Shown: positions 1-64,000 of the stretch, in pieces | How the letters are laid out: each line of letters starts with the position of its first letter | Position numbering within the stretch: the stretch's first letter is position 1 | NCBI GenBank assembly: GCA_003116975.1 | Contig: BGKB01000018.1 | Span: 780,716 to 844,715 of the forward strand | Reading direction: 5' to 3' | Source of the DNA: Aurantiochytrium sp. KH105 | Taxonomy: Eukaryota > Sar > Bigyra > Thraustochytrida > Thraustochytriidae | Length of the DNA: 64,000 nucleotides | Position numbers and translations under genes: made by a program | The notes under the pieces: generated by a model | Databases searched by the model: none | What the model was told of the DNA's origin: nothing | What the model saw: the letters and a program-made list of their open reading frames with translations, nothing else

Positions 1-880
1 CGCCAACCGTGACATCCACGCTGCTCGTGGCTACGTAACCAACGAACTGCATCCCTGAGAGACCAGGTTTTTACACCCGGACACGAGTTTTAACTCCCCC
101 GCGTTCCCCAATCAACGCGAATGGGCCTACTGACTGTGAGGTTAGAAATTTTGATAAAGGATGTCCGTGCTTCTCTTTTTTACGTAGTATACCTTCTCAC
201 GCCAATCAAGACACAGTCGCTTGTTCAGATACCAGCCAGCCACTCCGAACCGCCCGTCAAGGCGCAGCGCCCAGCACAGCACAGCACAGTACAGCACAGC
301 CCAGCCCTGCTGCCGCTCCGCTGCGGCTCCGCAGACCAAGCTATTCCCAGAGCTAACTAGAGCTGCCTGCGCAAAGAGCGCGCGCGCCACGGTCGCCGAC
401 CGGCACTGCACGGACGGGCCATTCGCCCCTTTCTTTATTGACTCACCCTTCACCCGGCTTCTTCCTGCTCCGCTCCCTCCTCCGTTCTCTGCTTCCGCGT
501 CCCTGCTCCTCGACGCCGCCGCGCCGCGGAGCCCGCACCGGCCACGGCCAGCCGCGCGCCGCTCGCCGTGGCCGCTGTCTCGGCTGTCTCGGCTGTCTCG
601 GTCTTCAAGTTGGCGTCTCGGCGTCTTGGCAGGCCGTCTTGGCGTCTGCACAAAGTTAGCTTGGCTTGGCTGGCCGGAGCGGCGGCCGGTGGCGGCTGCG
701 GGCGGCTGCGGCGCACACGCACAACGTGTCTATCCTTTCTCGCTGTCTGTCTCTGTCTGTCTGGCTGTTGCCACGTCTGTTTGTGTGAGACAGCCACCAG
801 TAGCGGATTGGCGGAGGAGACCGGGCAGGAGGCGTAGCTGCTGCTGCAGAAGCGGCAGGCCAGCGGGGCGAGCGAGCGTG

Positions 881-910
881 GAGGGAGGGAGGGAGGGAGG
901 GAGGGAGGGA
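881..910. repeat. (GGGA)n microsatellite
   Basis: About seven perfect GGGA units lie in the GC-rich left-end region. Confidence 0.9.
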
Positions 911-1098
911 GTCCAGTTCAGCCCGGCGGTGATTGATTGCTGGCCGGCTGGCTGGCTGCTCGGCTAGCTGGCTGGCTGGCTGGCTATCCATTAACATCCG
1001 TACCCGCACCCGCATCATTCACATGATCCGCATCCGCATTCGCATTCGCATTCGCCTTCGCGATCGCACGGGAGTTCGTTCGCGTTGGCGGCAGCCTT

Positions 1099-1099
<1 letters not shown>

Positions 1100-1131
<32 letters not shown>
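1100..1131. repeat. (TGGC)n microsatellite, inverted partner of 1300-1328
   Basis: About eight perfect TGGC units. The complementary CCAG tract at about 1300-1328 makes an inverted pair roughly 170 bases apart that could fold into a hairpin. A related TGGC tract lies at about 940-985. Confidence 0.85.
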
Positions 1132-1299
1132 AGCTGCTGGCCGCCTGCGACCGCATTCTCCCCCACCGGCAACGAACACGGCGGTAGGAAGAGTGTGGCA
1201 GGTGGCGCTCACATCAACCTATCTGCAATCAATCCTCGGCAACAATCGATCAATCGATCATCCTTGTGGTGACCCGCGAGCGCGGCGTCAGTGCCAGTG

Positions 1300-1328
1300 G
1301 CCAGCCAGCCAGCCAGCCAGCCAGCCAA
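1300..1328. repeat. (CCAG)n microsatellite, inverted partner of 1100-1131
   Basis: Near-perfect CCAG/GCCA units on the + strand, complementary to the TGGC tract at 1100-1131. Confidence 0.85.
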
Positions 1329-1480
1329 CCGGCAGCTGCAGCTGCAGCGGCCAGCTGCAGCCAGCCAGTCAGGCGCGGACTTTGGGACAAAGAGAAGCTT
1401 GAAAACAGAAAGAACAAGCAATTGCCTTGAGCCTGGAAGCTCGGCTGCTCACGTCGATAAATTCATTCATTTCCTACCGG

Positions 1481-1580
1481 CATTCATTCATTCATTCATT
1501 CATTCATTCATTCATTCATTCATTCATTCATTCATTCATTCATTCATTCATTCATTCATTCATTCATTCATTCGTTCATT
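1481..1580. repeat. (CATT)n microsatellite, about 100 bp
   Basis: About 24 tandem CATT units with a CGTT variant near the right end. It is one of the longest simple repeats in the window. The Phe-Ile-His-Ser runs it produces in the reading frames are an artefact of the repeat. Confidence 0.95.
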
Positions 1581-2017
1581 CACTCGCTCCCGGTACTGCA
1601 GCAGCTAGCTGCTTGCCAGCGCTGCCTGTCAAGCCAGAGAGCGAGTCGGGGGGAGACCGGCAACCAGCCAGCCAGGCCGCTCGCTCGCTGTACAAGAAAA
1701 GGCTCGCCCACTATCCAGGTCCCGCACGTAGCAAGCAGCTCGGGACGCGACGCGAAGGCCAGCAGCGTTGGCGTCCAAGCAGGCAAAGCCAGCGCCAGCA
1801 GCAGCAGCTGCAGCAGCAGCAGCAGCCTCCGTAGCCGGAGCGAGCGAAGCGGTACAGAGAGCGACCGCGCGGACGGGCGATCACGAGCTCGCCTACTCTC
1901 CGATTTCTCGAGTTGGTTGGTTTCTATTTCTTCTTCATTCCTTCATCGATTCTTTCCTTCGTTCTTCCTTTCGTTCACTCATTCTTTCCCTCATTTATTC
2001 TTGAGAAAAAATTCCAA

Positions 2018-2048
2018 GGTAGGCCTGGGCCTAGGCCTAGCTAGGCCT
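2018..2048. repeat. Palindromic AGGCCT/CCTAGG cluster
   Basis: Four overlapping AGGCCT/GGCCTAG units stand in an otherwise AT-richer spot. The same short palindrome cluster occurs at 26442-26457, with a partial copy near 35076-35088. Its function is unknown. Confidence 0.6.
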
Positions 2049-3220
2049 ATTCATTCTTTTTATCGGCCAGCCAGCTAGCCTAGACTCACTCGCCTGCCGG
2101 TTGCGCTTGGGTAGTAAGAAGCGGGGGGTCCGTCCGCCCGGCCGTGTGGTGGCCTGCCTGCCTGCCTGGCCGCCAGGACAAGTCCGCGCCGCCAGGTCGC
2201 CAGGCCAGCGAGCCGGTTCAAGCCAGGCGCGCCGGCAGGTAGGCAAGCGAGCGCTTCTGGCCGCGGTCGGGCGGCTGGTATTTGTCCGTCCGGCCGCCTA
2301 GCTGGAGCGCTGGCGGGTGGTTGGTTGGCTGGTTGGTCGGTAGGCTCGGTCTGCATGGCGCGTAGGCAGCTCAGCTTCCTTGTGTCGCTTCTGCCCCCTT
2401 GCCGCTACCAAGTATTCGCTACGGCCGGGTTACTACTCTCTACGTACATACTACTGTGATACACACGGGCCAAAAGGGGGGTTGGCAGGGTAACTCGGCG
2501 CGGCGGCGGGCCACGAGCTGCGGGCCACAGCCCAGCCTTGGACCCCACACATCAGCCTCTGTGGGCGTTGCGGACGAAGTGGATTCTTGTCTACGCACGG
2601 AGACACACGGCGTACGTCCTGGTCCCGCGCGCCGTCTAGGAGAACGGTGAACCCCGCAGATTCCAAGTGCGAGCGCGCTTATCCCGCAGCGCTCCCACCG
2701 CTGCGCGCTGCATCTTCCATAATGCTGCGCAATCCCTCCCCGCAGCATGGGATCGTGGTCTCTCGTGACGGCCGCGCCGCCCCGCAGCGCACCAGTGCCC
2801 GGGGGCCCCGCGCTTGCCAGAAAGAAACAAAGAAAGAAACAAAAATGAAACATCAAGAAAAGCAACAAAGAAAGAAACAAACAAACAAACAAACAAAGAA
2901 AGACCGGCCACCAGCCAGGCTCAGCCGCTCCCATCCGCCAACGCGCCGGCGTGCCCATCCCGCGCGGAGGAAAGCTCGCGGGCCGGGCCACGAGGTCTTC
3001 GCGGCCGCGTGTGATTTCCATTGCGAGGGCGAGCAAGAGTAAGAGTAAGACTAAGAGGTGCTCTTGGCCGCTGGTCGCTGCACTCACTCCTGCCTGCAAC
3101 GCCGATGAGGCTGCGGCCGCCCGGACGACAAGAGAGAAGAAGAAGCAGACGCGGGTCGCCAAGCGAGCAGCAAGCCAGGCAGACGTGGGCGGCGGAGACG
3201 GCGAAAGCGGCCGCGGCGGA

Positions 3221-3362
3221 AACTGAAAAACAAGAAGGAGGAGGAGCAGGAGCAGAAGAAAGAAGAAGAAGAAGACGCAGAAAAAAAAAGAAAAGAAAAA
3301 AAGAAGAAAATGGAAAAAGAAGAAAGAAAAAAAAGAAGAAGCAGGAGCCGCTGAAGCACAAG
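3221..3362. repeat. Polypurine tract (GAA/GGA/poly-A rich)
   Basis: About 140 bases are almost entirely purine on the + strand, with GAAGAA, GGAGGA and A-runs. It lies about 700 bases upstream of the gene at 4051. It could be a nucleosome-excluding promoter element, but the sequence alone does not prove this. Confidence 0.6.
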
Positions 3363-4050
3363 CGCGTCTACATTTTGTCCTCCTCGCGCCGCGGCGCCGC
3401 GAGCGCGTGAAGGAGCGCGTTGCGCCCCCGCCGTCTGCGCTCCCGCCCTCGACCCGCCTCGGCCCGCGTCTCCCTCGCCTCACCGCCCCGGCGCTCGCCC
3501 GCCGCAGCCCGCTTCTCGCGGGTCTCCCGGGAGTCTCAACAGCCAGCCCTGGCCTCGGACTCACAGTCGCAAGGGTCAGTGACAGGCTCGGAGAGAAGAG
3601 GCGGCAGCCGTGCTTGCGCCCATACACAGCTCCCTCTCTCCCGCCCTCCCTCAGGCATCCACTGGAAGAGGAGGGGAGGGGAAAGCAGAGGAGACAAGGC
3701 GAGGAGAGCGCAGAGGGAAGAAGCAGGGCGGAGCAGGAGGGCCAGCGAACCCACCCAAGAGCGAATGCGAATGCGAATGCGAAAGCGACAGCGAAAGCAA
3801 AAACTGATCGGCCGAGGCAAGCACGGCGAGAGCGGCGCGGCCTCGCGGCAGGCAGACGCGAGAGAGCACGCGGGCGCGAGCAGGCTGCGAGCGAGAGAGC
3901 GGCAGCGGGCGGGTGCGAGCGAGCGAGCGAGCGAGCGAGAAGAGCGCGGGTGCGAGCGCGGAGGCGAGGCGAGAGCGGGTGAGAGAGAGGCCAGCGAGCT
4001 CTCTGTTGCTTGCATAGCGCGGCGAGGAGGTCGACGCGGAGGAGGACTCG

Positions 4051-4920
4051 ATGCAGCTCCGCGAGGCGGCCGCCGCGATGCTCGCGGTGAGCGAGGGCGC
4101 AGGCGGCGCGGCGCAGACGCAGCCGCAGCGGCAGCGGCAGCTGAAGCGGCAGCGCGAGGAGAGCGGCGAGGAGCAGGAAAACATGATGATGCCGCTGGCG
4201 CGAGGCCGCCTTTTAGCAGGCGGCGGCGACAGGCGGCTCCACCACCTGCACAAGAAAGGCCGACGACGTGGCGTGACCTTTGCGGCGGACCCGAGGGTCG
4301 TGCGCTTCGAGCTCTCGTGCGAGGAGCGCAAGCTCAAGAAGGACGCGGTGCTGCGCATCCGCTTCCAGGCGCAGCTCCGGCGCAACGAGGCGCGCGAGGA
4401 GAGGGCCGCCGCCGAGGCCGAGGCGCTCATCCGCCGCCGCCAGGACCAGGAGCGCGAGCGGCAGCAGCAAGAGCAGGAGCAGGAGCAGGAGCAGGAAGAG
4501 GAAGAGGAAGGCCAGCAGCAGGCGCACTGCTTGTGCGGCGGCAACAGCGGCTGCGGCAACCGCTCAAACAGAACTATCCGCGGCGGCAAGTGCGGCGGCG
4601 GCGCCTGCAACAGCGGCAAAGTCCACCGGAAAGTGCGCGACGCGTGCCATCTGCGGGAGCGACCCGGTCTCGCGGGCGCGACGACTGCCGCGGCGGCGGC
4701 GGCGTCCGCGGCGGCGGCGGGCCCGGCCGCGCGGCTGGCCAAGTCCGTCGCCGGCGGCAGCGGCGCGCCCGGCGCGGCGGCGGCGGCGGCGGCCCTCGCG
4801 CAGCCGCCGCACGTGCCCACGCGGCGCCGCTCCATCCTGCCGGCGCACTGGACCCGCCGGCGTTTCCAACGTTTCCATCGGGACTTTCCGGTCTCCACCG
4901 TCGCTTCCTGCTCAGTGTGA
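4051..4920 (+). CDS. Hypothetical basic protein with PP1-docking-like motif
   Basis: 289-residue reading frame whose central part has strongly G/C third positions and non-repetitive composition, unlike the flanking low-complexity frames. Around residues 68-110 it reads KKGRRRGVTFAADPRVVRF followed by ELSCEERKLKKDAVLRIRF. R-G-V-T-F fits the degenerate RVxF motif that docks protein phosphatase 1, and the layout of an RVxF-like motif followed by a second V..F and S.EER is reminiscent of PPP1R15-type regulators. A charged helix and Gln/Glu-rich repeats follow (about 115-155), then Cys/Gly-rich and Ala-rich segments. No catalytic domain is seen. The C-terminal half is compositionally biased and could be misread, and the start is uncertain. 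The gene call is moderate and the PP1 link is weak inference. Confidence 0.5.
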   Translation: MQLREAAAAMLAVSEGAGGAAQTQPQRQRQLKRQREESGEEQENMMMPLARGRLLAGGGDRRLHHLHKKGRRRGVTFAADPRVVRFELSCEERKLKKDAVLRIRFQAQLRRNEAREERAAAEAEALIRRRQDQERERQQQEQEQEQEQEEEEEGQQQAHCLCGGNSGCGNRSNRTIRGGKCGGGACNSGKVHRKVRDACHLRERPGLAGATTAAAAAASAAAAGPAARLAKSVAGGSGAPGAAAAAAALAQPPHVPTRRRSILPAHWTRRRFQRFHRDFPVSTVASCSV

Positions 4921-5829
4921 GCGAGTGACCCTCGCTGGACTGCCCGCCCCTGTCTCCGTCTGGCCACTATTGCTTTTCCGCTTATACTCGACTTGGCGCC
5001 GGGTGGGCAAGTCGGGCAAATCCACTCTCACAGACAGACAGACAGACATACGTACTGCATGCATTCTTACGCCGCTGTGCGAATGCACGGAAGGCTATCT
5101 AGTATCTGTATAGCTGTAGCGAGCGAGCTAGCTTTCCGGCAGGCCGCGAGACAGCGAGCGCGCATGATACGCGGCGACAGAGCAAGTTAGCTAGCTGGAT
5201 GGATGGATGGATGGCGTCGCAGAGCGGGCGGGCGGGCGGGAAAAAGGTCGAGGACCGGGCAGGCGGGAAAAAGGTCCAGGAGACGGGGCGTTTCCGCACG
5301 CGTGGCGCGGGCAAGAAGGCCGCTGCTCCAGGCCGGGCGGGCAGGTTTCCTTTCTTTCCCTTCTTCCTTTCCTTTTTTCCTTCTTTTGGGGAAAAAGGAA
5401 AAAGAAAAAAGAAGCGAAGATGACGAGCTACAGCTAGCAAGCAAGCAAGCACTCGCAACGAGCGTCATAATTCTCCCCCCCCCCCCTCCCCAACCACCCT
5501 CAACTCCCCTTCCCCGACCTCGCGCGAGCCGTCCAGCGCAGGCCGCAGACGCACGCTCGGGTCGCATCGGAGGCAGCCTGCGCCAGCCAGCCGCTGCCGG
5601 CAACCGCGCGCGGAAGCAGCAGCAAAGGAAGGACAGGGAAGAAAGCCGAGGACACGAGAGGAGGACTCGGAAGCAAGGAAGGAAAGAAGAAATACAGTCT
5701 CGCCCTCTCAGCTCTCTCTCACTCTCGCTCGCTCGCTTCACCGTCGTCTGTGTGTCCTGCCCGGCCCGGCCCGGCAAGTCGGCAAGGTTTCTTGCGTGCT
5801 GCCTTTCTCCAGCCGCGGCTGCGCGCGCG

Positions 5830-5858
5830 TGTGCGTGCGTGCGTGCGTGCGTGCGTGT
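5830..5858. repeat. (GTGC)n microsatellite
   Basis: About six GTGC units flanked by alternating GC/GT. The same unit forms a second tract at 26996-27036. Confidence 0.85.
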
Positions 5859-6290
5859 GCGCGGCAAAGTTTGCGTGCTCGCGTCGCGTCTAGGCGCAAG
5901 CGAGCGAGGAGCTTGAGGAGGACTCGGGGGGCATGTTTTTGGTCCATCCGCGGGCGTGATGATGATGTAGTAGTATGTGATGGATGGATTTCAAGCGGCA
6001 AAGGCGAGCCGAGGCCAGCTGGCCGAGGACGACATCAAGCTCGGTGTGGCGGGCCAGGTGCGGCCGGGTGAATGCGGTGCAGAAGACGCGGCATGAACAA
6101 GAACAAAAAGCCAAAAGCAAGCGAGGGAGAAATGGAAGAGGAGGAGCGTTGTTTAGGCGAGGGCGGAGCGGAGCGAGTGCACCCTTTCTTTTACCTTACC
6201 TTTTTACCGCCGCCGTGCGAATGTGTTGCCTTGCATTACATGCGTGGCCCACGTTGCGTGCGGCGAGGCGAACGACTGAGTGATTGATTC

Positions 6291-6319
6291 ATCGATCGAT
6301 CGATCGATCGATCGATCGA
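6291..6319. repeat. (ATCG)n microsatellite
   Basis: About seven perfect ATCG units, a fully self-complementary tract. Short versions occur upstream of the RNF141-like gene (about 56829-56846) and of CCT3 (59954-59971). Confidence 0.85.
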
Positions 6320-6700
6320 CTGACTGATTGTGTGACGATAGCAAAGAGCCAAAACTATTATTTTTATTGCTCATAGCCTGGCCCATCTTCTTCTCCTTCT
6401 TCTTGTCCGCCAGCCGACCAACGAAGACCACCACGCCTCAGCGTCAGCTGGTAGCTGCAGCTGCAGCTGCTGCTGCAGCTTCACCTGGAGCTGACATGTC
6501 ATGGCACGATAAACAAACACGCCCTGCTGAGGTGGCCTTGCGCCTAGGAACTTTTGGCTGAATCGGCAGCGAGATGGAAACTCTGCTCATGTTAACATTG
6601 CTGTTCACATCATCAGAACAGATTGTCTTTTTTCTTTTTTTCTTTTTTCTTTCGAAAAGCAAATCCTCACCGGCGGCGACGGCAACGTTGGAAAAGAAAC

Positions 6701-8308
6701 ATGCGACGCGCGCGCGCAGACAGCGCGGGCGAGCGCCGAGGCCTCCTCGGCGGCCCCCGCGGCGGCGAACAAGACCCCGCGAACTCGACCGTCAGGACCT
6801 CGTCCAGAACCAAACTCTGCAGCTGGCTTCTCGCACCCGTGGTCATCCTGGTCCTCTTTGTGGGCCTCGCGCCAACGTCCCGTCTCCAGGGACAGTCCCA
6901 CGACGTAGATACTCTCGCAAAAGACACGCCATTCGCCACCATCAGAGCAACGAGCGTTCCAAGCAACGCGCGCCAACCTGCTGCTCAAGTCTCCAGCGCG
7001 TGGTCGCACGAAGAGGCTTATGCAGAGGTCCAACTGCAAAATCTGGGCAACGCCTTGCTCAAGGCCGTCAACGCCTCCTACGAAAGCTCGCCAGAACCTT
7101 CTTGCGATGATTGTGACCCAACACCATTCTACATCAACCCCCAATGCGCACAAGTCTGCCGTGCAGCCAATAAGAGTCAGGCCACTGCCCGCGACTGCTG
7201 GCAGTGTCGCCACTGGGCCGTCAATCTCGCCAGCGAACTCGGTGCCCCAGCCCCGCGCTTTGCGAAAACTATTCTTCACCTTCCTGTCCTCACCCATGTC
7301 ACCTCCATGGCCACGGACGTACTTGCCGGACGCGCCAATGCTCTTTCGCAAAGATACGATGAACACAATTCTGACTTTGCTCTTCAGGGCCAAGCCGTTG
7401 TTGCCGCGGTCGCCGGACGCCTCGCAAACATGCATGCTGCCCTCGATAGCGTCAACTCCACAGGAAGCGGGGGCGGCATGGGCCTTCAAATCTACTGCAA
7501 CGGCTCACTCCTTCTCTCCATGGGCGGCGGCGGCGGCAACGGCTTCTCCTCAGAGACGTCCTCTCCAAAGACATCAGACTCGCTTCCTGCAACATCATTC
7601 GGCGGCGGCGAAGGAGCAGGCTTCCAGATTTACAACAACAACAACAGCAACAAGTCTTCCTCTGATGTCCCGCCAAAACCCACGGTTTCTTTTGGTGGCG
7701 GAGCCGGCGGAGGACTCCGTCTTGAGCGAGGTGCAAACAGTACGCACGTGGCTTCTTCTGCAGGGTCTTCACCCGACGCGACGAATAAAATAGTGCCGCA
7801 AGAGGAGCTTGACCGTCTGCGCGACCAAATGCGCCAATGCTGGGCACAGGGAAATCTCACCGTTGTCGGGGGCGGCGGTCTTGGCGGCGGCGCGCAAGGA
7901 GACACCTTTTCTGCGCATGGCGACATTGCCTTTCGCTTCAAAGCATTTCAAAAACCCTGCCCCGTCCACTGTTCGCTTAATCACCTTCCGTCCTCTCCAA
8001 TTCTACCCCAGACGTCACCGTCAGATGCTACTCAATCAGCAACAGCAGCAACAACATCATCCTCGACAACAACGATGACGACTCCAACGCCCTGCGACAT
8101 TGGAAAAATTGCCAATCTCACACTCGCTTGTGCGCAAGGGTGTGATGGCCAGCCCTACCAATCCTGCATGTGCCCCTGCTTTCGCAGCGCCTATCTCGAT
8201 GGCGTCGAGTGTTCCTGGGCCAAAAACATTCATTGCAACAATGCATCGTCTCCAAACTCCTTTTCCGCCAATTTCACTCTCCCTGACAAGAAAGTCGACG
8301 AATCATGA
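6701..8308 (+). CDS. Predicted type II membrane or secreted Cys/Gly-rich protein, function unknown
   Basis: 535 residues from the ATG at 6701, preferred over an in-frame ATG 78 bases upstream because it has an AAAC context and the extra residues are Phe/Arg-rich read-through. A basic N-terminus is followed by one hydrophobic segment at about residues 39-58 (LCSWLLAPVVILVLFVGLAP), fitting a signal anchor. The rest looks extracellular: about ten N-x-S/T sites; a Cys cluster near 140-175 containing CDDC and CWQC; three Gly-rich blocks (about 250-370) with repeated F/M-GGG runs separated by Asn/Ser stretches; a Ser/Thr-rich stalk near 440-470; and a C-terminal Cys cluster (CDIGK, CAQGC, CMCPC, ending in IHC). 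The Gly-rich blocks repeat the motif GGG..GxG(F/L)QIY. No known family is recognised. It may be a cell-surface or matrix component. Confidence 0.75.
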   Translation: MRRARADSAGERRGLLGGPRGGEQDPANSTVRTSSRTKLCSWLLAPVVILVLFVGLAPTSRLQGQSHDVDTLAKDTPFATIRATSVPSNARQPAAQVSSAWSHEEAYAEVQLQNLGNALLKAVNASYESSPEPSCDDCDPTPFYINPQCAQVCRAANKSQATARDCWQCRHWAVNLASELGAPAPRFAKTILHLPVLTHVTSMATDVLAGRANALSQRYDEHNSDFALQGQAVVAAVAGRLANMHAALDSVNSTGSGGGMGLQIYCNGSLLLSMGGGGGNGFSSETSSPKTSDSLPATSFGGGEGAGFQIYNNNNSNKSSSDVPPKPTVSFGGGAGGGLRLERGANSTHVASSAGSSPDATNKIVPQEELDRLRDQMRQCWAQGNLTVVGGGGLGGGAQGDTFSAHGDIAFRFKAFQKPCPVHCSLNHLPSSPILPQTSPSDATQSATAATTSSSTTTMTTPTPCDIGKIANLTLACAQGCDGQPYQSCMCPCFRSAYLDGVECSWAKNIHCNNASSPNSFSANFTLPDKKVDES

Positions 8309-8467
8309 ATGCCTTTTACGTAATTTATTCTTCTTTTCTTCCTCTACTCGAGTGCTCGTGTGTCTGCTTTTTCTGCTTCAACAAAAACCGTGACTAAATT
8401 ATACCTGCCTGCAACGGTTGACCCATAAGTTCAACTGCAGGCAGAGCTCTTTTTTAGAAATATAAGC

Positions 8468-10648
8468 ATGCCCAAGCAGTCGGCTGGGCAACCAAGGATG
8501 AGCGACGTGCCGTCAGCGGCGCTCGCGGCGCTGCATGGGGACTCGGTGTCTCCGCTCCGCACGCAGGCGCCCCTCTCTGGAACGCCTCTGTCACCAACCG
8601 CGACCATCGCGGCGACCGGACCCGAGGACCCTGAACCGGCGCAGCAAAACGTGCTTGGCAGCGACCCACGTGTCGAGACAGTCGGCGCGGGAAACGCCGA
8701 CAAATTAGCTTCTTCACGCAACCTACAGAGCGCGCCCTCTTGGCTCGGCCGCAAGCGGCCTGCACAGACGAAACCCCTGCAACAGGCCCTTCAGGACCCT
8801 GAACAAGATCGCCAACAGGAACACGCTGCAGCGGAGACTTCTTCGGCTGACCACGCCCCTCAAATATCTGCCAAAGATGGCGACAACGACAACACCAGTG
8901 CGCAGGCTACTCACCAGAATTCGTGGATGACAAGCGGAGAACTCTTGTACCGAGCAAACTTTCAAGGCAGCCCCTTTGCGGATGAGTGGCGCAAGACCTT
9001 TGCCGACGCCAGCTTTCAGGATTTTTTAAGCGACGGTCTTGCTGCTGTAGATGCCACACGCCGCCACGATACCGCCGAACAAGACCTTGTCACTGTCCAA
9101 GATAGTATTAAACGTCTTCATGAGCAGCGTGTGCGCAAATTTGCCACGCGACGCCGCGGCACAGAGTCCACCATCGACGCTGCGCTCGAGCGTCTAGAGA
9201 TCGACCACCAAGACGCTTCTGCGCTAGATCAAGATACCCTCGCCCACTTCGATCGCACGCTTCTTTCGCTCTGCGCGCTCTATGCTGCCAATATTGAAAA
9301 GGAATGCGCGCTTCTGTCCTCTGACGCCGCAACTGCAGACCGCGAACACCGCAAGCTCCGCGCGGAACGGGAACATGCCTTCGCGCTCGAAGAGTTTGGT
9401 CTTCACCTTGCTCACGAGACGGAGGGGCGCATCAATCTCCGCCGTCTCACGCCAGATAATCCTCAATACTCGCGATGCAAGCGCGCCACCGCGGAGAATG
9501 TGAAACCCGACTTTTTCGGTAAGGACGCAAACTATTCTGGCATCAAGGTGCTCGATGTCTTCAAAATCGAAAATCGGCCTCTTCTTCGCGACTTTCAACG
9601 CCGCGCAGCCGCCTTAAAGCCTGGTTCTGTCAAGGGCCTCTTTTGCGCTGTCCCTGAGGAATCGCTTTTCCGCATCATCGTCGAGGGAATGGGAAGGAAA
9701 ACGCAGGATGCAGAAGACACCGACGAAGCCGCGGCCCGGCAAGACTCTTCGGCACCTTCCTCAGCGGCAGCGGCGGCCACCTTTCTTCGAACGCACCTTG
9801 TCGCACTCGAACCTGAGGCCGGGAGTTCTCCCGGCTACGCAGAGGCGCGCTTTCTCGAATCGAACCCCGTCGCCTTTCCCAAACAATTTTCGAGATTTTC
9901 GACGCTTGAAGAGTTCCGCGAGGCTGTCAAAGCCCCCGTCATGGGGACCAACACTGATTCTCGTGACCAGCACAATGGCCAGGCATCGGCAGTATCATCA
10001 TCATCCCCGTCGACATCTCAGACGGCGCCGCGCTACCTCGCCCTCTGTCGAGTCATCATAGGATCCTCATTTGTGACCAGTGCCGAGTACCCAGGGTTCC
10101 CCAATGTCGATAGCGCCACCTCGTCCAAATTTGACTCCATCTTTAGCTCCTCTCTCGATGAGTATCTCGTGCTGCATGGTCATCACGTTCTGCCCGAATT
10201 TCTCATTCGCTATGAGTATAAGCCACGCTTCAACCCCACTTCTTCGCAGCTTCAAGCGCGAGTGCTTGCACCGCTTGAGCCAGACTTTGCATCGCCAGAA
10301 GCTCCTGATGCTTTACGAGAAGTCATGCAAGATTTCCGCACCGTTGCTGCTCGTACGCAGCCAAGTTTGGTGCCTCATGCAGTTGCTCTGCCATCATCCC
10401 GAGGCCCGATAACGGACGAAACAACATCAGCTGCACAGCGCGCCAAGGCCTCTCGTTTCATGCGCGCTGCAGAAATACAAGCAGGCCGCGACACGCTGCG
10501 ACTCAACGCTGCGCGACAGCGTGACGAAATTTGGGCCGCTCTCACCCAGGTCCTTCACGAATCCGACGACACGGACGACAGCGACACTGAAACAAATGTA
10601 GACGGTCTCGGTGTAGCAAGTCCGCAGCGAGCAGGGCGACGCTCGTGA
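8468..10648 (+). CDS. PARP-like domain protein, probably catalytically altered
   Basis: 726 residues; ATG at 8468 follows a short AT-rich leader 160 bases after the previous gene. The N-terminal ~150 residues are disordered, followed by a helical region (about 150-330). Residues about 350-590 resemble the ADP-ribosyltransferase fold of poly(ADP-ribose) polymerases: a V.KIEN-like strand (VFKIENRPLLRDFQRR), then GLFCAVPEESLFRIIVEGM where PARPs have LxHGT....I...G, then RYLALCRVIIGSSF matching the conserved cRVhhG strand, then DEYLVL...VLPEFLIRYEY matching the strand carrying the catalytic Glu. The expected His is Cys393; Glu565 is retained; the middle Tyr could not be placed. This could be an inactive or divergent transferase. 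The fold assignment is inferred from motif order only. Acidic C-terminal tail. Confidence 0.65.
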   Translation: MPKQSAGQPRMSDVPSAALAALHGDSVSPLRTQAPLSGTPLSPTATIAATGPEDPEPAQQNVLGSDPRVETVGAGNADKLASSRNLQSAPSWLGRKRPAQTKPLQQALQDPEQDRQQEHAAAETSSADHAPQISAKDGDNDNTSAQATHQNSWMTSGELLYRANFQGSPFADEWRKTFADASFQDFLSDGLAAVDATRRHDTAEQDLVTVQDSIKRLHEQRVRKFATRRRGTESTIDAALERLEIDHQDASALDQDTLAHFDRTLLSLCALYAANIEKECALLSSDAATADREHRKLRAEREHAFALEEFGLHLAHETEGRINLRRLTPDNPQYSRCKRATAENVKPDFFGKDANYSGIKVLDVFKIENRPLLRDFQRRAAALKPGSVKGLFCAVPEESLFRIIVEGMGRKTQDAEDTDEAAARQDSSAPSSAAAAATFLRTHLVALEPEAGSSPGYAEARFLESNPVAFPKQFSRFSTLEEFREAVKAPVMGTNTDSRDQHNGQASAVSSSSPSTSQTAPRYLALCRVIIGSSFVTSAEYPGFPNVDSATSSKFDSIFSSSLDEYLVLHGHHVLPEFLIRYEYKPRFNPTSSQLQARVLAPLEPDFASPEAPDALREVMQDFRTVAARTQPSLVPHAVALPSSRGPITDETTSAAQRAKASRFMRAAEIQAGRDTLRLNAARQRDEIWAALTQVLHESDDTDDSDTETNVDGLGVASPQRAGRRS

Positions 10649-11034
10649 TAAATGTATGAACAAAGAAGTCCGGAAGGCTTGGTAATCTGGTCAAGTGAAG
10701 ACTCGTAAATCTAGTCATAGCAAGACTCGTTGATTCGAGCTTGGAACCTAAATCTTAAGATTGTCTCTGTCAAATGATTCTATGTATATACATTCAAACC
10801 ATCTCATCAAAAAAGTGCATTTCAGGAGTCTCGCGGTTTGCAAAAAAGAGAGAGCGTAACGCCGCTCGACATTTGCATGGTCTGTTGGCTTCAAGGCGAT
10901 TTTCCCTTTGTCCTCGGCACCTTATTTTTGCTCTATGCTCTTCGTTTGCTCGTTTTGCCTTTTGCTGCTTATTGTTCTCGTCTTGATTCTTCTTGCGTCC
11001 CCCACGCGAAAAGGTTTTCGCGAGGTGCGACACA
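10649..11034. other. Convergent intergenic region
   Basis: 386 bases between two converging genes, AT-richer than the surroundings. It presumably holds both 3' untranslated regions. No gene or distinct element is seen. Confidence 0.6.
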
Positions 11035-11757
11035 TCAAGACGTCGCGCAAAGAGCCTGGAATTTCGTTCGCATACTTCGCACAAAACTGGAAAAGTCATT
11101 CGTGGCATTGACACGACGAATGAGGTCTGATATGCTCCCAACAGCAGGTTCGACCTGCTCCACGTGATAACAGTCATCTTTGTCAACAAAAATAACAAAG
11201 AAGAATTCGCGGTCGGGATCGCGCGGGTCGATCTGCGTGAATGAGAGCCGCAATCGGGTGTTGTCATCACGTTGAAACTCGAGCCCCAACTTCTTGTACA
11301 AGGTGGCGCCTCGCGTCAATTGCGCGACACGGTGCTGCTGCGTCTCACGTTCTGCTTCAATATCAGCCTCCTTGGCCCCGAGCGTACCGAGCAATTCTGT
11401 ACGCCGATTGTTCGCATTTTGCATGGCGTTTTCAACGTCGGCGTAGTTCGTACGGAGACCGTCCAGCTCGTCGTGCAGCGCAGCCACCTTTTTCTGCTGC
11501 GCCGCAAGACGCTGCTCGTTCGCCCACCCCATGGAGGCCAGTTCCTCGCGTTCCTTCGCAAGCGCCTCGATGCGCGCGCGCAAGTCTTCGAGCTTCGACT
11601 CCGCGTCGCCGGCGTGAGCGGCCGTCTCCTCGGCCATCTCGGAGCAGAACCCACGCACCTGGGCCTCGCGGGCTTCGAGCTTGGCGCGAAGTCCGCCGAC
11701 CGCGTCTGCCAGCATCGACCTCGGGCCCGCGCCCCCCGCGGCGCCGTCGCCCGCCAT
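11035..11757 (-). CDS. SPC25: Kinetochore protein Spc25
   Basis: 240 residues from the ATG at 11757 (GCGATGGC context); an upstream in-frame ATG would add 85 residues of Cys- and Arg-rich low-quality sequence. The first ~130 residues form a coiled coil (repeated E/R/K/L heptads, KLEDLRARIEALAKEREEL). The C-terminal ~100 residues match the Spc25 globular domain in pattern: YKKLGLEFQRDD, LRLSFTQIDPRDPDREFFF, VIFVDKDDCYHVEQVEP, then DLIRRVNATNDFSSFVRSMR. Spc25 pairs with Spc24 to form the inner end of the Ndc80 complex, which links kinetochores to microtubules in the nucleus during mitosis. Length fits the family (about 220-240). Divergent from the kelch gene, with about 590 bases between start codons. 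Confidence 0.88.
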   Translation of the reverse strand: MAGDGAAGGAGPRSMLADAVGGLRAKLEAREAQVRGFCSEMAEETAAHAGDAESKLEDLRARIEALAKEREELASMGWANEQRLAAQQKKVAALHDELDGLRTNYADVENAMQNANNRRTELLGTLGAKEADIEAERETQQHRVAQLTRGATLYKKLGLEFQRDDNTRLRLSFTQIDPRDPDREFFFVIFVDKDDCYHVEQVEPAVGSISDLIRRVNATNDFSSFVRSMRTKFQALCATS

Positions 11758-12344
11758 CGCAAGCTCCGTTCGCTCGCTCGCACGCGCGCACGCACGCAGA
11801 GTCGCAGCAATCGGCGAGAGCCTTTCTCGTTTTGGTGCTCCCAAAGAAAGGCTCGCCGCGTCTAACCGCCGCCACCTCGCTCGGCCCGGACGAACGGGAC
11901 CCTCGTCCCGTATTTCCGGGTCCCGGCAATGGGACAAGCGAGCCTTGTCCGTCCGAGACAAGGAGGAGAAGAGGCCCAAGAAGCAGCAACAACAAGAACA
12001 ACAACAACACACGAGGCGCGCGCGTGAGTGCAGACGCGTGACAGGACGTTTATCGTTGGCCCAAAGTCTGGCACTCTGGTTGCAGTGGCGGTCGAAAGCG
12101 AAGCGTGCGTCTCGCGCGAGAGGAGGCTAACTGGAAAGAAGAAGAAGAAGAAGAAGAAGAAGGCGCTTGGCTCTCTTCACCTTTTCTTGCTCGCCCGGCA
12201 GTTCACTCGCGCCCTCAGGCGCGCGAACACGCAGAAAGCGCTGGAAGCTGACGTTACGTGTCAGCTTCCTTGGTCTTCGCTGCCTGCCTGCTTTCTGTTC
12301 TTTGTGCACGTGGTCAGGCCCCGAACGTGCGATTCTTTGGCCAC
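11758..12344. other. Divergent promoter region between SPC25 and the kelch gene
   Basis: 587 bases between two outward-facing start codons. It contains a GAA repeat at about 12136-12162 and GC-rich segments. The region 12258-12344 is open in frame with the kelch gene but lacks an ATG. Confidence 0.55.
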
Positions 12345-15092
12345 ATGGCTTGGATCCAACCTGCTTTTCAGGACAACGAAGACACCAAGACATCTCTCTC
12401 GAATCCACCTCCCTTGGCTCGCGCACACCATACATTGACCTGGCTGCCAGGCTCGCTCAATGATCTCGAGTCCAAAGATTCCCATAGAAAGTGCGCTGTT
12501 CTTATTGGTGGTGCCAACCGAGAGACCCTCCTTGCCGACACTCATGTGCTCTTGCATCAGGATGGGCAATGGAAGTGGGAGGAGCTGCGCGTTACACCAA
12601 GCGGCTCGCGCAATGCTCTGACGCCACGAGCACGCCACTCTGCAGTGGCTATTCAGGGCAAACTTTTCGTTTTCGGAGGCATTGGTGGCGGAGAAGCCGT
12701 CTTCTCGCTCGATGTCGAAGCAAAGCGATGGCTGCGCCTGAAAACGACCGGTCGCGGCCCTTGTGCGCGCTTTGCGCACGCAGCAACATCAGTTCAAAAC
12801 ATTATGTACATTATTGGAGGCCACACTGGCACGTGGTTTGTCAATGACGTTTTCTGTCTCGACACGCTCACGAGGCGCTGGTCGCAAATTCACATTCAAT
12901 CATCGGTGCACCTCCCGCCATCTCTTAATTGGACAGCCTGCACTGTGATGGGCAGCAAAATTCTGGTCTTTGGGGGCGCTCTCGGCACGCCTCTCGAGGA
13001 TGCCTACGTGTTGCGACAACCCGACAGAGCATCGGCCGAATCAAATAAACGCTCTTTGGAGAACATGAGCCTCTCCGGCCAATCGAGCCGATCCTCTTTT
13101 GCGCTAGCCATGGAAGCAGCATCACAGCGCAATCTTCATAGAGGTCTCAAGGATGACCGAGCATGCCGATGGGTTCGCCTCCCACTTGCCTGCAAACAAA
13201 CGGAAAGGCCTTGCATAGGATGTGATCACTCGGTTTTTAGCCGAGAAACACCCACAGGCCAGCAGATTGTCTATTTTGCAGGCACAACGCCACGCGTTGC
13301 CCACAATGAAGCCGCCGCACCGGGAGCACGTTTGCGCGACGCCGATCATCCCGTCGAAAAGGCAATGTCAGTTATGTGGACCATTGATCTGCCAATCGAT
13401 GCAAATGATGAACAGACGTTGCTTTGGGAGATGCATTACCTGGCCGGAGAACAACCACCTGCTCGCGTGGGTACCCGCTGCGTGCTCATCTCAGAACATA
13501 TTTCCTCCGAGCCAGCTCTTCTCTTTTTTGGCGGTACCCGGACAAAATTGCCGTTCGATATTTCATCCAGAGTCCCGCGCTCGTCCTTGTCTTCGTCATC
13601 GCGCCAAGATCTCCTTACCAATCTCACGCACATTTGTGATCTAGCTGCTTTTGTACCATGCAAGCAGCTTCATGCTGCATCAAAGCCTCCAACCGCACGA
13701 AGCGGCCATTCGTTAACTTGGGTCGGGCCCGACCCGAACAACCCGCACTTGGAATGCGCACTTCTCCTGGGTGGGGATTCCTGCGCATCAGGGAATAATA
13801 CCGTGTACTGGGACGCTCATTTGCTTGCTTTCAATCACAAGACGCAATCGTGGACCTGGCAATTTCCCCTCATTGACTTTTCACGAGGAAAAATCCCGCA
13901 AGCAAAGCACCCCACACCACGCCACACCCCGTCGCTCATCATGCAGCAGCAAGAACATATCGCATCAACGCGAGCAAGGAGCGCGAGAGACGATGAATTT
14001 GGTACATCGAGAGAGATTCCACCACCATTTACTGCGCACTCTGCGACTCTTTTTGCAACACCATTTCCAAAACTGTTTGTCTTTGGCGGTGGTGATCTTT
14101 TGACGACAAGTAGTGAACTATGGATCTTGCACATGAATGCCCAATATTGGTCATGGGAGAAGGGCACGCCGTGCCTTGAAAAGAAACCTCGAGCATTGGA
14201 CGATTCATTGGCAACCTTGGACTGGCCTGGGGCCAGGGCAGGGCATGCAGCATGCCGACATCATGGGAGCCTTTATGTGATTGGCGGCGCATGCCCCAAT
14301 GCAGACAAATCGCGCTCGAACAGTGGGTTCATGGGACAAAGCGACAACCAGCTATTGCTGAATGATATTTGGACGCTCGATGTCGATGCGCGCCTCGCAA
14401 CTGCAACATCGGGCGATCGGCACCTGTTTCAGCAACTCCAATGGACGAGAATTCCTCATGCAGCAAAAGACGGTGTCTTTTTTCGGCCTCGCTTTGGCCA
14501 CTCGTGTACATCTGTGCCCCTCATTGACAGCCTCGTCGTCTTTGGAGGTTGTGTCAAAGCTCATCATTCTAACTCTCCCATGTTGCTCGTTAACGACCTC
14601 GTTGCCTTTCACACCGGACAACAAAAATGGGTTCGCTTAGGTGCCAACGAGCCGGCGGGCAGGCCTCCGTCGCCGCGCTATCAGCACTCCTGCACACTTA
14701 CGTTTGACGCGAATGCGGCCAGTGCCTCTAGAGTCCGACTCTGTATCATGGGAGGCTTTGGATACACTCCACAATCCTCTTTCGATAACGCACCTGCAGT
14801 TGAGGAAGCCCGCATGCGTGTTCCTGGCCCACTCAAGGACGTTTTCATCTTTGACGTTCGACTGCGCACATGGAGCGAGGCCAAGATTGCCGGTGAGGCC
14901 CTTCCGCCTCTTTGGCGTCATGCTGTCTTTTCACGTGCGTCGCAGCCCAGCGAACTGATTATCTTTGGTGGTACTCGACGCAAGAGGGATCATAATGAGA
15001 ATGAGTTTCCACCGACATTTGAGGACTGCAACGAGATTTGGCGCCTCGACTCCACCTGGGAGTCTCCAACTCAAGCGTTGCTTTCGATGTGA
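12345..15092 (+). CDS. Large kelch-repeat (beta-propeller) protein
   Basis: 915 residues from the first in-frame ATG at 12345. The frame is open back to about 12252; that upstream part lacks an ATG but reads as a hydrophobic, signal-peptide-like stretch. At least eight to ten kelch units are visible by their hydrophobic-GG signatures: LFVFGGIGG, MYIIGGHTG, ILVFGGALG, LLFFGGTRT, ALLLGGDSC, LFVFGGGDL, LYVIGGACP, LVVFGGCVK, LCIMGGFGY and LIIFGGTRR, usually followed by a W.....L...G...P R..H spacing. This number suggests two propellers in tandem. No BTB, F-box or RING partner domain is seen. Kelch propellers are protein-binding scaffolds; the partner here is unknown. Confidence 0.85.
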   Translation: MAWIQPAFQDNEDTKTSLSNPPPLARAHHTLTWLPGSLNDLESKDSHRKCAVLIGGANRETLLADTHVLLHQDGQWKWEELRVTPSGSRNALTPRARHSAVAIQGKLFVFGGIGGGEAVFSLDVEAKRWLRLKTTGRGPCARFAHAATSVQNIMYIIGGHTGTWFVNDVFCLDTLTRRWSQIHIQSSVHLPPSLNWTACTVMGSKILVFGGALGTPLEDAYVLRQPDRASAESNKRSLENMSLSGQSSRSSFALAMEAASQRNLHRGLKDDRACRWVRLPLACKQTERPCIGCDHSVFSRETPTGQQIVYFAGTTPRVAHNEAAAPGARLRDADHPVEKAMSVMWTIDLPIDANDEQTLLWEMHYLAGEQPPARVGTRCVLISEHISSEPALLFFGGTRTKLPFDISSRVPRSSLSSSSRQDLLTNLTHICDLAAFVPCKQLHAASKPPTARSGHSLTWVGPDPNNPHLECALLLGGDSCASGNNTVYWDAHLLAFNHKTQSWTWQFPLIDFSRGKIPQAKHPTPRHTPSLIMQQQEHIASTRARSARDDEFGTSREIPPPFTAHSATLFATPFPKLFVFGGGDLLTTSSELWILHMNAQYWSWEKGTPCLEKKPRALDDSLATLDWPGARAGHAACRHHGSLYVIGGACPNADKSRSNSGFMGQSDNQLLLNDIWTLDVDARLATATSGDRHLFQQLQWTRIPHAAKDGVFFRPRFGHSCTSVPLIDSLVVFGGCVKAHHSNSPMLLVNDLVAFHTGQQKWVRLGANEPAGRPPSPRYQHSCTLTFDANAASASRVRLCIMGGFGYTPQSSFDNAPAVEEARMRVPGPLKDVFIFDVRLRTWSEAKIAGEALPPLWRHAVFSRASQPSELIIFGGTRRKRDHNENEFPPTFEDCNEIWRLDSTWESPTQALLSM

Positions 15093-15762
15093 AATCTTCA
15101 CAATAACAAAGCTGTAACTGGGACGGAGACATGGTCCCCATGTCTCTCTTTTCGAACTCTGGCTCCTTGGGTTCCAGGCCCATTCCATTCCATTCAAATT
15201 CCAAGTTTTCCAGGTTCTACTGGCTTGCCTTGCTCGGCAAGAAGTACACACTTTTTTTCTTTTCCCTTTTTTGGCCAGTGGCCGTGGCTCTCTCCTCTTA
15301 TCTCCTTAAATGAAATTGCGTTGCGCAAGTGTACCCACAGTGAGCGAGTGCGGCTTGCGGGTCCGCGCCGCAGGTCCGCGCCGGACCCCGCGCCGAGAGC
15401 GCCGGGAGCGCCGGCCGCGCACGGAGGGATGTGGCGGTGATGCGTTTTCGCGCGAGACGGGAACGTCGCAACGGCGGCAGGCCGAGAATCTCAAAGATCG
15501 ATCGAGGGCGAGCATGAGAGCAGCATAATCGTGATTGATTGATTGCTTGCAGTTAATTGGGCAGAGGACATCAAATTCGCGCGCGCGTGCGCGAACCGGG
15601 CTCGATCTTGCTTGTCGTCGTTGTGGCGTCCTGGCGCGAGCACCAGCAAGGCAATACGCGGTGTCAGTATCGAGCTAAATTCGCTCGCTCGCTTGCTCGC
15701 TCGCTCGCCCGCGCGACCGGCCGCCCGACCGACCGATCAACTAACCGAGCGGCTGGCTGACC
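15093..15762. other. Intergenic region upstream of the ODAD3-like gene
   Basis: 670 bases. The left part is AT-richer (3' untranslated region). The right part is GC-rich with CGCT/CGCC-type repeats at about 15680-15735 just before the start codon. No gene is seen. Confidence 0.55.
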
Positions 15763-17661
15763 ATGTCGAGGCTCATGGGCCCTACATGCAATGACAGTGT
15801 AACGGAGGCGGAGCTCTGCGAGCTCCGCGACAAGTTCGCTGCCATGGAGGCTGATCGAAGAGTGTACTACGAAAACTCCATGAAGACGATGAAGGAGAAC
15901 AAGCGAATCATTGCAAGCCTCCGCGAGGCAAACAAACAACGACGCTGCGATTTGAAGGAAATGCGAAAGATTGGCGCACAGACGAAGCGCGCTCGGGAGA
16001 TCCCTCACGCCGAGGAGCATGCCGATCGGCTCGAACAACACGTGACGACGATTCGAAAGAACCTTGATTCCATCACGGCCAATGTAGAGGCGCGTCGTGC
16101 GGAGTTGAAAACGCTGCGCGACGAGGCAGCCGAAATCGAAGCCAACACGACAGCACCCTGCGCGTCGGCGGCGACGCCCGAGCAGGCAAAACACATTCGA
16201 TCACTCGAGAATCGTCTGGATAGATCGATTATCAAGTTCAATGAAGCAAATAGTATTCGCACCACGTACGAGCAAATTGTGGCTCGTTTGAAGGAGGAGC
16301 GCGACAACTTTGATGCTCATTTTGCAGCCATGGAAAAAACCATCAAGGTCAAAGAGAAGGATCTTGTCGACCTCGAGACGCTCGGCGGTGATGCGCAGCA
16401 AGCGCGCGAGGTGGCCGAGCGCGAATTGAAGCGCGCAAGCGAACGCCTTGACACGGACCGCAAGCAGCGCGAACGCGAGCTCCGCATCAAGAGACAAACA
16501 GCAGAAGCCGCGGCTGACATGGTCGCAGGTGTGCTGCCGGGCCGACACAGCGTTTTGCAGCAGCGCGAAGGAAATGTTGATCGCAGCGAGAGCGCTGGAG
16601 TCGAGACTCGCATGCTTCAGGCCAATGTCATTGCCTCCATGCAATCGCGATCGGCATCGACTCAGCGAGAGCGTGCCTCCGAGGCTCTCGAGCATCACGA
16701 GGAAGCCATTTTTCGTATCATGAAAATCACTGGCGTCAGCGATGTAAATGAAATTGTATCCAAGATTGTGAACCAAGACCAAGCGCGCGCAAACCTTGAG
16801 GCGTTGCGGATGGACAATGCAGACAAGATCGAGGAACACCAAGCGACGTTGCAAGCAATGCAAGGCGAGCTTGATCGAGCCCGTTTTACGGGGACCAAGC
16901 GTGTCGTCAATGCGTCGCGCAAACGTCTCGACGTGCTCGAGGACCAGCTCGAGGAGGCGAGAACGCAAATGGATTCGTGGCGAGAAAAAATGCAAGCAGG
17001 AGCTACAGTCCTTGCGGATGTTCAAGCGGGTATTGGCCACTTGCTCAATAAGATCGCGCCAATGCAAACGACGGAACGCTTCACATTCACTTTGAACGAG
17101 GGCACCGTGATGCTTGCTGTCGAGCACTGCGACCGCGTTCTCACTACGGTGCTCTCCCAGCTCGCGGCAGACAGTAATACGAGTGACGCGCTTTCTCTGC
17201 AGCGCTCGAACTCCGAGTCGCTCGTTGCCATGGACTCTATGCATGCTGCGCGTCCATATAACCAGCGCGTTCGCGTTGACGAGAGCCGTGGAGGCCCTCT
17301 CGCCTGGCAAAAGTCGCTCTCTTCATTGTGCCTCACCACCTCGCGCAAGAGCGAGGGTGGATCCGACGCGGAGAGTGGAAGCGAATCCGACGGCGATGGC
17401 GGTGAAGATGACGTCAACAAGGTCGGCGCCAGGGTTTCTCGGCGGCGCAATCAAGGCGCGAAGACGAAGCAAGCGTCGAAAACGTCCAAGAGCTCAAAGA
17501 GCGTCAAGCGCGGGACACTTCCCGAGGAGGCAGGGGATCCGCTCTCGCGCTCGCACATCAAGCAGGCTTCGCGCATCATCGTCCGGCAAAAGTCCTCTCC
17601 GGCCCGGGCCTCGCAGCCCCGCAAGGCGGCCACATCGTCGTCGCGCCTTCCTGCACGGTAG
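15763..17661 (+). CDS. ODAD3: Outer dynein arm docking protein, CCDC151/ODAD3 family
   Basis: 632 residues, ATG at 15763 (ACCATGT context). Predominantly coiled coil. Residues about 17-60 have the ODA docking signature (ELRDKFAAMEADRRVYYEN, then repeated K.N..I..L). Residues about 149-183 carry the segment most typical of the family: ENRLDRSIIKFNEANSIRTT followed directly by YEQIVARLKEERDNFDAHFA. Family members dock outer dynein arms to axonemal doublets or help assemble them in cilia and flagella (Chlamydomonas ODA10 type). The last ~110 residues are Ser/Lys/Asp-rich and not conserved in appearance. Its presence implies a motile flagellated stage, as in thraustochytrid zoospores. The closely related CCDC63/CCDC114 subfamily is the main alternative. 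Confidence 0.8.
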   Translation: MSRLMGPTCNDSVTEAELCELRDKFAAMEADRRVYYENSMKTMKENKRIIASLREANKQRRCDLKEMRKIGAQTKRAREIPHAEEHADRLEQHVTTIRKNLDSITANVEARRAELKTLRDEAAEIEANTTAPCASAATPEQAKHIRSLENRLDRSIIKFNEANSIRTTYEQIVARLKEERDNFDAHFAAMEKTIKVKEKDLVDLETLGGDAQQAREVAERELKRASERLDTDRKQRERELRIKRQTAEAAADMVAGVLPGRHSVLQQREGNVDRSESAGVETRMLQANVIASMQSRSASTQRERASEALEHHEEAIFRIMKITGVSDVNEIVSKIVNQDQARANLEALRMDNADKIEEHQATLQAMQGELDRARFTGTKRVVNASRKRLDVLEDQLEEARTQMDSWREKMQAGATVLADVQAGIGHLLNKIAPMQTTERFTFTLNEGTVMLAVEHCDRVLTTVLSQLAADSNTSDALSLQRSNSESLVAMDSMHAARPYNQRVRVDESRGGPLAWQKSLSSLCLTTSRKSEGGSDAESGSESDGDGGEDDVNKVGARVSRRRNQGAKTKQASKTSKSSKSVKRGTLPEEAGDPLSRSHIKQASRIIVRQKSSPARASQPRKAATSSSRLPAR

Positions 17662-17909
17662 GCCTGACGCGCTTGCTCCAAGGATCGAAAGCGCCACGTA
17701 AATTAGAGTTTTCCAGCGCGAGCTTTCCGTGGCCCCCGCGACCTCCAGGCCTGCGAGGAGCGCGTGCGTCTGGCCGCGAGTCTTGCACGACGGACGGCCT
17801 TCTCCTCCGCTACGTGTGGGAGGCCGTCGCCGTGCACACCCTTTCGGCCTACCTTTTATCCTAGGCAGTACGTAGGCGGCACGGCAGCGGCGGCGGCCCA
17901 GGCTGGCCC

Positions 17910-17936
17910 CATCCATCCATCCATCCATCCATACAT
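17910..17936. repeat. (CATC)n microsatellite
   Basis: About six CATC units, ending in CATA variants. Confidence 0.85.
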
Positions 17937-19078
17937 ACCATACATGCCTAATACTATACACCGACGCTCGCTGCCTCCGTGATCGTATAACCTTATCTTT
18001 TGTGTTGTGTGCGAATAGAACAGCCAGGTCTTGCGCAGCCAGTGTGAAGCATGGTCCTTGGTTGGTGGTTTCTTGTCTTTTTCAATCCGGCTGGGCTTGT
18101 GCTTTCGCGCGCTTGCTCCCACGCTTGCTCCTGATAATAAATGAAAAAGCTCATCGACGAGCAAAAGGTGTGTGCCCATTCACTCGCTCGCTCGCCCCCG
18201 AGATACTACTCGCGCACTCGCTCGCGCACGCGCTCGCTCGAAAGCTCGCTCGCACGCTGGGTGGCTCGAAAGCTCCCTGGCGCGGCGCGGCGCGGCGACC
18301 CTCTTGGTTGCTGTCGCCAGGCGCGGCTGGCCCCGAGCTCGAGCGCCCCTCGCGTCGCAGCGCGCGTCGGCCGAGCTCTTCAGCGGCAGCCAAAATGGAG
18401 CGAGCGAGCAAAAAGCACGAGCTTCTCAGAAAAGCTCGAGTCCATTGCCCTGCGCGGGACACACCGAGGCTCCGCCAGGCCGGGCCAGGCCAGGCCAGGC
18501 CGGCCTGCGCAGAGTTGCAGCTCGGCTAGCTCAGCTGTAGGCTACAGCGAGGGCTCGCCGGAGTCCGCAGAGAGAGAGAGAGCTGCGCGGCCTTTCGCGG
18601 GGCGCGCCTGCAGCGAGCGTTCTACCCCGCTTCACGCGCGCATGCGGCGCTTTTACATTCGTCCAGCCACGAGTGAGTGCGCGCGTGCACAACTTGAGCC
18701 ACGCACCCGAGACGACCACGAGCCGAGACGAACAGCCAGCCGGCCGGCCGGCCAGCCAGCAAGCAAGCAAGCAAGCAAACGCACGTGCCAGGCCTCGCGT
18801 CGCGCCTCCCACCTGGTCGCGGCGCGCTGGCTCGCCCCGCGCGGGCAGAGGTCGCTCGGAGGGCCGCGGCGTCGGCACGGAGCGCGCACGTGCCGCACGC
18901 GCGGCGCTGTCAGGCAGGCACAGTCAGTACCTTATCGCCGCACGCACAGCATCGGTCGGCGCAGGCTGCGCGTCTAGGGCGCGCGCACGCTCGCTCGCGG
19001 GCACGCGCAGACGCGCAGACGCGCGGCGAGGGCGAGCGCGGCGAGGGGCGGAGCGCGAGGCCGGCCGGCCGGCGCGGA

Positions 19079-19102
19079 GCTGATCTGATCTGATCTGATC
19101 TG
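19079..19102. repeat. (TGATC)n pentamer array just upstream of the myosin start
   Basis: Four to five TGATC units end about 100 bases before the myosin ATG. Shorter matches (TGATCTGATC, GATCAGATC) recur in the 5' region of the UBR gene at about 27488 and 27861. Confidence 0.7.
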
Positions 19103-19205
19103 AACTGCTCTGCTCCGCTCTGGGTGCTCTGGGTTGACCACTTCGTGCCTGGGGCGGCCGGGAAGCAGGAGCGCGCGCTCGCAGGCAGACAGGCGGAGAG
19201 GCGCG

Positions 19206-22200
19206 ATGGACACGCTGCGGAGAGGCACGCTGCTGTGGCTGCCGGGCAAGCAGGGGAGCTATGAGCTGGGTGAAGTCTCGCAGCGCGAGGGGTCCATGCT
19301 GGGCGTCGACGTCCTCTCGACGCAGCAGAGCTTTACCCTCGATCTCGGGAGTCTCGATGTCAAAGTCTTCAAGGCCAACAAAGATGTGGTCGAGGACATG
19401 ACGGCGCTCCGAAACCTGCACCTTCCGGGCATCCTTTACAATATTCGCGAGAGAGCCCTCGCGGACGAGCCGTACACCTTCATGGGCAATACCGTCCTGG
19501 TGGCCGTCAACCCGCTCAAACACATCGAGGCTCCAGAGGGTATCCTGGGCACTCGCAAGGCGCTCAATGCGCCCCACCCCTACGCCATCGCAGAGGTCGC
19601 CTTTCAGCAAATGAGCTTCGGCGCGGGACGAAGGCAAGACCGTAGAGACTCCCCCGTGAACCAGAGCATCCTCGTGAGCGGCGAGTCTGGCGCCGGTAAG
19701 ACGGAGTCGTCCAAAATGGTGCTCGAACATCTTGTGCACCGGTGCGTCAACGACGCGGATGGCGACGCGGGCGCCATAAGCCACCTGGACCGGCGGCTGT
19801 TGGACAGCAACCCAATCCTGGAGGCCTTTGGCAACGCGTCAACAAAAAGGAACCACAACTCTTCTCGTTTTGGTAAATTTCTCAAACTTCACTTTGAAAA
19901 AGGAGTGGGCGGACGCAGGATGGCGAACCCCCTCCAGCCGCTGCACATCTGTGGCGCCAGCATTGAAACTTATTTGCTCGAACGCTCGCGCGTCACCCTG
20001 CACGGCGAGGGTGAGCGCTCGTACCACATCTTTTACATGTTGCTTGCCGGCGCCTCGGGCGAACAGCGACTTGCCTACGATCTCGATCACGAGTTTGTCT
20101 TGACTCGCCCTAAAAAGCGACCAGCAGACCGCCCATTGCCCCGCAAAAGCGCGCACGGAATGCGCATCAGCCTCGAGCGTCTCGAAGCGCGGGACCTCGA
20201 AGGGTTCACGGAACTTTGCGAGAGTCTCAGCACCTTTGACATCCCGCCCTCGAGCAGCGATCCAGGAGCTATTTCGCAAGAGCGCCTCTTTGGGATCGTT
20301 GCTGCCATGCTGCACCTTGGCAATGTTAGCTTCGAAAACGACGAGAACACGAGCGAAGGCTATGTAGCGCTCGTACAGGACGAGGTCCCTCTGCAGACGG
20401 CAAGCGAGCTTTTGGGAGTCGACTATGGAGACCTGCGTAACTCCATCATGGTCCGCAAGGTGAAAACCGTGCACGAGCAAATCATTGTCAAGCGTGACGC
20501 GCGTGGCGCCAAGGATGCCGCAGACGCCATGGTCAAGTCTCTCTATGTGCAGCTCTTTGACTGGCTTGTGCGCCATATCACCAGTAGCTTTGGGAGTCCG
20601 ACTGACCAGTCTGCGCAGGCGGATGCAAGCTCAAAGAAGGAGGCTCCCGAGTCATTTTTTATTGGCGTTCTCGATATTTTCGGTTTCGAAGTGTTCTCGG
20701 TCAATGACTTCGAACAGCTTCTCATCAACTTTGCCAACGAAGCACTGCAAAGCTCCTTCAAGAAGCAAGTGCTAGAAGCAGAGCTCAAGCTGTACGCGTC
20801 CGAGGGCTTGCAGGTCCCGGACACTGATTTCGATTTCACGCCGGACGACATGTCGTGCATGAACCTTTTGCGCGGTATTAACAAGCGGGATCCAGGCGTT
20901 CTCGGCACAATTGATGCAGAGGGCCGTCAGCCGCAGCCCCTCGATGAGAAAATGTGCGCTCATCTGCACCGCGCCTTCAAAGGGCATCCCAAATTTCCCA
21001 CGCCGCACCCGCGCGATCAGCGCACGACCTTTAAGATTCTGCACTTTGCTGGCGAAGTCAAGTATACCGTAGGCAGTTTCATCGAAAAGAACTCGGACAA
21101 AATGCCTGCCGAGGTGAACGATCTCTTTGAGCAAAGCGCCAACGTGCTCGTCAAGGAAATGTTCCCCCGCATCGAGGATGATCGGCGACGCAACTCCACG
21201 GACCGCGCCGCGGCGCGCGCTGGACGCGCTGTGCGCAACATTTCCACCACAATCATTTCGGGCTTTCGCGAGCAAATGGACGAGCTCCTGGACACCCTTG
21301 GCGGCACGCGGTGCTCGTACATTCGCTGCATCAAACCTAACCCGACCATGCGGCGTAGGGGAGGCGATGCATTTGAGGAGGTCCTCTTTGATCAAGAGGA
21401 TGATGAGCTGGATGGCGAGGAGAATGACGACGACGACGACGACGCCAACGACGATGCATCTGCGCGAGCAGCAAAAGCCGCGCGCTGGTTTGACAATCCC
21501 TTTGTCTCCTCGCAGCTCGAAAACCTAGGCATTCCACAAACGACCAAGGTGATGCAGCTCGGATTTCCCACTCGCGTTCCCTTTGACTTTCTCTTGAGCA
21601 GCTACAAGAGCATGCTCCCTGCCGAGGTTTTGCGCGTATGGGAGACCATTGGCGAAGGCAATGACCGCGCGTTTATCAAAGCACTGTTCTTTGCCTTTCA
21701 CATTGAGCCTTCCACCTACAAGCTAGGATTGACCAAGGTTTTTTTCCGCTCGGGCATGCTCGACCAGCTCACGCAAGTGCTCGATGCAGCAACGTCAAAA
21801 TCGCTCGACGAAGAGGTCGTCCAGCGATTTCGAGGATCATTTGCGCGCCAGCTGTGGCGCAGAACTCTGGCCAAGGTTCGGGCCGTCAAGGAGTTCGAAG
21901 ACCTCCTCGCGTTTTGCCGCAAGCGCAACAGCGCCTCCACCATCATCCAGCGTCTTGCCCGACGCAAAGTGGCCGAGATGGAGGCCAAGGCCGAACTTGC
22001 GCGCCAACGCGAACTCAAGCAAAAGCGCGAGCAGGAAGAGAAAAAGGAACAAGCTCGTCTCGCGGCGAAGCGCGAGGCCGCTGCGCAAAAGGCCGCGGCA
22101 GAAGCCGAGCAGCAAAGACTCCGTGAAGCCGCGGATCTCAAGGCTCGCGCCGAGCTCGAGTCGGAAATGAGACGCGCAGCCGAGGAGGCCGCACGGATCG

Positions 22201-24734
22201 CTGCCGAGACGCAAGCCAAGGCCAAAGAGTATCGTCTCAAGGCGGAAAAGGAAGAACGCGAGGCGCGCAAACTCGAGCAGGAAGAAACGAAGCGAACCAT
22301 TGAGGAACTTGGCGGAGAGGAAGCGTATCTGGAACAAGTTGAGCACGAACGCAATGTCACGTTTTCGCGAGCCGTGACTGTACGCGAGTTTCCAAAGTAC
22401 TTTTCGAATGAGCACGCCATGGCCATTGATCTTCGGGCCGCGCGAAAGCGTGGCAAGGAAAAGCAGGTTGTCGGCGATGACCTCGAGGCCATTGCGAGGA
22501 CGGTACGCGTGGTCTTGGACCCCGCGTCTGAGGCGCCTTTGCCGTCTGTAGAGGAGGAACTCGTGCACCGCGATCCCAAGGCTGCCGCAGCTGCGAGAAA
22601 GAGCAAGCGTACGGGGAAGCGTCCCTCCCTTTCTGCAACGCTCAAACGAATGCATTCCTCGTTGAAACGCCGCTCGTATGCGCCGACCATGGCCGGTGCC
22701 AAGGACGAGGACGAGGCAGCTCGTGCAAAGTTCGCGCTCATGCGGCAAGGTATCCCCGAAGCTGCGCTCTCTGCGACGGGTGCAACACTCAATCTTGGCA
22801 TCATCTCGTGCCCAGCGGTTGAATATTGCGTGGATACGGGTGCTGGGAAGGGCGATCAAGACGAGGTGGCCTCTGCCGTATCAGTCTCGTCATCAGTTCC
22901 ACAAGGCGCCAAAAGCCTGATGTGTCTTTTTAGTGGTGGCGGCGGCAAATCAGCCCAGCAAAAGGCGAGCAAGCGCAAGTCGCAAAAGAGCAGATCGTCC
23001 AAGCGCCAATCGCGAAAGTCGCAGCGCCGGCGATCAGCATACTATGAAGAAGATGACGACGACGACGACGAGGACGAGGACGCGGACAGCGTTGTCCGTC
23101 TTGATGTCAAAACCGAGCCGGTCTCGTTGGGCGACGAGTACCCGGATGCACGACCAGGCACGGTGATAATGACGAGAAACGGACCCCGATACAACTGGGC
23201 GCCGTGCTTTTGCCGGGTCGAGGGCTTTGAGCTGAACTATTTTGAGAGTGCAGAGCCTGACGGGACTGGCGAAATGCGAGGCGTGACGAAAATCGGCACA
23301 GTGCATATCGGCAGCGTGGCAGCCGTCGAACAGTTTTCAACCGATTCGCTCGATGAAAAATTGGCGGGCACACTCAGGACGAACTGCGTCTTGCGGTTGC
23401 GCGTGCGGAGCCGCGTCGGCTACCACTTGGTGCTGGCTTTTCCCGATGAGGACATGAAGGACCGCGTGGCGGACCACATCGAGCGGGCACTTTCCATGTG
23501 GAAGGCTGAGACAGCGGCGCTCAAGCAAATGGCTCGCGGAGAATTCCGCGATTCAGAACGTGTCGAGGAGGCCAAAAAGATGCTTGAAGACGGCAGAATG
23601 TCGCGCAAGTCATTCAAGCAGGCCATGCTCCAGCAGCTGAGCTCCGAGTCCGAGTATGCGCAGCTTCATGTTGCCATGTACGGCGAAGATGATTACGATA
23701 AGCGCGTGAAATGCGCCACGTGTGGAGCCATCAACTTCCTCGTGGGCGCACCGCCCGAGCCAGACGGCTACATTTGCCACACGTGCAAGGAACCGCTTGA
23801 GCTTCCCGACGAAATGGACGATGAGCCGATTGTTGAGAGTGGAGGCACGCTCGGTGCATCGAGCTTCAGCGGGCGAAGTAGCGGTATGCTGACCCCGCGA
23901 GCGAGCCGCATCAACTCGACCGTCTTTGATGAGCTAGATGCGGAGGACCTCGAGTCGCTTCCGCCGCCGCCCAGTTTTCCTATTACCATCTCGCTCAAGG
24001 ACAAGTCGTCCCTGACGGTTTTTGAGGTGGACCTTTTGCCGCATCCGCGCAAGTACGAGCCGACCCAGTCCCGCATGTACTTTTACACTTTTCGCTGTCA
24101 GTATGTGGAACCGGTGAAGCCCTCGAAAAAGAGGAGAAGCAAGGCGAAGCCGGAGGTGCATCACTGGATCGTGGATCAGCCTTTCGAAGCTTTCCATAAT
24201 TTGCACCGCAGCCTCGGCCAGTTTGCAGAGGAGTGGAACAAAACGGTCGATCTTCCGGAGTGGGTAGATGTTGAGCCGGCCAGGACCGAACGCGAGACGG
24301 CCGAACTGCGCCTCAACTGCCTCAACGACTACATGGAAGCCTTTCTCGAGCTTGCACAGGTGGATGAATTCATCTTCCAAGCTCCTCCTGTGCGCATCTT
24401 TTTCAATCTTCGAGCCCTCAAGGTGGCGCCGTTATCTCCTGAAGAGCTCGAGGACTTGCGTCCCGCCTTTGAGACGCTCGAGACCTTTCATAAGGAAAAG
24501 AAAAAGTGGTCGGCGGATATTTACGATCTCTTTGTTCAGATTGTGGAGATCGAGCCTCGTTTGGACGCTACAGCCAGCGCCGACGCGGTCTTTAACAGCA
24601 TCGAGTATGCCATTGCTCGCCTCTCGTATCAGGAGAAGAGCGACGTCTTTCACACGGGCCAGCGGTACATGCAGACCCTCGAATCGGTCAATGCATACCT
24701 TGACGAGCTCGTACATGCTCTTGATTTGAATTGA
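19206..24734 (+). CDS. Unconventional myosin: motor-IQ-charged helix-PH-zinc ribbon-PX
   Basis: 1842 residues from the ATG at 19206. An N-terminal SH3-like strand region (LLWLPGKQGSYELGEV) leads into a complete motor: P-loop GESGAGKT at 159-166, switch I NASTKRNHNSSRFGKF at 210-225 (usual NAKT is NAST), switch II DIFGFE at 490-495 and RCIKPN at 707-712, with the motor ending near 850. An Asp/Glu-rich insert lies at about 713-761, before the FDNPFVSSQLENLGI helix. One IQ-like motif is near 911-930 (TIIQRLARRKVAEMEAKAEL). A long charged E/R/K helix follows to about 1040. Then come a basic Ser-rich segment, a PH-like domain (about 1318-1434), a CxxC...CxxC zinc ribbon (Cys1503, 1506, 1524, 1527), and a PX-like domain (about 1590-1740). 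PH and PX suggest phosphoinositide-membrane cargo. Class not assigned. Confidence 0.9.
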   Translation: MDTLRRGTLLWLPGKQGSYELGEVSQREGSMLGVDVLSTQQSFTLDLGSLDVKVFKANKDVVEDMTALRNLHLPGILYNIRERALADEPYTFMGNTVLVAVNPLKHIEAPEGILGTRKALNAPHPYAIAEVAFQQMSFGAGRRQDRRDSPVNQSILVSGESGAGKTESSKMVLEHLVHRCVNDADGDAGAISHLDRRLLDSNPILEAFGNASTKRNHNSSRFGKFLKLHFEKGVGGRRMANPLQPLHICGASIETYLLERSRVTLHGEGERSYHIFYMLLAGASGEQRLAYDLDHEFVLTRPKKRPADRPLPRKSAHGMRISLERLEARDLEGFTELCESLSTFDIPPSSSDPGAISQERLFGIVAAMLHLGNVSFENDENTSEGYVALVQDEVPLQTASELLGVDYGDLRNSIMVRKVKTVHEQIIVKRDARGAKDAADAMVKSLYVQLFDWLVRHITSSFGSPTDQSAQADASSKKEAPESFFIGVLDIFGFEVFSVNDFEQLLINFANEALQSSFKKQVLEAELKLYASEGLQVPDTDFDFTPDDMSCMNLLRGINKRDPGVLGTIDAEGRQPQPLDEKMCAHLHRAFKGHPKFPTPHPRDQRTTFKILHFAGEVKYTVGSFIEKNSDKMPAEVNDLFEQSANVLVKEMFPRIEDDRRRNSTDRAAARAGRAVRNISTTIISGFREQMDELLDTLGGTRCSYIRCIKPNPTMRRRGGDAFEEVLFDQEDDELDGEENDDDDDDANDDASARAAKAARWFDNPFVSSQLENLGIPQTTKVMQLGFPTRVPFDFLLSSYKSMLPAEVLRVWETIGEGNDRAFIKALFFAFHIEPSTYKLGLTKVFFRSGMLDQLTQVLDAATSKSLDEEVVQRFRGSFARQLWRRTLAKVRAVKEFEDLLAFCRKRNSASTIIQRLARRKVAEMEAKAELARQRELKQKREQEEKKEQARLAAKREAAAQKAAAEAEQQRLREAADLKARAELESEMRRAAEEAARIAAETQAKAKEYRLKAEKEEREARKLEQEETKRTIEELGGEEAYLEQVEHERNVTFSRAVTVREFPKYFSNEHAMAIDLRAARKRGKEKQVVGDDLEAIARTVRVVLDPASEAPLPSVEEELVHRDPKAAAAARKSKRTGKRPSLSATLKRMHSSLKRRSYAPTMAGAKDEDEAARAKFALMRQGIPEAALSATGATLNLGIISCPAVEYCVDTGAGKGDQDEVASAVSVSSSVPQGAKSLMCLFSGGGGKSAQQKASKRKSQKSRSSKRQSRKSQRRRSAYYEEDDDDDDEDEDADSVVRLDVKTEPVSLGDEYPDARPGTVIMTRNGPRYNWAPCFCRVEGFELNYFESAEPDGTGEMRGVTKIGTVHIGSVAAVEQFSTDSLDEKLAGTLRTNCVLRLRVRSRVGYHLVLAFPDEDMKDRVADHIERALSMWKAETAALKQMARGEFRDSERVEEAKKMLEDGRMSRKSFKQAMLQQLSSESEYAQLHVAMYGEDDYDKRVKCATCGAINFLVGAPPEPDGYICHTCKEPLELPDEMDDEPIVESGGTLGASSFSGRSSGMLTPRASRINSTVFDELDAEDLESLPPPPSFPITISLKDKSSLTVFEVDLLPHPRKYEPTQSRMYFYTFRCQYVEPVKPSKKRRSKAKPEVHHWIVDQPFEAFHNLHRSLGQFAEEWNKTVDLPEWVDVEPARTERETAELRLNCLNDYMEAFLELAQVDEFIFQAPPVRIFFNLRALKVAPLSPEELEDLRPAFETLETFHKEKKKWSADIYDLFVQIVEIEPRLDATASADAVFNSIEYAIARLSYQEKSDVFHTGQRYMQTLESVNAYLDELVHALDLN

Positions 24735-25138
24735 GAAATTTTTATTTGTCTGTCTCGTAAATGTGTCTGTATGTTGCGCTCATTTGCGCAGGTGTAACCA
24801 AAGAAACAAAACGTAGAGTGAACGTTGTACACTATTTTGATCTTTTGGCACCAAGTCCAACCGGATTATGCCCATACGGGATGGGCCAGTTGCCGAGAAA
24901 GAAAACATTCTTGCTAGGATTTACTCATGAGTTTCATTCTTCTTCTTCTTCGTCGTCGTCGTCGTCGTTGTTGTTACTGTCGTTTTCGTCACCGTCGTCG
25001 TCCACAAATGAGTCATCCATTCCGACATCGCTTGCCAAGGCATTTGCAGCTGAAGCACCCTGCGCCGACGATCCCCCTGGAGCAGGAGATGGTAACTCTT
25101 GTCCCTCTTGAAGAATCTCCTGGGCATTTTCTGGATTC
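24735..25138. other. Convergent region; holds a possible acidic tail of the RCHY1-like gene
   Basis: About 400 bases between the myosin stop and the RCHY1-like stop. Minus-strand positions 25170-24934 stay open in another frame and read as a Pro/Ser then Asp/Glu-rich tail, ending in (GAC)n/(GAA)n codons. This may be an alternative or shifted C-terminus of the neighbouring gene, or just a simple repeat in its 3' untranslated region. Confidence 0.5.
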
Positions 25139-26221
25139 TCATCTCGAGGAGGCCTTGCGCTTTCGGGAAAGTACGACAGTGTTGTAAGACTTGCATGATG
25201 GGCAAATATGGGCCAAAAAGTGAAAGGGCACAGCAGCGCTCTTTTGACAGTCGTCGCAGTGAATATGAGCCACCCAGTTTTTATACTCGTCTGGCATGGG
25301 TTGTGCAGCAATGGCTTCTTCGATTATCTGTGAGATCCTGGCCTGGCTGTCCTGGTCAAGATACGAGACGCGACAAATTGGACACGTTCGTGCGCCTGCC
25401 GAAGATGCCTGTTTCTGGCATTCCTCGTGCATCGCGTGACCACAGCGTAGCAAGGCGACCTGTCGCGTTGAATCCTGCATCCGTTCGAAGCAGGCCACAC
25501 ACTTGTTCGAAGAGTCAACGCAAGTATGCTTGGAATAGAGACCTGGTGGGAGGCACAGTCTGCATTTGTCACAATGATGAAAATCTTCTCGCTTGCCAAT
25601 ACGACAGATCCCACACCCATCGCAATGAAAGATCTCCTTGCTTTTGTCGTCCGACCATAGCCTGCACGGCTCGCAGTAATAGTGCGTCTCACGCCACGAG
25701 CACGAAGTGTTTGAGCAGGCTCGGCCAAGTGGCTGCAGCGTTTTGCAGGCGCGACACATGATAGTCTTGGTTGCAAAGCGATTAATTTCGTGATCGTCGA
25801 CCACGTCGTTGTGACACAAACGACAAGGGTAGATTTTACCGCAGCAGTTGGAAAGGATCGAGCATTGCCGCTTGTAGTGCTTGCACGCCTCGAGGCCCAA
25901 CGAAGTGCCCATCGTCACGGCGACGTTTGCATCATCGGCGGATTTTGAAGAAGCGTCCCCGTTGCCGCCCTCTTCGTCTGTGGCAGATGTGCCGGCAAGC
26001 ACCGTCGCGTTCGCTGCTGTGACGCTTGTTGCTGTCGCCGTCGGCGCCACTGCCGCGGCCATCGAGTAGAGCTCTTGGATCTTCTTGGTGCGTTCCTCGA
26101 CACCCAGCGAAAGATCGAGCGCGATGGCGCGAATACGCTCTTTCAGGGTCGCTGCCGTCGGCGGCTCTTGCGCTTGGCGAAGCGGCGCTCCGCCCGCCGC
26201 GCTGTCGCTGTTGTTGCCCAT
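25139..26221 (-). CDS. RCHY1: RING/CHY zinc-finger E3 ubiquitin ligase, RCHY1/Pirh2 family
   Basis: 360 residues. A ~110-residue disordered Ala/Thr-rich N-terminus precedes the family's fixed order of zinc domains. The CHY finger starts at Cys113 (CKHYKRQCSILSNCCGKIYP, CRLCHND, DHEINRF, CRACKTLQP). The CTCHY-type finger follows (YYCEPCRLW, FHCDGCGICRIGKREDFHHC). Next is a C3H2C3-like RING (CVACFERM, LRCGHAMHEECQKQ, CPICR), then a C-terminal zinc ribbon (HCDDCQK, HICPSCKSYNT). In animals and plants this family ubiquitinates target proteins including p53 and light-signalling factors; the substrate here is unknown. The frame ends soon after the ribbon, but an acidic tail continues in another frame (see 24934-25170). 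Start codons lie about 1.7 kb from those of the divergent UBR ligase. Confidence 0.92.
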   Translation of the reverse strand: MGNNSDSAAGGAPLRQAQEPPTAATLKERIRAIALDLSLGVEERTKKIQELYSMAAAVAPTATATSVTAANATVLAGTSATDEEGGNGDASSKSADDANVAVTMGTSLGLEACKHYKRQCSILSNCCGKIYPCRLCHNDVVDDHEINRFATKTIMCRACKTLQPLGRACSNTSCSWRETHYYCEPCRLWSDDKSKEIFHCDGCGICRIGKREDFHHCDKCRLCLPPGLYSKHTCVDSSNKCVACFERMQDSTRQVALLRCGHAMHEECQKQASSAGARTCPICRVSYLDQDSQARISQIIEEAIAAQPMPDEYKNWVAHIHCDDCQKSAAVPFHFLAHICPSCKSYNTVVLSRKRKASSR

Positions 26222-26441
26222 TCTCGCGCGTCACGCGTCGAGAGTGACTTCGTCCCGTGTGCGGCTTGAAGTTTTGCCGCACCTCTTATTATCAAAGTAG
26301 TTTATAGCGCGACGCAGAACGTCAAGATGCCCATGGAAAATAGGAAAAGCCCTTGAAAGCCCACGGGTATCAGAGAGCATCAAGAAGGACTTCTCGAGAA
26401 GGACCTTCCTCCCCCAAGTAAGCCCTGCGGAAAGTTTCATT

Positions 26442-26457
26442 TAGGCCTAGGCCTAGT
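26442..26457. repeat. Palindromic AGGCCTAGGCCTA cluster
   Basis: A short self-complementary element of the same kind as at 2018-2048, about 220 bases upstream of the RCHY1-like start codon. Confidence 0.5.
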
Positions 26458-26994
26458 GATTGTGTGAAGCGCTCTTTCCTGCAATACAGTCATCGAGGGT
26501 CTCATTTCGATTCATTCCTTTCGTTTTGGCTCTCAAAGCACCATCAAACCAACCTCTCTTACCTCTGCACCGCCTGACCGCCGCATCGCACCTCTGCAGC
26601 TCTCCAGCATAGCGTCCGTCGGCCCGGTCAACAAGGCGACTCGTGGCCGTGTGGGGCCAGGAATTCATCCTGCCGTGCACACACGCCGTGCCAGGTTTCC
26701 CCGGAATCCCGCGCTTTCAAGCTGCTGCTGCAGCCAGCAGCTGCAGTTATTTAGCAGCTACGGACTGACGCGGGTGCTCTTCTACACCTCGCAGTCGCTC
26801 GCCCTCGCCGCCACGCGCAGCTGTGCTGCAGCGGCAGGTGCAAGCCCCTCCCCCTCTCGCGCGACGCCCTCCAAGTCACCAAGAACTACAAGTACTACCC
26901 TACATCCATCCATCCGGCATGCCTGGCCGCGTCGACCCAGTCGCGAGGCGACCTAACGCCTCGCCTACCCCCGCGCGTCTTTCGCTTCGCTGTC

Positions 26995-26995
<1 letters not shown>

Positions 26996-27033
<38 letters not shown>

Positions 27034-27036
27034 TGT
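26996..27036. repeat. (GTGC)n microsatellite
   Basis: About ten perfect GTGC units. Confidence 0.9.
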
Positions 27037-27916
27037 GCAGGCCTCTCTGCGCTTCCGGCCCTGTCTGCCGCGCTCGGCTCTCCGTCCTCGCAGGCGTTCT
27101 CGTGCTCCCTGCCAGCGACCACCGTCAACGGCAGAAAGAAAGACTCGGAAAGAGAGAAGAAAGACCTTTCGGGGCCCCCGGGGCCCCCATTCGCCCTCCC
27201 GCCGCTGCCGCGAGAAGCGACCTCGTCTCTGACCTGTCTCTGGCGAGCCTCGGTCGAGGCCGAGCCCGCCTCGAAAGGGCCCGGCACGAACGCATGCGCG
27301 GCAGAGGCCGCAGCAGTCGGCAAAGCGCGAGCTCGGCGGGCAGCGCGGAGCAGCGCGGAGCAGTGCGGAGCGCGGCGGCAGACTCCGGCCGGGCCGATCG
27401 TGCCGCCGAGCCCGTCGTCGGCCTCCTCGGGCGGCGGTCGCTCGGCCGCGCTCGAGCGGAGTTGAGCAGTTTGAACTGGCTTGGGTCGATCAGATCATCC
27501 GCGCGCGCAGCCGCTCTCGCAGCGCGATATCCGAGGCCGCAGACGCGCGGGCGGCCGCGGCGGGGCGGAGCGGAGCAGGAAAGCGCAGAGCCGCGGCCCC
27601 AGGCGGCGCCGGCGGCAGAGGGAGGAGGCGGGGCGGGCGGGCGGGCGGGCGATCGCGCGTCGCCCGCGGCCCCGGGCGAGATCCGATTGCATTTTCATCT
27701 GTCTCTCTGTCGCGGCGGTCATCAGATCATCGTCCGGAGTAGTCTCTCAACGTCTCTCGCGACCTCGTCTCGGTTCGACGCGGCGCGAAGGAGACGCGAG
27801 GGAGACGCGCAGCGCGGGCGGGAAGGGCGCGGAAGGTAGACCGCCGACGCCCGTCGCTGGCTGATCTGATCGTTCGCCGGCCCGGCGGGCCCGTTCGACC
27901 GCGGAGCGTCGTCGCC

Positions 27917-30900
27917 ATGGCGCGCGGGAGCCCCGCCGAGGTGGGCGTGCACGACGTGCAGCAGCAGGGCTGCCCAGACACCGCCGCCGCGCCGCGGAGC
28001 GGGCCCGGCGCGGACTCGCAAATGGCGGCGGCCTCGCCGATGGCCGCGGAGCACGAGCGCATTCTGCGCAGGAGCCGCGTCCGCAGAGCCCTCCTCGACG
28101 ACGAGCCCCCGCTTGCCGTCCCGGAGCTGCAGTGGTGGCGCCAGGAAGGTCGCGGCGTGCCGGCGCTCTGCGACGCCATGGCCGAAACCCTCGAGGAGAT
28201 CGTCGCGGAGGACGCCAACGTGGACAACGAGGCAGACCTCTCGCGGACGATGCAGCGCGCTTGCATGTGGTTCCAGCACATTATCTGCGCCGAGGCCGTC
28301 GTGTCCACACTGGCGCCCAACACGGCCTGGGCGGAAAGCAGCGCGTTTTGCCACGCGCGCATCCGCGCAGCCACGTCGCGCGAGCCACAGCGCGTCTGTT
28401 CGCGTGCCTTTCGCGCCGGAGACATTGTCTGGAACTGCAAACAGTGCCAGATGGACTCCACGTGCGTCCTCTGCCAAGAGTGCTTTCGAGCATCGGACCA
28501 CGAGGGCCACGATGTCTACTTTTATCACGTCATGACGGACGCCGGCGGCTGCTGCGACTGCGGCGACCCGGGCGCTTGGGACCCTAGCGGCTTTTGCAAC
28601 AAGCACGGCGAGTCAAACGTTCCCGAACCCAAAAATTGGCTTCCGGCCGCCATGGAGGATGCCGCCGTCGCCCTTCTTCGCCGCGTTGTCAACCTCATGG
28701 CTCACTTTGCATCAAGCGGGCGAACCGACCTCATCCTCGAGCCCATTCTTGACGCCATGAAGCAGGGGGCCGTCTTCACTACGTCCCCTTACCGCGAGGA
28801 GCTCACGCGCATCTCCGAGTGCCTTACTTTCGCCGTTGCGCCCCACGCACCGCTTCGCCCACGCGAACCTCGCGAGGAAATGTCCGTACCCGTCCTCATC
28901 AACAACTGGTTCCGTCGTGTTGAAGCTGAAGTAGAAGCTGCCTCCCCGCCACCTGCAGCGGCAGCAACAGCATCAGGGGCGACAGCAACAGCATCAGGAG
29001 CGACGACAGCGGAACCAAGGGCTTTTACGAAACGGAATCAGGCGTCTAAACCTGATCCTTTTGTTTTCGCTTCCGTCACACGGGACAATGTCGCTTTTTG
29101 CCGTGAATTCGTCGAGCAAATGAGCGACACGACCTTTTTCAGAATGTCCGTGCGCAACACGGTGGCGCTTTCGTGCAGTGTCGCGATCGAAGTCATTTCC
29201 TCTTGGCTTCAAATGCTTTGCGGTGATTCCGATTCGTTCACGCGTCTCGCCGCACGGGCGCTCACCGAAGGCCCGCCCACCAACGACGCAGAGCGACAAG
29301 ACATGGAAAATCAAAGCCTCGAATGCACTCTGTTGCCGCTCAAGAACCTCATTGTGCACGACCTCTTCCTCCCAAGCTCCACGAGCAAGTCCCTTCGCTC
29401 AGTGTACATTCGTCTCCTCGTCGACGGCCTCTTCAAATCAAGATTTGCCGTCGCCTTTGCTAAAACCTACCGTCGCAGTTGCGCGGCACGCATTTACCAG
29501 CTCCCCGTGCTCGAGCTTGGTGACACCGACACAATTTTTGGGCTCTCCGTGCAATTTCTCAATCGTCCCAACCATGTCAAGGACCTCGTTAAAAACTACG
29601 GATTCCTCGAGTCCATCCTTAGCAGTCTCAAGAGTACCGTGGAGCACTGTGTCTCGCAGACCAGTCAACGCGGCGGCGAGGCCAACGAAACCGATAATGA
29701 CTCTCACCTCGACTTGCTCAGCCCAGTTCTGACGCATCGCAAGACAAAGTGCATCGTCACCGATCTTACTTACGTTCTGAATGCACCGGGCATGTCGCTT
29801 CGTTTCCTTGCCGCACAACCTCAAGCACTCGGGACGCTCTTTGAGCTCTTTGACCTTCTTTACAATCTCCATACTCAGTCCCGTGTCTGTGCGCCAGAAC
29901 TGCCGATTCGCGACGAACGTTGGGTCCCGGCCTTCAACCTGAGCCTCTCTGTTCTCTCGCTTTTTGTCGACCTCACACGCTACTTTACGTTTGGGCTCAA
30001 GAACCACGCCGTCACCAAGGACAGCCCTTTCGCGTCCTCCATTATTGAGGCGCTAGAGGCCCTCACGGCAGACAAGGAGATCTCTGGACACGGCTCGCAC
30101 GAAGCTGTCACGGTTCGCATTCTCCGCGAATGTGCTGGGCTCACAGCGCAAATTCTCGAAAAGCGCGCCCCCGCCGCGCAAACCGTCGTCTACACGGACA
30201 ATGTTCTAGGCCGCCTGCCTTACGTTGCTTGCGATGTCGCGCACGATCCGGTCACCTTCCATTGCGCTCTTCAGCGTTTCTTTGCGATGGTTTATCACCA
30301 GGCCCTTGCATCGACGCTTGATCCTCGCGGCTACCGCGCGCTCCTCGGCAGTGGATCTTCTGGGTTTTGGCTCGCGCTGATGCGACAACCCCTCAGCGCT
30401 ATCATTATTTCTGCACAGAGCGCGGCGTCCATGTGGTTGCGTAACGAAGACATGGCCTCGCAAGCAATGAACTATCAGGCTTTGCCTTTTGTCTCGGGCG
30501 CCTTTATGGACCTTCGTGCGCTGCAGGCTGCAGCTCTCGAGGTGCCTGGAAACGTCTTTGTCAACTACTTGGTGACTGCCTATGGGTTGAGCAAGTTTTT
30601 CGCCTTTGATCGCATTCACGACACCTGCGAGCCACCGGAAGAGTACGAAGGCTCTCTCGGGGAGCATCTGCTTGAGACGCTTTGCCGCATTGCAACTGAA
30701 CTTCCAGCCCCCACTCCCGCGGCGCTCGAGCGAAGTGGGTTCTCGAAGGAAGACATTCTCGCTGCATCTGACGTGCAACTCCGCCGCGAAATCATCCACC
30801 TTTTGGCAATTCGCAGCGCCAGCTTTAGTGCCATCAATGATACATGTACACACCTTCGCCAAGTCGGTCTGCAGTCTGGGGCAGATCACCTCAAGCGCGT

Positions 30901-33900
30901 TCTCAGAGAAGTTGCCCGCATGAACGGCCACGGAGATGGCCTTCGCCCTGTGGAATACAACCTCAAACCCGAAAGCTGGCTCGAATTCGACCCGCTCTTT
31001 CACCGCCTCTCGCGTCAAGACAAGAGCCAAGCACGAGAGCACTCGCTGACCTTTCGGGTGCGAGAGAACATTTCTAAGCCGTGCTTTCCGGGTGATTCAA
31101 AACCACGTGGCGCCTCGTCGCGAGTCAAGCCCCTTCCCTCTGCGCCTTGGCATACATTTATTCATCCTGCTTATGCTCAAGTACGGACCAAATTGCTCTT
31201 GTGCGACGCGACATTCCTCTTGCTCCATCGTTCGCTCTCGCGTGCCGTAGCAGGACGGGATGCGCAATGCGGAGTCCTCTTTCTTGCCAACGCCATCCAC
31301 CTTTTGTCTCTGCAAGTGCATCTCATTAGAGAAATCAGCGGTGACGATGCAACAGGCCTCGGTGAAGAAGACGAAACGTCGGCAGAAACATCAGCAGGGG
31401 CATCTGCCGCTGGCAAAAACGCCAGCGCAATGGAGACGGCACGAGGCAGCGCAGACGATGAAGCTGGCTTCACTTCAGTTGCTGCAGCCCGGCTGCGCAC
31501 TAACCCTCCATGGTCTCGGTCTGCCGTCCGGCTTGCCCAAAAGGCGACCCCACGCGAGTTTGCTGCCGAGGGGTCGCTCGCGCTGAGCGCTGGCGCCATT
31601 TCTGCAGGGAATGCCGATGCAAGTGTCTCCCTGGCCGAAATTGCATCCTCTGTCGCCAGCGTGGGGGCATCAACAGACGAACCCAAAACGACCCTGGGCC
31701 AATCAGGCTCTTCGCAACTTCTGTGTGCTGCCACGCAGCCTGATCACATGTCATATACCTGGCTTGCGGATACGAGCGCTTCACCCGATGAAATGAACAC
31801 GGACGAGCAAATACACCAGGCCGAACGCGCAGGTTCATCTTCATCGCGGTCCAGCCACGAGAATGGTCGCGACGGCAAAATCGAGGGTCAAGAGGGCACT
31901 TCATGTGCGCATACCACGCACGAGGAGGAAGACGCAGAAGACCACGATGAACACCCGGCAATTAACACGTGCGCCCGCTTTGGCGCTAAAGTCATGACCA
32001 AGGTCGAAGGCTCAGACCAGAGTATCCTTGATTGCTTGCTGAAAATGTGGCATGATGATACAGTGTCCATTGACGAGGCAACGAGAGACGGTGTCCGCTG
32101 GCTTCTTTTTCAACTCAATCGCTTGGATGCAAGCTGCCACAAGCGCATCCGTGCAGAGTTCAAAAGTCGCAAGTCAGAGTCTCTTTCCGAAAAGGAGAAA
32201 CAATCTCGCAAGCGAAAGGCGCAACGGAGCGCGCAGCATGCGCAACGCAATGCCATGTCCGCTATGAAACAGTTTCAGGCAAAGGCTGCGGAGATGTTCG
32301 CCAGCGAAATGGATGACGGATCCGGGGGAGGCGGCTCTTCGGGCCGGCGCGGTGCCAAGGCTTCGGAAGCCGACGAACCCGGACGCGAAGGTGACGCCAG
32401 TTTGAGCGACACAGCTCGCGACACCTGCGAAAAGAAGCAGCGATCCGAAGACTTCATTGATCACATGGACGATGACGAGGATGACGTCGATCTTGCTGGA
32501 GCCTCCGCTACCGCCATGTCGTCTGCGTCGGGTAACGCACATGGGGCAAAGCAGCGCGAGACCTGGCGTGGTCCAGAGTGCGTTGCGTGTCACGAGTGCA
32601 AAGCACTCGATGAGGATTCAACATGCTACATTGGCTTTTTCCACCGCAACGATGTCCATGTTTTGCAACGCGAAGAGACTACTGCGCAAGGTTGGTGCGT
32701 TTCCTGGCCTGCGGGGCCGCCTAATCGCACCATTTTGCAACTTTGCGGGCATGCTATCCACGAGCGCTGTCTGCAGAGCTATCGGGCAGCATCTCAAGCG
32801 GACACTGGTGACGCCCTTTGGATCAATCAGAAACGCCAAGAATTCCTCTGCCCGCTGTGCAAGTCTCTCTCCAACTTTGTCGTTCCTTGCGTTCCAGATG
32901 AGCTTCTTCCCGGTCCCAACGACTTGACACGGAATCCGCCTCCGCGGGTCTCGTTGTCGGCGGCTGCCGCCTGGTTCGCCAAGTATGAAGACATTGAGGA
33001 TGACCTTGACGATGCCGAGGGCGACGGCGGACGCAGCAGTAGTAGTGTCAACAATGACTTTGCGGATCGTGAGATCGACAACATGAGCGATACTGGAAGC
33101 ATGGTACGAAGAGATAGCTCGCACTCGTTTCATTACGGGTCTTCGGGTGACCTTCGGATCAGCAGCGACCTCGGCGGCCACGGAAGTGGCGGCGGTGCCA
33201 TCAGAAGTAGCAGCAGTAGTAACGACCTACTTCTCGCCGCCCCTTGCAGCCCACGGTCTCTTCCGCTCGCCTCTTCGGCATCGTCCGTGTCTTCGGGAGG
33301 TGGAAGACGGCGAGGACTGAGCACCAACAGCTGGCACGGCGGTTCGCCCGTGCGGCCTCGGTCAAGCATGCAGCCTCTCTTCATCATCAAGAACAAGCAC
33401 GAAGCCCTCGATCCGCTCTTGCCGGCCATCAAGAGCATGTGTGATGCTCTCTCTCAGAACGAGGTCGCTCAAGGTAGCCCCAGATCCCGCCGAATGAGCG
33501 AGTCGTTCGCGGCGCAAATGATTGCTACGGCGACACCATCGTCTCCGGCCGAAGCCATGGCCATGCTCGACTCTCTTGCTGTCAACTCGCCGCGCAATCT
33601 AGAGGTTCGCGAGGTCCCATCGGGGCAAAATTTCACCTCGCTCTGCTTTTCCTTTGCTCTCACTGTTATCGCCGAGCAGCGAGCACGCGCAGAACGAAGT
33701 GTCGTACCCAAGGAGCGGCTGCAGAAGCTTGCTCGCCTCTTTCGCGCCTGTCGTGCTGCATTGCTCGCCAACGCAGGTGCCGGACTTCAAGTGTTGCACG
33801 CCGTCCTGCACGAGTCAGTGTCGTCCTCCTCTCGTGAACTGCGCCATCATTGCGTGCTAAATCAGAGTCCAGAGCTCATTCTTGTGCTCTCCTGCCTCTG

Positions 33901-34984
33901 CGATCCTACCCCACAGAGTTGCTGGACCGCAGTGCAAGCGCTTTACACGCTCAAGCTCGCACAAAGTCTTCTCGAGGGTGAGCTTACTGACAAACCATCC
34001 TCGTCGGAAGTCCCGAGCCAAATCTCGAGTGCAAAAAGCGCAGTGGAACTATCGCGCGTCATGCTTGGCAAATTCGAGCGCATGTCGGAGCTGACATCCC
34101 CACGGGCCGTCCAGAGCATCTTGCAAAAGGGCGGCATCCACTCGGCCGGCACAGATCAGGAGAAGATGGAGGCGCATCTAACACTTTTGGCAACCTCGCA
34201 CGTGATGGAATTTTTGCAACTTGCCCAGGTGATGCTCGTAATCAGCACAAACCAAGAGATCGAGACACCCCTTGACCTAGTGCAGTGGCCCAGCTCAGGT
34301 ATTGGCAATGGGGCATTGACTTTGTTCGGCGTCGACATGCCAATGGCAAAGGAGGTTCTGGAGTCCACAGAAATGATGCAGCGGGTATCTTCTTGGTTGG
34401 ATCAAGTCATTGCCTGCGCCCCAAGCTGGGTTCCGCGTCCGCGTATGCAACCCCCGCCGACCTCAGGCGCACCGCGGCCCTTGTCGGTTCGCCAACTTAT
34501 CAGACTGCGGCACTCTTATACAGAACAGTACGTGGAGGTGAACCAGGCCGTTGGAGAGCACGATCCTTCGCATGACCCTGCAATTTGTCTCGTTTGCGGC
34601 CAAATGATGCTCGCAGGTCGCCCTTCTCGAGCCGTGCGCAACCGTCGTCGCGATTCGCGGGGGGAATGCACGCGACACACGGATGAAACGCATGATGGTG
34701 TTGGTGCACTTCTTCTGTTCCGCAGGTCCAGCACTGTGCTGCTCATTCATGGCTCGCACGCTGCCTATTGGGGTTCGCTGTATGTAGACAAGAACGGAGA
34801 TGACCAGCAGGTCGTTCCTTCGCTCCCCATGTTTCTTGACAAGAAGCGCTACGAGCGCGTCGAGCAGCTTTGGGCTGAAAATCGAATTCCCTCTCAAGTT
34901 GCATCCCTTCGAAATACTGGACAGGTCGTGAGCGGCACGAGCCGCAACTATGGACAGGTTGTTATTCGTGCAAATTTTTACTGA
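27917..34984 (+). CDS. UBR-box E3 ubiquitin ligase (N-recognin), UBR1/2/3-like
   Basis: 2355 residues, ATG at 27917 (GCCATGG context). UBR box at about 161-231 starts with RVCSRAFRAGDIVWNCKQC, continues with TCVLCQECF, DHEGHD and CCDCGDPGAW, and ends in GFCNKHG. This zinc fold binds basic N-terminal residues of substrates of the N-degron pathway. The long helical body resembles that of the family. A RING-H2 at about 1555-1648 has CVACHECK, an LCGHAIHERCLQSY helix and FLCPLCKSL. A Ser/Gly/Arg-rich low-complexity block follows (about 1690-1850). The C-terminal region from Cys2224 (CLVCGQM, later HGSHAAYWGSLYVDKNG) matches the conserved C-terminal cap of UBR1/2/3. I could not find the ClpS-like domain that UBR1/2 use for bulky residues, so a UBR3-like role is possible. 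It acts with an E2 in cytosol or nucleus. The stop is 137 bases from the convergent neighbour's stop. Confidence 0.93.
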   Translation: MARGSPAEVGVHDVQQQGCPDTAAAPRSGPGADSQMAAASPMAAEHERILRRSRVRRALLDDEPPLAVPELQWWRQEGRGVPALCDAMAETLEEIVAEDANVDNEADLSRTMQRACMWFQHIICAEAVVSTLAPNTAWAESSAFCHARIRAATSREPQRVCSRAFRAGDIVWNCKQCQMDSTCVLCQECFRASDHEGHDVYFYHVMTDAGGCCDCGDPGAWDPSGFCNKHGESNVPEPKNWLPAAMEDAAVALLRRVVNLMAHFASSGRTDLILEPILDAMKQGAVFTTSPYREELTRISECLTFAVAPHAPLRPREPREEMSVPVLINNWFRRVEAEVEAASPPPAAAATASGATATASGATTAEPRAFTKRNQASKPDPFVFASVTRDNVAFCREFVEQMSDTTFFRMSVRNTVALSCSVAIEVISSWLQMLCGDSDSFTRLAARALTEGPPTNDAERQDMENQSLECTLLPLKNLIVHDLFLPSSTSKSLRSVYIRLLVDGLFKSRFAVAFAKTYRRSCAARIYQLPVLELGDTDTIFGLSVQFLNRPNHVKDLVKNYGFLESILSSLKSTVEHCVSQTSQRGGEANETDNDSHLDLLSPVLTHRKTKCIVTDLTYVLNAPGMSLRFLAAQPQALGTLFELFDLLYNLHTQSRVCAPELPIRDERWVPAFNLSLSVLSLFVDLTRYFTFGLKNHAVTKDSPFASSIIEALEALTADKEISGHGSHEAVTVRILRECAGLTAQILEKRAPAAQTVVYTDNVLGRLPYVACDVAHDPVTFHCALQRFFAMVYHQALASTLDPRGYRALLGSGSSGFWLALMRQPLSAIIISAQSAASMWLRNEDMASQAMNYQALPFVSGAFMDLRALQAAALEVPGNVFVNYLVTAYGLSKFFAFDRIHDTCEPPEEYEGSLGEHLLETLCRIATELPAPTPAALERSGFSKEDILAASDVQLRREIIHLLAIRSASFSAINDTCTHLRQVGLQSGADHLKRVLREVARMNGHGDGLRPVEYNLKPESWLEFDPLFHRLSRQDKSQAREHSLTFRVRENISKPCFPGDSKPRGASSRVKPLPSAPWHTFIHPAYAQVRTKLLLCDATFLLLHRSLSRAVAGRDAQCGVLFLANAIHLLSLQVHLIREISGDDATGLGEEDETSAETSAGASAAGKNASAMETARGSADDEAGFTSVAAARLRTNPPWSRSAVRLAQKATPREFAAEGSLALSAGAISAGNADASVSLAEIASSVASVGASTDEPKTTLGQSGSSQLLCAATQPDHMSYTWLADTSASPDEMNTDEQIHQAERAGSSSSRSSHENGRDGKIEGQEGTSCAHTTHEEEDAEDHDEHPAINTCARFGAKVMTKVEGSDQSILDCLLKMWHDDTVSIDEATRDGVRWLLFQLNRLDASCHKRIRAEFKSRKSESLSEKEKQSRKRKAQRSAQHAQRNAMSAMKQFQAKAAEMFASEMDDGSGGGGSSGRRGAKASEADEPGREGDASLSDTARDTCEKKQRSEDFIDHMDDDEDDVDLAGASATAMSSASGNAHGAKQRETWRGPECVACHECKALDEDSTCYIGFFHRNDVHVLQREETTAQGWCVSWPAGPPNRTILQLCGHAIHERCLQSYRAASQADTGDALWINQKRQEFLCPLCKSLSNFVVPCVPDELLPGPNDLTRNPPPRVSLSAAAAWFAKYEDIEDDLDDAEGDGGRSSSSVNNDFADREIDNMSDTGSMVRRDSSHSFHYGSSGDLRISSDLGGHGSGGGAIRSSSSSNDLLLAAPCSPRSLPLASSASSVSSGGGRRRGLSTNSWHGGSPVRPRSSMQPLFIIKNKHEALDPLLPAIKSMCDALSQNEVAQGSPRSRRMSESFAAQMIATATPSSPAEAMAMLDSLAVNSPRNLEVREVPSGQNFTSLCFSFALTVIAEQRARAERSVVPKERLQKLARLFRACRAALLANAGAGLQVLHAVLHESVSSSSRELRHHCVLNQSPELILVLSCLCDPTPQSCWTAVQALYTLKLAQSLLEGELTDKPSSSEVPSQISSAKSAVELSRVMLGKFERMSELTSPRAVQSILQKGGIHSAGTDQEKMEAHLTLLATSHVMEFLQLAQVMLVISTNQEIETPLDLVQWPSSGIGNGALTLFGVDMPMAKEVLESTEMMQRVSSWLDQVIACAPSWVPRPRMQPPPTSGAPRPLSVRQLIRLRHSYTEQYVEVNQAVGEHDPSHDPAICLVCGQMMLAGRPSRAVRNRRRDSRGECTRHTDETHDGVGALLLFRRSSTVLLIHGSHAAYWGSLYVDKNGDDQQVVPSLPMFLDKKRYERVEQLWAENRIPSQVASLRNTGQVVSGTSRNYGQVVIRANFY

Positions 34985-35121
34985 TAGAACCCCCCAAAGA
35001 ACATAAGTACCTTTTGGAATTTGCACTTTTTGCATTTTATGAACTAAGAAAGCCCCTTGGCCCTTTCTTTGGCTTGGCCTAGGTCTAGAAGTGCGGGTGT
35101 GTCCTTGATGATAAGTTCAAG

Positions 35122-38100
35122 CTAATTGCAGACTGCCGCAGGCTGAGAAAATCGGTAAAGGATATCGAAACCCTGAGCAGGCATGCAAGACTCGGCAAGA
35201 GTACAACCATTGTTGGCGGGCTGGTCGCACTGGCGGAAGCGAATCTTGTTTGTAAAGAGCTCCGGGTAGTCGGCGTACTTGACTGTGATAATGCCGTCGC
35301 ACGGCAAGTTTGTTGAAGGAACGAAAAAGGACTGCACCCAGTCCTCGGCGGACGTATCGTAGTGCTCTACATGAATTCCTTCTGTGCAAGTGTCGTCCGA
35401 AGTGGTGTACGTGGGGTTCGAGAGACAAGTGTTGATGGTGTTCTTCTCGCCAGTTCCGTAGCTCTCCACGTACGAGACAATGCCAAAGGTCTCCTCCCGG
35501 ATATCCGCGTAGCAGTTATCGATCCATCCAGCGACTGACATACCCGAGGGGCGGTTCGAGGAAATTGCCCTGCAGTAGCGTTTGGCCCAGCGTCTTCCAA
35601 TTACGTTGTAGTTGGTTCGGCCATCGACAATGTCATCGTAGCAGGCTTCCGGGGTGTCCTCATTCGTGTTTGCAGTCTGGCACCATTCCGTGATGGCATC
35701 AAGGATCTGAGCCGAGGTCGTGGCAGTGCCAACAAGTGCCTTGGCCATGGTGAGACCCTCACTCCACTGCTGCCAGGTGCATTCCGCGAAGACGCTCCCA
35801 TCAGACGTATTCGTCGGGGTGGAGAGCTGAAAGTCCACGACGCCCTTCGGGCAGTACCCAGTTGAGTCTTCACTTGTGGCGCGCTCCTCGTCGATGTCAA
35901 TGATGTGGTCAATGTTCATGCGGTAGCCAACGACTCCCTTTGCACCACCCTTTTGACCGATCATCTTGAGGCAGGTGATTTGAATGAAGATGCTTTCCTG
36001 GTATGTGAGCTTCCACGTGCGTTCGGCGCCACGGTCAGTGCTGCGCTGGTCGACGGCATCGTAGGAGACGTCTGTGAGAGAATCAGAAAGCTCATCGGAC
36101 CAGCCTGAGCCAGCGTCACCAAAGCACTCAGAGGCAACAAGCGAAACCGTGTCGCCGTCGACGGTAAGCCTGGTCTCGGTGACGACGGCACGCTCTCCGA
36201 GTACGGCGTTGATGGAAAACATGTTGTCAGCGGTTGTGTAGACTTCCATGACGGCTTCACCGGACAAAGGGTTGGCCTGGCAAGGCGAGCCCACAGCCCC
36301 AATATCACTTTGATCGGTCAGCATGCTGGCACGGGTCTCGTTGTAGACGCAATAATTGCCGTCGTGATCCTTTTCAGATTTACACGTGGCCAATTTGATC
36401 GGGCAAGTGGATTCATCACCTGGAATCTCACGACCATCACAAATGATCCATGCATCAATCGCAAGGTTATTACCCGTAGCGGTGAAGGGAGTCATCTCTG
36501 GATCGCCGTAGATGGAGCAGTCGCGGCAGCAGGAATAAGGCTCCTCATTGGGGTTCGCATAGGAGATGTTGATATCGAGGGTAACTCTGTTCTGTCTGTT
36601 CTTGAGCTTCCTGCAGTATGCTTTCTCATCATCGTTGTCCGCGTCACAGTAAGGCCGAACAGTCTCCTGCGTGCGACAGTAGCCCCACTCCGAAAGCTCG
36701 GGTAAGTCGTCTTCATCATCTGGTTCACAACAGGTTTCGCACGTGCCAATCTGTACAAAGTCCTCGGTGGATGACTGACAGACCTGCGGACTCTGGTTCT
36801 CCGCAAATTCTTCGCAATCATAGCAGGTCGGTTCCGGAGCTAGCGTGGGAGCAGGGGTGGGACATTCTTCAATTTGTCTGTATTCGATCTGCGCAGTAAA
36901 TCCGTTTGTTGGGAGGCAGTTGTTGCTCGTCGCGCATTCTGACTGAATCGATTCGCATTGTGCAAGACGGATGGGACGCACCATAAGGTTCGGAAAGACG
37001 GTTCCGTTGACCTTGGCGATGCCATCACAAGGGGGAAGCGTTGACGGAATGAAGAACTCATCCTCCCACGTGGAAGTGTCATCGTTGAACGACTGAACCT
37101 GCACACCAATCTCGCAAGTGTTGGACTTGCTTTCGTTGTACTCAGTAACATCGGCAATGCATTCGGTCGGTGTTTGTGTCGTTGCAGACGTGACCTCGAA
37201 AGAGGGACGATCCTTGACGTACTGGAACCAAGTGAAGTCTTCGATATCCTGCAAGCAGCGAAGGTACCCATCCTCGTCGTAGCCAGACCCGTCTCCGTTC
37301 ATGTTGTCGATCTGACACACAATTTGGGCCCAGCTGAAACCAGACTCCTCGCAGTTCTCTTTGATACGCTCCGCGCATTCCTCGTCGCTACCAATGGCCG
37401 GTGTAACACCAGAATAGTCGTTGTCCTCGCACCACTTGAGCACGTTTGCATCATAATTTTCTTCGACGCAAGTGGGATCGACAAGAGCCTTGCAGGCTTC
37501 GAGGCAGCCTCCAATCTCCATGCGCAGGCATTTGTCATCGTCCTCGATAGAAAGAGTGCCAGTTCCCTTTTCGTCTTCAGAAATGACACCCGTGACGCAA
37601 AAACCAGTGAACTCGTCATCGGGCGAATCTCCAGCAGTCGGGTACCGCAGCGTGACGTCGAGACGGGAGCGCTCGCCGACCGTGCGCTGGCAAAGAATAT
37701 CAGTGAAAACGCTGGCGCCCGTGTTTTGAACGGACCACATGACGCGCTGGGACGACTCTGTGGTCACAGTCCATGTGTCGGGAATGTTGGATGCGTCAGT
37801 GCTCCACACGCTGGCGGAGGTGTCGGCAAGGCAGGCGCTGGCCGTGAGCGAGAATGTCTCCGAGCCAACAGTGAGATCGACCTGTTCTGTGACGCCACGC
37901 TCCCCGAGAACAAGGTTCACCTCGAAGTCATCGCCAGAAAAGAATTCCATGCTGGGAAACTCAGTTCCATCGTACATTCGTGTTGACTGGCAAGGGCTTC
38001 CGTCTGTATCCCATCCCTCCCAGGGGTTATCAGTGCCTTGCCGAGTTCTCTTGACGAATTCACATTTATCACCCCAAGGGTCGAGCTGATTACTGCATCG

Positions 38101-38634
38101 CTGCGGTCCGTGTCTGCAGTTACTTCTCCGACGATCATCACAGACGATCCAATTCGCGCGTGTACCGTCAAAAGATGAGCATCGAGGATCTCCCCAGCAA
38201 AAACATTCACTGCAGCAGGTCTCTTCCGAGGTAACGGCCGAATAGTCAAACGCAAGCTCAATTTCAAGTTCACTCGATTCGGCAGTGCAGCCTGTTCCTT
38301 GCTCGAGGTCGCAGTAGGGAGTGCTGACGATCACTTGACGGCAGGTTTCATCAGTCTGCAAGGCACGAGAATTTAAAGTAGTATCCGAGGGCGCGAGGCC
38401 AAAAAGGCGCCGCGCATCGTCCTGACCGCCAACGAGGTTTGGACAGCACGTTTCGAGAGAGATCACTTCGGATGCAAGCGTCTCGGTGAGAGTGGGAGGC
38501 TCTTCTGTCGATACCTCGCACGCGCTGTTTGGAAATTCAATGTACGTAATGCTACTGGTACAGCCACTGCTTTGAGCAAGAGCTCTGGCTATTGTGGCCA
38601 CGAGCACAATGGCTACCGACGTCGCAAACCTCAT
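35122..38634 (-). CDS. Large secreted Cys-rich two-module protein, paralogue A
   Basis: 1170 residues from the ATG at 38634, chosen because it begins a signal peptide ([20 protein letters not shown]) shared with two neighbouring paralogues; an upstream ATG adds 30 unrelated residues. Two homologous modules follow: N-module to about 588, a short Pro-Thr linker (about 589-603), C-module to the end. Each module has, in order: a TCC/YC Cys cluster; CxxW/YGDP (Trp-Gly-Asp-Pro near 147, Gly-Asp-Pro at 710); W-I-x-C-D-x-R; GSPCQ; LGER.V...L.V....SL; a Cys-x-(R/K)-(T/M) strand; GFC/GYC.x.G; a helical Cys region with KALV; and a closing Cys-rich block (PCDGI, RxRQCxx, SCMPAQGF or NCLPTNGF). GDP...F.G faintly recalls von Willebrand type D modules. 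Probably extracellular or cell wall. Most divergent N-module of the three. Confidence 0.88.
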   Translation of the reverse strand: MRFATSVAIVLVATIARALAQSSGCTSSITYIEFPNSACEVSTEEPPTLTETLASEVISLETCCPNLVGGQDDARRLFGLAPSDTTLNSRALQTDETCRQVIVSTPYCDLEQGTGCTAESSELEIELAFDYSAVTSEETCCSECFCWGDPRCSSFDGTRANWIVCDDRRRSNCRHGPQRCSNQLDPWGDKCEFVKRTRQGTDNPWEGWDTDGSPCQSTRMYDGTEFPSMEFFSGDDFEVNLVLGERGVTEQVDLTVGSETFSLTASACLADTSASVWSTDASNIPDTWTVTTESSQRVMWSVQNTGASVFTDILCQRTVGERSRLDVTLRYPTAGDSPDDEFTGFCVTGVISEDEKGTGTLSIEDDDKCLRMEIGGCLEACKALVDPTCVEENYDANVLKWCEDNDYSGVTPAIGSDEECAERIKENCEESGFSWAQIVCQIDNMNGDGSGYDEDGYLRCLQDIEDFTWFQYVKDRPSFEVTSATTQTPTECIADVTEYNESKSNTCEIGVQVQSFNDDTSTWEDEFFIPSTLPPCDGIAKVNGTVFPNLMVRPIRLAQCESIQSECATSNNCLPTNGFTAQIEYRQIEECPTPAPTLAPEPTCYDCEEFAENQSPQVCQSSTEDFVQIGTCETCCEPDDEDDLPELSEWGYCRTQETVRPYCDADNDDEKAYCRKLKNRQNRVTLDINISYANPNEEPYSCCRDCSIYGDPEMTPFTATGNNLAIDAWIICDGREIPGDESTCPIKLATCKSEKDHDGNYCVYNETRASMLTDQSDIGAVGSPCQANPLSGEAVMEVYTTADNMFSINAVLGERAVVTETRLTVDGDTVSLVASECFGDAGSGWSDELSDSLTDVSYDAVDQRSTDRGAERTWKLTYQESIFIQITCLKMIGQKGGAKGVVGYRMNIDHIIDIDEERATSEDSTGYCPKGVVDFQLSTPTNTSDGSVFAECTWQQWSEGLTMAKALVGTATTSAQILDAITEWCQTANTNEDTPEACYDDIVDGRTNYNVIGRRWAKRYCRAISSNRPSGMSVAGWIDNCYADIREETFGIVSYVESYGTGEKNTINTCLSNPTYTTSDDTCTEGIHVEHYDTSAEDWVQSFFVPSTNLPCDGIITVKYADYPELFTNKIRFRQCDQPANNGCTLAESCMPAQGFDILYRFSQPAAVCN

Positions 38635-39714
38635 GGTAGGAATGCTTGGTCGGCTTCGCCGAAATGCTAAGGGAGTGCTTGTTCTCTCCAGGGCTAGGAG
38701 GGCAATGATTGGGTTTTGTTGCATAGCTTGTCGGAGTTTTTGTTGGATGTCCCAAGACTCGTCTGCTTGCGCCTTCTTTTGCCTTTTTCATGAGTCCATT
38801 TTGGAATGGTCCCTTGTACTTTCGTAGGTGCATGCAGAATGGACTGTCTTGGGCTGCTTCAGCCTACGTACGTACTCCGTCCGCGCGCTCTCGTTGGAAC
38901 ATTTCGTCCGCGCCTCGTTCGAATATGCGAGACAAGAGAGGGCTGGTCAATGTGCAAACCAATGACGAAGTAAAATGGATTCATGTCCCCATAGATGTCT
39001 AATAGAATGAATTCCCCACAGCCATGAGCAGGGCTTCATATTCCATCTAATTTCGACTTGGATTTTTTACCTTTGACTTGGGTCAGAAAAAGTTAGGCGT
39101 AACGGATTTCCAGGCACGAACTTGCGATAGCATTGCTCTACCGGCTGAGGCTGGCTGCTGCATGGAATGGACAGCCAGTGAGATGTAGAGAGCTCCATTT
39201 TTCCGCGCCGAAGAAATGCTGGTGTAGAATGACTCCAGGAAGTGTCGGAGTCATTGTGCATTCAGTCTCCCTCCATGTGAATGATTTATACATGGCTGGC
39301 GCAGGTTGGCGCAGGTTGTCAGCCTGGCTGGACGAATGGCTGGCTGGATAAAGTCCGCTGGCAGGATGATGGCGCTGGCAGGATGCATTTCTCTGGAAGG
39401 CTGACTGGACGGCTAGCTGGATTATGCAAGCTGGATGGACGGACGACTAGTTGGTTGGCACTGGCCGGATGGACCCGCGCCGCCCAGGCTGCAGCTTCGC
39501 GTCGCGCTGCGCCGCACCAAGGGCGTTTGCGAGGTTGAACCGCACGAAATCGATCAATCAGTTCGTATAAGGAAGGAAGGTAGGTAGGCTTCAGGACTCT
39601 TTTGGTTTGTTGGGCAGTCGATTGTGCGGGTCATGGCAGGACTAGAAGAAAAGGACGAAGGAGAAAAGAAAGGAAGAACGGGAAAAGAATCCTATTTTTG
39701 TTAGATTATAGCTT
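38635..39714. other. Intergenic region between paralogues A and B
   Basis: 1.1 kb; upstream of A and downstream of B. It holds a tRNA-like D-arm on the minus strand near 39090-39165 and CTGG/CTGGA-rich repeats at about 39290-39460. No protein gene is seen. Confidence 0.55.
39085..39165 (-). other. tRNA-like fragment with box A match and T-run
   Basis: On the minus strand the sequence CAGCCTCAGCCGGTAGAGCA matches a tRNA D-arm/RNA polymerase III box A almost perfectly. A GTTCG...CC stretch resembling box B follows too soon for an anticodon arm, and a T5 run lies about 30 bases further on. It cannot fold as a complete tRNA. It could be a decayed tRNA, a tRNA-derived SINE head or chance. Confidence 0.25.
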
Positions 39715-42700
39715 TTAGGCGCACACACTGGCGTCCTGCGAGAAGCGGTAGAAGAGCTCGTAACCCTGCGCAGGCATGCACGACTCCGAGATAGAGCAGC
39801 CATTACCAGCCTGCTGGTCACACTGGCGGAAACGAATAATGCTGGTGAAGAGCTCGGGATAGTCATCGTAGTTGACAGAGACGACACCGTCACAAGGCAG
39901 GCCAGTAGCAGGAATGAAAAAGGCCTGTTCCCATGTACCCTCGTCGTTAATGAATTCAACCTGGATACCCTCCTGGCAGACGTCGTCCGAAGTAGTGTAG
40001 GACGGGTTGTTCTCGCAGGTGTTTGTAGAATCCTTTGCTCCAGTGCCGTACATTTCCACGTAGTCAACGATACCGAAGGTCTCCTCCAGGATCTTACCAG
40101 AGCATTCACTGACCCATTGGCCCAGAGAGGTTCCTGATCCACGGTTGGAGCCAATGGCGCGGCAATAGCGCTTGGCCCAGCGCTTACCAATCTGATTGTA
40201 GTCTTGGTTGGAACGGTAGATGTCGCTCACGCAAGCGGATGGGGTATCGTATGTGGCGGCCGTCTGGCACCATTCCTCAATCGCCTCGGGAATCTGTGCC
40301 GTAGTCGTCGCAGTAGCGACGAGAGCCTTCGAAAGCGTGAGAGCGGCACTCCATTGCTGCCACGTGCACAAACCGAAAACGCTGGTGTTGGTGGTGTCAG
40401 TCTTGGTGGCCTGCTGGTAATTTACCTCACCTTCCGGGCAGTATCCAAACGACTCATCGCTCGTCGCACGCGACTCAACGGTATCGATAATGTGGTCGAT
40501 GTTCATGCGGTAGCCAACAATGCCATCCGCCCCGCCGTTCTGGCCGATCATCTTGAGGCAAGTAATCTGGATGTAGATGCTGTCGTCGTACACCATCTTC
40601 CAGGTTCGCTCAGCACCCCGCGATGAGGCGCGCTGATCTTCAGTGTCAAAGGAAATATCCGTGAAGACGTCGCTGATCTCACCATCCCAACCAGATCCAG
40701 CTTCGGTGAAGCAATCGTCCGAACTCAGCGTGTACATCGTGCTGCCAACAGTGATGTGCGTGGACTTGATGACTGCACGTTCGCCGAGGGTGACATTGAT
40801 GTTCATCTCATCGTTCGGAAGCGTGTAAATCTCCATGATGGCCGCCGAAGAAGCAGGGTTGACCTGGCACGGAGATCCGACAGCACCGATGTCGCTCTGA
40901 ACAGAGAGAAGATCAGCGCGGGTCTGGTTGTAGTAGCACTGTCTACCCTCGTGATCGACCTGCGTCTCACAAACGTCGGCCTCAATCGGGCAAGTGGTAC
41001 CATCCGTCCGGAGTTCGCGGCCGTCGCACAGAATCCAAGCATCAATCGCGAGGTTGTTGCCGATCGCCGTGAACGGAGTCATTTCCGGATCACCATAAAT
41101 GGCGCAGTCACGGCAGCAAGAAGCGACACCGCTGTCATCCTCATCCTCGTACACGATCTCGATCTCCAGGACGCCATTGTCTCCGAGCGCGTCTTCGCAA
41201 GTATCATATCCTTCGAGCTCCGACGCAATGCAGTACGGGCGGTCAGTCTCCTGCGAACGGCAGAAGCCCCATTCTGTAAGTGGCGGCGGCGTCCTTTCGT
41301 CCTCCGGTTCGCAGCAGGTGCTGCAGTTACTGAATTGCACGAAATCCTCGGTCGAAGACACGCACAGCTCCGGCGAGTTGTTCTCCTCCATCGTGCATTC
41401 GTAGCAGGTCCCGGGGCGTGGAACAGGAGCAAATGTGGGCTCTGGAGTTGTTGGTCCCGGCGTCGGTTCAGGCGTGGGCTCGGGCGTAGTTGGCTCAGGC
41501 GTGGGTTCAGGCGTAGTAGGCTCAGGCGTGGGCTCCGGTGTAGTGGGCTCGGGCGTGGGCTCCGGTGTAGTGGGCTCAGGCGTGGGCTCTGGAGTAGTGG
41601 GCCCCGGCGTCGGTTCAGGTGTGGGCTCCGGTGTAGTAGGCTCCGGGGTAGGCGCAGGCGTGGGTGCCGGGGTAGGCTCGGGCGTGGGCTCCGGGGTAGG
41701 CGCAGGCGTGGGTGCCGGGGTAGGCTCGGGCGTGGGCTCCGGAGTAGGCGCAGGCGTAGGTGCCGGGGTCGGCTCGGGCGTAGGCTCCGGAGTAGGCGCA
41801 GGCGTAGGTGCCGGGGTCGGCTCGGGCGTGGGCTCCGGGGTAGGCGCAGGCGTAGGTGCCGGGGTCGGCTCGGGCGTGGGCTCCGGGGTAGGCGCAGGAG
41901 TGGGTGCCGGGGTAGGCTCAGGAGTGGGCTCCGGGGTAGGCGCGGGTGTGGGTGAAGGTGTGGGCTCGGGTGTGGGCTCAGGAGTTGGCGCAGGCGTAGG
42001 TGCCGGGGTCGGCTCGGGCGTAGGCTCAGGAGTTGGCGCAGGCGTGGGTGCCGGGGTAGGCTCAGGAGTGGGCTCCGGGGTAGGCGCCGGGGTGGGCTCG
42101 GGCGTAGGCTCAGGAGTAGGCGCGTTCGTAGGCGAGGGCGTGGGGCACTCCGTGGTCGAGAATTCGATGGAAGCGGTGAAGCCGTTGACGGGCAAACAGT
42201 TGTTCTCGCTGGCACAGGTTGACTGGATGGATTCGCACTGTGCGAGACGGATAGGGCGCACCATTAGATCCGGGAAGTCGCTGCCGCTAATGGTGAGAAT
42301 GTCGTTGCAAGGAGGAAGCGAAGCAGGCACGAAAAATGCGGTCTCCCACAAAGCAGTGTCCTCGTTGTATGACTGGACCTTGACACCGACCTCGCAAGTG
42401 CTCGAGGCAGTCTCGTTGTACTCGGTCGCGTCAGCGATGCACTCCGTAGGCGTTTCGGCAGCCGAAGTTACCTCGTAAGACGGGCGGTCAGTCACGTACT
42501 GAAACCACGTAAAGTCAGCAATGTCCTCGAGGCACTGCATGTATCCATCCTCATCGTAGCCAGAGCCATCGCTGTTCATGTTGTCGATCTGGCACACGAT
42601 GTCAGCCCAGCTGTAGCCGGTCTCTGAGCAGTTGCTGAGAATGCGCTCCGAGCAGGCCGCGTCGCTCTCAATGGTCGGGGTGACGCCAGAGTAGTCGTTC

Positions 42701-43926
42701 TCTCCGCACCACTTGAGCACGTTGTCCTCAAGGTTCGAGTTCATGCAGGTGGCATCAACAAGGGCCTTGCAGGCCTCGAGGCAGCCGCCGATCTCTTCGC
42801 GGAGGCACTGGTCATCTTGGGCAAGCGTAAGCGTGCCCGTACCGGCAGAGGACTCGCTGATGATGCCGGTGCTGCAAAAGCCAGAGAAGTCACTCGACGA
42901 AGTCGTTGCGTCCCCAGCAGTTGGAATTTCCAGGCTGACATCAAGACGGGAGCGAGCATCCGAGGTGCGCTGGCAGAGAATGCTGGTAAGAACGCTGCCA
43001 GCGGTGTTCTGCACAGACCAGAGAACGCGATCCTCGGACTCGGTTGTCACTGACCACGTGTCGGGAAAGTTCGCTGCCGAGGTAGTCCAGGCGGTAGACG
43101 AGGTGTCATCAAGACAGCCAGAGGCAGCAAGAGAAAAGGTCTCCGAGCCAACATTCATGTTGACAGCTTCCGTGACACCACGCTCACCGAGAACGAGCTC
43201 GATGGTGTAGTCCTCACCGCTGAAGAACTCCATGGTCGGGTAGTTGGTTCCGTTCCAGATGCTCTTGGACTGGCAAGGGCTGCCGCTCTCTTCCCAGCTG
43301 TACCACCACGGTTGCGGGTCGTCAGAGTCAGGCTGGCGGGTCCGGCGCACGAACTCGCACTGCTCACCCCAGGGATCAGTCTGCTCGTGACAGAGCTTGG
43401 GGCGGTGAAGGCAGTCGCTTGCACGACGATCGTCGCAGATAATCCAGTTGGCGCGGACGCCGGCAAAAGAGGTACAGCGCGGGTCGCCCCAGCAAGTGCA
43501 CTCGAGGCAGCAAAGCTCGCTGGATTCGACAGACTCATACGAGAAAACGAGATTGATCTCGATCTCGGAGTTCTCGGCCGTGCAGCCCGTGTCAGCTTCG
43601 AGGTCGCACCAGGGCTCCGAGGTAGACATCGAGCGGCAGATATCATCCGTTTGCAGAGCGCGGGAAGTAGACACGGCCGAGTCCTCGAGACCGAGAAGGC
43701 GGCGCGCATCATCCTGGCCACCCACAAGGTTGGGGCAGCAGCTTTCAGTGGTAACCTCATCGGCTGTGCTCTGGACGTTCGAGAGGTAGGGCGAAGTGCT
43801 CAAGACATCGCAAGCTTGGTTTTCGAAAGAAAGTGCCTGGTCGGTGGCGGTGCAGCCATCGCTCTGGGCAAGAGCAGTTGCTACGTTGGCCACGAGCACA
43901 ATCGCGACCGAGGTCGCGAACTTCAT
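39715..43926 (-). CDS. Large secreted Cys-rich two-module protein, paralogue B (longest linker)
   Basis: 1403 residues. The ATG at 43926 starts a signal peptide ([20 protein letters not shown]). The N-module (to about 592) carries WGDP at 146-149; the C-module (from about 840) carries Gly-Asp-Pro at 945. Between them lies a ~250-residue Pro-Thr linker made of [16 protein letters not shown]-type 16-residue units that later change to TTPEPTPEP units. Both modules share the internal pattern described for paralogue A: CC clusters, W-I-x-C-D-x-R, GSPCQ, LGER.V, KALV and the closing Cys block with SCMPAQGY. The N-module is nearly the same as that of paralogue C, including long matching DNA runs. 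Pro-Thr linkers of this kind are typically extended and O-glycosylated in secreted proteins. The product is probably part of the cell surface or matrix; the partner is unknown. Confidence 0.9.
41412..42150 (-). repeat. Coding minisatellite, 48-bp unit (Pro-Thr linker of paralogue B)
   Basis: About 740 bases of tandem units inside the CDS. The main unit is 48 bp (16 residues, [16 protein letters not shown]) with synonymous and one-base variants. Shorter 24-30-bp TTPEPTPEP units occupy the part nearest the C-module. The same repeat is short in paralogue C (about 49265-49431) and almost absent in A. The antisense Gly-Val-Gly-Ser reading frame across it is an artefact. Confidence 0.92.
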
Positions 43927-46900
43927 GATGGGTAGCGGACGATCTCCTCGCTGCCCGTTCGTGTGGCGGCAAGAAACAGCGTCTATGGCCCGATCCTCGG
44001 GTCACAGGCGCGTAGCTAGTAACGCGTTTGGTCTTCGTGCGCTCCCCCGGGTGGTGGCGCGCAGCGACCGCGTTCCTGGTTTGATCGCGAGATGCGCGAA
44101 AATCTGAATGGCGCAAGTCTGTGTGCGGCTCCTTCCTTTAATTTTTTTTTTTCCGTCGAAACAAAAACTACCTTTGTCTTTTCTCTACACGGGATGACTG
44201 GCTTTCACGCGCCGTGATTGAGGGTGCCTTCTCTCTTTTCCTCCGGGTCCCTTCCTTCCCTCTCCCTCCTCAAGCTGCGATTCTCGACAGTCTAGCGCAG
44301 CTTGATAGAAGGTCGAAATTTCATCGCTGCAATCCATCGGCCGCGGTCTCTATGCTCGCCGTGCTAAGATGCTGCGCTCGCAAGGCGTTTGCACGTCCTG
44401 TGCGCTCGACAGCACGGGCCGCGTATTTTCTTGCCATCGCCGCAGCCGAACGCTGAGACTCATCAAGCAGTGCACGCGGCAGGCGTAAAAAAAAAAAACA
44501 AGATGGACGCCCGCACGAGCAGCCCACGTTCCGCGAGGCGGAATAAGGGACTCCTAGACCGTACCTACCTACTACTTTGGAAATCCTATTTATTTTCACG
44601 TGACGCATGCCTGCGCCTTCCGCGGCAAACTTCCAGCTCCTTGCCTGCCTTCCTCTCCCTTCAAACTTGCAGCCGGCCTGCGCTCTCCTCGCTCTGAGGC
44701 GCGAGGGATCGCAGCGATGCTGGACTTCCGCCATCCCGTCTTCCTCTCCTTTGTCAAGCCCGCAGCGTCAGCACGCGGCAAGGCCGCCCGCGGCGAGACG
44801 TCGGCCGCAGCGCGCCCACGCCACGCCAAGCCGGGCGGCGCGTGCAGCGCAGCCGGCAGCCGGCAGCCTCACCTCCGCTCCCGCGAGAAAAGTGGATTTC
44901 TGCGCCCTGGTCTGCTGCTCACGGCAGCGCTCCCCGCGCCTGATTCCGTCTCGTCTCGTCTCGTCTCCTCTCGTCCTCTGCCAAACCTGTGCCGGCCGCC
45001 GCCCGTCACGCGCATCACGGCCGGCGCCAGCGCGTATCTCCGCCGCACTTCCTGGAGTCATTCTCCTGTACAGCGCGTCGCCGCGGCCGCCGCAGGGAGA
45101 GAGAGGCTGAGGCAGGCAGGCAAGCAGGCAGAGAGCAAGCATCAAGGGCACCGCGGGCGGCAGCAGACGGCCCGCCCGCTCGCATGGCCGCGCCGTGCGG
45201 CCCCGGGCCGAACAGAGATCGGGCCGCGGCCCTGCGCTGCGCTGCGCAGGAGGAGCGGTTGTCGGAGGGGCCTGGGCGCGGGGAGGGAGGGAGAGCGACA
45301 GGCGAGGTGATCTCGCGTGAGTTCTGGAGAAAGGAGACGTCGCTTGTGCGTGCCAGTGCCATCCGTCTCGGCAGGAGCGCCACGGTGCGTCGAGCCGCGC
45401 CGTGATGAGTGGCCAGGCAGGCACTGTCAGATGCGTGCATCCTGCACCTGCAGCTGCAGCTCCCGGCGCCGTGCTGCGTTGATGAGGCGCTCACGCGAGA
45501 CAGTCTGCGGTAGGCAAGCAAGGAACTAAGCAAGAGAGCAAAGAAGCAAGCAAGGGGGGGGGATGCTCGCCGGAATGGCTTCGACGCCGTGGCGCGCCTA
45601 CGCACGCCCAGGCGCCCGCGCTGCGCCTGTCTGGGAGCCTGGCAGCGTGGCCTCGCATCTTTGACTTGTTTCATCTCGCCACGCCCCGCCTTGCCACGCC
45701 TCCAAACCCCGTGCGGCGCGGCACGGCTCGCTGCCCGCACATCGATCAGCCAGGCCTTGCGGCACGGGCCGCGTGCGAGAACTGAAAAAGAAGTGCAAAT
45801 AGTAAAGATGGAGGGCTGGGCGGCCATCGTGCTGGTAGCAGCCGTGCAGGCGCCCACGACAGCGCGAGGCAGCTTGCAAGCGCTTCATGCCGCCCAGCAA
45901 CTTGACGACGCACGCCAAGTATGCTGGTAAGTGCTGGTAAGCACGCGCGCACGCCCAAGCGGACAGAGCTCGGCACTGTGTCTCGAGCAACCATCAAAGG
46001 ACGGAAATTTGGCCATAGAGGCCGCCATTTTGAAGGAGGGGGGCGCGTGCAAATGGTGTGCGACCACTTGCGCATCCTTGGCGCGACCGACTGCGACCGA
46101 TCGGGAGGAGAACTCGAGGCGGAAGGAGCAATGGCGGCGAAAGCGATGGCCAAAGCGGTGGATTCTTTGATGTCGCCTCGAGCCTGGCCGGCTGCTTCTG
46201 TCAGATCCTGCAGTGCGATTTAGGATCACAGGCCAACGCACGCCGTCGTGCGTCGTGAGGGGATTGAGTGGGCCGGCAGCTTCGCTCCCGAAAGTCCAGG
46301 AAATCATTTTCAGACTGCTTGGAAGGCAGCCAAACCAGCACATTCGCACTGGAGATAAGGTACGCAGTCAAAATTGCTGCTGCTCACGCGCGAGTGATGC
46401 TGCTTATTTCGCTCGGCTGCGGCTCGAACGCCAGACGAGCAGCCAGAGACTTCTGGCCAGGAAACCGCTCCAGCAGCTCCCACAAGGATCAGCCGCTGGG
46501 GCAGGTGGAAGCTTGACGTGTCAGCCTGTCGGAGCGAGTGGCTCCGACGGTGGCGGATACTAAGAAATGGCCGACTCCAAAATCCTTCTCTGAGTTTGTC
46601 AGTCAGACTTACTATTAGTCAGTCAGGACAGACGCAGCAGGAACTGCGCATGACTGGTAGTCGGGAACAGCTAAAAAAGACCACGTCGCTGGTGGCTCGC
46701 GAGAGAAAACGCTCAAATTGTTTCGCGCGCGCGGGGGCTTCCTAAGCTGAAACAATAAGCTAGTCGGCCAGCAACTTAGCTTTGGCGACAAGTATTGGTA
46801 TGCGTCGCCAGAGAATTCATGGAGTCTACACACTGGCGCGCAGGACAGACAAGAAGCCACCAACCAAATGGAAGACCTACTTTCGATCGACTCGACCAAC

Positions 46901-47568
46901 CCTTGATTGTATGTTGAAGTTACTCTACATTAAAAAGATCGTCCACTACTATTCCTTATTTGCTGCCTCTGCCACTTTATCTTGTCTTGTGTTATTCAGA
47001 CGGTTTTGCTCTATCCTAAGCTCCAGGATGAGTGTCCTCGCCCAAATCGGCAATAGCGCTGCGAGAGATCGTACCAAGCCAAGGCATACTACTGATATTG
47101 CGCTGGACTTGGGCCATCGATCCTGCTGTTCAATCACTTTACGTTGGGAGAGCTTTTAGATTTCGAATGCGTCTTGCGTTGGGTTATGTAGAGCCGAGGC
47201 GCGATCAAGAAGACGCAACGAGCTCGCAAACGAAAGCTCAAGCATGACTTTGATTAGCGTCCAGGCCGCGCGACTTCCAAAGCCAAAGGCCATGCACGTG
47301 CGAAAGCTTCTCCGGATCGTTGCAGGCCAAGAATGCGAATGTTGTAAAGCTCTGTGACGTAGGAGCATTGACTTTCCACACTGGGTCGTTCGTAAAAGTC
47401 TGTAGAAAAGCGCGAGCTTCAGCAAGGCACCAATGAACACGGTCCTCGTACCACCATGCGCCCACTTCATTATGATGTTTTGCGCCTGGCAAGGAAGAGT
47501 ACTCAAGCCAGCGGAAAATGGCAGAAACAAGAGAAAAAGGATCAAATGCTGATGTTAAAATGTGATGT
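43927..47568. other. Intergenic region between paralogues B and C
   Basis: 3.6 kb. About 44600-46250 is very GC-rich with long but low-complexity open frames; about 46300-47550 is AT-richer. No supportable gene is seen. A minus-strand frame at about 47238-47570 has protein-like composition but no recognisable homology. The segment next to 43926 presumably holds the promoter of paralogue B. Confidence 0.5.
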
Positions 47569-50500
47569 CTATGGGCACGCGCCGCCATCCTGGAAGCGAT
47601 AGAAGATCTCGTAGCCTTGCGCGGGCATGCAAGACTCAGCAAGAGTGCAGCCGTTGTTGGCGACCTGATCACACTGGCGGAAGCGCATCCTGTTGACGAA
47701 GAGCTCCGGGTAGTCACGGTAAGAGACCGTGATGATACCGTCGCAGGGGAGGTTCGTCGCCGGGACAAAGAACGACTGGGTCCAGGCGCCGGCGTCCGAG
47801 TCGTAGTACTCGACCTGGATACCCTCCACACAGACGTCGTCCGAAACTTCGTAGGACGGGTTGTTCAGGCACGTGTTGGCAGAGTTCTTCTCACCGGTTC
47901 CGTAGTTCTCGACGTAAGAAACGATGCCGAAGGTCTCCTCCTGAATGTCAGTCGTGCACTGGTCGACCCATCGGCTCACCGACATGCCGGCGCCACGGTT
48001 AGATGAGATGGCCTTGCAATAACGCTTTGCCCAGGTCTCGCCAATCTTCTGATAGTTGCTGCGTCCCTTGACAATGTCATTGTAGCAGGCGTTAGCAGAG
48101 AGATCAGTGTTTGCGGTCTCGCACCACTCCTGGATCGCGTCCTTAATCTGGGCCGTCGTAGTCGCGGTGGCGACGAGAGCTTTGGCCAGGGTAAGACCCT
48201 CACTCCACTGCTGCCAGGTGCACTCAGCGAAGACGCTGCCGTCTTCGGTATCAGTCGGCGTAGAGTCCTGGTAGTCGACAGTGCCAGTGGGGCAGTAGCC
48301 GGTGGCAGCATCAGCTGTGGCGCGGTCTTCGTCGATGTCAATGATGTGGTCGATGTTCATGCGGTAACCCACAACACCAGCGGCACCACCGCTCTGGCCA
48401 ATCATCTTCAGGCATGTGAACTGGAAGTACATGCTGTCGTCGTAGACAAGCGACCAAGTCCGCTCAGCACCGCGAGAGGTGCTTCGCTGGTCAGAAGAGT
48501 CGTAAGTGATGTTCGTGAAGGCAGCAGATGGGTCATTGTTCCAGCCCGAACCAGCACTCTCAAAGCAGTCAGCGGCAGTGAGAGAGTAGGTCGTTCCGCC
48601 CGTGGTAAGACGCGTCTCGAGGATGACGGCACGTTCACCAAGTACAGCGCTGACAGAGATGGCATCATCACCCGTGGTGTAGACCTCCATGACAGCCTCG
48701 CCAGAGGCCGGATCAGCCTGGCATGGCGAGCCCACAGCACCAATGTCACTCTGGTCAGTGGCGAGCATCTCAGCACGGGTCTCGTTGTAGATGCAGTTGT
48801 TACCGGCGTGGTCAAGCTCACTAGTGCAGGTATCGCTATCGATAGGGCAGGTGGTGCCGTCGCCAGGAATCTCGCGACCATCGCAGATAATCCAGGCATC
48901 GATGGCGAGGTTGTTGCCAACAGCGGTAAACGAAGTCATCTCGGGATCACCATAAATGGCACAGTCGCGGCAGCACGATACAGGCTCCGCCGTCGGGCTT
49001 GCGTACGAAATGTTAATGTCGAGAGTACTGTCGTTGTTGAGGTCATCACAGATATCCGACTGGCTGCTGTCCGAAGTGTCGCAGTACGGGCGAGTGGTCT
49101 CCTGTGTGCGGCAGTAGCCCCACTCGGTGAGCTCCGGGGTCTCGTCATCCTCGGGTTCGCAGCAGGTATCACACGTGCCAATCTGGGCGTAGTCCTCGGT
49201 CGAAGACACACAGATCTCCGGAGCCTGGCCTTCCGGGTACTCGGCGCACGTGTAGCAACCCTCATCCGAGACATCAACAGTAGGGGCCTCCGTGGGCTCA
49301 GGCGTGGGTTCCGGAGTAGTAGGCCCCGGAGTAGGTTCAGGCGTGGGTTCCGGAGTAGTGGGCTCCGGGGTAGGCTCGGGCGTCGGCTCAGGTGTGGGCG
49401 AGGGCGTAGGGGCGGGTGTGGGGCAGGAGTCCGACGAGTACTGGACAGAAGCGGTGAAGCCGTTGGTGGGCAGGCAGCTGTTCGCGTTGGCGCACTCCGT
49501 CTGGATGGACTCGCACTGCGTGAGACGGACCGGACGCACCATCACGTTCGGGTAGTCGCTGCCGCTGACAGTGAGAATGTCGTTGCAGGGAGGAAGCGAA
49601 GCAGGCACGAAAAACTCATCCTCCCACGAAGCGGTGTCCTCGTTAAAAGACTGTACCTGGACACCGACCTCGCAAGTGCTCGAAGCAGACGTGTTGTAAT
49701 CGGACACATCAGAGATGCACTCCGTGGGCGTCTCGGAAGACGAGGTCACCTCGTAAGACGGACGGTCAGTCACGTACTGAAACCACGTAAAGTCAGCAAT
49801 GTCCTCGAGGCACTGCAGGTACCCATCCTCATCGTAGCCAGAGCCATCGCTGTTCATGTTGTCGATCTGGCACACGATGTCAGCCCAGCTGTAGCCGGTC
49901 TCCGAGCAGTTGCTGAGAATGCGCTCCGAGCAGGCCTCGTCGCTCTCAATGGTCGGGGTGACGCCAGAGTAGTCGCTCTCCTCGCACCACTTGAGCACGT
50001 TGTCCTCAAGGTTCGAGTTCACACAGGTGGCATCAACAAGGGCCTTGCAGGCCTCGAGGCAGCCGCCGATCTCTTCGCGGAGGCACTGGTCATCCTGGGC
50101 AAGCGAGAGCGTGCCCGTACCGGCAGAGGATTCGCTGATGGTACCGGTGCTGCAAAAGCCAGAGTAGTCACTCGAAGTAGTGGTCGCGTCTCCGGCAGTG
50201 GGGATGCTGAGGGTGACATCGAGACGCGAGCGAGCATCCGAGGTGCGCTGGCAGAGAACGTTGGCAAAAACGGTGGCACCAGTGTTCTGCACAGACCAGA
50301 GGACGCGATCCTCGGACTCGGTCGTCACTGTCCACGTGTCAGGGAAGTTAGAAGCCGAGTAGGTCCAGGCGCTAGCCGAGGTATCTTCAAGGCAGCTGGA
50401 GGCAGCGAGAGAAAAGGTCTCCGAGCCAACATTCATGTTGACAGTCTCCGTGACACCACGCTCACCGAGAACGAGCTCGATGGTGTAGTCCTCACCGCTG

Positions 50501-51204
50501 AAGAACTCCATGGTCGGGTAGTTGGTTCCGTTCCAGATGCTCTTGGACTGGCAGGGGCTGCCGCTCTCGTCCCAGCTGTACCACCACGGCTGAGAGGCAT
50601 TGCTGCCTGGCTGGCGGGTCCGGCGCACGAACTCGCATTGCTCACCCCAGGGATCAGTCTGCTCGTTACAGAGCTTGGGGCGGTGAAGGCAGTCGCTGGC
50701 GCGGCGATCGTCACAGATGATCCAGTTGGCACGGGCTCCAGAGAAAGAGGTGCAGCGCGGGTCGCCCCAGCAGGTGCATTCGCTGCAGCAAAGCTCGCTG
50801 GACTCGACGGTCTCATACGTGAAGGCGAGCGTAATCTCGACCTCGCTGGTCTCAGCCGAGCAACCCGTGTCGGCGTCGAGGTCGCAGTACGGCTCGGTAA
50901 TGGTTACAGAACGGCAGGTATCCTCAGACTGCAGGGCGCGCGAGGTGGACACAGCCGAGTCCTCGAGGCCGAGAAGACGGCGGGCATCAGACTGACTCGC
51001 CACGAGGTTGGGGCAGCAGGAGTCCAGGGTAACGGGGCCAAGGGCCGAGGCCGTGTTCGCGAGGTACGGCGAGGTGCTGAGGACTTCGCAGGCTTGGCTG
51101 TCAAAGCTCAGCTCCTCGTTGGCGCTGGTGCAGCCATCGCTCTGCGCAAGGGCAGTGGCGAGGTTAGCCACCAAGACAATGGCGACCGAGGACGCAAACT
51201 TCAT
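47569..51204 (-). CDS. Large secreted Cys-rich two-module protein, paralogue C
   Basis: 1211 residues from the ATG at 51204 (signal peptide [20 protein letters not shown]); an in-frame ATG five codons upstream is less likely. The N-module (to about 591) carries WGDP at 146-149. A Pro-Thr linker of about 55 residues (about 592-647) follows. The C-module carries Gly-Asp-Pro at 752 and ends with SCMPAQGY. The N-module is close to paralogue B, whereas the C-module is closer to paralogue A (for example GSVFAECTWQQWSEGLT and NNGCTLAESC), so the gene is a mosaic. Cys spacing in both modules matches the paralogues, suggesting conserved disulfides in an extracellular protein. It is first in the head-to-tail series C-B-A on the minus strand. 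Function unknown. Confidence 0.9.
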   Translation of the reverse strand: MKFASSVAIVLVANLATALAQSDGCTSANEELSFDSQACEVLSTSPYLANTASALGPVTLDSCCPNLVASQSDARRLLGLEDSAVSTSRALQSEDTCRSVTITEPYCDLDADTGCSAETSEVEITLAFTYETVESSELCCSECTCWGDPRCTSFSGARANWIICDDRRASDCLHRPKLCNEQTDPWGEQCEFVRRTRQPGSNASQPWWYSWDESGSPCQSKSIWNGTNYPTMEFFSGEDYTIELVLGERGVTETVNMNVGSETFSLAASSCLEDTSASAWTYSASNFPDTWTVTTESEDRVLWSVQNTGATVFANVLCQRTSDARSRLDVTLSIPTAGDATTTSSDYSGFCSTGTISESSAGTGTLSLAQDDQCLREEIGGCLEACKALVDATCVNSNLEDNVLKWCEESDYSGVTPTIESDEACSERILSNCSETGYSWADIVCQIDNMNSDGSGYDEDGYLQCLEDIADFTWFQYVTDRPSYEVTSSSETPTECISDVSDYNTSASSTCEVGVQVQSFNEDTASWEDEFFVPASLPPCNDILTVSGSDYPNVMVRPVRLTQCESIQTECANANSCLPTNGFTASVQYSSDSCPTPAPTPSPTPEPTPEPTPEPTTPEPTPEPTPGPTTPEPTPEPTEAPTVDVSDEGCYTCAEYPEGQAPEICVSSTEDYAQIGTCDTCCEPEDDETPELTEWGYCRTQETTRPYCDTSDSSQSDICDDLNNDSTLDINISYASPTAEPVSCCRDCAIYGDPEMTSFTAVGNNLAIDAWIICDGREIPGDGTTCPIDSDTCTSELDHAGNNCIYNETRAEMLATDQSDIGAVGSPCQADPASGEAVMEVYTTGDDAISVSAVLGERAVILETRLTTGGTTYSLTAADCFESAGSGWNNDPSAAFTNITYDSSDQRSTSRGAERTWSLVYDDSMYFQFTCLKMIGQSGGAAGVVGYRMNIDHIIDIDEDRATADAATGYCPTGTVDYQDSTPTDTEDGSVFAECTWQQWSEGLTLAKALVATATTTAQIKDAIQEWCETANTDLSANACYNDIVKGRSNYQKIGETWAKRYCKAISSNRGAGMSVSRWVDQCTTDIQEETFGIVSYVENYGTGEKNSANTCLNNPSYEVSDDVCVEGIQVEYYDSDAGAWTQSFFVPATNLPCDGIITVSYRDYPELFVNRMRFRQCDQVANNGCTLAESCMPAQGYEIFYRFQDGGACP
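49265..49431 (-). repeat. Short Pro-Thr coding repeat (linker of paralogue C)
   Basis: About 55 codons of [17 protein letters not shown] units joining the two modules; a shorter counterpart of the minisatellite at 41412-42150. Confidence 0.85.
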
Positions 51205-52608
51205 GATTTCGAGGTGCAAGAAGCACGGACTTGAAGCGTGGGGCGGGGGGTCTTCGCGCTTTGCACAGCCTCGAGCGCAGCGCGCAGGCTGGCGGGCTGG
51301 CGAAGGGTCGCGATTCTATTCTGCTTTGGTTGGATGAGTGCGCGATGATTTTGTCAGTCGTCCTGAGGCCGTCGGTGGTTGGGTCTTCCTCTTCCTCTTT
51401 TAAATTTTCTTCTTTCCTTTTTCCCTTCTCTCTTGCTATCCCTCCCTCTTCCTCCCCGCCCTTTCTCTATCTTTTTCTCTCCTTGATCTTTTCTTTTTCG
51501 CTCTTTCACTTGACTGGCTTCCGTGGCGGCGTCGCTGGCCTTGGGCCGCGCCGCTGCTTCCCGGCGATGAAGCGACCGCGCAGCCGACTCGAGACCGTCT
51601 TCGAAGCCGCAGGACTTGCGCGGTGCAGCACACGGCCGGCCCCCAAGCTCGCAGAGTCGCCGAGATAGTGATGGAGCTTGTGACCGCCGTCTACGCTGCG
51701 AGACCGGGATGGATGGATGGAGGGATGGACGAACGAAGAAATGAATGAATGAAAAAGAATGCGATCGAAGCTTTTTCTGCCTTTCACCTACCGCCAGTGC
51801 CCCGTGATTGGGATTTGGTTGACGCTCAACAGCGATGCGTTCGCGCCACGAGTCAAGATGGCTATCCATAGTAAAAGAATTGGCTCGAGCTAGGCCTTGC
51901 TAGTCGATATTCTAAGGCAAGACAAGGACCTGCCATGATCGATTTCTTTCAAACGTTCATCAATCATTCATTTTTTCATTCGCCTCTCCCCCTCTCTCTC
52001 GCCTGGGCGGGAAGAGCTCAGCCTCCTGCGCCTCGCGACACACGCGCAGCTTCCAACAAGATCGCGCCTAGAGGGCGCGACTGCGCGCGCGAGAGGGGGC
52101 GAGGGCGCCAGTGCGGGCTCCGAAGTGAGCCTCTGGCGCCCTGCCGCCGCCGTCTCCCTCTGGCAGGCTCGCGCACGCGCGCCGCCCCCTCTGGCGGCCC
52201 TCGCAGGCGCGTGCAGACTGCGCGTCGCGGCCGGGACCTCCGGATTGCCCAGTGGGTGCAGAGGTCAGTGCGGCTCCCCTCGCGGCGACTGGGCTCCCCC
52301 CGGCCCCGCGCCGCCCAGTCTCGCCGGCGCCTCTGGCCTGGAAATGACTCGCGGAGGTCCCGGAGTCATTCTCTCCGTATCGAGAGGGAGATATAGAGAG
52401 CTCTTTCCTGCCGCCAGTGGCCGGCTGCGTGCTCGCTTGCTTGCGCTGCTGGTTGCTGTTGCTTGCGTGCTTTCGTCTGCGCCGATTGTGTCTGGCTCCT
52501 CGGTCTCCGGCGTGGACCGTGCCGCGGTGCGCGGGCGGGCTCGGAGGCTCGATAAGTTGCGGGAGAGGGAGTGGAGGGCGTGCGCGAAAACCGGCTACAG
52601 CTGCTACA

Positions 52609-52644
<36 letters not shown>

Positions 52645-55400
52645 GCCGCTGGTGCCGGTGCCGGTGCTTTCGCGAGAGCGAACGGGACAAGCACGAGTGC
52701 GGAAACTGCAGGAGGAGGCGGGTGGTGGCCACCGCTGCGGCTTGAATGAATGAACGAACTTCACTGTCAATGAATGATGGGATGAATGAACGAACGAATG
52801 GCGACCGCCCACGCCGAGCCGCCATCTTGGCTGGGCGGGCGGCCCTTGCGGCGGCCGACGTCAGCACGGACGGCTCGGGGTGCGGACGCTGGCCGCCGGC
52901 CGGCAGAGGCTGGCTTGCTGCAGCTCTCGCGCGTCTGGTGTGCGTGCATGCGTGCCCGGAGGGCGGCTGCAGGGAGCGCATCCAGGACGCGTTGCGAGTG
53001 GGCCCTCTCGCTCGCCCGCGCGCTGCAGGTGTCAGGCCGGCTGCATGCCCGAGCGGGCGGCGACCGGGCCGCGGCGAGTGCGGGCGGAGCCGAGCCGCCC
53101 GAGCCGCCCGAGCCGCCCCAGCCCGAGCCAACTGCGGCGCGCGCCACACAGAACCACGCGCGCGGGGAGTGAAGAACCGAGGCAGTCCCAGCGAACGAGC
53201 CCAGCAGCGCCTGAACCTGTCGCGTTGCGATGTAGAGGCCGGTCAGCAAGCAGCAGCAGAAGTGGCAGCCCGAGATGAGGCAAGACGAGAGGAGACCAGC
53301 AGCCAGCAGATTGCAGAGGCGGCTGGGCGGCGAGCTTGACGGCGAGCTTGACGGCCCCGGACAGGCGGCAAAACTCTCGACTGGCACGAGTCTTGCGTGC
53401 TTGACGCGGGGAGGCGGCAGCGGTATGGCAGGAATCTGCAGCTTGCGGCAGCTCGAGCCCGGCGAACGAACGCTTGGCCAGGTAGCTAGCTCGTCACGCG
53501 CTTTGCTAGACTAGCGTGGCTGAGCGCCATGTTGTGGCCTCGGAAAACAAGACTCGGCGGCTAGGCTGCGAGCGAGGGAAGCAAGCATGGAAGAATTGAA
53601 AAAAGATACAGCTGGAGAGCAAGCAAGCAAACGGCAGCGGCCAGGGACAGTGAGCGAGAGCGGCTAAGTCGGCTGGCCAGGAAATAAGGAAGAGCACACA
53701 GGCTCAGCCGCAATGCTGCAAGACGATACGAGCACAAGGACTGCAATGCATGTAATGTGAGGATCACGGACCGACGAACTCACCATCAAGGCCTGCTGAC
53801 CGACTGCGGCATCGCGTCGCGTCGTGTCGCGTCGCGTCGAAGCGTGCGTGCCCACAGTGACCGTACGGCCTCATAGGGGAAAAAAAAAAGTTAGGCGCTG
53901 ATTGGAAGGAAGTTGGGGCCAGCAGTCTTCTGCAGCCGGCTAGCTAGCAGTGCAGGCTACAGCGGCCATAGGCGGCTCGCCTCACGGTCACCACCCGAGT
54001 CTGTGCCTTGCAGTGAGACGCTGGCCTGCGGTAGCTGCGCGAGCCACAGCCACGAGAGGATTGGCTCAACCAGCCACCATGGCCACTGCCAGCATCAGCA
54101 GCAGCAGCATGCTTGGGCTAGCCGTCGGGCCGTGAACTGGATTTCATGCAACTAGACCTATGAATCGAGCATTCCCACGCCAGGGCCAATCTCGACTTCG
54201 GCCTTTTCCGCTCGTTTGTACATGATGGATGACTGCACCGGTGGGACCTGTTCATCGTCCCATTTGCGCGGCCTTGATCTGGGCTCTCAATCTCGACTCC
54301 AGTCTCAGCGGTGCAGCCAGCTGCAGCTGCAGCTGCGTCCATCAGGCTGGCAGACAGTCGTCCAACCAGTCTGGGTCAGGAGCAAGCTTGATAGGGACAC
54401 AGCCAGCCAGCAACCGGCTAGACAGACAGACAGCCACCAGCCAGCGACGCACTGAGAAAAAGAAGCGTGCGTCAAGAACAGCGGCAGATGTGAGTCCTGC
54501 ATCGGCCCCGAAGCTTCTGCTAAACTCAACCTTTTCGCAACTTGGGCTGTTTGGCAGTTTGGACTGAACGGAAGCAAAATCGCGGGTGGGTGCGACTCCA
54601 TAGCCGCGCTTGGCCGCCGCTAGCACCGTCTCCAGAGAGAGCGATGGCATGTCAAGTCGACTTTCCCCTTGATACGTCCCTTGGGCGAACGCAGCTCGTG
54701 ATCCGCAGGCCTTAACGGCAACGGACTGTAGTTTTCATTGGGATCCGACTAAATGAAAACTTGTTGCGCGGCTCTTGCGCCGACCCTCTTGCGACCGCTT
54801 GGTAGATGGTAAGGTAGTGTGCTCTTCATCAAGCCTTGCCTCGCTGATGAGAGAAAAAAGGATTGTCCTTGCTTCCAACTGCGAAAAAGTCCACGGGACG
54901 CCATATGTAGTTGTTGGATCGAACCAGATGGCCGCGTCAATCGGAAAAGCAAGCGGCGAGCGAGCGAGAACGAACCACTGCCACGCTCACTGCCGCGGCC
55001 GACGGCTACACTTGGGACGCGCTTAATGTTGAAACAGCAAACATGGAGAACCCCTCGACTCGTGCGGAGTCCCGTGCGTGGTCCCGTGCCCAGGCAGCCT
55101 GCTAAGCAGCCTGCAAATGAAGGATCAGCCAGCTCGTGCAGAAGAGTCGTGTCGAAAGCGTTAATTCGTGCCACTCACGTCCTCTGGCAGCGGGCTGCTC
55201 TTTTCGTTTCCCAGACAAAGTTTCGATGGCAAAGGATCTTGTCAGGACGTCATTGAGCGCTTCGTGCGTCGCGCACGAGACTTGACTCACTTGATGCTGG
55301 AGATGCCACTTGATGCTTGAGGTGGTCACGTGACGGAAGAGGATTCGCTATTTGATGATCTCGTTTCCCATCTTTCATCCGTTGATCTCTTGGACGAGAA
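51205..55400. other. Long GC-rich region without a supportable gene
   Basis: The first ~150 bases are upstream of paralogue C. The rest contains T/C-rich stretches (about 51390-51500), GGAT and GAAT repeats near 51705-51755, a (CTG)n tract at 52609-52642, GAAT/GAAC repeats near 52745-52800, and long open but low-complexity frames. No domain is recognised. An intron-rich or noncoding gene cannot be excluded. Confidence 0.5.
52609..52642. repeat. (CTG)n trinucleotide repeat
   Basis: About eleven perfect CTG/TGC units, not in a supported coding frame. Confidence 0.9.
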
Positions 55401-55409
55401 AACTTTGAG

Positions 55410-55900
55410 AACTCAGGTCGCAAAAAATACAACGAGCTGCACGCCGCTCGAATTTTTGCGGTCACGCTGTCGCAGTCTTGGTCGCGCATTCTGTAGTAAA
55501 CCTTGCATTCTATGCAAGTCTCTCTTGCAATTGACGCAGAAACTATTCTGTTCAGTCTTGGCGCAATATCTGTCTGGGGTTCAGACTTGGCAGCGTAATC
55601 TGTGAAATTCTTGAATTTTCTTGCGCAAGTCAACTTGAGCGCTACACTTTGCGCAGAAAAGATGATGACCTTCTTGCTGCTCGTAGCCTTGCGCTGTTCA
55701 TGTTCAGTCTTGGTTGCGAATCTTGTGCCGCCCTTGGGATATTTCGCAAGTTTATGCTGCACTTTACGCAGAAAAGCTGATCAACTGCGCACTGTTCAAA
55801 ATCTTGCGCTCTATCTTTCGCAGTCTTGGGTCGCGCGATTTGTGATGTTATTGGAGCTCATACACATCAGACAAACGGAATGTGATTCTCCTTTTCTTCA
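55410..55900 (-). pseudogene. Decayed ~117-bp tandem repeat with Cys-x2-Cys signatures
   Basis: On the minus strand four related segments start near 55888, 55774, 55658 and 55541, spaced 114-117 bases. Each begins with a Cys-x2-Cys motif (VCLMC, FCVKC, FCAKC, FCVNC). Some copies share NRATQDCER/PRAAQDSQPR-like or NARPRLRQR-like text about 12-18 residues later. A one-base phase difference between the second and third copies, and stop codons within the array, break the frame. On the + strand the period shows as recurring (C/T)GCAGTCTTGG and (C/G)GCAGAAA words. I infer a remnant of a ~39-residue Cys repeat protein. Family not recognised. Confidence 0.4.
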
Positions 55901-56915
55901 GTTGATGGTAGGACGGACGCCCTGTGGCAAGTTTTGGTGTATACCATTGTTCTTGGAGCGATTCACCTGGCCTGCACGAGGGAAAGCTTCAATGGTTCGG
56001 ATCTGTCAATTTGCTAGTTCTGCAGTCTTGCAAACTCTGACGGCTCTATCTTGGAGAGAGTAATCGGATAGGTCTTCTGGAAAAGAATTTGTTGCTCGCG
56101 CTGTAAACCAAATCGCATGGAGCTCGACAGGATCTACTTTTCTCCTCTTGATTCATTTCAAGTATGATTGCGTGCGCAATGCACAAGCTTCGGAATGTGA
56201 ACAATTTTTGGAATTTGGTGGACCATCAATCTCGGCGTACGGGGTATCAGCATTCATTCCTGCCAATCCGCTTCAATGTTCTGTTGTTGGACGATCATGC
56301 AGCGTGACAGCAGCGCGAGTGACGTTTGCAGGACACATACCGCTTCTTTATCGTGACGGGTGGACTATCTCTTCCCACCCTGAGCGCATCAACCTTGGGG
56401 TTGCAAGACCTACGCTTCGCAGCTCAGCGTGAGTCCCACGTTGCTCCAATCACCTTGTCCTGTTAATCACGAACAAAGCAGCCAGGTGTCACGTGCAATG
56501 CGCAAGTCGATGAAATGTCACGCTCGATCACTCTCGTTTGCCAAGCAACCCTCGCGTCACATCGGCCCCGACCCGACCCCGACCACAATCGTATCTCCCC
56601 CTCTTCCCCCCCTTCCTTCCCCTTTTGCCAAGTTGCCTCCCCCATCACAGGCCGCAGCCGCGCCCAACGTATTCATGTCGCCTGTGTCTCACCTCCCCGC
56701 CTGTTGTGAACGCCCGCTTCCTGAGGCACCATCGGCCCCCCAAAAAGACACCAGCCAACCAACTGCAGCCAACCAACCAACCCTCCAACCCACGCCGGCT
56801 CCGAGGCGCAGCGCCGCCTCTCGAAACTGATCGATCGATCGATCGGTATGTATGGTCTGCGCCGCCCAGGATAGTAGTAGCCGCCACGCGTCCCAGCCGC
56901 GTCCCAGCGTCTCCC

Positions 56916-56946
56916 CGCGGTACCGCTGAGCGGTACCGCGGTACCG
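56916..56946. repeat. Nested GGTACC palindromes
   Basis: Three GGTACC-centred palindromes, the first two forming a perfect inverted repeat with 10-base arms around a two-base centre (GCGGTACCGC...GCGGTACCGC). Potential hairpin or binding site upstream of the RNF141-like gene. Confidence 0.6.
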
Positions 56947-57078
56947 GGCTCGCGAGGCGGGCCTGTGAGCGTCTTGACGAAGGGCGATAAGGGACCGCGG
57001 CCGCGCCCTCGGGCCGGCTCGGGCGGTCCCGGCAGAAGCAGATCGAGGCGACGCGGAGGCGACGGCAGACCGCGCCGA

Positions 57079-57112
<34 letters not shown>

Positions 57113-57385
57113 CCGCGCCCGCTCGTGCCCGGCCGCGCGTCGCCCGCGCTGCCCGGCGGGGCAGGGTCTGTCTGCGTCGCGGGCGGGGAAAAGTCGGCGA
57201 GGCGCCAGCGGGATTCAGTCGGCCTCCGCTTCCCGGCCGGCATCCATCCTCCTCGGCCGCCAGAGGCCGGCCGCCGCAGCGAGCGCAGCGCCGGCCGCCG
57301 CAGCGCGCAGCGGCGCGCGAGCGTGCGCGCAGGAGGGCGGAGGCCTCTTCTCGCGCGATCGGGACGCGGCTTTCTTGCTGCTTTC

Positions 57386-57446
57386 TTCTTCTTCTTCTTC
57401 TTCTCTCCTTCTTCTTCTTCTTCTTCCTCGTCTTCTTCTTCTTCTG
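57386..57446. repeat. (CTT)n pyrimidine microsatellite
   Basis: About 60 bases of CTT/TTC units with a few interruptions, about 350 bases before the RNF141-like start codon. Confidence 0.85.
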
Positions 57447-57792
57447 CTTGGTCAGGTAGAGCGCGAACGAACAAGCAAACGCAGAACGAACAGCGGCGGG
57501 CGCGGCGCGGCAGACGCTGCTCGCCTGCGCGCCTGCGCGCTCCCTCGCCTGCTTCCCGGCCAGCTGCCCTGCGCTCGCGAGGGCCGAGGCCCGGCGAGCG
57601 AGCGGGAGCGCGAAGAATCCTCGTCGGACGAACGGACGAAGACGCGCAAGTCGCGTCGCTCCCGGACTTTTCGCCAACGAGCCGCGGACGCCACGCGCGA
57701 CGAGAGGCTCGGCGCGACGGGGGGCGGCTCGGCGCGGCGGAGCGCGGCGGAGTGTGGCGTAGCTAGGCCGGGTGGGCTGGACAGGTCTCAAG

Positions 57793-59040
57793 ATGGGCAA
57801 CCAGCTGCAGCACGTGGGCTTGAAGCTGGACAAGGCACATCGCGCGAGCTGCGTGGGCTGCAATGATTTGACCGGATCGTCGGATCTCGAAGGTGGACGC
57901 CGCGTGAAAAGCGACGCTCGCATCAACGAGAGAATAAGCACTTTCAAGAGCTTCAAGCGCGACGTGCTAGAGGCCGCTGCGTTCTCAGCAGTAGCCGCAG
58001 ACATTGTAGGCTTTCGACTCGAGTTCGAAATCATCGGCGGGACCTCCGTGTTCTGGGCAGTGCCGCGCATGACCTACGTCAAGGTCACACAAGTCTTCGA
58101 ACATGCAAATGCGCCCCCGCGTCTCACCTCAGTGCGCGGGTTCTACATCTTGTACTTTATGCTCAAGGACCTGTGGGACAGCGACAGCTTTGCCAAGGAA
58201 ATGGCCAAGGCCGACGGTGCAAGCGCTGCAAGCGCGCAAGCCTGCGCGAGCGTGAAAAAACTCGAAGTAGAAGACGCCGCAGAAGCCATCGCCCAAGTTG
58301 CAGCAACAGCTGATGGAGCTGGAGCAAGCGCTGGACTCGGGGCCAAGACACTAGATGATGCGGCCGGTGCTCATGCCAAGATCGTCACGGCAAACGAGAC
58401 ATCGCTACTCCAGGACGTCTCGTCGGCTTCGACGGCGAAGGTCCTTGTAAACACTACTTCGGCATTTGACCTGGACGAGCACGAATGCCCGATCTGCATG
58501 GATGCCCGCGTGGCCGTCGCGCCGCCTTGCGGTCACGGGCTGTGCCGAAATTGCTACGAGGAGTGGCGTCAGCACAGCGACGTGTGCCCCACATGTCGCG
58601 GCGATGGCACGGGGAGCGAACTCTGGGTCGATCTCTTTGAAAGCCTGATTCCTGACGGTTCGGAGCACGTGGATGACCTCATGCAGGCTATCCACACCTA
58701 TGTACAGATGCTTCCCCGTCTCGAGACGCGTTGGGAGCGCCAGCAACGTATGCTACGCCAACGCACCATGCGTAGTCGATCTTCTACGCTTTCCACGGCT
58801 GCGTCAAGTTCCTCACTCGCCGCGGACGCTGCCGCGGCCACTGCCGAGGCCAGCTTGCAGCGCATGCTCGCTGAGGCGAACCACAGCGCTGCGCAAGCCG
58901 ATCATCGATCCCTTGAGGAAAATCATTCCTGGCTTGACAATGTAAATGAGAACTCACTGCGCCGCCTCGATGTTTCGCATCTTGATGAGGAACTTCAGAT
59001 CGAGGTCGCCATGCGCCTCTCCTTGGCGGCCAGTGGATAA
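57793..59040 (+). CDS. RING finger protein similar to RNF141, probably N-myristoylated
   Basis: 415 residues from the ATG at 57793; the frame is open seven codons further back but without an ATG. MGNQLQ has the Gly2 needed for N-myristoylation, as does animal RNF141. Residues about 70-120 match the N-terminal RNF141-like region in pattern (FEIIGGTSVFWAVPRMTYVKV, then RGFYILYFMLKDL). An Ala-rich linker follows. A C3HC4 RING at 232-268 (CPICMDARVAVAPPCGHGLC, RNCYEEW, CPTCR) is followed by an ELWV segment, also seen in RNF141. The C-terminus is helical and ends near LDEELQIEVAMRLSLA, which resembles a ubiquitin-interacting motif. Likely E3 ligase at a membrane; substrate unknown. Confidence 0.82.
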   Translation: MGNQLQHVGLKLDKAHRASCVGCNDLTGSSDLEGGRRVKSDARINERISTFKSFKRDVLEAAAFSAVAADIVGFRLEFEIIGGTSVFWAVPRMTYVKVTQVFEHANAPPRLTSVRGFYILYFMLKDLWDSDSFAKEMAKADGASAASAQACASVKKLEVEDAAEAIAQVAATADGAGASAGLGAKTLDDAAGAHAKIVTANETSLLQDVSSASTAKVLVNTTSAFDLDEHECPICMDARVAVAPPCGHGLCRNCYEEWRQHSDVCPTCRGDGTGSELWVDLFESLIPDGSEHVDDLMQAIHTYVQMLPRLETRWERQQRMLRQRTMRSRSSTLSTAASSSSLAADAAAATAEASLQRMLAEANHSAAQADHRSLEENHSWLDNVNENSLRRLDVSHLDEELQIEVAMRLSLAASG

Positions 59041-60118
59041 GAAAAAACATAACAAATAAAAACAAAAACATCTCGAATTGACAGACAACATGATGTCCGC
59101 TCACCAGGGCCAGGGCTGGTTTGGAGGTTGTTGAAGTGCTCTTTCCTAGGTAATCGCAGAGTTGAGAAATGAATGAAGAGAATTTACCTGTCAGACCGTA
59201 CCACGAATACATTACACGAGTCCTCACCCATATTTACGAATCCCTATCATCTCCATGCCCCCCTTTATCTTTCCTGCCAGTTACTTTAGCTTCAAGTGCG
59301 TTTCCGAACCTGCAGCTGAGTTCACCCATCCGACTCCTCCTCGGAAGCACTTGCCACTGGTTGATCGCATCATCTTTTCAATCAGAAGAAACTAGTTCTG
59401 CACTATTTACATAACTAATCATTATACGTGCTCACAGCCTTCCTTCTTCGCGAAGATTTTTGCGAGATCCGCAGCATCGCTGGCATCGCCCGGCGGGACG
59501 TTCATGCCCGAGGTCGGCTGCCCGCGCCGCGCCGCGCCGCACCGAGAAGCTCCCTGCCGAGAGCCTGCGGCTCGTCGGCGGGCAGACGGACGGTCAGACA
59601 GACGGGCAGTCGGCCAGGAAGAGAGGGAGGAGAGAAGGCGGCGGGCGAGCGCCGGTTGACGCGCGTGTGCCAAGTGCAGCAACCGTCGCGCCGCAAGTGG
59701 AGCTTTGCGGGGCGCGCAAGTGGGGAGTGGGCGGATAACCGACTTGCGCGGGCGGGCGGCGCCAGTTGGCGCGGCGACGGTTGGCAGCAGACCTTGTTGA
59801 CCGCGAGCGACCGACCGCGACGCCGCCGCTCCAGGACGACCCGCGCGGCGCGCTCGAGCCCGGCTCCCCGCGCAGACCCGCTCCGCAGACAGACCCGCGC
59901 CGAGACCCGCCGCCCAGCCGGAGACCGCGCCCCGGGCCCGCGAGCGAAGCCGGAGAGATCGATCGATCTCTGATCGAGGCAGGCAGGCCTCTTGCGAAGA
60001 ATCTCGAGCCCCCTCGCGGCGCGCACGCGCACGAGCGAGAGCGACAGCCGGCGGAGAACGGCGGCAGCCTAGGCAAGCGAGCAAGCGCGCAGCAGACCGA
60101 GACAAGTCCGTCAGCACC
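59041..60118. other. Intergenic region upstream of CCT3
   Basis: 1.1 kb. The left 400 bases are AT-rich (3' untranslated region of the RNF141-like gene). The right part is GC-rich with an 18-base perfect palindrome, AGAGATCGATCGATCTCT, at 59954-59971, about 150 bases before the CCT3 start. Confidence 0.55.
59954..59971. promoter_or_regulatory. 18-base perfect palindrome upstream of CCT3
   Basis: AGAGATCGATCGATCTCT is its own reverse complement. Its position in the presumed promoter or 5' leader suggests a possible dimeric factor site or mRNA hairpin; function is inferred only from symmetry. Confidence 0.3.
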
Positions 60119-61720
60119 ATGATGGGCGGTCCCGGCGGCCAGGTGTTCGTCCTGAACCAGACGCAGAAGCGCGAAAGCGGGCGCAAGACGCAGCTCGCCA
60201 ACGTACAGGCGGCGCGCGCTGTGAGCGACATTGTGCGCACGACGCTGGGCCCGAACTCGGCACTCAAGATGCTCATTGATTCGCTTGGCGGCATCGTGCT
60301 CACCAACGACGGCCATGCCATCCTGCGCGAACTTGATGTTTCGCATCCCGCCGCCAAGAGCATGCTCGAGCTGGCTCGTAGCCAGGACGAGGAGGCGGGC
60401 GACGGCTCAACCTCTGTCATTGTCCTGAGCGGCGAGATGCTCACGGTTGCCGAGCCTTTCCTGCGTGCCGAGCGCCTGCACCCGACCCAAATTGTCCAGG
60501 CCTACTACCGGGCCATGGAGGAGGCCCTTGCCGTGTGCGAGCGTATTGCGCGGCCGTTGGATGTTCATGACCGCGACTCGATGTTCAAAATTGTCGACGC
60601 CTCGGTCGGCACAAAGTACGTGCACCGCTGGGGCGATCTTATTGTGAACATGGCCCTTGACGCCGTCATGAAGATCACCGTGGAGGGCAAGGCTAGTGCC
60701 AAGGAGGTCGACATTAAACGGTACGCGCGCATCGAAAAGATCCCTGGTGGCGAGCTTTCCGACTGCACCGTCATGGACGGTGTGATGCTTAACAAGGACG
60801 TCACGCACTCAAAGATGAAGCGTCGCATCGAGAACCCGCGCATCCTCCTGCTCGACTGCTCGCTCGAGTACAAAAAGGGCGAGTCGCAGACCAGTGTGGA
60901 GCTCACCAACGATACCGACTGGGACGTCCTGCTCAAGCTCGAGGAGGAGCACGTCGAGCGCCTCTGCGCGGATATTATCAGCCACAAGCCTGACCTTGTT
61001 CTCTGTGAAAAGGGTGTCTCCGATCTGGCCCAGCATTACTTGCAAAAGGCCGGCATTACCGCCCTCCGCCGTCTCCGCAAGACCGACAACAACCGCGTCG
61101 CGCGCGCCACCGGCGCCACCATCGTCTCCCGGACCGAGGAGATCCAGGAAACCGACATTGGCACGGGCTGCGGCCTCTTTGAGGTGCGCAAGATCGGCGA
61201 CGAGTACTTTAGCTTTATTGAAAAGTGCAAGGATCCCAAGGCCTGTACCCTTCTCCTGCGCGGTGGCTCCAAGGATGTTCTCAACGAGGTCGAGCGTAAC
61301 ATTCAGGATGCCATGCAGGTGGCAAAGAACATTGTCCTTGAACCCAAGGTCCTCCCCGGAGGCGGCGCCACGGAAATGGCAATCGCTCAGGCTCTTAGCG
61401 AAAAGTCCAAGACCATTGAAGGTGTGCAGCAGTGGCCCTACAAGGCGGTCGGCATTGCTTTCGAGGTCATCCCGCGCACTCTCTTGGAGAACTGCGGTGT
61501 TGATGTTGTGCGCCGCCTTACCGAGCTTCGCGCCATGCATGCCCAGGGTGGCAACGAGCGCATGGGTGTCAATGGTGAGACTGGTGTTCTTGTGTCCATG
61601 GACGAGCTTAACATCTGGGAGCCCTTTAGCGTCAAGACCCAAATTGTCAAGACTTCCATTGAAGCAGCAGCGATGCTCCTCCGCGTCGACGATGTCGTGT
61701 CTGGCTCCAAGAAGAACTAA
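60119..61720 (+). CDS. CCT3: T-complex protein 1 subunit gamma (CCT3)
   Basis: 533 residues; two adjacent ATGs at 60119 and 60122, the first preferred (ACCATGATG). The protein is colinear with CCT3 throughout: N-terminal KRESGRKTQLANVQAA, IVRTTLGPNSALKMLIDSLG, GGIVLTNDGHAILRE, HPAAKSMLELARSQDEE, the ATP-binding GDGSTSVI (normally GDGTTSV), KIPGGELSDC, LLDCSLEYKKGESQT, the apical-domain region, GGGATEMAIA, and the C-terminal AMLLRVDDVVSG. CCT/TRiC is the cytosolic hetero-16-mer chaperonin that folds actin and tubulin. Length is slightly below the usual ~545. Confidence 0.97.
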   Translation: MMGGPGGQVFVLNQTQKRESGRKTQLANVQAARAVSDIVRTTLGPNSALKMLIDSLGGIVLTNDGHAILRELDVSHPAAKSMLELARSQDEEAGDGSTSVIVLSGEMLTVAEPFLRAERLHPTQIVQAYYRAMEEALAVCERIARPLDVHDRDSMFKIVDASVGTKYVHRWGDLIVNMALDAVMKITVEGKASAKEVDIKRYARIEKIPGGELSDCTVMDGVMLNKDVTHSKMKRRIENPRILLLDCSLEYKKGESQTSVELTNDTDWDVLLKLEEEHVERLCADIISHKPDLVLCEKGVSDLAQHYLQKAGITALRRLRKTDNNRVARATGATIVSRTEEIQETDIGTGCGLFEVRKIGDEYFSFIEKCKDPKACTLLLRGGSKDVLNEVERNIQDAMQVAKNIVLEPKVLPGGGATEMAIAQALSEKSKTIEGVQQWPYKAVGIAFEVIPRTLLENCGVDVVRRLTELRAMHAQGGNERMGVNGETGVLVSMDELNIWEPFSVKTQIVKTSIEAAAMLLRVDDVVSGSKKN

Positions 61721-62590
61721 GATAGCTAGAGAATCGATACTTTTGGACTTTAAACAGGCGAATACTTGTAATACCTGCGTGTGCGCGTATGCACGTGTGC
61801 GTGCGGCAGAAATACCTTTTTGCGTGCGAGTTCCCATTTTCTACTTGTTGAATATACCTACGACAGGCGTAGCATTGGCTTGTCTGTAAATCCGTCCATC
61901 GAGCACACAAGCAAAGCAACAAGCGTGCACTAAACAAGCAAAGCAAAGTTAATCTGATGCCTTAGCTGGCGGAGGAGAAGATCAATCGTATCAATGACTT
62001 TTCCGCGAATCAATTTTAGAGTCAAGCACAAACCAAAGTCGATCCGATGACAAAATATAGCAAGACCATCAAGGCCTACTTATTCAATGACTCGAAAATG
62101 TCAAGGCCTGTTTTGAGAATATTAAATTCGACGATGTCTGACGCGAATCCATCCATCTTGCTCGGCAATAGAATCATCATGACGAGGCGGAACAAAATAA
62201 ACAAGAAAATTCTTCATGTAAGAGCCAAAATCGAGGATATCATAGTTGTGGGATTGTCGAAAGGACTAGAACGAGGATATCCTACCTATGGCTGGGTGGA
62301 CAGCGCCGCCGGCACCGCGGGTGGTCGCGACTCAACCAGCCAGCCACTGGGGACAAGCAACAATCCATCAACTCCTTACGTGTACACGGAGCTCGCCGCG
62401 AGGTATATTCACCCGCGGACGCTAGCACGCTACTGTGCCACGGCTCCTTGACCTGCCTCGCTCGCCCGCTCGCCCCGCCCTCCTTCCTTCGCGTGAGCAG
62501 AAAGAGCGCATTCCGCGCAAGGAGCGACTTCGGGACCCAGGACCCGACGCGCGCCAACCCGCCTAGCCACCGAGCTAGCAAGCAGAGAAA
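61721..62590. other. Intergenic region between CCT3 and PRMT1
   Basis: 870 bases. The first ~550 are AT-rich and the last ~150 are pyrimidine- and GC-rich before the PRMT1 start. A 134-codon open frame at 62047-62451 lacks any family feature and is not called. Confidence 0.55.
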
Positions 62591-63676
62591 ATGTCTGCCG
62601 ACCCCAAGGAGACCGGCGAGGCCAATGGCGCTGAGGGCGCCTTTGGCGCTGGCGTCGCTGTGAACGGAAAGGACGAAGCCCAGCTTAAATTGACGAGCAA
62701 GGACTACTACTTTGACTCGTACTCGCACCACGGCATCCACGAGGAGATGCTCAAGGATGAGGTGCGCACGCTTTCTTACATGCGCAGCATTCTCCAGAAC
62801 AAGCACCTCTTTGAAGGCAAGACTGTTCTCGACGTCGGCTGCGGCACTGGCATTCTCAGCATGTTTGCGGCCAAGGCAGGCGCAAAGAAGGTCTACGCCG
62901 TCGACTTCTCGGGCATCGCTGATCAGGCCAAGAAAATCGTCAAGGCCAATGGCCTCGATGATGTTGTCCAGGTCATCCGTGGCAAGATCGAAGAAGTCGA
63001 GCTTGATTGTGGCGAAGGCGGCGTTGACATTATCATTTCCGAGTGGATGGGCTACTTTCTCCTCTACGAGTCCATGCTTGACAGCGTCCTCGTCGCGCGC
63101 GACAAGTGGTTGAACAAGGAGACAGGCATTATGATGCCCGACAAGGCCAAGATGTACATCGCGGGCATCGAGGATGCGCAGTACAAGGAAGAAAAGGTGC
63201 ACTACTGGGATAATGTCTATGGCTTTGACATGAGCACCATCAAGGAGATGGCTCTCACCGAGCCTCTCGTGGAGACTGTCGACAACCAAACGGTCATGAC
63301 TACTCCGTGTCTCCTCGCAGAATTTGACGTTGGCACCATGAAGCAGAGCGAGGTCGACTTTTCCGCCCATTTTAACATCGAGGGCATTCGTGATGACTAC
63401 TGCCACGCGCTCATTGTCTACTTTGACATTGAGTTCAGTCGCTGCCACAAGCCGGTGCACTTTAGCACGGGTCCTCATGCCAAATACACTCACTGGAAGC
63501 AAACCATCTTTTACCTGCGCGACGACCTCACTGTACAGCGCGGCGAGAACATCTCCGGCACCATTTCCACCAAGCAGAATAAGGGCAACAAACGCGACCT
63601 CGACATTGAGCTCGAGTACACTTTTGCCGGCGAGCACCAAAAGGCCAGTCGCAAGGACATCTACCGACTTCGCTAG
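62591..63676 (+). CDS. PRMT1: Protein arginine N-methyltransferase 1
   Basis: 361 residues, ATG at 62591 (GAAAATGTC context). After a ~30-residue variable N-terminus the type I PRMT core is complete: YYFDSYSHHGIHEEMLKDEV, motif I VLDVGCGTG (79-87), post-I YAVDFSG (Asp105 where animal PRMT1 has the ribose-binding Glu), motif II region VDIIISEWMGYFLLYESML with the double-E loop (Glu151, Glu160), and the THW loop (THWKQ, His301). It transfers methyl from S-adenosylmethionine to make asymmetric dimethylarginine on histone H4 and RNA-binding proteins. Length is typical. Asp at the post-I acidic position should still pair with ribose but is noted. Confidence 0.97.
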   Translation: MSADPKETGEANGAEGAFGAGVAVNGKDEAQLKLTSKDYYFDSYSHHGIHEEMLKDEVRTLSYMRSILQNKHLFEGKTVLDVGCGTGILSMFAAKAGAKKVYAVDFSGIADQAKKIVKANGLDDVVQVIRGKIEEVELDCGEGGVDIIISEWMGYFLLYESMLDSVLVARDKWLNKETGIMMPDKAKMYIAGIEDAQYKEEKVHYWDNVYGFDMSTIKEMALTEPLVETVDNQTVMTTPCLLAEFDVGTMKQSEVDFSAHFNIEGIRDDYCHALIVYFDIEFSRCHKPVHFSTGPHAKYTHWKQTIFYLRDDLTVQRGENISGTISTKQNKGNKRDLDIELEYTFAGEHQKASRKDIYRLR

Positions 63677-64000
63677 ATATCAAACTAGCGCCCAAGTGCA
63701 ATCCGGATATCGCCGAGACCAAACGCAGGTCTCTTTTCCAATCAAACCCGAGGCCTTATTCATTCTTAGAACTGTAGAACATGATGTGACACTTTCTTTT
63801 ATAAAATGCGAAAACGCGAGGTAGCGTGGATGTAGATGTGGGCACTCTATGAATAGTGGGTGCAGCCTCATCCTGTGCCCTTATACCTTCTCTCTCTCTC
63901 TCTCTCTCTCTCTGCGGACCCTGCGCATGAGCTGATTTCCACTCTTCTCTCCTCCTTCTTTCTACTTCACAAGCCTATCTTGCTACTTAGGGGTGCACTT
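63677..64000. other. Right-end region downstream of PRMT1
   Basis: AT-richer 3' sequence with a (TC)n tract at 63889-63913. No gene is seen before the window ends. Confidence 0.6.
63889..63913. repeat. (TC)n microsatellite
   Basis: About twelve perfect TC units. Confidence 0.9.

Follow-up and report, generated by a model that had tools for sequence, protein, structure and literature searches.

A tandem gene family of large, two-module, cysteine-rich proteins with a VWD-like predicted fold in the thraustochytrid Aurantiochytrium sp. KH105

Three head-to-tail genes (A, B and C) within a 64,000-nucleotide stretch of the Aurantiochytrium sp. KH105 genome (hereafter the window) encode large, cysteine-rich proteins with signal peptides, and they raise the question of what kind of module these proteins are built from and what they might do outside the cell. 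Each gene was read as a single open frame (gene coordinates include the stop codon) comprising a signal peptide and two modules (m1 and m2) joined by a linker of proline-threonine (PT) character:

Gene A, 35122..38634, minus strand: 1170 aa
Module A-m1, 36859..38568, minus strand
Short PT linker of gene A, 36823..36858, minus strand: 12 aa
Module A-m2, 35125..36822, minus strand
Gene B, 39715..43926, minus strand: 1403 aa
Module B-m1, 42142..43860, minus strand
PT-rich linker of gene B, 41404..42141, minus strand: 246 aa
Module B-m2, 39718..41403, minus strand
Gene C, 47569..51204, minus strand: 1211 aa
Module C-m1, 49420..51138, minus strand
PT-rich linker of gene C, 49255..49419, minus strand: 55 aa
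Module C-m2, 47572..49254, minus strand: the module modelled with confidence

The initial annotation had placed three minus-strand genes with similar signal peptides at these positions, which we confirmed, with 75-90% identity between pairs over the first 20 residues; it had also called the proteins giant, while at 1170-1403 aa they are large rather than giant. Each of the three contains 68 Cys (36 and 32, respectively, in the first and second halves as divided here), and no second hydrophobic segment matching the signal peptide in strength was observed in A, B or C. An antisense open frame (48346-51234, plus strand; 962 aa, 1075 codons stop to stop) covers most of gene C, had no Pfam match and is probably a shadow of codon bias. 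By Pfam the neighbouring genes are ordinary eukaryotic ones, including a myosin, a UBR-box/PRT6-type protein, a kelch protein, an ODAD1-type coiled coil, a TCP-1 chaperonin and a RING protein.

Comparison of the two halves within A, B and C by BLASTP gave 23.6-27.2% identity over 526-547 aa (125-145 bits, E-values 5.7e-34 to 1.1e-40), versus a maximum of 26.9 bits when the first half of C was aligned to 200 shuffles of its second half, the one pair tested in this way. The earlier proposal of two related modules per protein is thus upheld by self-alignment, and the order of motifs described with it (CC cluster, GDP, W-I-x-C-D-x-R, GSPCQ, LGER.V, KALV, closing Cys block) was observed in all six window modules. 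Across 39 family modules the invariant positions were 21 Cys columns, GDP, C-D-x-R, G-S-x-C and the E-R of GER, whereas KALV varied and is local to the window cluster. The invariant GDP is located in C-m2 as follows:

Gly-Asp-Pro codons of C-m2, 48943..48951, minus strand: residues 102-104 of the module, the motif being unchanged in all 39 modules

The residue directly after GDP was variable (L in 12 modules, E in 7, F in 5, D in 4, R and N in 3 each, K and Y in 2 each, I in 1), and His occurred there in 0 of the 39, leaving the family without the GDPH motif of a subset of VWD domains. Replacement of this His by Asn inhibited cleavage in FCGBP, as described for that protein (PMC10880436), and from the missing His we predict that canonical GDPH self-cleavage is off in this family, so that cutting by that route would not be expected.

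Sequence searches did not place the family. Full-length A, B and C had no relevant match in Pfam or NCBIfam, Pfam scans of window segments returned nothing relevant, and four profiles run against PDB sequences retrieved chance rows only. The VWD family (PF00094) was not listed by Pfam at E <= 10 in scans of A, B and C at full length, of 37 modules and of 39 VWD parts, and C8 (PF08742) was absent from the Pfam results for the 37 modules and from the best 25 of 30 families for 39 C8-like parts. Genome searches for VWD and C8 were uninformative, with VWD found 0 times in the assembly and each of the two found in 0 of 14 control genomes. The initial annotation's statement that this is no described family therefore holds for sequence profiles (Pfam, NCBIfam and PDB) but not for the fold, where one model is VWD-like, and we file the family as VWD-C8-like and not as a member of Pfam VWD or C8.

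Evidence for the fold comes from C-m2, the sole module modelled with confidence (561 aa, pLDDT 80.5, pTM 0.72); a C-m1 model based on 6 sequences was of poor quality (pLDDT 44.7). Boundaries within C-m2 were chosen from the model and the alignment:

VWD-like part of C-m2, 48265..48993, minus strand: residues 88-330
Helical C8-like part of C-m2, 47869..48252, minus strand: residues 335-462

Structure comparison of this one predicted model identified a VWD beta-sandwich, followed by helices (341-451) that were also spanned by the alignments to D-assembly structures, e.g. model 94..454 to VWF 384..640. A faint resemblance to von Willebrand type D noted in the initial annotation was thus right at the level of the fold, with sequence profiles silent. 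VWD domains usually open with C-x3-G, and C98-x3-G102 is present in C-m2. Foldseek returned no match for the C-m2 model at E <= 1e-3, MUC5AC rows had TM-scores of 0.17-0.21 of the query, and aligned residues were 9-14% identical in the 22 best structural rows, and the chains matched belong to a small number of proteins and do not count as independent. The alignment to FCGBP D10 (8qci_B) begins at model residue 104, a Pro, and chain residue 4081, which would be the Pro of FCGBP since D4080 and H4082 are the Asp and His described for its GDPH (PMC10880436); the start may just be the first residue of 8qci_B after cleavage, and the register with FCGBP is suggestive rather than proven.

The family extends well beyond the three genes of the initial annotation. 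In the 76 Mb assembly (367 contigs), at least 68 matching stretches were found with gene C as query and at least 81 with a divergent relative as query. Sorting the matches by contig and position placed at least 47 gene copies; some of these were not read as whole frames, and the counts are lower bounds:

Three copies each on C18, C11 and C110; four each on C47 and C33; five each on C42 and C146
Seven copies on C224 (one cut by the contig end); five plus one on C53
One copy each on C87, C30 and C179; two each on C21 and C68

Contig pairs carry near-identical copies, mostly 96-99% at the protein level, and for this reason we interpret the pairs as two haplotypes with about 24 loci, which would form clusters of 3 (the window), 4, 8 and 5 together with four single-module genes. 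Two-module proteins with a clear start beyond the window cluster were 1112-1166 aa long with linkers of 0-19 aa. Only in gene B, gene C and the corresponding haplotype copies was a long PT linker observed between two modules, and PT-rich stretches also occurred in some single-module relatives; with long linkers limited to few members, a mucin-like linker does not characterise the family as a whole. Among the 32 two-module frames read, 26 had a clear start (six frames, mostly cut at the fetched edge, were omitted), with 68 Cys in 19, 69 in 2, 65 in 1 and 64 in 4. Both the 69-Cys and the 65-Cys frames have, by eye, one Cys in the signal peptide, giving mature proteins with 68 Cys in 21 and 64 in 5, although both haplotypes are counted and the 26 are not independent.

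Other architectures were observed among the single-module relatives. In the gene on C87 and C30, one module is joined through a PT-rich stretch to a VWA domain (PF00092, residues 709-910, E 2.6e-8, 34.7 bits against a cut-off of 23.8; Pfam scan of the C87 copy only). In the C179 gene and the two C21 genes, a single module is accompanied by PT-rich stretches and additional Cys-rich repeats; as judged by eye, the C-terminus of these proteins carries a hydrophobic segment, followed by a basic stop and by a short tail, which is Asp/Tyr-rich in both C21 genes. Their Cys-rich repeats look by eye like apple/PAN domains and had no Pfam match.

A tree was built from 46 modules (44 of 67 from C18, C47, C53, C42, C224, C87 and C179, plus two from C21), a sample in which C53 and C224 overlap partly as haplotypes and some long branches meet. 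One branch (support 100/95) parted 25 first or single modules from 21 second modules, a split for which 0 of 500 shuffles were as low, and the single-module genes grouped with m1. The clean separation indicates that the internal duplication preceded the duplications of whole genes. Among the window genes, B and C were far more alike in m1 (82% aa identity, dS 0.40, dN 0.11) than in m2 (62% aa identity, dS 1.84), with 36 of 139 fourfold sites differing in m1 versus 74 of 118 in m2 (Fisher p 3.8e-9), and no such contrast was observed at fourfold sites between A and B or A and C (p 0.67 and 0.69). The simplest reading would be gene conversion between B-m1 (42142-43860) and C-m1 (49420-51138), with the second modules unaffected. 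Between haplotypes, B-m2 was 88.6% identical at the protein level compared with 97.7-98.6% in the remaining five modules of the window, and gene B encodes 1403 aa on one haplotype and 1371 aa on the other, with linkers of 246 and 215 aa. Relative to C11, the second module and PT linker of gene B (39718-42141, minus strand) were far more divergent than the rest of the cluster.

The reading that we somewhat favour is that these are secreted proteins of two very divergent VWF/mucin D-assembly-like modules, acting as an extracellular scaffold or adhesin. Each module would consist of a VWD-like beta-sandwich and then a C8-like, Cys-rich helical part, flanked N- and C-terminally by beta strands. Once the signal peptide is removed, each protein would be locked by its own disulfides, consistent with the even number of Cys in each member counted, which argues for closed modules and is still compatible with disulfide exchange and so with polymerisation between molecules. 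Two modules, close together or spaced by a Pro-Thr linker, could then serve as scaffold or adhesin, with transmembrane paralogues as putative anchors and the VWA-bearing paralogue binding partners in the same matrix, whether a cell coat, an adhesive or an ectoplasmic-net surface. This role is favoured by the signal peptides, by the dense conserved cysteines, by the relatives with a VWA domain or a transmembrane segment, and by what VWD proteins are known to do in mucus, in glue and in the adhesion of diatoms (PMC11933400, PMC7335047, PMC8027222, PMC4989455); a place in extracellular matrix or adhesion is plausible.

The same VWD-like fold might instead belong to a soluble secreted enzyme or ligand binder, like the VWD-bearing Cypridina luciferase. 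We think this unlikely, as no enzyme family was identified in A, B or C by Pfam or NCBIfam and the relatives with a membrane anchor or a fused VWA domain point to the surface or a matrix. A further possibility is cell-surface recognition or a variable coat, in which tandem clusters diversify via duplication and gene conversion into individual- or strain-specific surfaces; some 24 loci, mostly in tandem clusters, the B-C contrast between m1 and m2 at fourfold sites (p 3.8e-9) and the unusual divergence of B-m2 between haplotypes (88.6%) are all consistent with it. Conversion, however, is common in many tandem families, and the B-C m1 dN of 0.11, well below the dS of 0.40, and the many fixed cysteines indicate that change is constrained, so that we give a variable coat a rather low probability. 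Most improbable in our estimation is that the VWD likeness reflects a common fold or a prediction artefact and that the module has some other, unrelated Cys-rich fold, as might be read from the silence of sequence profiles on VWD and C8, the Foldseek E-values above 1e-3 and the 9-14% identity of aligned residues in the 22 best rows.

The scaffold or adhesin reading invites comparison with known systems. VWF/mucin D assemblies (VWD-C8-TIL-E; MUC5AC, MUC2, VWF, FCGBP) share with the family the VWD-like predicted fold, the order of sandwich then helices, Gly-Asp-Pro at the VWD motif and the occurrence as repeated assemblies that are secreted, as is predicted here. The family differs in having no profile match, no His after GDP, a long PT linker only in some members and a module of about 560 residues with additional beta strands at its N- and C-termini, in which TIL and E were not identified. 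Adhesive vWD/GDPH proteins of diatoms, also stramenopiles with VWD-type domains, are described as tandem-enriched in one diatom and thought to act in adhesion and motility (PMC7335047, PMC8027222); compared by description only, those proteins were recognised as vWD/GDPH by annotation or BLAST, whereas the KH105 family has neither a profile match nor the GDPH His. Spiggin, the stickleback nest glue, is likewise described as a tandem multigene family of a secreted, mucin-derived adhesive, but as a vertebrate MUC19 derivative it is an analogue of the evolutionary pattern only (PMC4989455).

Nearer relatives have been studied by proteomics. A 2025 thraustochytrid study lists 18 candidates in Aurantiochytrium limacinum, 8 of them as putatively net-related and none tested (PMC12221091). 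These proteins, proposed for the net, resemble the present family in being labyrinthulid proteins, secreted or in the membrane, that lack ordinary sequence homologues; compared by description only, 0 of the 18 are presented as VWD-like, and the term "von Willebrand" is absent from the main text. Two thraustochytrid genome papers, as far as their descriptions go, treat secretomes mainly as carbohydrate-active enzymes (PMC6050695, PMC10101102). Some 24 putatively secreted or surface loci with a mucin/VWF-like predicted fold are concrete candidates for proteins building the labyrinthulid ectoplasmic net and, if this is true, a VWD-C8-type architecture would exist in a form missed by sequence searches. 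More tentatively, and with more doubt than belief, labyrinthulids may have their own mucin/VWF-like system of secreted two-module scaffolds, a VWA-fused partner and membrane-anchored receptors, built on a module too divergent for sequence methods and possibly supplying the ectoplasmic net and the cell coat with their protein matrix or adhesive.

In a separate observation, the same assembly contained matches to the PfaA PUFA-synthase family, suggestive of a labyrinthulid source, the best of which (E 1.4e-278, 930 bits) was below the cut-off of 1010; 11 of 14 control genomes were also matched, 0 of them over the cut-off. The PfaA-like pieces were located on separate contigs (C72/C155 and C290/C61), perhaps reflecting an assembly break in repeats.
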